This document shows positions 1 through 35,107 of a DNA stretch of 35,107 bases, one piece after another (the first letter of the stretch is position 1; the number at the start of each line of letters is the position of its first letter). The translations under genes and the position numbers were made by a program. The notes under the pieces were generated by a model that was not told where the DNA came from, ran no database searches, and saw only the letters and a list, made by a program, of their open reading frames with translations. The stretch spans positions 1 to 35,107 of the forward strand of contig JAPLIE010000066.1 in NCBI GenBank assembly GCA_026389265.1, given 5' to 3'. This stretch comes from Cyanobacteriota bacterium. Lineage in GTDB: Bacteria; Cyanobacteriota; Cyanobacteriia; PCC-6307; Cyanobiaceae.

Positions 1-21
1 GACCGCCATCCCATTGCACGG

Positions 22-49
22 CAAAAAGCAGTGACAGCAGTGCTTTTTG
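22..49. terminator. AT-based hairpin, possible bidirectional terminator
   Basis: A 9-bp stem made of CAAAAAGCA and TGCTTTTTG is separated by a 10-nt loop. The A-run on one side and T-run on the other would let it act as an intrinsic terminator in either direction. The gene it would serve lies outside the window, so its role is inferred. Confidence 0.45.
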
Positions 50-97
50 GCCCAGACTCCAGTCCTGGCAATCGATCCCTCAAACCCTAAAAAGAGA

Positions 98-141
98 GTT
101 TTGGGAGCACTAGGTCGCAGGTTCGAATCCTGTCGCCCCGA
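98..141 (+). tRNA. 3' fragment of a tRNA-Pro(UGG) gene, likely attachment-site scar
   Basis: From the anticodon loop onward this reads as a tRNA. There is a 7-nt loop TTTGGGA with anticodon TGG at 102-104, the 3' anticodon strand GCACT, a 5-nt variable region, and a perfect-length T-arm (stem 117-121/129-133, loop TTCGAAT). The 3' acceptor strand CGCCCCG (134-140) and discriminator A (141) follow. The matching 5' acceptor strand (CGGGGCG) and the D-arm are absent from bases 1-97, and the 5' anticodon strand pairs imperfectly, so the gene is not complete. A bare tRNA 3' half is what tyrosine-recombinase elements leave at the end opposite the restored tRNA. In that geometry the element would lie to the left of this fragment. 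Confidence 0.7.
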
Positions 142-151
142 CTAGTCACTG

Positions 152-188
152 CAAGGGTTCTCGGCGAAACCGGGAACCCTTGTTTTTT
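152..188 (+). terminator. Strong Rho-independent terminator
   Basis: A 13-bp stem (152-164 paired with 170-182, one G-T pair), a CGAAA loop and six Ts (183-188) form a textbook intrinsic terminator. It sits 11 bases after the tRNA-Pro fragment and is probably the original terminator of that tRNA locus. Confidence 0.85.
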
Positions 189-192
189 GACT

Positions 193-341
193 TGCAAGAG
201 AAAGTGCAAGAGAAACTCGCCTGTTGCTGGCCTTTCAAGGGTTTTGGGCCGGCCAGCTGCGCCCGTGGGTGGTCGCTGGGCACGGAAGCGGGTGATTGAT
301 CTGCCTGAGGCAGCCCGGGACTTTCTCTTGCATCTCTTGCA
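193..341. repeat. Paired TGCAAGAGAAA direct/inverted repeats
   Basis: TGCAAGAGAAA occurs twice in tandem at 193-203 and 205-215. On the opposite strand it occurs at 332-322, with a shortened copy TGCAAGAGA at 341-333. The longest shared inverted block is the 13-mer TGCAAGAGAAAGT (193-205 and 320-332). Doubled oriented repeats just beside a tRNA fragment resemble arm-type binding sites of tyrosine integrases, but no integrase gene is present in the window, so that role is inference. Confidence 0.5.
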
Positions 342-663
342 GTTGGTCGCTCAAGAAGAAGGCGCCTCAAGCGCAGAAGGACGGAGACCACCCGGCGGCG
401 GGGATGCAGGGTGTCACTCGGCGCAAGGGCGGGCAAGTCGGCTTCGCCGACCCTTGCGCTCGCGTGAATCTGATCTCCCCTCGCCGCCCCCGGGATGGGT
501 GCGCTCAGGTCACGGCTGCCGGGCGGCTCTCCCGCGGCTGCGGTGCCGCCACTTACGCGGCCGGCTTGCGTGCCCAGGCGGCCTGCTCATCAAGGATGTC
601 GCCGATGGATCGTGCGTGGGACCTGAGCAGCTCGAAGCCTTGTCGCCGTGAGCCGAGTTCCAT
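342..663. other. Gene-free stretch with one stable hairpin
   Basis: No convincing gene is seen here; the long open frames are GC-rich shadows with no recognisable protein. The one structured element is a hairpin at 421-459. The outer arm GCGCAAGGG (421-429) pairs with CCCTTGCGC (451-459), and the inner arm GTCGGC (437-442) pairs with GCCGAC (446-451) around a TTC loop, with a 7-nt bulge on the left. It has no T-run, so it is not an obvious terminator. Confidence 0.5.
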
Positions 664-691
664 CCGTGGTAGCTACCATGGGTCACTACCC
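664..691 (+). promoter_or_regulatory. Palindromic operator upstream of vapBC
   Basis: A 12-bp perfect palindrome TGGTAGCTACCA (667-678), extendable to CC...GG with one mismatch, is followed at once by a second inverted repeat GGGT-CACT-ACCC (680-691). The pair ends 14 bases before the vapB start. VapB antitoxins and VapBC complexes usually repress their own promoter by binding such inverted repeats, so this is the likely autoregulatory operator. Confidence 0.55.
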
Positions 692-705
692 GATCAGGGC
701 CTGCC

Positions 706-939
706 ATGGACACCGCACGTCTGTTCCAGTCGGGCCGCAGCCAGGCGGTACGGCTGCCGAAGGAGTACCGCTTCAGCGGCAGCGAGGTGGTGGTGAAGCA
801 TTTCGGCAATGGGGTGCTGCTGCTGCCCATCGATGACCCCTGGCAAACCCTGGAGGCGGGGCTGGCGGCCTTCGAGCCGGGGTTTGTGCTCACGCGCGAG
901 CAACCCGAGGAGCAGATCCGGGAAGCGATCAGCCCATGA
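706..939 (+). CDS. vapB: VapB-type antitoxin (AbrB/MazE swapped-hairpin family)
   Basis: This 77-aa protein has the family signature near its start: residues 4-20 read ARLFQSGRSQAVRLPKE, followed by a short beta-hairpin region (SEVVVKHFGNGVLLLP). This is the AbrB/SpoVT-like DNA-binding fold used by VapB antitoxins to bind the operator. The C-terminal half (WQTLEAGLAAFEPGF and an acidic tail) would be the toxin-neutralising segment. The gene overlaps vapC by 4 bases (ATGA), the usual translational coupling of such pairs. A palindromic operator lies just upstream. Length and order match known vapBC loci. The specific pairing is inferred from adjacency but is very likely. Confidence 0.92.
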   Translation: MDTARLFQSGRSQAVRLPKEYRFSGSEVVVKHFGNGVLLLPIDDPWQTLEAGLAAFEPGFVLTREQPEEQIREAISP

Positions 940-1337
940 TCTTGCTAGACACCAACATCTGCATCTACCTCATCAATGCCAAACCGCCGGCGGTATTGGA
1001 GCGGTTCAAGCACTACCGGCTCGGAGAGATTGGCCTCTGCAGCGTGGTAGCCGCTGAGCTGGCCTTTGGTGTGGCCAAGAGTGTTTCGGCGCGCAACCGC
1101 CAGGCTCTGGAGATGTTTCTGGCCCCACTGACGACTCTGCCCTTCGACGACCGCGCCGCCTGGGCCTATGGCGACCTGCGTGCCGAGCTGGAACGCCGGG
1201 GCACGCCGATCGGCTCGCTCGACACGATGATCGCGGCCCATGCCCTGAGCTTGCGGGCCAAGCTGATCACCAACAACACACGCGAGTTTTCCCAAGTGCC
1301 CGGCCTGGATGTTGATAACTGGGTGCCGGCGGCGTAA
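936..1337 (+). CDS. vapC: VapC-type PIN-domain toxin ribonuclease
   Basis: A 133-aa PIN-domain protein with the expected acidic constellation: D5 in the opening LLDTN motif, E41 in AAELAFG, D96 in GSLDTMIAAHAL, and a late TNNTREF motif (112-118). VapC toxins are Mg2+-dependent endoribonucleases that cut tRNA or rRNA and stop translation until neutralised by VapB. The start codon overlaps the vapB stop (ATGA). No truncation is seen and the length is typical. In this context it may stabilise the island by addiction. The RNA target cannot be told from the sequence. Confidence 0.93.
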   Translation: MILLDTNICIYLINAKPPAVLERFKHYRLGEIGLCSVVAAELAFGVAKSVSARNRQALEMFLAPLTTLPFDDRAAWAYGDLRAELERRGTPIGSLDTMIAAHALSLRAKLITNNTREFSQVPGLDVDNWVPAA

Positions 1338-1377
1338 GGCACTGCCGAGGCCCGGTGGCCCCCTCAGGCCCCGCCTG

Positions 1378-1584
1378 TCACCAGGGCTTGCCCTTGCGCA
1401 GGTAGGCCTCCACTTCCGCTTTGCGGATCACCCGCGACTCGTGGTTGTTGCTGATCTGCACCAGGCCGCCACTGATCCTGGCCGTCACGCGCCAGGGGCC
1501 TGCTGGGTCTGACGGCATGGGCTTCTCACCCAGCGCAGGCCCGAGCTGATCACGGGTGGTAGCGCCACGGGTAACAGGAGGCAT
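1378..1584 (-). CDS. Small hypothetical protein
   Basis: A 68-aa open frame convergent with vapC, not recognised. The C-terminal part (NNHESRVIRKAEVEAYLRKGKPW region) has a natural-looking amphipathic, charged composition that resembles a short DNA- or protein-binding helix. The N-terminal 22 residues look weaker, and the in-frame Met at residue 23 (about base 1518) could be the true start. No clear Shine-Dalgarno site precedes either start. It may be a real small island gene or a GC-rich shadow. Confidence 0.35.
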   Translation of the reverse strand: MPPVTRGATTRDQLGPALGEKPMPSDPAGPWRVTARISGGLVQISNNHESRVIRKAEVEAYLRKGKPW

Positions 1585-1666
1585 CAGGGCAGCAGCAAGA
1601 GGTCAACACCCCTTGCCAGCGCCAGCCCTGCCCTGGCAATGGAACCTGAACACAAGGAGCCAAGCC

Positions 1667-1912
1667 ATGCCCTCCACCATGATCAGCGCCAAATCGATGA
1701 AGGCCCCGGCTCAGATCGCCCGGGTTCACGCCAAGCCCCGCTCCGGCGTCTGGCCCCAGCAGGTCGTCGGCGCGCCGGGCATTGCCTTCTCCGTCGCCAT
1801 GGCCCCCTCGCGGGGAAGCTTCGATCGGCAGATGACCAAGACCACCCAGTCGCGGCCGTCACGGGCACGGCGTACTGGTGGTTGGAGCAGCGGTGATCTG
1901 CTGCGGGACTGA
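1667..1912 (+). CDS. Small basic hypothetical protein
   Basis: An 81-aa frame whose start is favoured because AAGGAG (1654-1659) lies 7 bases before the ATG at 1667. The product is rich in Arg, Lys, Pro and Ser and has no domain I recognise. Its stop is overlapped by an inverted repeat (1911-1930) that opens the leader of the antirestriction gene downstream, so the two may be co-transcribed. The strong ribosome-binding site is the main argument that it is real. Confidence 0.45.
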   Translation: MPSTMISAKSMKAPAQIARVHAKPRSGVWPQQVVGAPGIAFSVAMAPSRGSFDRQMTKTTQSRPSRARRTGGWSSGDLLRD

Positions 1913-2010
1913 CCCATATGGGGATGGGTCGCGCGGGATGCCTCATGGTCGCCCCACGGGCAAGGGCTGACGCGAGCGGCTCGGCGACAGGCGCCGTCGC
2001 CGCCCTTGCC
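1911..2010 (+). promoter_or_regulatory. Structured leader before ardC
   Basis: Three inverted repeats fill the 138 bases before ardC. GACCCAT/ATGGGTC sits at 1911-1917 and 1924-1930. CGGCGAC/GTCGCCG sits at 1982-1988 and 1996-2002. GGCAAGGGC/GCCCTTGCC, at 1959-1967 and 2002-2010, largely encloses the second pair. Such nested GC-rich stems could be an operator, an RNA control structure or, as speculation, a single-stranded promoter like those in plasmid leading regions. Confidence 0.35.
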
Positions 2011-2050
2011 GTCGCGGGGCACCACTCGGGCGTCCCGCGCTTTGCCAGCC

Positions 2051-2998
2051 ATGGCCGCGTCCAAGTCCCGCTCACGCAAAAGCTTCGCTGGCCCCACAGC
2101 AGAAGAAAAGATCGTCGCCTCGTTGATCGAGCTGATGGAGGCTGGCTCCGCCCCCTGGCGGCGGCCCTGGGATGGCACAGGTGGCGGCCACCACGTCAAT
2201 CTGCTCTCGGGCCATCGCTACCGCGGCGCCAATCCGATCCTGCTCACCCTCGGCATGCACATCCGGGGTTCGGCCCTGCCGTTCTGGTGCGGCTTTGCCG
2301 AGGCCAGGAAGCTCGGCATCTTCCCCCGCAAGGGCAGCAAGGCGGTTCACATCCTGCGGCCCCAGCTGCACAGCAAAGAGAAGCCAGGTGTTGGCGGCGA
2401 GGTCACTCTGCGCAGCTGGGCCAGCTACCGGCCGGTGGCGGTCTTCAATGCCGCCGATCTCGAGGGCGAGGCCCTTGCCGGCCTGATCGAAGCGCGCAAG
2501 CTCGCCGAAGGAGTGGAGGCCAAGCCGGAGCCCGAGCGCCTGGAAGCCGCCGAGGCCGTTCTGGGTGCCTGGCCGGTGCCGGTCAGCTTCGGGGGGGATC
2601 GGGCCTGCTATTTACCAGGCATCGATCGGATCCAGCTGCCCGATCGCGCCAGCTTCCGCTCACCAGAAGCGTTCTGCGCCACCTGGGCCCATGAGCAGAT
2701 CCACTCCACCGGCCACGAGTCGCGCCTGAAGAGGGATCTGGGCGGTGCTTTTGGCAAGCCGCGCTATGCCCGTGAGGAGCTGGTCGCTGAGCTGGGGGCG
2801 GTGCTGCTGGGCGATCGGCTGGAGATCGGCAGCGAGATGGATAGCCATGCCGCCTATCTGGGCCACTGGATCGAGCTTCTCAAGGAATCACCCAAGGTGC
2901 TGTTTCAGGTGCTCAGCGAAGCGCGGCAGGCGGCGGATTTGATCTGTCCGGATGCGTCTGGGCAGCTGGAGGCAGAAGGCGAGGCACACCCTGCCTGA
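2051..2998 (+). CDS. ardC: ArdC-like antirestriction protein (ssDNA-binding plus zincin domain)
   Basis: A 315-aa protein in the ArdC layout. The N-terminal ssDNA-binding domain covers about residues 12-140 (APWRRPW, then the N-x-L-S-G-x-x-YRG-x-N segment). A metallopeptidase-like zincin domain follows, with HEQIH at 214-218 (HExxH) and a downstream Glu in REELVAELGA as probable third zinc ligand. ArdC proteins travel on conjugative plasmids and protect incoming DNA from restriction; antirestriction has been tied mainly to DNA binding. I chose the Met at 2051 because the upstream 15 residues look non-conserved. The gene ends 24 bases from the convergent defence operon, so an antirestriction gene faces a restriction-like system. 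It was probably brought in by a conjugative element. Confidence 0.88.
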   Translation: MAASKSRSRKSFAGPTAEEKIVASLIELMEAGSAPWRRPWDGTGGGHHVNLLSGHRYRGANPILLTLGMHIRGSALPFWCGFAEARKLGIFPRKGSKAVHILRPQLHSKEKPGVGGEVTLRSWASYRPVAVFNAADLEGEALAGLIEARKLAEGVEAKPEPERLEAAEAVLGAWPVPVSFGGDRACYLPGIDRIQLPDRASFRSPEAFCATWAHEQIHSTGHESRLKRDLGGAFGKPRYAREELVAELGAVLLGDRLEIGSEMDSHAAYLGHWIELLKESPKVLFQVLSEARQAADLICPDASGQLEAEGEAHPA

Positions 2999-3022
2999 AT
3001 GCTGCGTGCTCTACCCCATGGC

Positions 3023-5164
3023 TCAGGCTCCTGGCGTCAGGAAAGAGGACGGCTTGCCGCTGTAGGTCACAACCACCCTTTTCTTCGCTCGGGTGGCCGC
3101 TACATGAAGCAGAGATCGCTCTTGCTGTTCGAACAATTGTCGGGAGACCTCATCGGGCCGCCGGTTTAGTTCCACGCGATAGGGCATCAGCTCAGCATTG
3201 AGCTCGGGAATAAACACCTGATCGAACTCAAGGCCCTTGATGCGGTGCATGGTGGCCAGGCGCAGTGAGGGATCGCTGGGATCGTCGGCTTCGTCGGCCT
3301 CGATGATGCGCACCTGGAAGCCTGCTGTTTCCAGGCCCCTGGCGAGTTGCTCAACGGCCCTATTGGTGCGGATCGTGACGCAGGTGGAGGCTAGGTTGCC
3401 GTCGACATCCCGCAGCTGCCTGAGCTTGTCTTCTAGGAAGCGCCGCTCATCGGCCGGATCCTCGAAACCCTTCACCAGCGGTTGATCGCCATGGAGGAGA
3501 GAACGGGTATCGCTGGTTGGATCACTGCCGCCATCGAGGTCATCGAAGTCGATCCCCTGAAGCACCGCCGTGGCCCATGCCCTGGTTTCCTCTGTGGTGC
3601 GGTAGTTAATGCGTAGCTTGCGGGATCGGCCGCGGACGTTGATCCCACACTGTCCCAGCACCAGAGGGCGGCCATAGATGCGTTGGTGGGGATCACCAAC
3701 TATGAAGAGATCGTCAGTATGTTCAGCTCCCGCCAGAGCCCGCAGCAGGCGAAAGGCGGCCACGTCAAAGTCCTGCGCTTCATCCACCACGATCGCCCTG
3801 TATCGAGGGGGCTGGGCTGAGGCATTCAGGCGATCGGCAGCAGCTTGCTTGGCCTCTTCAGGCTCCCACAACCCTCTTTGCCGCAGTTCGGAGCGCAGGG
3901 CATCGAACACGGGCCAGATGCTGATGCGCTTCTGACGATTCAGGCGGGTACCCCGCCCGATTCTCTTTGCGACAAGATATTCGTCCTGAGTGCTGCAACC
4001 CTGAGCCAGCACTACTTCCTTCCATTCCTCCTCGTAGAAACGCAGATCGAGGCCCAGATCGGGGTCCGCAACCAACATCGCCACCGACCATGCGGCGTCC
4101 CGCGCCTCCTTGTTGAACATCTTGATGGTGAGGCCCTGGCTCCTGAGATAGCTGCTCACCCAGGCATCGAGATGGGTGACCTCGATGCGCTGGAGCTCCT
4201 GGGGAGTGCAGATCTTCGCCAGGTTGCTGCGGATGTCGGTGGAAAGGTTTCTGGTGAAGGTGGTGAACAACACCTTGTCCCCTCTGGCTGCCTCCCCTGC
4301 CGCGAGGAAGGATCGGGCGAGCCAGCGAGCACGGTGCATCGCTGCCACGGTCTTGCCGGTGCCCGCACCGCCGAGCACGCGTACCGGTCCATTCCAGTGG
4401 CGTTCCACCAGTCGCTTCTGACTCGGATGGAGGAAGACGCGCCATTGCTCCAGCGGGGCCGAGAGAATCGCCTCAAGCTCCTCGTCATCGGTGAGCACCA
4501 CAAACTCCGCCTGGCTGTCGGGCTGGTTCAGTGCGGTATCGACATCAGTCGGATCGACCGTGGAGGGTCGTTCTTTCTCCAGCTCGGTAAGCACTTCCTC
4601 AAAGGAACGTCCATCGGCAAGCAGGATCAGCGCATCAACGCAATCAGGCGGGAGCCACTCCAGCAGCCTAGTGAGCCCGTCCTCGTTACTGATGGCGCGT
4701 AAGGAAGGCAAGAGGGCAGCAGGCACCCCCAGCTGCATCAGCTGCTCGTCGGCAATCTGAGCAAAAAGGCTGTCCGGAACTGTGGTGGAGATGGTGTCTC
4801 CGAGTGCCTTCTCAGCCCCCTCCACGTCAACGATCTGGAGGGCACCGGAGACGCGGTTCACGTGACAGGCCTTGCGGCGGGCCCAGGCATAGGCGTCGTC
4901 ATGCTTGTCGACCCATAGCAACACGTAGGTGCTGCCCTTCTCCGGTGCCCGCACGATGCAGCGATAATCCTGATCCACACGAAGCGATCGAACCTGGGGA
5001 TCCTTGCTGCCGTTGATGCGTTCGTAGTTCAGCCCCGGTGCGGTGGGTTCGTCCATGAACTGAACGATGAACTTATGCACCTTGGCTCGGCCGCGCTCGG
5101 GAAGGGTGTTTAGGGCCTTGAAGAAGCCGCGTGAGGCGGCGACGCGCAGCGCTGGTTGACTCAT
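3023..5164 (-). CDS. SF1 (UvrD-like) helicase with RelE-like N-terminal domain
   Basis: A 713-aa protein, last gene of the operon. Residues 1-100 look like a RelE/ParE-fold domain ending in WVDKHDDAYAWA. Then come SF1A helicase motifs: P-loop GGAGTGKT (265-272), TTFTRN (301-306), DEAQD (461-465), GDPHQRIYG (490-498), NYRTT (520-524), HRIKGLEF (640-647) and HVAATRAKK (687-695). It should be an ATP-driven 3'-5' DNA translocase or helicase. Its start overlaps the stop of the giant helicase (ATGA), so it is translationally coupled. This RelE-SF1 architecture occurs as free-standing genes in bacteria; a role in defence is inferred from the operon. The RelE-like part may act as a DNA- or RNA-binding module and need not be a toxin. 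Confidence 0.88.
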   Translation of the reverse strand: MSQPALRVAASRGFFKALNTLPERGRAKVHKFIVQFMDEPTAPGLNYERINGSKDPQVRSLRVDQDYRCIVRAPEKGSTYVLLWVDKHDDAYAWARRKACHVNRVSGALQIVDVEGAEKALGDTISTTVPDSLFAQIADEQLMQLGVPAALLPSLRAISNEDGLTRLLEWLPPDCVDALILLADGRSFEEVLTELEKERPSTVDPTDVDTALNQPDSQAEFVVLTDDEELEAILSAPLEQWRVFLHPSQKRLVERHWNGPVRVLGGAGTGKTVAAMHRARWLARSFLAAGEAARGDKVLFTTFTRNLSTDIRSNLAKICTPQELQRIEVTHLDAWVSSYLRSQGLTIKMFNKEARDAAWSVAMLVADPDLGLDLRFYEEEWKEVVLAQGCSTQDEYLVAKRIGRGTRLNRQKRISIWPVFDALRSELRQRGLWEPEEAKQAAADRLNASAQPPRYRAIVVDEAQDFDVAAFRLLRALAGAEHTDDLFIVGDPHQRIYGRPLVLGQCGINVRGRSRKLRINYRTTEETRAWATAVLQGIDFDDLDGGSDPTSDTRSLLHGDQPLVKGFEDPADERRFLEDKLRQLRDVDGNLASTCVTIRTNRAVEQLARGLETAGFQVRIIEADEADDPSDPSLRLATMHRIKGLEFDQVFIPELNAELMPYRVELNRRPDEVSRQLFEQQERSLLHVAATRAKKRVVVTYSGKPSSFLTPGA

Positions 5165-8100
5165 GGCTGGCTCGCGAGGACGGGGCTTGGGTGATTCTTG
5201 GAACGGAACGAGGCGAGAACCCGATCCGGAGGGGAATCGGGATGGAAGATCACCCAGCCATCCAACCAGGCTCCCAACGGCTGATCCGAGGACTCATCGT
5301 CCGGTGGACGAAGCAGGACGGCGATCTGCAGTTCAGGCCACGCCATCTCGATTTCCACCACCACCTCCCCCAGCGATCCCTCCAATTCGTAGCCGAATTC
5401 CGGTGGCCCCACCCCCAGCGGCTCCAGGCCTAGCTGCAGCGCGACCAGCAGGGGATGACATGTTCTGGCATGCCGCTCGGAGAAGGAAAGAGCTTTCGAC
5501 CACTCCGGCGAGGGTGCATCCCTTGACCTTGGCGGCATTTGATCCCACATGGCCGCAACCAGTGGGTCTGGCTCCAAGCTCGGTACAACCACACTGGTCT
5601 GATCAGCGCCGGTGCACCCTGTCGTGCTGAGCAGCATGTGGGGGAGGAACTGGAACAGATTTCCCTGGCGCAACCATTCCCGCCAGCCGATCTGCTGCTC
5701 CTTGTCGCCAACTGGCTGGACTGGATCGAAATGAAGGGCGCGGAAGCTGGCGTCGGTGCGGCGAGCCCCATGGCTTCTGAGATCGATGCAACTGAGCACA
5801 GTGAAACCTGCTGCCTGCTCGAGCCACTGACCGGCTTGTCCTTGCTCACGCTCCAGCCGCCACTCCTCCAGATGAGAAGCAAGACCGAGGCTTTCGATGG
5901 GCTCCTGCAGGGATGCTGAGATGCCGTTGCCCATGTCTTGGCCCAGCTGAGCGAGACAGAACGTGTGGGCAAGTCCTTCCCAGGCCCGCGTGCGGTTGAT
6001 CTCACTGGGCTGGCTGAGATAAGCCATGAGCAGCTGAAGGCTGTTGGATTCCTGCGCCCAGCGCAGGTCGCGCGGCAGGATCGTGCCCAACTGGTCTGAC
6101 CGAGGCTCGATCACCTCAAAACGCGACACGGGGAGCCACTGTTCCGCGAAGGCTGCCGGATCCCTGATGAAGCTGGGCACCAGCCCCTTGAGCAACCCAT
6201 TGGCGGGAAGCGGATCAGCGGGGCCATTGGGCTTGCCCACCACGTCTTCCCAGCAGAGCGCCCAGAAGCGGTAGCGCCCCGATCTCTGCAGAGCCATACG
6301 CTGGCGAACATCGGTAGCCAGACGATTGCGGTGGAAGTCCCAGCCGTCTGTATAGACGGCGATGGGCAGTCCTCCGGAGGTTGGAGTGATCAGAAAATCG
6401 CAACGGGATGGAACGTCAACTCCCTGGGCCTTGCCGATCTCGACCTGGGTTTGAACCATCCAGTTGACACCGTTCACACTGAGGTGAAAGGCCGTCTGTC
6501 CCTGCCAGGTGTCGGCTGTGAGTTTCACTGCCACTCCAGGGGGAGCAGCTTTCCCTTCACGCAGTGCGTCGATGAATTTGTCCTCCAGCTCGCTCTCCAC
6601 CTGGGTGGTGATCGTGATGCTGGTGAGGCTGCGCCTGCTGCTCTTCAGCTGCTCCCAGTGCCTGAGCAGCACAGTGAGCTGATCCAAGGCTCGGTTCTTG
6701 CTGATCCGATCTCGCTCGAATCGGCTTCGGTAGGCATAGAGGCACCGATAGCAACCGTCATTGCAACCACAGGCCTGTAGGGAGCTCCGGGAGTCTTCAA
6801 AAACAGAGCGCAGGCGTTCGCCACTGTTCTCCACCAGCTGTCGCAGGTAGCCAGTGCCACCGGGAACCGAGTCGTAGAGGTAGAGAAAGGTCTTTCGTTG
6901 GGTACCCGGTCCCTCTCCGTTGACAGAGCCGAGGGACTGGGGTTCGGTGGAGACCGCTGGCAGAAGATGATCCACCTTGCCGCTGAAGTGTTTCTTCAGG
7001 CCAAGGCTGAGGGCGGCCTGAAAGGAACTTTTGCCGGTGTCGTCCCAGAAGAGGCGATCGGGCAAGAGGAAACGCAGGGCCTCTGAGTTGAACTCCCGAT
7101 ACATGAACAGAAGCTTGCGTGCCTTGGCGTCATCGGGCTTGTCGCGGAAGCGGCAGCTATAGGCATGCTGTTTGCTGGTGGGCGGGCCAGTTAGAACCTT
7201 GCCGCAACCACTGCAGATCTCGAAACCGCGGACGCGGAACTGCTGACCAGCAATCTGATGGCCATTACCGGCAGGATTTACAGCGCCGAAATTGATTTCT
7301 CGGAAGGTTGTGCTGCCGATGAACTCCGCCCCAAAGGGAAACTCGGCGTCATCCACCGCCAGGGTGATCTCCACCCGGTTGAGGTCGGGGATGATCAGTA
7401 GCTGTCGCTGGAAGAAGGTGTTGGTGCGGTCGTCGCGGTCATCGCTGATTCGGCTAAGGGCGTCGTCGGTGGTGGCCACGACCTGTCGCAGTCGGGCCAT
7501 TTCCTTCACTTGGTGGGCGTCGCAGAAGTTGGCATCCCCACAACGCGGGCAGACCTGGTCCTTGAAACCCTGTTCCCCCTCTTGGCAGCTGTAACTGCAG
7601 ACCCTGCAGAACCGCCAGCGTTCAATCGGGTTGAGCGTCAGATCGATCTGGTCGACCTTCACACGCCGCCCCTGGGCGTAGAAAACGCCATCGGGCACCA
7701 GCTCACGAATGGCGACACTGCCTGGGCGCTGGTAACTCAGAGGCTTCAGATCCTCACTGCTCCGCCCAGCCTTGGGCTTGCGAGTCAACCGGCGCCAGAG
7801 CACCGACTTGAGAGTGACACCGGCCTCCGGAAAGGCGTAGTTAGGAAGAAAACCCTCGTCCGTCAACATCTGTAGCAGGGGCCGGTTTTCCAGCTCCTTT
7901 CGCAGATCGGCATAGGCCCGTTGCTCGCGCAGCACCTCTTCCTTCTCCTGCTTCTGAGCTTCAAGCAGGGCAGCTGGGTTGATCGACGACAGCTCGCGAA
8001 AGCGCTTGGCCAGGCGTTTCCCTTCGTTGAACAACCGCCGCCGTTCGGAAGCGAGCCCTTCAAGGCGGCCAATCAATCTCCGCTGGAAAAGCGGTGTGGC

Positions 8101-11100
8101 GTCGCCATCCGCAAGAAACTCCTCTCGGAGCTGCTCACGGCAGCGACCCTTGACGGTGTCTTCGTCGAAGAGGACAAGAAAGTCTTCGAGCAGGGCCTGC
8201 TGATGGTCGCGGGTCCATTGCAGCCAGGTGAAGGGAAACAGCTTGCGTTTGTTCTCCCACTCCTTCCCATCCACCGCATCGAGTGCGGCCTTGAGCTTGC
8301 GGGGCAGGGCCTCCACTGGGATGCCGCTCTGCACCCAGCGATCGATCGTGAAGGCGATCAGTTGGCGGCTGAGGATGGCCGCGGCGTCGAGGTAGCAGCC
8401 AGGAGGTGTGACCCTGCCCTGCAGCATCTCGGTGGGCTCGGCATAGAAATAAAGATCATGGGGAGTGCCGTTGACCACGGTGCCGACCAGGGCATTGCCA
8501 TCCCGGCGACCGGCGCGACCGATGCGCTGCAAGTAGTTCGCAGGCTCGGGGGGCACTGAGCAGAGCAGCACCGATGAGAGGTCGCCGATGTTGATGCCCA
8601 TCTCCAGCGTGGAGGTCGCCGACAGCAGGTTCGGGTGACTGCGGGGGCCGTCATGGATGAACTGATGCTCCAACCGTTCACGGTCGCTGCGTGAGAGCAG
8701 ACCGGTGTGCTCGCGAGCGATGATCCGGTTCACCTGGCCAGAGGTGTATAGACGTCGGTAGAGCGGCAATCCCCCCTGGGGATCACTTTGGTAGTGGCCG
8801 GAGCAACGTTGAACCAGGCAGGGCATCCCCTCCCAGATGGCACGCTCAGCTGGACGGATGCTTTGGCCGTCACCGCAGCAGGTGCAGCGCAGGCTGATCG
8901 GCTCGGCCGCCACGACAATGGCAGTTGGATCCAAGCCCCAGATTCGCTCGCCGTGATGGCCTGGCGGCAGCGCCTGCAAGACTCCGCCGTCTTCCAGGGC
9001 CACTACCGATGCCTCAAGGGCAACCTTCTGGAGTTCCGGCGCGCCGCAGTCACCCAGGCACTTGCTCAACCAGTGCATCGCCCAGGTGGGCCGTCCCTTG
9101 GAGTTGACCAGTTGCTCGAAGTGCCCACGGCCGCGGAGGGACGTCAGAAAGATTGGCTTATTGGACGAAGGGCCAATGTTGGGCAGGTGGGTGGTCAGCC
9201 AGAACGAATAGGTGTCGTCTCCACCACTGGCGAGGTACCTGCTTCCTTGGCCATCGGCGCCGAGGATCTCCGGCACGGGCAGAGCGCCCCGCTGGCGAAG
9301 GTGATGCAGAAAGCCCACCAGAAACTGCCGCACAGCGGCCTGATCGATGTCACGCAGCGCTTCCACCTCGTTGCGCAAGCGCTCCAACAATTCCTGGAGA
9401 AGCGGTTCGAGCCCCTCAAGGCGGATCCCGGCGGCCAGTGCACCGGCCTGCTCCACCGAAGAGCCCAGGCGAGAGCGATAGCCGAACTCGGCCATCACCT
9501 CCCACCGCAGACGCTTCTCGACGATCTCCATCAGCGGGTCGTCTGGCGCGAGGGTTGGACGGGTGCTCTGTTCGATGGCGGACCACTCGCGCAGCCATTC
9601 CAAGTCGGAGGGCAGAAAGGTGGCGACGAAGTCGACGGGGTTCGGCAGCTCCTGGCGCCAGTGATGAAGCAGAGCGCCTTGGAGAGCGGTCAGATCGAGC
9701 GGGTCCGAACCGGATGGCTCCTGATCTCGGCCATGGTGCTGAACGGTGCGGGTGAGCGCTGTGCGGAAGCTGGTTCGATAGGCACGAGCGGCAATGAAGC
9801 CGGCTCGATGGGCAGCGTCCTGGACTGAATCAGAGAAGGCGAGCAGCTTGCGATCGCCGTTGAAGCTGGAAGCAAACAGGGAAGAGGAACAGTTGCTGGT
9901 GAGGCTGGCGGCTGAGGCGCCGATCAGCAGCAGGCTCTGGTGGGCACTGCAGTAGGGGCAATCAGAACTGGATTTAAGATGGTCATTCCGATCACGGGTC
10001 GTGCAGTCGGGCACCTCGACCACCAGCAGGCTTTGACTGGAGCAGCTCTGACAACGCGCTCCCGCTACTGGGGCCTTCCGTTCTTCGCCCTTGGCGGACG
10101 GCTCCTGGATCGTGAGGCAATCCAGGCAGAACAGCCGCTCATCAGCGCTCAGGGGTGCTGCGGAGGACTTCTCACTGACCAGCGGCCTGAGGGGGAACAC
10201 GTACTGGACCAAGGGATCGCGTCCAAAGAAGGCCCGGTAGAAGTTGCGGAGGTTTCGCGCCGGATCCAGCTGACTGGCGTCCTGGTGCAACAGGGTTGAG
10301 GTCCAGCCGGTGGCGCCGCAATCGCGGCAGTGCACGACAGGTAAGTGGTGATCGCCGTCGTTGCTGTCGAGGTCATCGGAATGGAGCAGCTCCGGGCTGG
10401 AGGTCACGCTGGCCACCATCCGCTTCAGCTCCCGGAGCCAGATCTGGATGCGCAGCTGCACCCAAGGCTGGCCGCCGGGGCCGCGGGCATGGCCGATCAG
10501 TGCCAGCAGGCTTTCAAGCAGCAACACCCGGAAGGGGAAGGGGTATCGCTCGTCGATGCCGAGCTGACGAGCAAACCGCTCCAGCAGCTCCGCGAGCGAG
10601 CAGGTACCGGCGGCCTGGCGCACGAGGTTCTGCACCGCAGGCAGACGACCCAATTCGCGGCCCAGGCTGATGCGCCAGCCGGGGTCATCAATCGAACCGT
10701 TTGCCGGGGGCGTGAAGGCCGCGCCAAACCAGAGCGGTACCTGGGCGGCAAGGTAGGCACTGCGAACGGCATCAGCACTTCTGGCCTGACTGGCCCCATA
10801 GCTGCCTGGGTTGAGAACAGCCTCCTGATCGAGGCTGGGAGGCGGAACAAGCAGCAATCCTTTGAGAGGATCGGCGAAATCGGTGTCCTCAAAGAACTCA
10901 GCAGGGGTCTTGCGGTCTTCCTGGATCAGGCTGGAGCGATCAAACGTGCTCCCGAAGATCTGAGAGGCGTAGTAGAGCATCTCTGCCTGAGAATCACCGT
11001 CGCCGAGGGTGGCCGAGGTACCCACACAGATCAGCTCCTCACTGCTGCAGTGCAGGCGATCTCTGAGGCGGCGCACCAGGCAGGCCAGGTCGGTGCCCTG

Positions 11101-11850
11101 GGCTCCATCGAAGGTGTGGAACTCATCCACCACCAGGTAACGCAGCACGCTGGTTCCGTCTTCCAACCGATCGTTCTGGGCCCAGAGGCCCTGGGTGTGG
11201 GGCTGGAGCAGAAGGTAGTCGAGCTGCTTGTAGTTGGTGAGCAGGATGTCGGGCGGGGCCTTGTGCAACGTGGACCGATCTGTGATGACATGCTCAGGTC
11301 CCATGGCGATGGAGCTGACCTCCTCCTGATCGCCGATGTAGAGCCCGGCTCGTAGCCCGGCGAGGGCGGAAATGGTGTGGATGAGATGGGCAATCCGCTT
11401 GGCCTGATCGGTGGCCAGGGCATTCATCGGATAGATGAGGATCACCTTGATACCCCGTCGACCTTGCGCGTGCGCCTGGCGGCAGTGGTCGAGGCAGGGG
11501 TAGAGGAAGGCCTCGGTTTTGCCCGAGCCGGTGCCGGTGGCCACCAGGGTGTTCTGGGGGGAGCCCGGGCTGAGTCGCTCGAAGGCTTGCTCCTGATGCC
11601 GGTAGGGCGGAAAGGGCAGCTGAAGCTCCGGGAACCAGTCAGCGCGGCGGCCCTGCTGGAACGGAAGCGAAATAGAGATGTAGGGGCCTTTGACCAGCCG
11701 ATCCCGATCGGCGAGAAAGCGGTCGATCAGCCCTTCGAAGCCTGGGGTGGTGGGATGAAAGGCAGTGGTGAGAGCGTCCCTGGCGACCTGCTCCAGCTCG
11801 GCGGCGACGACAGAGGGGAGGATTGAACCGGATCCAAGGTGCGCTGACAT
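5161..11850 (-). CDS. Giant DEAD/DEAH helicase with DUF1998 module (DrmA-DrmB- or DruE-like)
   Basis: A 2229-aa SF2 protein. Residues 83-90 (YRHQEQAF) resemble a Q-motif, followed by Walker A TGTGSGKT (105-112), motif II DEFH (242-245) and TSAT (278-281). Helicase domain 2 comes after a long cysteine-bearing insert: LLAFSDSVQDAA, then QRIGRAGRRDG near residue 1110. Several C-x2-C pairs (about 507, 575-605, 990-1013, 1415-1447) suggest zinc ribbons. The DUF1998-type cluster CGCNDGCYRCLYAYR lies near 1690. About 530 residues follow, with a possible Vsr/DUF559-like nuclease segment (about 1815-1865). DISARM splits the helicase and DUF1998 parts into DrmA and DrmB; Druantia DruE is a single giant. 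This gene fits either comparison. It starts 2 nt after the GTPase stop. Confidence 0.85.
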   Translation of the reverse strand: MSAHLGSGSILPSVVAAELEQVARDALTTAFHPTTPGFEGLIDRFLADRDRLVKGPYISISLPFQQGRRADWFPELQLPFPPYRHQEQAFERLSPGSPQNTLVATGTGSGKTEAFLYPCLDHCRQAHAQGRRGIKVILIYPMNALATDQAKRIAHLIHTISALAGLRAGLYIGDQEEVSSIAMGPEHVITDRSTLHKAPPDILLTNYKQLDYLLLQPHTQGLWAQNDRLEDGTSVLRYLVVDEFHTFDGAQGTDLACLVRRLRDRLHCSSEELICVGTSATLGDGDSQAEMLYYASQIFGSTFDRSSLIQEDRKTPAEFFEDTDFADPLKGLLLVPPPSLDQEAVLNPGSYGASQARSADAVRSAYLAAQVPLWFGAAFTPPANGSIDDPGWRISLGRELGRLPAVQNLVRQAAGTCSLAELLERFARQLGIDERYPFPFRVLLLESLLALIGHARGPGGQPWVQLRIQIWLRELKRMVASVTSSPELLHSDDLDSNDGDHHLPVVHCRDCGATGWTSTLLHQDASQLDPARNLRNFYRAFFGRDPLVQYVFPLRPLVSEKSSAAPLSADERLFCLDCLTIQEPSAKGEERKAPVAGARCQSCSSQSLLVVEVPDCTTRDRNDHLKSSSDCPYCSAHQSLLLIGASAASLTSNCSSSLFASSFNGDRKLLAFSDSVQDAAHRAGFIAARAYRTSFRTALTRTVQHHGRDQEPSGSDPLDLTALQGALLHHWRQELPNPVDFVATFLPSDLEWLREWSAIEQSTRPTLAPDDPLMEIVEKRLRWEVMAEFGYRSRLGSSVEQAGALAAGIRLEGLEPLLQELLERLRNEVEALRDIDQAAVRQFLVGFLHHLRQRGALPVPEILGADGQGSRYLASGGDDTYSFWLTTHLPNIGPSSNKPIFLTSLRGRGHFEQLVNSKGRPTWAMHWLSKCLGDCGAPELQKVALEASVVALEDGGVLQALPPGHHGERIWGLDPTAIVVAAEPISLRCTCCGDGQSIRPAERAIWEGMPCLVQRCSGHYQSDPQGGLPLYRRLYTSGQVNRIIAREHTGLLSRSDRERLEHQFIHDGPRSHPNLLSATSTLEMGINIGDLSSVLLCSVPPEPANYLQRIGRAGRRDGNALVGTVVNGTPHDLYFYAEPTEMLQGRVTPPGCYLDAAAILSRQLIAFTIDRWVQSGIPVEALPRKLKAALDAVDGKEWENKRKLFPFTWLQWTRDHQQALLEDFLVLFDEDTVKGRCREQLREEFLADGDATPLFQRRLIGRLEGLASERRRLFNEGKRLAKRFRELSSINPAALLEAQKQEKEEVLREQRAYADLRKELENRPLLQMLTDEGFLPNYAFPEAGVTLKSVLWRRLTRKPKAGRSSEDLKPLSYQRPGSVAIRELVPDGVFYAQGRRVKVDQIDLTLNPIERWRFCRVCSYSCQEGEQGFKDQVCPRCGDANFCDAHQVKEMARLRQVVATTDDALSRISDDRDDRTNTFFQRQLLIIPDLNRVEITLAVDDAEFPFGAEFIGSTTFREINFGAVNPAGNGHQIAGQQFRVRGFEICSGCGKVLTGPPTSKQHAYSCRFRDKPDDAKARKLLFMYREFNSEALRFLLPDRLFWDDTGKSSFQAALSLGLKKHFSGKVDHLLPAVSTEPQSLGSVNGEGPGTQRKTFLYLYDSVPGGTGYLRQLVENSGERLRSVFEDSRSSLQACGCNDGCYRCLYAYRSRFERDRISKNRALDQLTVLLRHWEQLKSSRRSLTSITITTQVESELEDKFIDALREGKAAPPGVAVKLTADTWQGQTAFHLSVNGVNWMVQTQVEIGKAQGVDVPSRCDFLITPTSGGLPIAVYTDGWDFHRNRLATDVRQRMALQRSGRYRFWALCWEDVVGKPNGPADPLPANGLLKGLVPSFIRDPAAFAEQWLPVSRFEVIEPRSDQLGTILPRDLRWAQESNSLQLLMAYLSQPSEINRTRAWEGLAHTFCLAQLGQDMGNGISASLQEPIESLGLASHLEEWRLEREQGQAGQWLEQAAGFTVLSCIDLRSHGARRTDASFRALHFDPVQPVGDKEQQIGWREWLRQGNLFQFLPHMLLSTTGCTGADQTSVVVPSLEPDPLVAAMWDQMPPRSRDAPSPEWSKALSFSERHARTCHPLLVALQLGLEPLGVGPPEFGYELEGSLGEVVVEIEMAWPELQIAVLLRPPDDESSDQPLGAWLDGWVIFHPDSPPDRVLASFRSKNHPSPVLASQP

Positions 11851-11852
11851 GG

Positions 11853-12953
11853 CTAACTATTCCGCCGGAGAGAAATGGCCTTGGTGAACTCTCGCTTAAA
11901 GGCATCGGCAATCTCTTGATCTGTTGGTGTTGCACCTACATTATTTGAAAGCAAAGTGTAAAGAGCTGCGATATAGGCTTCTCCAAGTGCGGCAGTAATC
12001 ACACCAGCAGTCGCAGCTCCAATAGCACCGCCGGCTACGCTGCCGGCTCCTGGGATCAACTTGAGCAGGTTGCTGACGATGGTACGGCCAAGGAATGCAC
12101 CACCGGCACCACCAAGAACACTCACGACAAGCGAGGAAAGAAAACCTTCAGTAACAGGAAGTCCAAAGATCGTTGTGATCCCTGCAATCATGGTGATCTG
12201 AACAGGAATAATCGCGGCCGCATCAGCAAAGGGAATAGGAGCGGCTGCGATGCCGCCGGCTGTGACTGTTGCCGCCGCTACAGCCTGATGGGCTTGTGTT
12301 GTTTTCAAGTCCAGGTCAACCTTCTGAGCCGCTGCGAACGCTCGGCGATGGGCTTCTGGCACAAGTTGCATGGAATGCTGAACAAGGTCATTGAGCCCCA
12401 TCGGCTCAAGAACATGCCCGTCATCAAACTCCTCCCGAAGCGCTCGAACGCGGATGACATTGGTGAACTTCGGAAGGAGATCGTGAACCGTCTGCCGGAA
12501 ACCTTGGTCTGCTCGTGCCTTAGTAATCACTCCAACGACAGGAACGAAGTCAACAAGCTTCTCGACCAAGTCATGTTCTGCTTCCTCTACCCTGCGGAGG
12601 TCTTCGGCGATGCAGACCCAGGCCAGATGGATATGGGTAGCAGGGTCGACGCTTTGCCGTCGTTCCGAGATGAACTTGCGTAGCTGATCATCGGTCTCTT
12701 TGAAGTTGGCCATCTCCAACCCCCGCGTGTCAAAGATTGAGAGTGGGATGCCCTCCTTTTTGATCTCCCGTGTGCCAGGGGTTACTGGCTTTCCTACGCC
12801 AGTACGCACGAAGTCACCCTCAAAGACTGAATTGATCAAAGTGCTTTTACCCACACCACTTCGGCCAGCAATCAGAATATTGACATGGCCCCGCTCTTTC
12901 ATGGCTTGTTTGTAAGCATCCTGGATGATCTTGTGGAGGTCGAAGGTACTCAT
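11853..12953 (-). CDS. Membrane-associated P-loop GTPase (Era/IRG-like, hydrophobic DUF697-like tail)
   Basis: A 366-aa GTPase. G1 is GRSGVGKS (30-37), switch-region TPGT lies near 58-61, G3 is DTRG (75-78), and the G4 position reads TKAR (144-147) instead of the usual N/TKxD, with Asp two residues later. The C-terminal 150 residues are Ala/Gly-rich and hydrophobic, in the style of YcjF/DUF697 or IRG-like membrane-inserting tails. I start at the ATG at 12953 because it lies 4 nt after the DUF262 stop; a longer frame to 13070 would overlap that gene. GC is clearly lower than in the flanking genes (sample lines 42-53%). It is not a core DISARM gene. A membrane-acting effector or sensor role is inferred. 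Confidence 0.85.
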   Translation of the reverse strand: MSTFDLHKIIQDAYKQAMKERGHVNILIAGRSGVGKSTLINSVFEGDFVRTGVGKPVTPGTREIKKEGIPLSIFDTRGLEMANFKETDDQLRKFISERRQSVDPATHIHLAWVCIAEDLRRVEEAEHDLVEKLVDFVPVVGVITKARADQGFRQTVHDLLPKFTNVIRVRALREEFDDGHVLEPMGLNDLVQHSMQLVPEAHRRAFAAAQKVDLDLKTTQAHQAVAAATVTAGGIAAAPIPFADAAAIIPVQITMIAGITTIFGLPVTEGFLSSLVVSVLGGAGGAFLGRTIVSNLLKLIPGAGSVAGGAIGAATAGVITAALGEAYIAALYTLLSNNVGATPTDQEIADAFKREFTKAISLRRNS

Positions 12954-12957
12954 CGCT

Positions 12958-14637
12958 TTAGGCTGTGTGGGAAGGCGCAGTAGCTGAAGCGACGGCGGAG
13001 GCCAACAGCTTGAGCCTTTGGGAGAGGAAGCCCTCATAGTCATCAATCCATTGAGCCGCGTCAGGTCCATGGGGGATGAGATGACTTTTCAAGACCTTGG
13101 CCATGGGGAAATGCTCCTCTGCGCGCATCTCCTCCATGTACTCGGAAGGAGCCTGGCAACTGATGCGTTGGTTGGTGGTGCTGTCAATCAGGCAGCGGTT
13201 AAGCACCACGTCACGATGGCGAGCTTCAATGCCGCGGTTTTCCAGAAACTTGGCGGGAAAGATGTGGTGATCGTCGATGCCACTGCTCATCAGCAGCTGG
13301 TGGTTGAGCACGGCGCGGCTGTGGAAATCAAGGGGAGCGGTACTCGAAGTGAGGATCAGGCAGATCGTTGCTCGGTAGAGGGAGCGCTGGCGAGGTGTGA
13401 CTTCGCGCAGAAGATCAGGATTGAACTGAAAGGTTCGAACGGTTTCAGGGGGCTGGGACTGGGGATCGTGGAACCATGCGATCAGTTCATTCACATCCCG
13501 GGTGCTCTGGGTGTTGGGCGCGTTTTCGTAGGCCTGGCTGAATACGGAGCACCAGAACCAGCGACGAACTTGCTCTCTCTGAGCTCCAATGGCAACCCCC
13601 TTTGATTCATCGACCCAGGCAAAAGCCGCTGCCATCGGAGGCAGCATGGTGGCGTAGGGCAACCAACGGGGTTGGAGTACCCAGCAATCGTCGGCCAGAA
13701 GCGTGAGGGAACGATCGAGCCCCTTCACCACTCGTGGCCACCAGTGGGCCACGGTGTCGGCGTCGAGGTTGAGTACATCGCCGCGTTTGCAGCTGCGGGC
13801 CTGGCCGCCAGCCAAGGCGATGGCCATCAGCAGGTAGTAGGGATCAACATCGAACCGGTTGATCAACGGGTGCTCTGAGCGGGCCTGCTCCCAGAGATCT
13901 CGGAGGCGAATCTCTTGGCTCCAGAAGCGAGCAGTGAGCAGCTCGAACACGCTGAGTTTCACGCCCGTGCGGTTGAGCGTCTCGAAGATGGTGCACAGGG
14001 CTGCTGGCTCGGTTTCGGCAGAGAGGGTGACGACTGGAAAGTCGTAGCGCTCGAAGGCATCGATCCAGTCGCCTCGGATCTTCAGGAGTTCCTTCTGGAG
14101 CTGCTCGCGCTCATCGGCGGCGCGGGTGGCCACCACGGTGAGCATCCAGTTGAGATATCCACCGGTACCGCTTTTCAATACGGCGAGTGGCAACAGAAGG
14201 TGCTCGGCCTGGTAGCTGGGATCTTCTCGCCGCTTGAACGCCGATCGAGTGATACGCAGGTAGCTGATGGCGTCTTCGAAGTCCTCGCCTTCAATCAGCT
14301 TCTGCAGGCTGAGGTAATAGCGATGATCGCCCTTTCCGTAGAAGGCCTGGTAGAGGGAGGTGAGGCGCTGCTGGCCATCGAGCACTAGGAAAGTGTGATG
14401 TTCGCTGGCGGCGGGCGCACCCTCGAAAGCACGGGCCGAAAAGACCCGTTCCCGATCACGCACACGCAGGATGCTGCCGGCGGGATAGCTGTTGGCGATC
14501 GAGACGATCAAAGCCTGAGTGGCGCTGGGCTCCCAGACGAAATCGCGCTGGAAGTCGGGCAACACCATGTCGCCGGCTTCAATGAGAGCGAGCAAATCCA
14601 GGAGGCGCTTCGGGTTGGTGTCTTCGTAGATGGTCAC
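12958..14637 (-). CDS. DUF262 (ParB/GmrS-like) protein with C-terminal HNH-type nuclease motif
   Basis: A 559-aa protein. The N-terminal DUF262 fold has PDFQRDFVW (27-35) and the hallmark DGQQR (87-91), the nucleotide-hydrolysing ParB-like site of GmrS, SspE and BrxU. The C-terminal domain carries DDHHIFP (about 453-459) and a later LNRCLIDSTTNQRIS segment, the His/Asn pattern of DUF1524/HNH endonucleases. The family members named above are modification-sensing or modification-compatible restriction enzymes. Its start overlaps the methylase stop (ATGA) and it ends 4 nt before the GTPase. Sitting directly after a DNA methylase, it could be the restricting partner or an accessory type IV-like nuclease. 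Confidence 0.87.
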   Translation of the reverse strand: MTIYEDTNPKRLLDLLALIEAGDMVLPDFQRDFVWEPSATQALIVSIANSYPAGSILRVRDRERVFSARAFEGAPAASEHHTFLVLDGQQRLTSLYQAFYGKGDHRYYLSLQKLIEGEDFEDAISYLRITRSAFKRREDPSYQAEHLLLPLAVLKSGTGGYLNWMLTVVATRAADEREQLQKELLKIRGDWIDAFERYDFPVVTLSAETEPAALCTIFETLNRTGVKLSVFELLTARFWSQEIRLRDLWEQARSEHPLINRFDVDPYYLLMAIALAGGQARSCKRGDVLNLDADTVAHWWPRVVKGLDRSLTLLADDCWVLQPRWLPYATMLPPMAAAFAWVDESKGVAIGAQREQVRRWFWCSVFSQAYENAPNTQSTRDVNELIAWFHDPQSQPPETVRTFQFNPDLLREVTPRQRSLYRATICLILTSSTAPLDFHSRAVLNHQLLMSSGIDDHHIFPAKFLENRGIEARHRDVVLNRCLIDSTTNQRISCQAPSEYMEEMRAEEHFPMAKVLKSHLIPHGPDAAQWIDDYEGFLSQRLKLLASAVASATAPSHTA

Positions 14638-17600
14638 GTCGCCACCTCCGCCCTCTCAAAGAACTCCCACGCCGCTCGATAATCCTCCACCCGATCACAC
14701 AGGCTCCAGGGCGCCTCATAGCTGATCGTGCGCTCCACCGGCCCACCTGGCAGAGTGTCATCGAGGATCGTTCGCGTGAAGGTGCCGATGGTTTCGTGCT
14801 GGATGTCTTCCCAGCCGGTGGTCCTGGCGGCTCCGCGGCCCGTTCCCTTTCGGGGGAAGCCGACGCCGGTGAGGCCCTTGCTGGCAGTGAACACGATGCG
14901 ACCGTTTTGGTCGTACCAAGTGTCGCGTTCGTATTGCTGCATCACCGGGAATTGCACCCGGTAAATGGTGATCAGTTCCTCCAGGCTGAGGCCGAGGGCC
15001 TGGGCCACAAGCACATCGATCTCCACCAAGGCTTGACGGCGCATGAAATCGGTGCGCAGAGCGCATTCCCGCTGCCAAGTAGGTGTGAGGTTGGTGAAGA
15101 AGCTATTTGGCAAGCGGGAGTCGTCTTTGGACCAGCGTTGCTGGCTGAAGGAATGATCCCAGCATTCGGTCCAGAGCTTGGCATAAAGAGAGGTGAGGCA
15201 GTTAAGTACTACAATTCTCGAAAGAGAGGATGAGCCTGTAGCCATCAAGGGGAAAAGCCTAAAAATATCAATACTCAGATTGCTCTTGCCCGTGCTCCTA
15301 AGATAAAAGTCACCAATCAGCGAAGAAGAGAAGAGACAGAAGCTGTTCAGGGCAGAGAGACTTTTGAAACCAATTGAGTAGCAAGTGTCGATGTGTGCAA
15401 TGCCTGGTGTAATCACAGCTGATATTAGCGTGCGCTCGCCAGTTTGAGAAAGCATTTTCCTGGCAATAATCCTATATTCGTCGAGCAAAAGACTCTTCCA
15501 TTTTGTGATTGGCGAACGCGCTCTATACTCCGCTCGATCAAGTAGCACCTGATTTGAACCCCTTGGCAAATAGTTGTCTGCAATGCTTAGCAGATCTAAG
15601 CAGTCGTAGTCACTATTTAATACGCAGGCTTGGCGGGGTGTCTTGTAGAGAGGTGTGCAAATATAGATACAGGGTCCGGACAAAACTAGGCCCTCTGGGC
15701 TGCTTGGAAATTCAGAGCCTCGCTTAATAGTACCGTCCTTTTGTCTTTCGTGCTCAATCCACATGACGGATGAATCCAGGGATACAAGATCGTGCCGATC
15801 TGGAAAATCAGCAATCTTCTTTAGAACAGAAAGCAGTTGCTCTGAGTGAAGTACTGGTAGCCTTGCGGCATTGAAAGGTGTTCCTGGCTCGTCATAGAGA
15901 GATGCAAAGAGACCAAGAGATTCCATATTTACATTTATTACTCTTGAAGGATGCCCCCTCAGCTCCCATCTGCCATTCAAGTCCTTAATTCCTGGAAGAT
16001 CAAGTCTGTCAGCCGATTGAAAACACCCGTCAAGTGTAGATGCAGCAAACAAGTTTGCTATTGAGAGGAAGCTATGCTGCTGCACCCCCTGGCGCTCCTG
16101 GCCATAGATATTAATGCTATACTTTACGTGATGATCTACTTCCGGAAAAAGACTTAGCTCATTCTGAAACTGACAATGAAGGGCCAGTTTCTTGTAAAGG
16201 CTTTGCCTTAGAATTCCACCTTTTGCATCATCATAAACTCCTTCAGGATGCAGGAAGCCGCAAACGCCCCTTGTTGAATTTAGGCGCCAAGCTTGCGGAA
16301 GGAAGCATTTGTAGAGGTTGGCCTTGCTACCTTCAAGCAATGGATAGTTCTGCAGGGCATTTAGAAATGCCTTGCTACCGACCTGCCCCGCGTATTCCTC
16401 CAAGTAGGCATCCTTCAGGTTGGGATACGCCTTAAAGGCGTCGGCTCGCCGCTGTACCAACTCGCTAGCGCTCACCTTGCGGATCAGCACCATCGGATCC
16501 GCATCACCGATCACACCCTTCTCCTCCCACTCCACCTTCAGCCAGGGGGGATTCCCCACGATCAGATCGAAGCCCCCGTCCGGGCCGCCCAGCAGATCGG
16601 CGAACTCCAGATCCCAGTGCAGCGGCCGGATCCGGGCGGTGATGGCTTCCACAGCCCTCAGCCGCTCGATTTCTTCCAGCAGCTTCGCCTTGTTCACGTA
16701 GCCGTGGCGGTCGTTGAAATCCACCGCCAGTTGCTTCGGCTGGGTGTCGGGCAGCAGCTGCAGCTGCTCTTCCTCGCCATCCAGCACCGATTCGATGTCC
16801 CCCAGCACGCAGCTCAAATCGTTGAGCCACTCCTCCCGGCTCGGCAGCAGTGCCGCCTGCTCCAGCGGCCAGAACCACAATGCACACCAGTAGTCCATCG
16901 CCAACTTCAGCCGCAGCCGGGCATTGGCATTGGCGATGCCCACACCAGCCACCTCCTGGGCCTGGATGCGGTCTTTCAAGCTCAGCGGTTTCCATTCCAG
17001 GCCTGCCTCCGCCTGCGGTTCTCCCCATACCGGCAGTGGATCTGTTGTGCGTTCTCGGATCTGCGCTAGTTGCTCGGCCCACGCGCGCATCAGGCCATCG
17101 GCGATCCGGCTGAGCCGCTGCAGGCGCCGGAGCTCCTGGGGGCTGAAGGGAGCCACAGCAAAGCGCTTCTGCCACTGCTTGATCGTCTCCACCTCCTGAG
17201 GAACCAAGGCCTTGATCACCTTGTCGGCCTTGAGGGCCATCCCCGGATCGGGCAGCAGGAAATGGAAAATGGCGTCGTCTGGAAGTTCCTCTTCCCAGGC
17301 CAGCTCCTGGGGCGCCTGCTCATGCCACAACTTGGCCGGCTTGCCCTTCTTGCCTTCCTCGGGCAGTTGATGCAGGCGGACGATCTGTCGCCGGGCGCCC
17401 ACCAGGGAGTTACCGCAGATCAGCTGCTGGCCAAACCAGGGCACGAAGGCACGCCCCTGCTCCGGTTGGTAGATGCTGTTCAGCCACAGGCTTACCTCGG
17501 CCAGCTCGATCGCCACCGGGTTGAGATCCACGCCGAACACATTGCGATCGGCCAGCCGCATCTTCACCTTCTGCAGCTCATTGGCAAACTTCTCATGGGG

Positions 17601-19574
17601 GATCGTGCGGCCCGTTTCCTGTTGCCGCAGCTCCAGATACTTCAGGGCCAGCTGGTTGATCACCTCATTGAGGTAGGCCGCCGATCCCAGCGCCATCTCG
17701 CAAACCTTCAACCTCAGAATGTCATCCGCTGATTTACCGGGGAGCAACTCCTTGAGGGCGTACTTGATCTGGCAGCGGGTGAGTGATTCTGGGGTGTAGT
17801 AGCTGGCACTCTTGATTCGATCACGCCCCGCCAGGCGATAAATGAAACTACCGGCCGGGTAGAGCTTTGCGCCGGTGCGATCCGCATTGGGAACGATCTC
17901 TTCCGCTTTCACATTCTTCAGCTGAGCGGCACTTACGAAGTGACCCACCTCCAGTTCATCGTGAGCCTGGCCCCTGGCCTCGATGCCGCCTGCCTCCTCA
18001 TCGTCAGGCTCCAGCTCCTCCTCAAAACCATCGCCATCTTCTGTTGCCGATGCGCCGGTTTTCTTGGGAGCCGGCTGCACTTCGAAGAGATCCTCCTCGG
18101 CGAAGAAGCCACGGAAGCTCAGCAGGGCCTCATACACCGCCCCCAGTTGGTTGATGCCCAGCTGGGCATAGCTCACACGACCCCGGCGTTTGCCTGGCTT
18201 GGCGCGGGTCAGCGACATCAGCTCGATCACCTCCCGCAGCACCCCATTGCGGAAGCGCACCCGTGCCTTGGTGATCGCACCCCCCAGCAGCGGCATGAGC
18301 CGCGGCTCGAACAGATGACTTTTCAGCGGTGTGATCCGGAAGCTGTTGTAATAACCATCTTCTCCCTCCAGCTCGCCGATCGTGCCCTGCAGCTGTACCT
18401 CCTCTCGCTTGGGATAGCCCTCCCAGATCATCCGGAACAGCCGCTCCAGAGAGTCATGGATGTAGGTGCTGTCGCGTTCCTCCTCACCAATCAGCTGCAC
18501 ATGCTCCATCTCGCGCAGGCGCTCCAGGCTGTAGCCCTGCCGATACACCTCAGAGCCCACCGGGATGTAGTTCAGCTCAGGCCGGGCCTCGATGTAAAAC
18601 AGGAACAGCAGCCGGTACATGAAGCGCAGGCACTCATCGGTGAGCTGTTTGGCATCGATCAGCTGGAAGGCGGCATCTTTCTGCTTGTAGCGGATGTGCC
18701 ACACGGCCTCATTGCCAAGCAGCTCGATCGAGCGCCGCAGCGCGTACTTCAGGTCGGTGCTCACCTCATAGGCATGCTTGTGGCTGTTCTCATCCAGCGT
18801 GTCCAGTAGCGCCGTTCCCCCATCGCTGGGGCAGGTGTGCTCACGATGCAGCAGGGTGGCGGCCGCCAGCAGGGCATCGGCGCTGCGCTCTCCGAACAGG
18901 GTCTTGAGCTCAAAACGCAGCAGCCGGGAGGCCTGCCACTTCTGTCGATCGATCAGCAGCAGCTGATCACGGCTCACTAGCAGCAGCCAACGGGGTGGTG
19001 TGTCCTGGGCGAACACCCGCCCATTGATCAGCTGCTCCCAGGTTTCGCCCTCCAGCACCCTGCCCACACTCGGGTCCTGGATCTGCTGGCCCGAGATCGG
19101 CAAGGCCAGCGGATCGGGGTTTGTGTTCTCGTCTGCGGCGCTATCGGGGTTGAAGGCCTCCAACACCCACAGCAGCGGGGCACCATCGGGTCCTTCCACC
19201 GCAGCCAGCACCGGAATCTGATGGGGATGATCGGCGATCAGCACTACCTTTGGCGCCGGGCTCCAGCCGTAGCCGAGTGCAGCCAGCAGGGGCCGGAAGA
19301 ACAGCTCCCGTTGCAGGGTCAGCCGCCCAGACGCCGGCAACCCCTGCTCCTGTTCGCAGAGGTTCAGCCACGGGCGGCGCAACGCGGCAAAGGCCTTCTC
19401 CGGAGTTGTTCCAAGCTTGTCAGACCCATCTGTGGCACTGGCTTCGCCGGCGCACTGCTGTTTCCAGCGCGCCTGCACCGCCTTGATGTCGTTTCGAAAG
19501 ATCGACTCCAAATAGTGGTCGGAGTAGAACTCCTGCTCATTGCGGATGCCTAGCAAAACCGTCGCTGCCTGCAT
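14634..19574 (-). CDS. Large Eco57I/DrmMI-like N6-adenine DNA methyltransferase
   Basis: A 1646-aa protein. It opens with RNEQEFYSDHYL (11-22), seen in large defence methylases. Residues about 85-240 resemble the N-terminal region of type IIG/ISP enzymes, but the spot where an E-x-K nuclease motif would fall reads WVLEAF. An acidic linker lies near 500-540. SAM motif I is the atypical CEMALGSAAYLNE (625-637), after ASYYTP. Catalytic NPPW is at 1008-1011. Downstream, about 1075-1461 should hold the target-recognition region and is encoded by DNA of much lower GC. In class 1 DISARM, DrmMI methylates host DNA to mark self; that role is inferred here. The start is 1 nt from the drmD stop. Confidence 0.85.
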   Translation of the reverse strand: MQAATVLLGIRNEQEFYSDHYLESIFRNDIKAVQARWKQQCAGEASATDGSDKLGTTPEKAFAALRRPWLNLCEQEQGLPASGRLTLQRELFFRPLLAALGYGWSPAPKVVLIADHPHQIPVLAAVEGPDGAPLLWVLEAFNPDSAADENTNPDPLALPISGQQIQDPSVGRVLEGETWEQLINGRVFAQDTPPRWLLLVSRDQLLLIDRQKWQASRLLRFELKTLFGERSADALLAAATLLHREHTCPSDGGTALLDTLDENSHKHAYEVSTDLKYALRRSIELLGNEAVWHIRYKQKDAAFQLIDAKQLTDECLRFMYRLLFLFYIEARPELNYIPVGSEVYRQGYSLERLREMEHVQLIGEEERDSTYIHDSLERLFRMIWEGYPKREEVQLQGTIGELEGEDGYYNSFRITPLKSHLFEPRLMPLLGGAITKARVRFRNGVLREVIELMSLTRAKPGKRRGRVSYAQLGINQLGAVYEALLSFRGFFAEEDLFEVQPAPKKTGASATEDGDGFEEELEPDDEEAGGIEARGQAHDELEVGHFVSAAQLKNVKAEEIVPNADRTGAKLYPAGSFIYRLAGRDRIKSASYYTPESLTRCQIKYALKELLPGKSADDILRLKVCEMALGSAAYLNEVINQLALKYLELRQQETGRTIPHEKFANELQKVKMRLADRNVFGVDLNPVAIELAEVSLWLNSIYQPEQGRAFVPWFGQQLICGNSLVGARRQIVRLHQLPEEGKKGKPAKLWHEQAPQELAWEEELPDDAIFHFLLPDPGMALKADKVIKALVPQEVETIKQWQKRFAVAPFSPQELRRLQRLSRIADGLMRAWAEQLAQIRERTTDPLPVWGEPQAEAGLEWKPLSLKDRIQAQEVAGVGIANANARLRLKLAMDYWCALWFWPLEQAALLPSREEWLNDLSCVLGDIESVLDGEEEQLQLLPDTQPKQLAVDFNDRHGYVNKAKLLEEIERLRAVEAITARIRPLHWDLEFADLLGGPDGGFDLIVGNPPWLKVEWEEKGVIGDADPMVLIRKVSASELVQRRADAFKAYPNLKDAYLEEYAGQVGSKAFLNALQNYPLLEGSKANLYKCFLPQAWRLNSTRGVCGFLHPEGVYDDAKGGILRQSLYKKLALHCQFQNELSLFPEVDHHVKYSINIYGQERQGVQQHSFLSIANLFAASTLDGCFQSADRLDLPGIKDLNGRWELRGHPSRVINVNMESLGLFASLYDEPGTPFNAARLPVLHSEQLLSVLKKIADFPDRHDLVSLDSSVMWIEHERQKDGTIKRGSEFPSSPEGLVLSGPCIYICTPLYKTPRQACVLNSDYDCLDLLSIADNYLPRGSNQVLLDRAEYRARSPITKWKSLLLDEYRIIARKMLSQTGERTLISAVITPGIAHIDTCYSIGFKSLSALNSFCLFSSSLIGDFYLRSTGKSNLSIDIFRLFPLMATGSSSLSRIVVLNCLTSLYAKLWTECWDHSFSQQRWSKDDSRLPNSFFTNLTPTWQRECALRTDFMRRQALVEIDVLVAQALGLSLEELITIYRVQFPVMQQYERDTWYDQNGRIVFTASKGLTGVGFPRKGTGRGAARTTGWEDIQHETIGTFTRTILDDTLPGGPVERTISYEAPWSLCDRVEDYRAAWEFFERAEVAT
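15190..16350. other. Low-GC block inside the methyltransferase gene
   Basis: Counted 60-base lines give about 45% GC at 15241, 45% at 15301, 40% at 15901 and 47% at 16081, against 67% at 17281 in the same gene. The frame stays open across the block, so this is a coding change of composition, not an inserted element. It maps to residues about 1075-1461, beyond NPPW, where such enzymes carry their DNA-specificity domain. Confidence 0.7.
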
Positions 19575-19575
19575 C

Positions 19576-22497
19576 TCAGGCCTCTCCAGCCGCGCTGGCG
19601 GCAGGCCGATGCAGCACGGCCACCAGCTTGAGATAGGCGGTCTCTTCGGTGGTCATCACGTCGTTCACGAAGCGTTGGTGGCTGTCGAAAAGTTGCTCCA
19701 CCCGTTGCTCGCCCTGGCGCAACTTCTCGGCTTTCACCGCGAGCACGCTGCCGTCCTGCTCGAAGCTCAGCTGCAGGTGCCTCACCTGCTTATCACGCAG
19801 CCGCTGCAGCCGCTCGCCCTGCTCCACCAGCAGCGGCTGCATGCGATCAAGCCAGTCCTGCCGCTTTTCAAGCAGGTAGCGGTGGGCCGCGTCGACGGCC
19901 TGCCTGCGCTGCAGGTTGAGGCTCTCAGGAACTTCGTGCTGGGGATTGGCATAGGAGTGCAAGCCCAGCTGCAACCGCTTCGCGACGGCCCCGAAGGTCT
20001 CCACCCCCTCCACCTTCAAACCGGTACCGAGGAAACGAACCGCGACCCACTCCTGCACCACGGGCTGACCGGAGCGGTTGGGGATCGTGCCCTGCAGCAC
20101 CATCACAGTTTCCCCCGGTTCCAGGCCCTCATTGAGCACCAGCACCGGCGCCTGGTGCCTCGAGAAACTCACCATCCCACGATCCACCAACCAATCCACC
20201 ACCGGATGCAACTCCCACAGGTATTCGAGGCGGGGCCAATCCTCATCACGGCGGCGCATCAACTCCAGCTCCTTCTTCAAATCCTCCGTTCGGGTGGAGA
20301 GCACCAACGGCTTGGCCTTCTGGGGCCTCAACTCCCTGGGATAACGCTCGTAGCGGCGGTGCAGATCAGCCGGCGGGGTGATCTCCAGCCGTTCCAGCTC
20401 CGGGTAGTCCTTCAGCTGGATCGGGCTACCACGATCGGCGGCCTTCTCCGCCACGGCTCCCAGGGCCGTGGTCACATAGCTCCACAGATCAGGAAACAGT
20501 GAAGACATCGCGGCGCGCTCCACCACCGGTAGAGCTGCCTCTGGCTCCACTGAGCTGCCCATCAACTGGCCGTAAAGCTCTGCGATCAGCCCGCCAGCAG
20601 CACCGGCCAGAAAGGGGGCTGCGTTCGCATCGAGCTGCTCCTCGAAGGCCTCGGCATCGCCTGCCTCGATCGCCAGCGCCGTTACGGCCTCCTCCCCCTC
20701 CGCCTCGTAGCACTTCATGAACACCGACGGATCGCCGATGTTCTTCTGGGCCTGCTCGTCCTTGCGGATCAGCACCTTGAGGATGCGCTCCACGTCGCCC
20801 ATGCCTTCTGCCCGCGAGCGGGTGAGCAGATACCGGATCAACGGCTGATGGCTCTGGCCATAGCGATCGATTCGGCCATTGCGCTGCTGCAGCGTCATCA
20901 ACGACCAGGGGATGTCGAAGTGGAGGAGGCGATGGCTCAGGTAGTGGAGGTTCAGACCCTCAGACGCCACTTCGGTGGCCACCAACACGCGAATGGGATC
21001 CCCCTCCTGACCAAAGCGCTCCACGACCTCCGTCAATTCCTTGTCCACCATGCCTCCATCGAGCCGCTGGACCGCCGCCGCTGGAAGCCCCAGGTCATTG
21101 CTAAGGTGCTGCATCAGAAACCGCTGGGTTTCCCGCCGCCCCGTGAAGATCACGAGGCGATCCGCCGGGTTCTTGCCTCGCCAGCTCCAGTCGCTGCGGA
21201 GCAGGTCGAGCAGTCGCTGGTACTTGGCGAAGTCAGCAGCACCTATCGGCTCCAGGAGTGGGATGAGATCGGCCAGGGCCGCTTCGTCCCTTGCCGATGG
21301 TGTTGTGTTCTTCCGGATGGTCTTCAGGCGGTTGCGCACCGTTTCCAGGCAAGCCATCGGGCTGGAAAGCATCGCCTTCTGGAGGGTGGTGCGAAACAGC
21401 TGACCGGCCTGGGCCTTGCTGTCGGCATCGGGCAGCTTCAACTCCTTCAGAGCCGAAAACACCTTCTCCTCGGCAGGGCTGGCCGCACATTCCACGTTGG
21501 CAGCATCACGCTCGGGCACGCCTTGGGCCGCTCGCATCTGGCCAATCACGTCCTTGCGGAAGCGTCGGACGTAGAGATCGCGGATGTCATCAGGTCCGTA
21601 ATTGCTCCGATCGGCGATCGCCGTCGGATCGAGCATGTTCATCAGGCTGGCGAAACTCTCCGGCTTGCCGTCATGCGGCGTGGCCGAAAGCAAGATGAGC
21701 GTTTCGGAGCGGGTGGCCAGCCGGTCGGCGAGGCGTGCCCTCTGACTCTTCTGAACACCCACGCCGCGTTCAGCCACGTTCTGGCATTCATCGATCACGA
21801 TGATGTCCCAGTGCGCCTGCTCCAGATAGGTCCTGTACTCGCGGTCGTTCTTAAGCGTGTCCACCGACACGATCGACTTGTCGAAGTGATGAAACGGGTT
21901 CTGCCGGGATGGAATCTGCTCGCGGATCCGCTGGATCCCCACCGAATCGAGCCGCACCAGGGGGATTGAGAAACGGGTCCAGAACTCCTTCTGGAACTGC
22001 ACCAGCATGCTCTTGGTGGTGACCACCAGGATTCGGCGCCCGCGACCCCGGCGGATCAGCTCGCAGCAAAGGACTCCACACTCCAGCGTCTTGCCCAGCC
22101 CGACCGAATCAGCGATCAGCAGCCGCTGCCGCGGCATTGCTAGCGCCTTGGCGGCAGGCTGTAGCTGATAGTCCATGACGTCCATGGCCGCCCGGTGGCC
22201 CACCACCAGCTCGGAGCCAGTGGGAACCGTTCGGCGCAGGTGGGCCTCTAGGAACAAGAGGCTGTCGCGGTAGTTGGGCGAGGGGTCGCCGACCAGCTCT
22301 GTGTCCTCTGGCTGCAGCACCTTCAGGTCGGGCTCGAGATCCTCCAAAAACAGAGCGTTCTGCTCCTGCAGGAAGGGGGACACGCCGACCACATCCAGCA
22401 GTCGTTGACCCTCCCGGGTGGGGAGCACATTCCGCACCATCCATTCGGCGTCGCGGCACTGGATCCGAGCCCCAGGGGCAATCATGGCTTTAGGCAT
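19576..22497 (-). CDS. drmD: DISARM-type SNF2-like helicase DrmD
   Basis: A 973-aa SF2/SNF2 ATPase and first gene of the operon. A 120-residue N-terminal region (with GHRAAMDVMDYQL at 100-112) precedes Walker A DSVGLGKT (130-137). Motif II is IDECQN (235-240, DECQ in place of DEAH), then LSATPHDGKP near 265-275. Motifs V and VI are TEVASEGLNLH and QQRNGRIDRYGQ. The N-terminal layout and motif wording match what I know of DrmD, the helicase defining class 1 DISARM. It probably moves along invading DNA and works with the methylase and DUF1998 helicase. The ATG at 22495-22497 is used; an in-frame Met four codons on is possible. The C-terminal half is rich in charged helices. Confidence 0.83.
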   Translation of the reverse strand: MPKAMIAPGARIQCRDAEWMVRNVLPTREGQRLLDVVGVSPFLQEQNALFLEDLEPDLKVLQPEDTELVGDPSPNYRDSLLFLEAHLRRTVPTGSELVVGHRAAMDVMDYQLQPAAKALAMPRQRLLIADSVGLGKTLECGVLCCELIRRGRGRRILVVTTKSMLVQFQKEFWTRFSIPLVRLDSVGIQRIREQIPSRQNPFHHFDKSIVSVDTLKNDREYRTYLEQAHWDIIVIDECQNVAERGVGVQKSQRARLADRLATRSETLILLSATPHDGKPESFASLMNMLDPTAIADRSNYGPDDIRDLYVRRFRKDVIGQMRAAQGVPERDAANVECAASPAEEKVFSALKELKLPDADSKAQAGQLFRTTLQKAMLSSPMACLETVRNRLKTIRKNTTPSARDEAALADLIPLLEPIGAADFAKYQRLLDLLRSDWSWRGKNPADRLVIFTGRRETQRFLMQHLSNDLGLPAAAVQRLDGGMVDKELTEVVERFGQEGDPIRVLVATEVASEGLNLHYLSHRLLHFDIPWSLMTLQQRNGRIDRYGQSHQPLIRYLLTRSRAEGMGDVERILKVLIRKDEQAQKNIGDPSVFMKCYEAEGEEAVTALAIEAGDAEAFEEQLDANAAPFLAGAAGGLIAELYGQLMGSSVEPEAALPVVERAAMSSLFPDLWSYVTTALGAVAEKAADRGSPIQLKDYPELERLEITPPADLHRRYERYPRELRPQKAKPLVLSTRTEDLKKELELMRRRDEDWPRLEYLWELHPVVDWLVDRGMVSFSRHQAPVLVLNEGLEPGETVMVLQGTIPNRSGQPVVQEWVAVRFLGTGLKVEGVETFGAVAKRLQLGLHSYANPQHEVPESLNLQRRQAVDAAHRYLLEKRQDWLDRMQPLLVEQGERLQRLRDKQVRHLQLSFEQDGSVLAVKAEKLRQGEQRVEQLFDSHQRFVNDVMTTEETAYLKLVAVLHRPAASAAGEA

Positions 22498-22818
22498 GGG
22501 TGCTCATCCCCGCCGTCCTCCCTTTACCAGCCTCAACAGACCCATGCACGGCCACCTCAGATTGAGGACCTTGAGGTCGGATCATTAAAAGAGTGCTCAG
22601 TAGTTGCCATGCACTGTCGAGCCCCTTCACAGGCAGGAGCGCTCCGTTCATGCGAAGAACCAGGCGAGCACTGGGAACACGAACGCCAGGGAGACCACTT
22701 GCGGGCAGTTTGAACGGGCCGCGGCCGAATTGGGGGTATCTCAAAGAGGAATCACTGCAGCACGGGCAAGAAGAGGCAGGATCTGCCTACCCCTTGGCTG
22801 CTGAGCCGGTGCGGTCCC
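22498..22818. promoter_or_regulatory. Divergent intergenic region driving the defence operon
   Basis: This 321-base gap separates drmD from the DUF4236 gene. On the minus strand a weak promoter can be drawn: -35 TGGCAA (22609-22604), 16 bases, -10 TAATGA (22587-22582). Between it and drmD lie spaced half-sites: CCTCA (22555-22559), TGAGG (22563-22567) and TGAGG (22572-22576), with GACCT-TG-AGGTC (22567-22578) overlapping. They could bind a repressor controlling the operon. No plus-strand promoter stands out. Confidence 0.35.
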
Positions 22819-23421
22819 ATGCCCTTCCGCTTTCGCCGCAGCGCCCGATTCGGCCCCCTGCGCTTCAACTTCGCCAAGAGCGGCCTCAGCTCGATCTCCC
22901 TGGGCGGCCCTGGAGCGTCCTTCAACATCCCGATCAGTCGCTCAGGTGCGCCCCGCACCACCGTGGGCTTGCCCGGCACGGGGCTGAGCTGGAGCGTTGA
23001 ACACAGCCCTGAGGCGAATCAACCAGCCCCGGCGCGCCTCCCCGCTGGCCCGGCGGAGGGCCTTCCCAACAGCCGCCGCTTCCGCCCCGGCCAGCTCGAC
23101 GTCTTCAAGCAGGGGTGCTTGGGCGTGCTGCAGGAGAAGCTGTTTGCGCCCGGATCCCAAGGCCAGCTGCTCTGGGAGCTGAACCTGATCACCCGCCTGC
23201 TGGCGGATCCCGCCATTGGCAGTCGGACGCAGGGCCTTCTGGCCGTGATCGAAACGCCAGAGGCGATGGAGGGCTACCTGATGCGTGCCCAGAGCCAGGA
23301 CGATGCCAAACGCCGTGCGCACCGTTGTGTCGAGGCAGCCCAGGAAGCGGCACGGCTGGTGAATGCCCGGAGCTGGCTGAAGACTGCAGATCTGCCGCTC
23401 CCTCCGCCCCCTCAGGCATAA
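22819..23421 (+). CDS. DUF4236 domain protein
   Basis: A 200-aa protein whose first 55 residues are a clear DUF4236 domain: MPFRFRRSARFGPLRFNF at the start, FAKSGLSSISLGGPGASFNI next, and TTVGLPGTGLSW at its end. DUF4236 is a small beta-rich domain of unknown function found at protein N-termini in many bacteria and phages. The rest (about 85-185) is helical, with charged heptad-like stretches, and ends in a Pro-rich tail. The gene diverges from drmD. No strong ribosome-binding site is seen; the Met is chosen because it opens the domain exactly. A link to the defence operon is possible but unsupported. Confidence 0.8.
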   Translation: MPFRFRRSARFGPLRFNFAKSGLSSISLGGPGASFNIPISRSGAPRTTVGLPGTGLSWSVEHSPEANQPAPARLPAGPAEGLPNSRRFRPGQLDVFKQGCLGVLQEKLFAPGSQGQLLWELNLITRLLADPAIGSRTQGLLAVIETPEAMEGYLMRAQSQDDAKRRAHRCVEAAQEAARLVNARSWLKTADLPLPPPPQA

Positions 23422-23458
23422 ACCCCTATTGCCCTGGCCGGCAGGCCGTTCGATCGTT

Positions 23459-23477
23459 CTCCTATCGGATTAGGAGG
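23459..23477 (+). promoter_or_regulatory. Hairpin enclosing a consensus Shine-Dalgarno
   Basis: CTCCTA (23459-23464) pairs perfectly with TAGGAG (23471-23476) around a 6-nt loop. TAGGAGG (23471-23477) is a full-strength ribosome-binding site, 7 bases before an ATG at 23485 and 11 before an ATG at 23489. The site is therefore hidden in a stem. The first ATG opens a 13-codon frame (MDDTPPGQASGAR, stop 23524-23526). The second is in frame with the 23774 gene. Confidence 0.5.
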
Positions 23478-23728
23478 CCCTTTGATGGATGACACTCCCC
23501 CGGGTCAGGCGTCAGGAGCGCGCTGACGATCCGGCCCCTGCTCCAACACTCTCATCGGATCTCTGGCTTCCCTGGCGTGTGACACCGCTGTGTGTGTGCT
23601 CCGCCGCCGTCCATTGCACCGTTAACGGCCTCGCCTCAGGTGCCCCGGACCCAACGGGAAGTCCCACTGGAACCCTGGCCCCAGGTGCCAGCGTCAGCAG
23701 CTCCGCCCCACCAACCAGAATCCTTCAG

Positions 23729-23757
23729 AGCCCGGTGGCCTCGTCACCGGGCTTTGT
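23729..23757 (+). terminator. GC-rich hairpin, possible terminator or attenuator
   Basis: AGCCCGGTG (23729-23737) and CACCGGGCT (23745-23753) form a 9-bp perfect stem with a 7-nt loop, followed by a short T-rich run (TTGTC). The weak T tract makes termination partial at best. It lies 16 bases before the ATG at 23774, and the rest of 23422-23773 shows nothing else I recognise. Confidence 0.5.
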
Positions 23758-23773
23758 CGTGATCCCCTGTTCC

Positions 23774-24472
23774 ATGGCTGACCTCGCCCGGACCCACCAG
23801 GCCCTCGCTGAGGACTACCGCTGGCATTTGCAGATCGCCGCCGGCAAGCTGCTCGCCCTACGCAACTGGTCGTTGGAGGCCACGGTGGCGTTGATCCACA
23901 CCCAGACCCAGGGCATCACGATCGGTCCGGTGAGGAGCATTCCCCTATGGCTGGATCACCTCCCACCGGAGCTGGATGCCTTTGTAAGGCTGCAGGTGCA
24001 GGCGTTGCTGCGCACGGCGATCGAGACCAGTGGCGATGGCCTCCACACCCTGGCGCTGCTGCAGTGGGATGGCGGCAGTGGCGCCACCGTGCTGGTGGCT
24101 GCGGGCCGACTCAACCAGCAGGGGCTCGCCGCGGAGCAGGAGCTGCTGCTGGGGGTGGAGATGGCCGGCGCTCTGGGTCATCTCGCCCTCGGGCTTTGCG
24201 CCAGCGAGCAGCCGGAGGCCCTGCCCCTCACCTCAGGCCCCGCTGCATCCCCCAGCAGCAAGGCCACGGCGGCGTTGCTGTGTCCGGTGGGATGCGGCAC
24301 CCGCACCCGTCAGCGCGCCCTGCTGCTCAGCCTCTACGACAAACGAGCAGAGCAAGTGCCGGCAGCCGTTCAGTCCCCGGAACGCGAAAAGGAGCTGCTG
24401 CTGCTTGCCCGCCGGCTGGGGGAGCTGCTGGCTGATGACGGCCCTGACGCAGGCCATGGCAAGAGTCAGTGA
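23774..24472 (+). CDS. Hypothetical protein opening the phage-like cassette
   Basis: A 232-aa protein, not recognised. It starts MADLARTHQALAEDYRWHL and is helical at the N-terminus. The middle is Ala/Leu/Gly-rich, and the tail has alternating charged residues. An in-frame extension to the ATG at 23489 would add 95 low-complexity residues and use the strong TAGGAGG site. I prefer 23774 because the extension has no protein-like pattern and spans a terminator-like hairpin, but this is unresolved. It is followed after 18 bases by the collagen-like small gene on the same strand, so it is probably part of the same transcription unit as the virion-like genes. Confidence 0.65.
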   Translation: MADLARTHQALAEDYRWHLQIAAGKLLALRNWSLEATVALIHTQTQGITIGPVRSIPLWLDHLPPELDAFVRLQVQALLRTAIETSGDGLHTLALLQWDGGSGATVLVAAGRLNQQGLAAEQELLLGVEMAGALGHLALGLCASEQPEALPLTSGPAASPSSKATAALLCPVGCGTRTRQRALLLSLYDKRAEQVPAAVQSPEREKELLLLARRLGELLADDGPDAGHGKSQ

Positions 24473-24490
24473 TCGCCGCTTCTCGCTGCC

Positions 24491-24781
24491 GTGGCCCTGT
24501 TCTGGACGCAACTGGCCTCCCTGCTCGGCCCTCCAGGCCAGATCGGACCGCCGGGACCCCAGGGCGTAGGCGTGCCGGCCGGGGGCAGCACCGGCCAGCT
24601 CCTGCGCAAACGCAGCGCCGCGGACCACGACAGCGAATGGGCCACGACCCCGGCTGCTGATCCCCTCTTCATTCAAGGGAGCGCACCGAGCGCCCAACAA
24701 CTGGCGGGCGCCAGCCGTTACCAGTGGTGGGACACCAGCGGCGGGGCCCTCACCCTCTACATCGAGGACGGGGTGAACTGA
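24491..24781 (+). CDS. Small collagen-like virion-type protein
   Basis: A 96-aa protein starting at GTG. Residues 13-27 are collagen-like (GPPGQIGPPGPQG), followed by a linker with GGSTGQLLRKRSAADHDSEW, a phrase typical of phage tail-fibre proteins that introduces a trimeric or glycine-rich segment. The end reads YQWWDTSGGALTLYIEDG, also common in cyanophage and prophage fibres. The stop TGA shares one base with the next ATG (TGATG), showing coupling. Very likely a structural tip or adaptor protein. Confidence 0.7.
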   Translation: MALFWTQLASLLGPPGQIGPPGPQGVGVPAGGSTGQLLRKRSAADHDSEWATTPAADPLFIQGSAPSAQQLAGASRYQWWDTSGGALTLYIEDGVN

Positions 24782-25095
24782 TGGCCCTACGCAATGCTTT
24801 TGAGGACCTCGCCCTGGAGAGCACGCTGCAGGCCCTGCGGCTCGCGGTTGCTGCTCTGACCCGCACCATCGGCTTGATGACGCCCGATACGGCCGGCCGC
24901 ATGCGCGTGATGCTGGAGTCGGCGCCTGCGGTTGTGCCGGCCAGCCAATCCGGCACTTGGAACCTCAGCACCATCACCACCTGCTCCACCCTCACCAACC
25001 AGAGCCAGGTGGGCGGCTACAGCGCCAACGATCAGATCCCTGCCCTGATGCACCTCTCCGCCGATTCCCTTCGGCGGAACATCACCGTGAGCTGA
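24781..25095 (+). CDS. Small phage-structural-like protein
   Basis: A 104-aa protein beginning MALRNAFEDLALESTLQAL. A helical N-terminal half precedes a beta-rich part (SQSGTWNLSTITTCSTLTNQSQ), and the end reads LMHLSADSLRRNITVS. This layout, with the GxMRVxLE...GTWNLSTIT wording, occurs in short proteins of phage tail and prophage appendage clusters. The start overlaps the preceding stop by one base. It is followed 11 bases later by the propeller protein. I do not know its exact role; an adaptor or assembly function is a guess. Confidence 0.7.
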   Translation: MALRNAFEDLALESTLQALRLAVAALTRTIGLMTPDTAGRMRVMLESAPAVVPASQSGTWNLSTITTCSTLTNQSQVGGYSANDQIPALMHLSADSLRRNITVS

Positions 25096-25106
25096 GGTGA
25101 ACTGAG

Positions 25107-26546
25107 ATGCCCATCAGCAACGGCAACCGCAAGATCCTCGATCTCAAACGCTGGGAGTTCTGCACCCCCGCGCCCGCCGCCACCACCACTGGTCACTTCA
25201 TCGTCTCCAGTCGCCATTACCGCCAGCAGCAATTGCTGGTGCAATCCAACACTGCCGCCTTCCTCTACAACCCGGCGGAGGACGGCTGGATACAGATTCC
25301 CTCCCCCGCTCTGGCAGGGACCTTTGGCGCTGGGGCCTGCGGCACTGCTGGGGCCTTCTCCACTGGGGCGACTGCTGCGGCCTCCAGCCTCACCGCCACT
25401 GGCGGAACCACCACCAGCCTCACCACCAATCAAAACCTGCAGCGGGACCTGCGGGGCTACAGCGTCTTGATCGTGGGCGGCAGCAACGCCGGCCGGCTCA
25501 AGACCATCGCCGCTAACACCCTCGGCGCCAATGCGGTGCTCACGTTCACCGAGACAGAAGCGACGGCCTTTGATGCCACCAGCCAGTACCGCCTGCTCAC
25601 CCCCACCTTCTTTGTGCTGGGTGCTGGCACCCTCGCTGCCGGCTCGTTCCGGCGGTATGACTTCGCGACCAACAGCTGGATCACCTTGGCCCACGGCGGC
25701 CTGCCGGCCACGATCGGCACCGATGGCCGGCTGATGGCCACCCCGGCCTGGATCGACAGCGGCTTCCGCTCCTTTGCCTCTGGCACCGCCACTGGCGGCA
25801 GCAGCACCACCCTGACCAACACCGCCAAGAGCTGGGCCACGAATCAGTGGGCCAACAGCCAGCTGCGCATCACCGCCGGCACCGGCGCCGGCCAGATCCG
25901 CACCGTCGCCAGCAACACGGCCACCACCCTCACCCTGAGCAGCGCCTGGAGCACGGCTCCCGATGCCACCAGCCAGTACAGCCTGGAGGGCAACGACGAT
26001 TTTCTGTACTTCATCGGCAACAACGCCATCACGCTGTACCGCTACAGCATCAGCGCCAACAGCTGGTCCACCCTTTCGCCCACCACCGCTCGCGCAGCGG
26101 CGCCGGGGGCTGGTCTTTCCGGGCACTGGATCCACTCTGTGAGTGCCAGTGACTGGAACAACGAGGCAGCGATCCGCAATGGCCGCTATCTCTATTCCTT
26201 CCGCGGCGGCGGCTCCGCAGCACTCGATCGCTATGACATCGCCGCCAACAGCTGGGAAAACGCCCTTCCCAATGCCCCAGCAACGGAGACCTTCTCAGCG
26301 GGTACCAAGTTGGTCTACAACGGCGATTTTCTCTATCTGCAGAAGGACGCCACCAACCGCTGGTTCCGCTACGACTTCGCCCAGTCCGCCATGGATGGCT
26401 GGACCACCATGCTCTACCCCCAGGGCGCGGCCGTGGTGGGCGACACCGCCTTTGATGTGTCCTTCCGCGATGGCAATACCGAGATTGTTTATATCTACAT
26501 GCTGCTCAACAGCTCGGCGGTGAGCCTGAGGCAGATGGTGATCTGA
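25107..26546 (+). CDS. Kelch-like beta-propeller virion/appendage protein
   Basis: A 479-aa protein preceded by GAGGTGA as ribosome-binding site. Kelch-like blades recur as [24 protein letters not shown] and [13 protein letters not shown], with weaker copies near the ends. Two inserted modules (about residues 95-170 and 215-290) share the phage-fibre phrase G-x-GAGQ-x-R-x(5)-N...LT...DATSQY. Proteins of this kind are seen in cyanophage and prophage tail or baseplate regions, where they may contact the host surface. No signal peptide is evident, which favours a virion part over a secreted protein. A GCCCCC-AAA-GGGGGC hairpin follows the stop at 26547. Confidence 0.78.
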
Positions 26547-26561
26547 GCCCCCAAAGGGGGC
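26547..26561 (+). terminator. Short GC hairpin after the propeller gene
   Basis: GCCCCC, AAA and GGGGGC form a 6-bp stem immediately after the stop codon. There is no T-run, so it may pause or stabilise RNA and is unlikely to stop transcription fully. Confidence 0.35.
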
Positions 26562-26638
26562 AGACAGGGAGGGACTCGATCGCTGGCAATAGATCGTGAC
26601 CTGCCCGGCTGCAAGGCCAGGCCTGCACTGCTTCTGCC

Positions 26639-27883
26639 ATGGGTTCCTGGAAAACCTCCGGTTCGATCCGCGGTCCTGAGGGGCCCGCCGGTCCGCAGGG
26701 TTCGCCCGGTGTGCAGGGCGTCCAGGGGCCGGCTGGTCCCCAGGGACCCCAGGGACCATCGGGTTTGCAGGGGCCGCAAGGCCCGGCGGGACCTTCCGGC
26801 CCGGCCGGACCCACTGGCCCCCAGGGCATCCAGGGCCCAGCGGGGATCGGCATCAACTTCAAGGGCCAGGTGGCCACCGTCGCCAACCTGCCGGCTAACG
26901 CCACCAAGGGCGATGCCTACCTGGTGCAGGCCGATGACTCGCTGCGGGTCTGGGATAGCAGCACCAACAGCTGGGTGAACGGCGGCTCGATCCAGGGCCC
27001 TCAGGGTCCGGCGGGTGTGGCCGGCCCGACCGGTGCGACGGGGGCGCAGGGACCGGCGGGCCCCCAAGGACCTCAGGGCATCCAGGGTCCGGCCGGCGCC
27101 GATGGTCTGATCGGCCCCCGCGGCAGCGGCTGGTTCACCGGCACCGGTGCACCACCGGCAGTTATCCCCGGTGCCGTCGATGGCGATCTCTACCTCGATC
27201 TGACGACGGGAACCGTCTACGTGCTCGGCCCGATTCGCATCGCGGATCTGCCCGCCATCGGCAGTGCCTTCCAGGGTGGGTATTACGCCGGCCTGATCAG
27301 CCACACCGCCAACGGCGTGGCCACCCATGCCCTGATCATTTCGCCCAAGACGGCAGGCTCGCTACTGAACGTGGCCTGGAAGAGCGCCAACACCACCAGC
27401 GCCGGCACCACGAGCGTGTTCGACGGCTGGGCGAACAGCGAGGCGATGAACAACTCCAGTCATCCGGCGGCCCAGTTCTGTCGCTCGCTCAACATCGGCG
27501 GTTACGACGACTGGTACCTGCCCGCAGCCCAGGAGTGGGACATCTTGTATCGAGCCTTCAAGGCGGAGGCGACACCCAACGGCAGCTACTTGGGGGCGGG
27601 CTTTGGCGCCAACCCCTATGCGGTGCCCCAGGGCGGCAACTACAGCGACAGCAATCCGTCCCTCACTGGAGTGCTGGCCTTCCGGGCCAACGGTGCGGAG
27701 ACGCTCCGGCACTTCGATGAGGCCTTCGGCGACGATCCTTTCTTCCACTGGACTTCCACCCAGGCCGCCACTGGCACGGCCTATCAGCGGACCACCTACC
27801 TGGGCACCCAGTTCGCCGAGAGCAAGACGGTGGCCACGGCCACCCAGGTGCGAGCGATCCGCCGCATCCCGGTGCTGCCGTAA
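26639..27883 (+). CDS. Collagen-like tail-fibre protein with DUF1566 (Lcl-like) tip
   Basis: A 414-aa protein. Two blocks of uninterrupted Gly-X-Y triplets (about residues 12-74 and 119-160) flank a small globular insert with [14 protein letters not shown]...[15 protein letters not shown], a known phage-fibre linker. The C-terminal 200 residues match DUF1566: [41 protein letters not shown] and VRAIRRI. This domain caps Legionella collagen-like adhesin and many phage fibres. Collagen blocks would trimerise into a shaft with the DUF1566 head as receptor binder. No signal peptide is seen. The next gene follows after 18 bases. Confidence 0.85.
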
Positions 27884-27901
27884 GCAGCGAGGAGGCAACC
27901 C

Positions 27902-28330
27902 ATGGCCAACTGGCTGCCGCGCACCCAGGTCCCCGGTCAACGGCTGAGCGTGAGTGCCACCACCACGCCCCTGCTGCCAGGCGCCAGTGCCCTGCTCGAT
28001 CTGCCGGGCCTGGGGCGGCTGGGCCATTTCCTGGCCGTCAGCACCGATGCCCCGGGCTGGGTGAGCTTCTACAGCTCGGCGGCGGCCCGCGAGGCCGATG
28101 GCAGCCGCCCCATCACCCAGGACCCCACCCCAGGCAGCGGGGTGCTGCTCGATCTGGTCACCACCACCGCCGCCCTCACCGTCACCGCCCCGCCGGGGGG
28201 CACCTATTTCTCCACCGACGGAGCCACTGCCCCGAATAGCCCCCCACTGCTGCTGGCCGTGGTGCGCAACACCGGCACCGTCCAGGCCGCCATCGCCCTC
28301 ACTGTCTTCGCGGTGGTGCTGGCGCCATGA
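27902..28330 (+). CDS. Hypothetical virion-type protein
   Basis: A 142-aa protein with a strong ribosome-binding site (GAGGAGG, 10 bases or fewer before the ATG). It is beta-rich and small-residue-rich, starting MANWLPRTQVPGQRL, with a central WVSFYSSAAAREADGSRP segment, which is common in small proteins of prophage fibre clusters. It contains PPGGTYFSTDG near its end and a hydrophobic tail (AIALTVFAVVLAP). The stop overlaps the next start (ATGA). Function unknown; a structural role is inferred from context. Confidence 0.72.
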   Translation: MANWLPRTQVPGQRLSVSATTTPLLPGASALLDLPGLGRLGHFLAVSTDAPGWVSFYSSAAAREADGSRPITQDPTPGSGVLLDLVTTTAALTVTAPPGGTYFSTDGATAPNSPPLLLAVVRNTGTVQAAIALTVFAVVLAP

Positions 28331-29232
28331 GCCGCACCCTGATCGACATCAGCCGCGTCGGCACCTACACCACCTGGCCCTCGGTGGCGGTGGAGGTGAA
28401 CGGCTATCTGCAGAGCTGGATCACCGCCGCCAACGCCCAGGTGAGTCAGCACCAGCTGCGCCTGGCCACCACCCCCAACCCCAATGCCACCGCAACGGAT
28501 CCCTGTGGCTGGCGCGTGGAGGCGACCCTTGCCCAGCGCACCCCAGGCGGCGTTCCGGCGGTGCTGCTTCTTGAGGTGTTCCTCACCGGCACCACCCTGC
28601 AGATCAGGCCCGGGATCGGCAACAGCGAGCCGTTCGTCGGAGCCGATTCCCAGCAGGGCTGGGTATACCCGGCCGCCGATGTCAGCAACAGCAGCGGAGC
28701 CTGGAGCACCACGCCATTGCCCTTGACGGCGCAGGTGGGTTGGTCACTGGAGCCGGGTGCTGAATACTTCGTGTTCGCCTACAGCCAGCACCGGTTCACC
28801 AACCGCCAGGCGGTGCCGCTGCTGATCGCCCGCGATCAGGTGTCTGGCCACTGGATCTTGGCGGCCTCACCCCCCTCCACAAGCGACGGGCTGCGGGCGG
28901 TGAGCTGGAACGTCCGCTCTGGCCAGCCCTCAGGCTCCCGCACCCTCTTGCGCGAGCTCACCAGCACCACGGTGCAGATCCGCCAGCCTGCCGAGCTGGT
29001 GCTCGCCACCACGGACTGGAGCTACTACGAGAGCGCCAATGAACCCGCCCAGTTCTGGGAGCCGCTGATCCTGCCCCCTGATTTCGCCTCGGTGAACCTG
29101 AGCAGTGCGGCGATGAGCTACTACAAGCCCGCTGATGGCAACGAGTGGCTGGCGATCGGCGCCCACGGCCTGCTGCTGCGCACCAAGGAGGCAATCACTC
29201 CCCAGGGGGGGCAAGGAGGTGCGGCCCCATGA
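28327..29232 (+). CDS. Hypothetical phage-appendage-like protein
   Basis: A 301-aa beta-rich protein without signal peptide or membrane segment. The N-terminal part (TYTTWPSVAVEVNGYLQSW) is followed by three or four stretches with regular W/Y spacing, suggesting a beta-sandwich repeat. Its start overlaps the stop of the preceding gene and its stop overlaps the next start (both ATGA). Near its end AAGGAGGT (29213-29220) serves as ribosome-binding site for the next gene. I do not recognise the family; position among fibre-like genes suggests a virion component. Confidence 0.7.
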   Translation: MSRTLIDISRVGTYTTWPSVAVEVNGYLQSWITAANAQVSQHQLRLATTPNPNATATDPCGWRVEATLAQRTPGGVPAVLLLEVFLTGTTLQIRPGIGNSEPFVGADSQQGWVYPAADVSNSSGAWSTTPLPLTAQVGWSLEPGAEYFVFAYSQHRFTNRQAVPLLIARDQVSGHWILAASPPSTSDGLRAVSWNVRSGQPSGSRTLLRELTSTTVQIRQPAELVLATTDWSYYESANEPAQFWEPLILPPDFASVNLSSAAMSYYKPADGNEWLAIGAHGLLLRTKEAITPQGGQGGAAP

Positions 29233-30479
29233 CCTATCAGGTGTTCTGCCAGGTGTTCTCCGCCGGCAGCTGGAAATGGACTAGCAAGGACCCCGCCAGC
29301 GTGGGCATGCGGCTGGACGGGGCGTTTCGGGCGTTCGCGGTGACCGTCAACGCCCTGCCCGGCAATGCCGATACTCCCCTCTCGGTCATCCGCTCGCACG
29401 CCGATGCCAACGCCACCCGCTGGGGTTACACCTGGCAACTGGGCCACCCGATCGAGCCCGCCCACCTCTGGTTTCACGTCGAGAGCCCCACCACCAGCGG
29501 CGCCACCCTCCAGGGCGAGAGCCAGACCTACAGCTCCGGACAGTTCGGCTCCGCCAAGGCCAGCACCTTCTCCAACAACACCAGCAACGGCGGCTACGGC
29601 GCCTACAGCAACTCCGTGGCCAACAGCGCTGGCCTGGCCTACATCGACAGCACGATCACCGGCGCCACCTCGATCGGCGCGATCCTGCTGATCGCCCAGG
29701 ACACCACTCCCGGCCGCGAGTTCTTCTGCTGGACCCTCAAGACCACCGGCGGCAACGACGAGCTCCACCGCGACTGCTGCCATGCGCTCTACAAGAGTCC
29801 CGGCACCACGGGTTGGTGCTCACTGGCCGTCTTCCCAAGGACCAGCCGGCAGTCCTACGAGACGGTGGCACTGCATGGCTACAGCGGCAATCGCTTTGGC
29901 AGCCTCCCCCCCTCTATCAGCGCCAGCCTCCACAGCAATGGCCACCAGCTGCGCAGCGGCATCGCCATCGGCCACTACGACCTGGTGCTCGATCCCCAGG
30001 GGCTGCTCGACAGCCCGCCGCCCCTGATCCAGCTGCCGGCGCCGTTGTTCATCGGCTCCACCACCATCCGCGGCGCCAGCACCCACTTCGGCAAGGTGAC
30101 CCGCCCCGATGGGGTGATGCTGCAACTGGGCCAGCGCTCCCTCGCCCACGACATCTGGCTCTGGCTGCCCAGCGGCACCAGCCACAGCCAGGTCAGCCCC
30201 TGGATGTCGGTCTTTGCCCTGAGCTACTGGCGGGAATGCAACGAGCTCCACTTCATCAGCGGCCTGCCCCTTGGGGGCCTGCCGCCTCAGGGCATCCAGC
30301 TGATCACCGGCACGGCGGATTTCATTCGCAACTTCCCGCCGATGAGTGCGGCCGGCACCAATCAGCATCCGCAGCAGGGGCCCCTGCTCTCTAGCTCCGG
30401 CAGTGAGGGAGACGGGGGTGATGGCAGCGGCGCTCTGTCCAGGCCCACCACAGGGCTGCTCTGGCCTCGGGGGGTTTGA
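29229..30479 (+). CDS. Hypothetical phage-appendage-like protein, end of cassette
   Basis: A 416-aa protein. The start at 29229 is set by the AAGGAGGT site 8 bases upstream and the ATGA overlap; a longer frame to 29145 would run back into the previous gene. It is beta-rich, with a Ser/Asn/Gly-rich stretch (about 97-140) typical of fibre shafts. The tail is Ser/Gly-rich (SSSGSEGDGGDGSG). After its TGA the same frame stays open for 22 more codons of protein-like sequence (LDRSIAKAWEQVITIDEVNS), which may be a decayed neighbour. Function unknown; probably the last structural gene of the run. Confidence 0.7.
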   Translation: MTYQVFCQVFSAGSWKWTSKDPASVGMRLDGAFRAFAVTVNALPGNADTPLSVIRSHADANATRWGYTWQLGHPIEPAHLWFHVESPTTSGATLQGESQTYSSGQFGSAKASTFSNNTSNGGYGAYSNSVANSAGLAYIDSTITGATSIGAILLIAQDTTPGREFFCWTLKTTGGNDELHRDCCHALYKSPGTTGWCSLAVFPRTSRQSYETVALHGYSGNRFGSLPPSISASLHSNGHQLRSGIAIGHYDLVLDPQGLLDSPPPLIQLPAPLFIGSTTIRGASTHFGKVTRPDGVMLQLGQRSLAHDIWLWLPSGTSHSQVSPWMSVFALSYWRECNELHFISGLPLGGLPPQGIQLITGTADFIRNFPPMSAAGTNQHPQQGPLLSSSGSEGDGGDGSGALSRPTTGLLWPRGV

Positions 30480-30636
30480 GGCCACCTGGATCGCTCGATC
30501 GCCAAAGCCTGGGAGCAGGTGATCACGATTGATGAGGTCAACAGTTGAAGGGATACCGGTGACACCACAAAAGTGATCCCCTGGCATCAGCTCGGCAAAC
30601 CAGGGCGAAACAAAGGAGGAGCAAGATTCCCCTCCC

Positions 30637-30642
30637 TATACT
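30637..30642 (+). promoter_or_regulatory. Possible -10 box of the acetyltransferase gene
   Basis: TATACT, one base from the TATAAT consensus, lies 24 bases before the GNAT start codon. No good -35 is seen at the usual spacing, so the call is weak. Confidence 0.35.
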
Positions 30643-30665
30643 GAGCAACATGGGGACTGTTGACC

Positions 30666-31187
30666 ATGGCGCAGGGAATCTTTGTTGAGCTGGCGGTACC
30701 GGATGACTCTTTTCTAGACGTCTTCTGCTGCGGCCAGGCACGGGTTGATCAATACTTCCGTACCCGCGAATGGTTGGCAGAGAAAAGCAAGGGAGGGTCG
30801 CTCACGACTTACGTTTTCCGTGCTGGAGAGGCTGGACCTGTTGTGGGGTATGCGGCCGTGAGCTTTCGCAACCAGCCCCATCCTGATGACGCGAGCAGCT
30901 CGAAGGCCAAGGTTTTGGTGATCTCGATGCTTGGTGTCGATCAAGCGTTTCAAGGCCAGATGAATCCCTTGGCAGAGGATCATTCCTATGCCGCTTCAGT
31001 CATGGCCGACCTCGAGGAACGCGCGAGATCCAAACCAAATTGTGTTGCCCTGAAGCTATGGGTGCGCTCGACCAATGCGCGGGCAATCGGCTTCTATACG
31101 TAAGTCGGCTTTGTCACAGATCCAGCCGGCCGATTCCAGCTTGATGATGGCGACCCAATGCTGACGATGCGAAAGTTTTTGCGCTGA
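30666..31187 (+). pseudogene. GNAT acetyltransferase broken by an in-frame TAA
   Basis: Reading from the ATG at 30666 gives a GNAT N-acetyltransferase: VVGYAAVSF (beta strand 4 region), VISMLGVDQAFQGQMNP near the acetyl-CoA loop, and LKLWVRSTNARAIGFYT, the conserved N-x-x-A-x-x-FY motif. A TAA (31101-31103) falls exactly where the family has FYxKxGF. The same frame then continues VGFVTDPAGRFQLDDGDPML...MRKFLR to a TGA at 31185-31187. A single base change from Lys or Glu explains this. The C-terminal strand would be lost, so the product is probably inactive. The AcCoA loop lacks the usual Q/RxxGxG/A form and reads QAFQGQ. Some GNATs of this size are TacT-like toxins, and loss of activity would fit, but no antitoxin is seen upstream. 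Confidence 0.75.
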
Positions 31188-31194
31188 ACTGGAA

Positions 31195-31542
31195 TCAAGA
31201 AAGCGGTAAATCGGCCGACTCGTCATTGCAATCAACAGGTGTCAGATCCCTGCGGCTATTGCGATCGCGCAAGCTTTCCAAACGCGACCTCACGGCCTCC
31301 ACATCTTCCAGCGGGAAGCGCCAATGGCCGCCAGGCGTTTGAAAGGCAACGGGAAACCAGCCGCCCTCCAGCCAGTTCTTCACGGTGTTGGCCGACGACA
31401 CCCCAAGCAAGGTGGCGGCCTGCTTACTGGTCAGCGGGGCAGCTGTGGCACTCGCGACCAGCCGATCAACCAGGTCGCTGCGACCAGCCTCCCGGAGGGC
31501 GGCGGTCACATCACTGAGGAGAGCCGGGCTGATCGCAGTCAT
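31195..31542 (-). CDS. MerR/excisionase-type helix-turn-helix DNA-binding protein
   Basis: A 115-aa protein from the ATG at 31542 (six residues longer if the TTG at 31560 is used). Residues 37-90 read as a winged HTH: LTSKQAATLLGVSSANTVKNWL, then a GGWFPVAFQTPGGHWRFP wing and an EDVEAVRSRL helix. Such proteins are small regulators, excisionases or antitoxins; partners are often PIN-type toxins, but none adjoins it here. It ends 8 bases from the converging acetyltransferase remnant. No palindromic operator stands out upstream. Confidence 0.8.
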   Translation of the reverse strand: MTAISPALLSDVTAALREAGRSDLVDRLVASATAAPLTSKQAATLLGVSSANTVKNWLEGGWFPVAFQTPGGHWRFPLEDVEAVRSRLESLRDRNSRRDLTPVDCNDESADLPLS

Positions 31543-31635
31543 GATCTGATCGTACGCCAAAGCGTCAAAACCGTCAGTTGGTGCTGCTCGATCGTTGCGC
31601 CAGGAAGGCCTTCCTTGAGCCCCCCCGGCAAACGA

Positions 31636-31956
31636 CTACCGGGCCCGCACCAACCTCCCGCGCACCTGCTCCCGCTCAGCGCGCCTAGCCGGCAGGGGTG
31701 ATCCCCGCAGGATGGCTTCAATGCGCTCCACCAGATATTTGGGCACCATCCCGCCCGCTACACGCTCGCGGGGAAGCAGGAAGCCCCCAGCCAGCCGATT
31801 CCACTGGGCAGATTCCTGATGCAACAGCCGGCCTCCCTTGCCGCTTTTCTCAAAGTGCACCAGGCACCCCTGATCGGGGCAGGCATGGAGGGTGACGCGC
31901 CAGCGAATCCCGCTCTGGAGCACATCGTGGAGAACCTGGACTTGGGCCATGGCCAT
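31636..31956 (-). CDS. Hypothetical protein
   Basis: A 106-aa protein from the ATG at 31956 (a second ATG two codons on; an upstream TTG at 32034 adds unlikely residues). The body (VLHDVLQSGIRWRVTLHACPDQGCLVHFEKSG onwards) has believable beta/alpha patterning, with two Cys (C-x4-C) and a basic tail (REQVRGRLVRAR). No family recognised. It lies between the alpha-CTD-like gene and the HTH gene on the same strand, with gaps of about 200 and 90 bases. The 31957-32158 gap shows nothing else. Confidence 0.5.
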   Translation of the reverse strand: MAMAQVQVLHDVLQSGIRWRVTLHACPDQGCLVHFEKSGKGGRLLHQESAQWNRLAGGFLLPRERVAGGMVPKYLVERIEAILRGSPLPARRAEREQVRGRLVRAR

Positions 31957-32158
31957 AACGGCGGAGGACCCGACCCAAAGGCGGCGCCGCGCAAGGGCTG
32001 GCCAGGATCCGATGCAGTCGCATCCCAAAGGCAATCGGGTCCTGTGGCGGCCAGCTCGTGGAACCCTTGCGCGAGTGCCGCAGCATGGGAAGGGCCGCCT
32101 CCGTTGACCAATTCAACGGAAGCGGCATCAGGTGTCTTGAAGAGCGGTGGAGCAGAGC

Positions 32159-34090
32159 TCAGCCCTGCCACACCCTCCCGAAACGCTCCGCCACCAGCTG
32201 CCAGCTCAGGGTGCTCTGGCGGCTCAGGGCAGCGAACACCGAGTTGGGCTGCTTGTCGAGATACTCAGGCACCACACCACTGACCAGGAAGGCCGTGATC
32301 TGTTGCTTGCTGGGCATGGCGTCAGCGGCCAGGCCGCTGTGGGCCACCGTCTTGTCCAAGAGGACGCTCAACCGCTGCTCGGTCCAGTAGGTCCGGCCAC
32401 CGCTCTCGCCCGTCAGCTGGCCCTGGTATAGCAGGCCCACCTGCTTGGCCACGCCGGACTGTCCGCCATGGCGCTGCACCGCACCCTTCACCGAGGCCGG
32501 CAGCTGCGTCTGCAGAGGCATCAGGCCCGGAGCTCCCAGCACCGCAGCAAAGCGATGCAGGAACTGGCTGAGCGTCTCCTTGCGATGCCAGTAGCCGTAG
32601 CCGGCGTCCTCCTCGTTGTTGGCGATCACCCTCAGATGCAGGGTCCATTCCGCCTCGGGCACCTCCATGGCCAGGGCGGCGTAGAGCTCGAGCCGCCGGT
32701 TCAGGTTCAGATGGATCACCTGCTCCAGACCCAATGCCGAAGCGGAGGATCCTTCGCAGAGGCTCTCTTCGAGGGCATCGGTGTGGAAGGGCAGCCTCCC
32801 CAGGCTTACCAGCCAAGGCTGAAGGGCCGCCAGCAACCGCTGCCGCTCGCGTTGCTCGCGGCGGTCGCCCATCCGCTCGGCGAGTTCCTTGGGGGTGAGG
32901 CCGCAGCACTCGCTCAGCTTGCGGAAGCTGATCCGCACCGCCTCACGGGTGATCGGCGGGCTGGCCATGTCACCGATGGCCTGCAGGGTTTCCCCACCGG
33001 CATGGCGCAGGTAGGCCTCCACCGCTCTGGCCGATTCCACCGCACGCCTCAGCTGGCGCAACCAGCCGCTGGCACTGCCCACTGCCGAGAAGCGCTGGCG
33101 GTAGGTCTCCAGAAGTACCCCCTGAAGCCCCTCCGCGAGCAGCCGCCGGTCGTCATCAGCGCCGGCGGCGGCCTGAATGTCCTGGAAGACGGTGCGCAGC
33201 TGGTGGAGTTCCTCGCTGCGGTGGTCCAGGGCAGTGAAGTGCTCCAGGGTGAGCGCGGTTAGCTCGTCCAGCATCCTGAGTGCACCGGGCGTCTCCACCG
33301 ATGCGCTGCCGAGCAGGTCAGCGGCGCGATCCAGCCAGCGCTGATCCTCCGCCTCATCAATGCAAGGCTGCGACGGCTGAGCGCCCCAGCGGCCGGCCGA
33401 GGAGCTGACCGTGGCAATCGCCTCGGCCATCGGTGCAGGCGGGGTGAACGTCTCGGCGGGATCAAGTCGCAGGGGGAAGGGCAGCCCCAGACGCTCCAGA
33501 CCATCGCTTAGCTCCTGCAGCCCGTTGGCGCCCAAGCCGCGCAGGCGCAGCAGTTGCGGCTCTTCCAGGCCGATCAGATCGCTGATCCGCTGGAGCCCGT
33601 TGCGGCGCAGCGTGTTGTCCATCCGGATGCTCAGGCCCAGCAGGGCAATATCCAGTTGCAGCTCAACTGCCGGCTCAGCGCTGGACGGCGCAATCGTGCG
33701 GCTCTGCCCGAAGGAAAGCAGCTGCGGCAGCTGCACCGCCAGCACAGGCTGGAGCATTGACACCAGACGCACCAAGGAGCGCCCGGCGCCAGGATCAATC
33801 AGCCCCCGCTGGATCGCCTTCTGCAGCTCCTGGCAGAGCCGGGTATCCTCGCACAGCCCAAGGATGGTGATCAGGAGCTCGCGGCGCTGGGCAGGCCTGA
33901 GGGCGGCCAGGCTGCTTTGCAGCTCTTCACCTTCCAGGAAGACAGCGCCATCGAAGCCGAGACCGCACCAGCAGCTGCGCAGCTGGTCCATTGCGGTGCC
34001 GACCATCGTGATGGCCAGGCCCCTGGCCTGAGGCTGCCCCTGGTTGCGATCGTCGGGCTGGGGAGCGGCGGAAGAGACGAGGCAGGTCAT
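32159..34090 (-). CDS. Protein with RNAP alpha-CTD-like and sigma-region-4-like modules
   Basis: Up to 643 aa; Met29 (34006) or Met34 (33991) may be the true start, none having a clear ribosome-binding site. Residues about 145-205 match the RNA polymerase alpha C-terminal fold: LGLSIRMDNTLRRNGLQRIS, DLIGLEEPQLLRLRGLG, GLQELSDGLERLGL. Residues 362-395 (GGETLQAIGD...ITREAVRISFRKLSE) resemble the sigma region 4 HTH. The C-terminus holds two related repeats (about 500-560 and 568-640), each with W-x-x-x-x-x-L, then P-x(n)-L and a hydrophobic VA-x-x-x/F motif. Similar repeats occur in cyanobacterial and plant proteins. DNA or transcription-complex binding is inferred; no known gene name. Confidence 0.7.
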   Translation of the reverse strand: MTCLVSSAAPQPDDRNQGQPQARGLAITMVGTAMDQLRSCWCGLGFDGAVFLEGEELQSSLAALRPAQRRELLITILGLCEDTRLCQELQKAIQRGLIDPGAGRSLVRLVSMLQPVLAVQLPQLLSFGQSRTIAPSSAEPAVELQLDIALLGLSIRMDNTLRRNGLQRISDLIGLEEPQLLRLRGLGANGLQELSDGLERLGLPFPLRLDPAETFTPPAPMAEAIATVSSSAGRWGAQPSQPCIDEAEDQRWLDRAADLLGSASVETPGALRMLDELTALTLEHFTALDHRSEELHQLRTVFQDIQAAAGADDDRRLLAEGLQGVLLETYRQRFSAVGSASGWLRQLRRAVESARAVEAYLRHAGGETLQAIGDMASPPITREAVRISFRKLSECCGLTPKELAERMGDRREQRERQRLLAALQPWLVSLGRLPFHTDALEESLCEGSSASALGLEQVIHLNLNRRLELYAALAMEVPEAEWTLHLRVIANNEEDAGYGYWHRKETLSQFLHRFAAVLGAPGLMPLQTQLPASVKGAVQRHGGQSGVAKQVGLLYQGQLTGESGGRTYWTEQRLSVLLDKTVAHSGLAADAMPSKQQITAFLVSGVVPEYLDKQPNSVFAALSRQSTLSWQLVAERFGRVWQG

Positions 34091-34261
34091 GGGGTGGGTG
34101 ACGAACTGGAGACAGTGAAATCCCGATAGAACGCCAACGTGCCCAACGAGTGCGAATGACGTAGGACGCTAGGTCGCCAGGCCGACACGCCTGCAGGGAT
34201 AGACACAGATGAAAGGTGGGATGATGAATGGCAGCTTTGTGGCAGGCTCCGCAGGTTTCTG

Positions 34262-34972
34262 GTGCTCAAACACGCCTATGCCCCAGCGGAAGACCGCACG
34301 CTTGAGCTGCGCAGCGGCGACTTCTTTCGCGAGGGACTCACCACAGATTTGCTGGTGATCTCAGCCTGGGATGGATATTACAAGCCTGAGCAAGGCACGA
34401 TGATTGCCGCCTTGAGCCACTGCTGCGGGATCAACGTGGGAGGACTGGAGCGTGCGCTCGACTTCACAGGATCTGATTCCATCAAAGCCTGGGTAAGCCA
34501 CGAGCTGGATACTGCTGATGCGCCGATTGAATGGCCAGAGGGCTGCACAACGCGATTCAGGAGGCTTGCCGTGATCGAGAGCCCGCGAATTGATGGCGAG
34601 CTTGCCGGTGATGGATCAGAAAGAAAGGAAATACCAGTCTTCAGGAAGATGTTCAGGCTGCTCGCTCTTCTGCCCCTCCATCAGGTCCCTTGCCGCATCG
34701 TGGCAACGCCCCTTCTCAATGCGGGCCAGCAGAGAGCCGAGCTTCAGGATCTGACTCCAGGGTTGATCGAAGGGATCAGAGTGGGCTTCAACCATGTCCC
34801 TGATCTGAAGCAGCTGGTGGTATTCGATCTCAAGGCGGAGGCGATCGATAATCTCGTGATGACGATCCTGGAGCACTTCGGCAGCACCCAGGAAACAAGT
34901 GAACTGAAGCTGAGTAAAGAGCAGAGGCTCTACTTCAAGGAGATTACTCAGAAATTACAAGAATTTACTTGA
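34262..34972 (+). CDS. Possible macro-domain-like protein
   Basis: A 236-aa frame starting at GTG. It has LELRSGDFFREGLTTDLLVIS at the front and IVATPLLNAGQQ near the middle, like the GDI...D-x-IV and PLLGTG-Q elements of macro domains that bind ADP-ribose. The fit is partial, so the family is a guess. The likely ribosome-binding site GAAAGGTGGG (34211-34220) and ATGATG (34221) are in another frame, which runs out after about 45 codons; thus a frameshift near the start is possible. It diverges from the alpha-CTD-like gene across 171 bases and ends directly against the transposase fragment. Confidence 0.55.
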   Translation: MLKHAYAPAEDRTLELRSGDFFREGLTTDLLVISAWDGYYKPEQGTMIAALSHCCGINVGGLERALDFTGSDSIKAWVSHELDTADAPIEWPEGCTTRFRRLAVIESPRIDGELAGDGSERKEIPVFRKMFRLLALLPLHQVPCRIVATPLLNAGQQRAELQDLTPGLIEGIRVGFNHVPDLKQLVVFDLKAEAIDNLVMTILEHFGSTQETSELKLSKEQRLYFKEITQKLQEFT

Positions 34973-35107
34973 TTAGGTAGCTAGCTCCGCACTCCTCAAG
35001 ATGCGTTCCGGCCGAGCGCCGCAGCTGCAGATGGCATGAACCACTCGCTCAGTCATTGTTGACAAGTTGAAGCGTCGGTTGAAGCGGTAATTGAAGGCAC
35101 CCAGGTA
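34973..35107 (-). mobile_element. C-terminal end of an IS1595-family transposase (cut by window edge)
   Basis: The minus strand reads 44 residues with no stop from the window edge to TAA at 34973-34975: YLGAFNYRFNRRFNL, then RVVHAICSCGARPERILRSAE. The Y-L-x-x-F-x-x-RFNRR motif is the C-terminal signature of ISXO2/IS1595-family DDE transposases. The rest lies outside the window, so whether the copy is complete is unknown. The stop directly abuts the stop of the neighbouring gene. Confidence 0.75.

Follow-up and report, generated by a model that had tools for sequence, protein, structure and literature searches.

A probable exchangeable target-recognition cassette of standing low GC in the ArmB methylase of a cyanobacterial ARMADA Type II operon

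Introduction

A block of low GC within armB, the adenine methylase gene of a putative ARMADA Type II operon from a member of the Cyanobiaceae, is very probably an exchangeable target-recognition cassette. The cassette appears to have been replaced in this copy, and its low GC appears to be a standing property of such cassettes rather than a trace of the replacement. The DNA analysed, here called the window, is a whole contig of 35,107 bases. Homologous loci from other genomes are given L numbers.

How ARMADA distinguishes its own DNA from that of phages is not explained in the available text of the preprint on the system (Bell et al., 2025; PMC12458937). A single operon backbone could accommodate many self-marks if two recognition segments are swapped in ArmB. 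In that case, natural E. coli alleles differing in just one of the two segments could be used to assign each segment to a part of the methylation motif.

The armB gene and its operon

The operon runs on the minus strand from 22497 to 3023 in the order armA, armB, GmrSD_N, DUF697 GTPase, armC, armD (Table 1). It is filed under ARMADA Type II, a phage-defence system, an assignment suggested by the fourth gene and the gene order. The armA-armB-armC-armD order of that type is present, with two further genes between armB and armC, and so is an ArmC in which helicase and DUF1998-type zinc domain share a single chain (DEAD at 84-283, Helicase_C at 1043-1116 and MZB at 1635-1704 of 2229 aa). ArmA, ArmB, ArmC and ArmD are 44, 45, 37 and 44% identical in the best tblastn pieces to those of E. 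coli ATCC 8739, a strain used in the ARMADA preprint (PMC12458937). For ArmB the 45% extends over 1634 aa (locus L113), and the armC query also matches the adjacent Druantia helicase of that strain. For the RelE-like N-terminal domain of ArmD in that type, Pfam gives no match in ArmD of either the window or ATCC 8739, in both of which about 240 residues precede the helicase. The listed frame of the DUF697 GTPase begins at 13070; an internal start at 12953, giving 366 aa, agrees in length with the L005 homologue of 363 aa.

In E. coli NCTC 12900, defence by ARMADA Type II needs all four genes and the NPPW motif of ArmB (PMC12458937). Type IIG enzymes carry a nuclease fused to the methylase, and ISP enzymes a nuclease and a helicase. 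A Pfam-type domain search found no nuclease or helicase model within the 1646-aa ArmB, its best PADLOC models carry type IIG names, and it matches no NCBIfam family at E 0.001, PglX (NF033452) included. BREX was rejected on the missing match to that PglX family. DISARM was rejected as well, since no separate drmB (DUF1998) gene stands beside drmA, the helicase and zinc domain share the 2229-aa chain, and the DrmD model NF038317 scores 350.8 bits against a cut-off of 610.

Table 1. Features of the window, with positions counted from its first base
Feature	Position	Strand	Basis or remark
armA, SNF2/BrxHII-like helicase, 973 aa	19576..22497	-	homology
armB, PglX-like N6-adenine methylase of ARMADA Type II (putative), 1646 aa	14634..19574	-	open frame, homology
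NPPW catalytic motif, residues 1008-1011	16542..16553	-	invariant in alignment of 72
low-GC block, residues 1069-1464	15183..16370	-	GC3 change-point and GC profile
variable segment A, residues 1130-1325, end of methylase fold and first recognition part (predicted)	15600..16187	-	exchange unit, Escherichia and cyanobacteria
middle spacer, residues 1326-1375	15450..15599	-	nucleotide identity 79-98% in 16/17 Escherichia alleles
variable segment B, residues ~1376-1485, in HsdS-like domain (predicted)	15120..15449	-	Escherichia and cyanobacteria exchange, fold
conserved right flank, residues 1501-1575	14850..15074	-	85-95% to 10/11 Cyanobiaceae-type homologues
GmrSD_N (DUF262) protein of 559 aa, in the armB-armC junction	12958..14637	-	homology
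DUF697 GTPase, 366 aa, between armB and armC	11853..12953	-	homology; probable start
armC, YprA-like helicase, 2229 aa, DEAD and MrfA Zn-binding domain in one chain	5161..11850	-	homology
armD, UvrD-family helicase, 713 aa	3023..5164	-	homology

Composition of the low-GC block

The stretch 15190-16350 has a GC content of 45.7%, and the whole window 62.8%. Of the 33947 windows of 1161 bp scanned along it, 42 were at or below 45.7%, all of them around the block, with the minimum of 45.5% at 15202. Windows of this size away from the block average 63.8% (sd 3.4), the lowest being 53.3% at 11822. Third-codon GC places the change-points of armB at residues 1069-1464 (16370-15183), with 2-lnL intervals of 1063-1092 for the left border and 1456-1475 for the right, and GC3 is 0.44 within these borders vs 0.78 in the rest of the gene. 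In 100 permutations, for which the grid was coarser than for the real data, the statistic reached at most 15.7, compared with the observed 2dlnL of 158.5. The initial annotation had described a GC drop inside one open frame, at residues 1075-1461 and C-terminal to NPPW, and the drop, the frame (19574-14634), the borders and the place after residues 1008-1011 are all confirmed.

A switch of this kind could also arise if an assembly chimera or contamination had fused two genes. The assembly gives some grounds for suspicion: it has 214 contigs, is 3% contaminated and includes a second ARMADA elsewhere, on a different contig. However, the frame is open across both borders, the block aligns in register with the family, and the pattern recurs in complete E. 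coli genomes, which leaves this explanation with almost no probability.

Predicted fold of the block

A predicted model of ArmB residues 560-1646 (pLDDT 87.3, pTM 0.83) has as its top matches BrxX (Z 21.4, rmsd 5.4, 531 aligned) and CamA (Z 20.9, rmsd 5.7, 478 aligned), which are tied. A model of residues 1060-1530 (pLDDT 88.1, pTM 0.84) matches M.BseCI (Z 16.4, rmsd 7.1, 329 aligned), CamA (Z 15.5, rmsd 4.5, 342 aligned), M.TaqI (Z 13.9, rmsd 4.2, 283 aligned) and PglX (Z 12.8, rmsd 4.6, 336 aligned). Residues ~1252-1507 also match the recognition domain of the PacII specificity subunit (HsdS), with Z 9.2, rmsd 3.6 and 157 aligned. L047 and three loci from genomes with G numbers were left out of the structure alignments. 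A PDB sequence search with the ArmB alignment gave no match at E 1.

Type I methylase subunits match residues ~1061-1244 of the predicted model, and segment A therefore starts in the distal methylase fold. Segment B is placed by the model inside the HsdS-like recognition domain, at approximately residues 1252-1507, the fold borders being drawn from alignment end points only. The predicted models thus carry a recognition-domain fold C-terminal to NPP[YFW], as in adenine methylases with this motif, and the proposal that the target-recognition domain maps to the block agrees with the matches to M.BseCI, CamA, M.TaqI, PglX/BrxX and the HsdS domain. Fold and conservation together support the low-GC block as the target-recognition region of ArmB, and it is probably the part of the methylase which chooses the DNA site. 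Segments A and B may read different bases, as the fold and their exchange suggest.

Exchange in Escherichia

The armB gene of L053 is matched by 518 of 5426 E. coli genomes, and at least 80% of it is covered in 484. Seventeen Escherichia alleles were compared, namely L053 and 16 picked down the ranking among the 60 matches listed; they were chosen to span that ranking, and counts of types among them are not frequencies. Their nucleotide identity is 92-100% upstream of the block and 89-100% downstream, and 50-83% within it, apart from one pair at 99%. At a single-linkage threshold of 88%, segment A falls into 8 types and segment B into 11, and these occur in 16 combinations.

Single pairs show the units of exchange directly. 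Over residues 1-1325 a single nucleotide separates L116 from L117; the two have 13 differences in the spacer and 187 in B. L113 and L053 are identical in B and have 242 differences in A, while L116 and L118 have backbones 94% identical in nucleotides, with A at 60% and B at 95%. Segments A (residues 1130-1325) and B (residues 1378-1485 in these alleles) swap independently in Escherichia. In L123 (E. coli 2D), residues ~1010-1485 have been replaced entirely by DNA of 33-42% GC whose left border adjoins NPPW, and the rest of the gene is on average about 97% identical to the other E. coli alleles. The spacer is replaced here too (47-53%), and it is also divergent in the window copy. Domain exchange, which had been proposed for the window gene by analogy with type IIG, ISP and related methylases, is thus demonstrated in the ArmB family, most cleanly in E. 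coli.

These alleles bear on an alternative explanation, in which there is no exchange and the block just evolves faster in place, its AT-richness coming from divergence. At the family level this is contradicted, both by the single nucleotide separating L116 and L117 before their 187 differences in B and by the near-identical B of L116 and L118 on different backbones.

Homologues in cyanobacteria and the window copy

The family alignment contains 76 sequences: the window, 72 full-length members of the 80 loci that ranked highest among 364 candidates (the other 8 were incomplete and were excluded), and L102, L107 and L108. Against the closest homologue, L002, identity of ArmB in 75-residue windows is 72-92% over residues 226-1050, 68% at 1051-1125, 35-51% over 1126-1500, and 89% at 1501-1575. 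The last 71 residues are 62% identical and the N-terminal 150 residues 55-59%. The collapse, at ~1126-1500, is slightly shifted from the GC block. The expectation that identity would fall in the block and nowhere else holds for the part of the protein C-terminal to NPPW, but not for the N-terminal 150 residues, which are also variable. The right flank is 72% identical to that of Prochlorococcus L007. Within the block, the window ArmB is hardly nearer to Cyanobium-type homologues than to those of Nostoc or Leptolyngbya. The most discordant ArmB pairs have backbones 86-97% and blocks 47-62% identical (e.g. L046/L064, 96.8 and 54.3%), and at the opposite extreme are pairs such as L005/L033, with a backbone of 45% and a block of 59%.

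The cyanobacterial relatives show reshuffling like that of Escherichia. Identities in A and B are 84 and 47% for L005/L108, 82 and 48% for L003/L004, 86 and 53% for L006/L008, and 52 and 69% for L002/L108.

For the window copy, the backbone tree joins the window and L002 (SH-aLRT 99) with a window end branch of 0.12, and this branch is 1.26 on the A tree and 1.22 on the B tree. The pairing with L002 is rejected by B (AU p 0.0006) but not by A (p 0.33), and a single clade of the twelve Cyanobiaceae-type sequences is rejected by neither A (p 0.156) nor B (p 0.125). Among these twelve, four of which were assigned to the family by name, mean identity in A is lowest for the window (48%, followed by L007 at 49%), as it is in the spacer (38%, the next value being 47%). 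In B the window is second lowest (43%; L007, 42%), and its right flank is ordinary (87%). The window has long branches on A and B, and part of its divergence may be fast change in place. We consider that the whole region (A, spacer and B) of the window was probably replaced since its split from the closest known relative. The swap that had been proposed for this gene is supported by B, which rejects the backbone pairing, and not by A, which does not reject it.

The result for segment A is also what evolution in place would predict. Against it, B rejects the group of six joined by the A tree (p 0.0007), and a second group, of four sequences whose backbones are 83-90% alike, is rejected by A (p 5.6e-5) as well as by B (p 0.008). 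The two groups were picked post hoc, and the four are not a supported backbone clade.

A GC dip common to the family

The initial annotation took the dip to record directly one recent import of the entire region from a donor of lower GC. Against this, block GC3 is below backbone GC3 in all 76 aligned sequences (mean -0.19), and GC at four-fold sites (GC4) in 75 of 76 (mean -0.24), Prochlorococcus L007 being without a GC4 dip. Backbone GC3 ranges from 0.27 (Prochlorococcus) to 0.94 (Billgrantia), and block GC3 tracks it across the 76 sequences with a slope of 0.91 (r 0.88) and a near-constant offset. The dip is present whatever the GC of the host, and it is therefore no clock for the swap; dating the swap by GC was rejected for this reason.

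Some features of the window do favour a recent import. Its dip is on the deep side (dGC4 -0.43, rank 5 of 76, z -1.8; GC3 rank 8, z -1.6) and takes in both the spacer and the segment before A, residues 1061-1125, whose dip ranks 4 of 76. Its block is among the most divergent of the twelve Cyanobiaceae-type sequences and its backbone is not; E. coli L123 provides an actual example, with a block of 33-42% GC in a gene otherwise 97% identical; and segment A of L032 (KSB1) is closer to the window (53%) than its backbone is (45%). However, the dips of L002 and L019 are comparable in depth. A search with the block in 386 cyanobacterial genomes gave 11 matching genomes, its own included, and the best other match (49%) lies in the second ARMADA of the same assembly. 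Among plasmids, 30 records match, the best at 45%, and among phages there was no match; no donor was found in these searches. Whole-block identity exceeds backbone identity in none of the 30 best of 75 homologues. A relative with a backbone nearly identical to that of the window, and hence a sister with a different block, was not found, the closest backbone being about 80%. The claim of recency is not borne out by these results, and we think a recent import unlikely, while giving it more weight than any other alternative.

In 50-residue windows, GC4 dips between residues 1051 and 1500 and is lowest at 1151-1200 and 1351-1450, which lie within the exchange segments A and B. The GC4 offset is related to diversity in E. 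coli (rho -0.64, standardised beta -0.92) more than to conservation in the family (rho 0.37, standardised beta 0.11), and the variable N-terminal windows (51-150, 27-29% identity) have an offset of only -0.04. These last two results speak against change in place. Outside the block the GC4 offset does correlate with conservation (rho 0.62), as change in place would predict, and therefore divergence itself may account for part of the dip; one backbone window of the window copy, 501-550, has an offset of -0.27. With the evidence from alleles and trees, we regard the absence of exchange as very improbable.

A control was made with PglX of BREX, in which 23 of 30 loci were over the family cut-off and 4 of the 23 were dropped as short, leaving 19. 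GC3 of the recognition domain is lower in 19 of 19, although several low-GC genes differ by just 0.00-0.04. GC4 is lower in all 10 genes whose backbone GC4 exceeds 0.4 (mean -0.26); of the 9 others, from AT-rich hosts, 4 are lower (mean of the nine +0.02). The genome of the window also carries a BREX-type PglX homologue of its own (L164, G000:C70, ~36.6-40.1 kb), which scores 514.7 bits with its frame neighbours, over the cut-off, and has GC3 of 0.45 in the recognition region vs 0.69.

The dip in 19 of 19 PglX genes, like the near-constant GC3 offset (76 of 76, slope 0.91) in ArmB, would also fit selection that acts independently of exchange and favours AT-rich synonymous codons in the recognition region, either to slow translation or to keep the mRNA open. 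However, the dip is shallower in the spacer, where there is less exchange, and exchange explains this better than a codon rule for the whole domain would. In addition, PglX genes of AT-rich hosts have no GC4 dip, although this would fit a mutational floor. Codon selection as the explanation is therefore given a slim chance.

A model for cassette exchange

In the reading that we prefer, an exchangeable cassette with a standing low GC, the conserved flanks (from about NPPW on one side, residues 1501-1575 on the other) and the middle spacer would let homologous recombination act. Recombination could then replace the whole region, A alone or B alone, with the remaining gene unchanged. Each swap would change the DNA site which ArmB methylates as self, and ArmA, ArmC and ArmD would then spare that methylated site, so that a strain might acquire a different self-mark while keeping the same enzymes. 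In this gene, A, spacer and B would have been replaced together at some time after the split from the closest known relative, and it may carry the new methylation mark that the initial annotation proposed.

Low GC is a standing property of the cassettes, probably because they circulate and persist as divergent alleles. The AT shift may come from circulation in an AT-rich pool, from a lack of GC-biased conversion between unlike alleles, or from codon selection. A more far-reaching version of the model would make a synonymous AT shift general to methylase cassettes: flanks would recombine and keep their GC by GC-biased conversion, cassettes barred from heteroduplex formation would be left to AT-biased mutation, and ArmB would be a two-slot combinatorial case. 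We offer this as a speculation and think it rather improbable. If true, the exchange units of ArmB would be readable directly from GC at four-fold sites, and flanks and cassettes would form a natural paired experiment on bacterial GC-biased gene conversion. In any case, a GC dip in the recognition region of such a methylase must not alone count as proof of recent transfer.

The armB-armC junction

Downstream of armB, armC was found in 60 of the 80 loci (the best 80 of 364), and in one of these, L061, its start could not be placed. In the other 59, the two genes are within 57 nt of each other in 12 and 0.7-9.5 kb apart in 47, a few of these gaps holding no sizeable frame. Plus-strand frames of 220 aa or more between armB and armC number 89, spread over 38 loci. 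The PADLOC families listed for them include ZorA and ZorB (6 members each) and GajA, AriA and AbiLi (6 each), and the Pfam families listed include UvrD-helicase (5), GmrSD_N (3), Dynamin_N (3) and MMR_HSR1 (3); apolipoprotein-type matches are surely spurious. The GmrSD and GTPase pair of the window (11853-14637) recurs in L005 at 79 and 74% identity. By sequence homology, then, the junction often appears to hold other defence genes, and this variable stretch is a place to look for them.

Two further loci were noted. The same assembly has a second ARMADA locus (L102, G000:C144, 6862-19998), whose ArmB, 60% identical to that of the window, lies very near the ArmB of Synechococcus sp. GreenBA-s (L005) in the backbone tree; the locus may be a paralogue or binning contamination. 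In L109 (G022:C1, 5174-10116), armB lies in two frames corresponding to query residues ~6-511 and 512-1643, the latter interrupted by a single in-frame stop within the matched range, and may be a split gene, a decayed copy or a sequencing error.

Comparison with known systems

ARMADA Type II has the same four genes in the same order as the window operon, which differs by its two extra genes between armB and armC (Bell et al., 2025; PMC12458937). The preprint describes a strict gene order, and in its available text no variable stretch between armB and armC is mentioned ('inserted between' and 'accessory' each occur 0 times). Nor is a recognition domain or its exchange discussed there, 'TRD' occurring 0 times in the main text and 'ArmB' 4 times (PMC12458937). 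Among the papers listed on the exchange of recognition domains, on the methylomes of YeeA and on reduced GC in such domains, nothing on ArmB appeared, and where a methylation motif of such an enzyme was sought in PMC6329791, the passages found concern only DISARM in Nitrospirae.

PglX/BrxX of BREX, which shares the top of the predicted fold list with CamA, also shares the GC3 dip in its recognition domain with ArmB. In the available text on BrxX, this domain is the most variable part of the protein, consists of two alpha/beta subdomains and comprises 187 aa (651-837) (PMC11341690; PMC11842806), whereas the variable region of ArmB is about 370 aa long and falls into two exchange units. The predicted recognition-region fold is likewise that of M.BseCI, CamA and M.TaqI, but their matched chains have ~380-580 residues, compared with 1646 aa and three helicase partners for ArmB.

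The manner of exchange resembles that of HsdS and the domain movement described in H. pylori, in which two recognition segments reassort through recombination at conserved flanks as they do in ArmB (PMC3983042). HsdS is a separate subunit with two tandem recognition domains, whereas the two segments of ArmB share one chain with the methylase.
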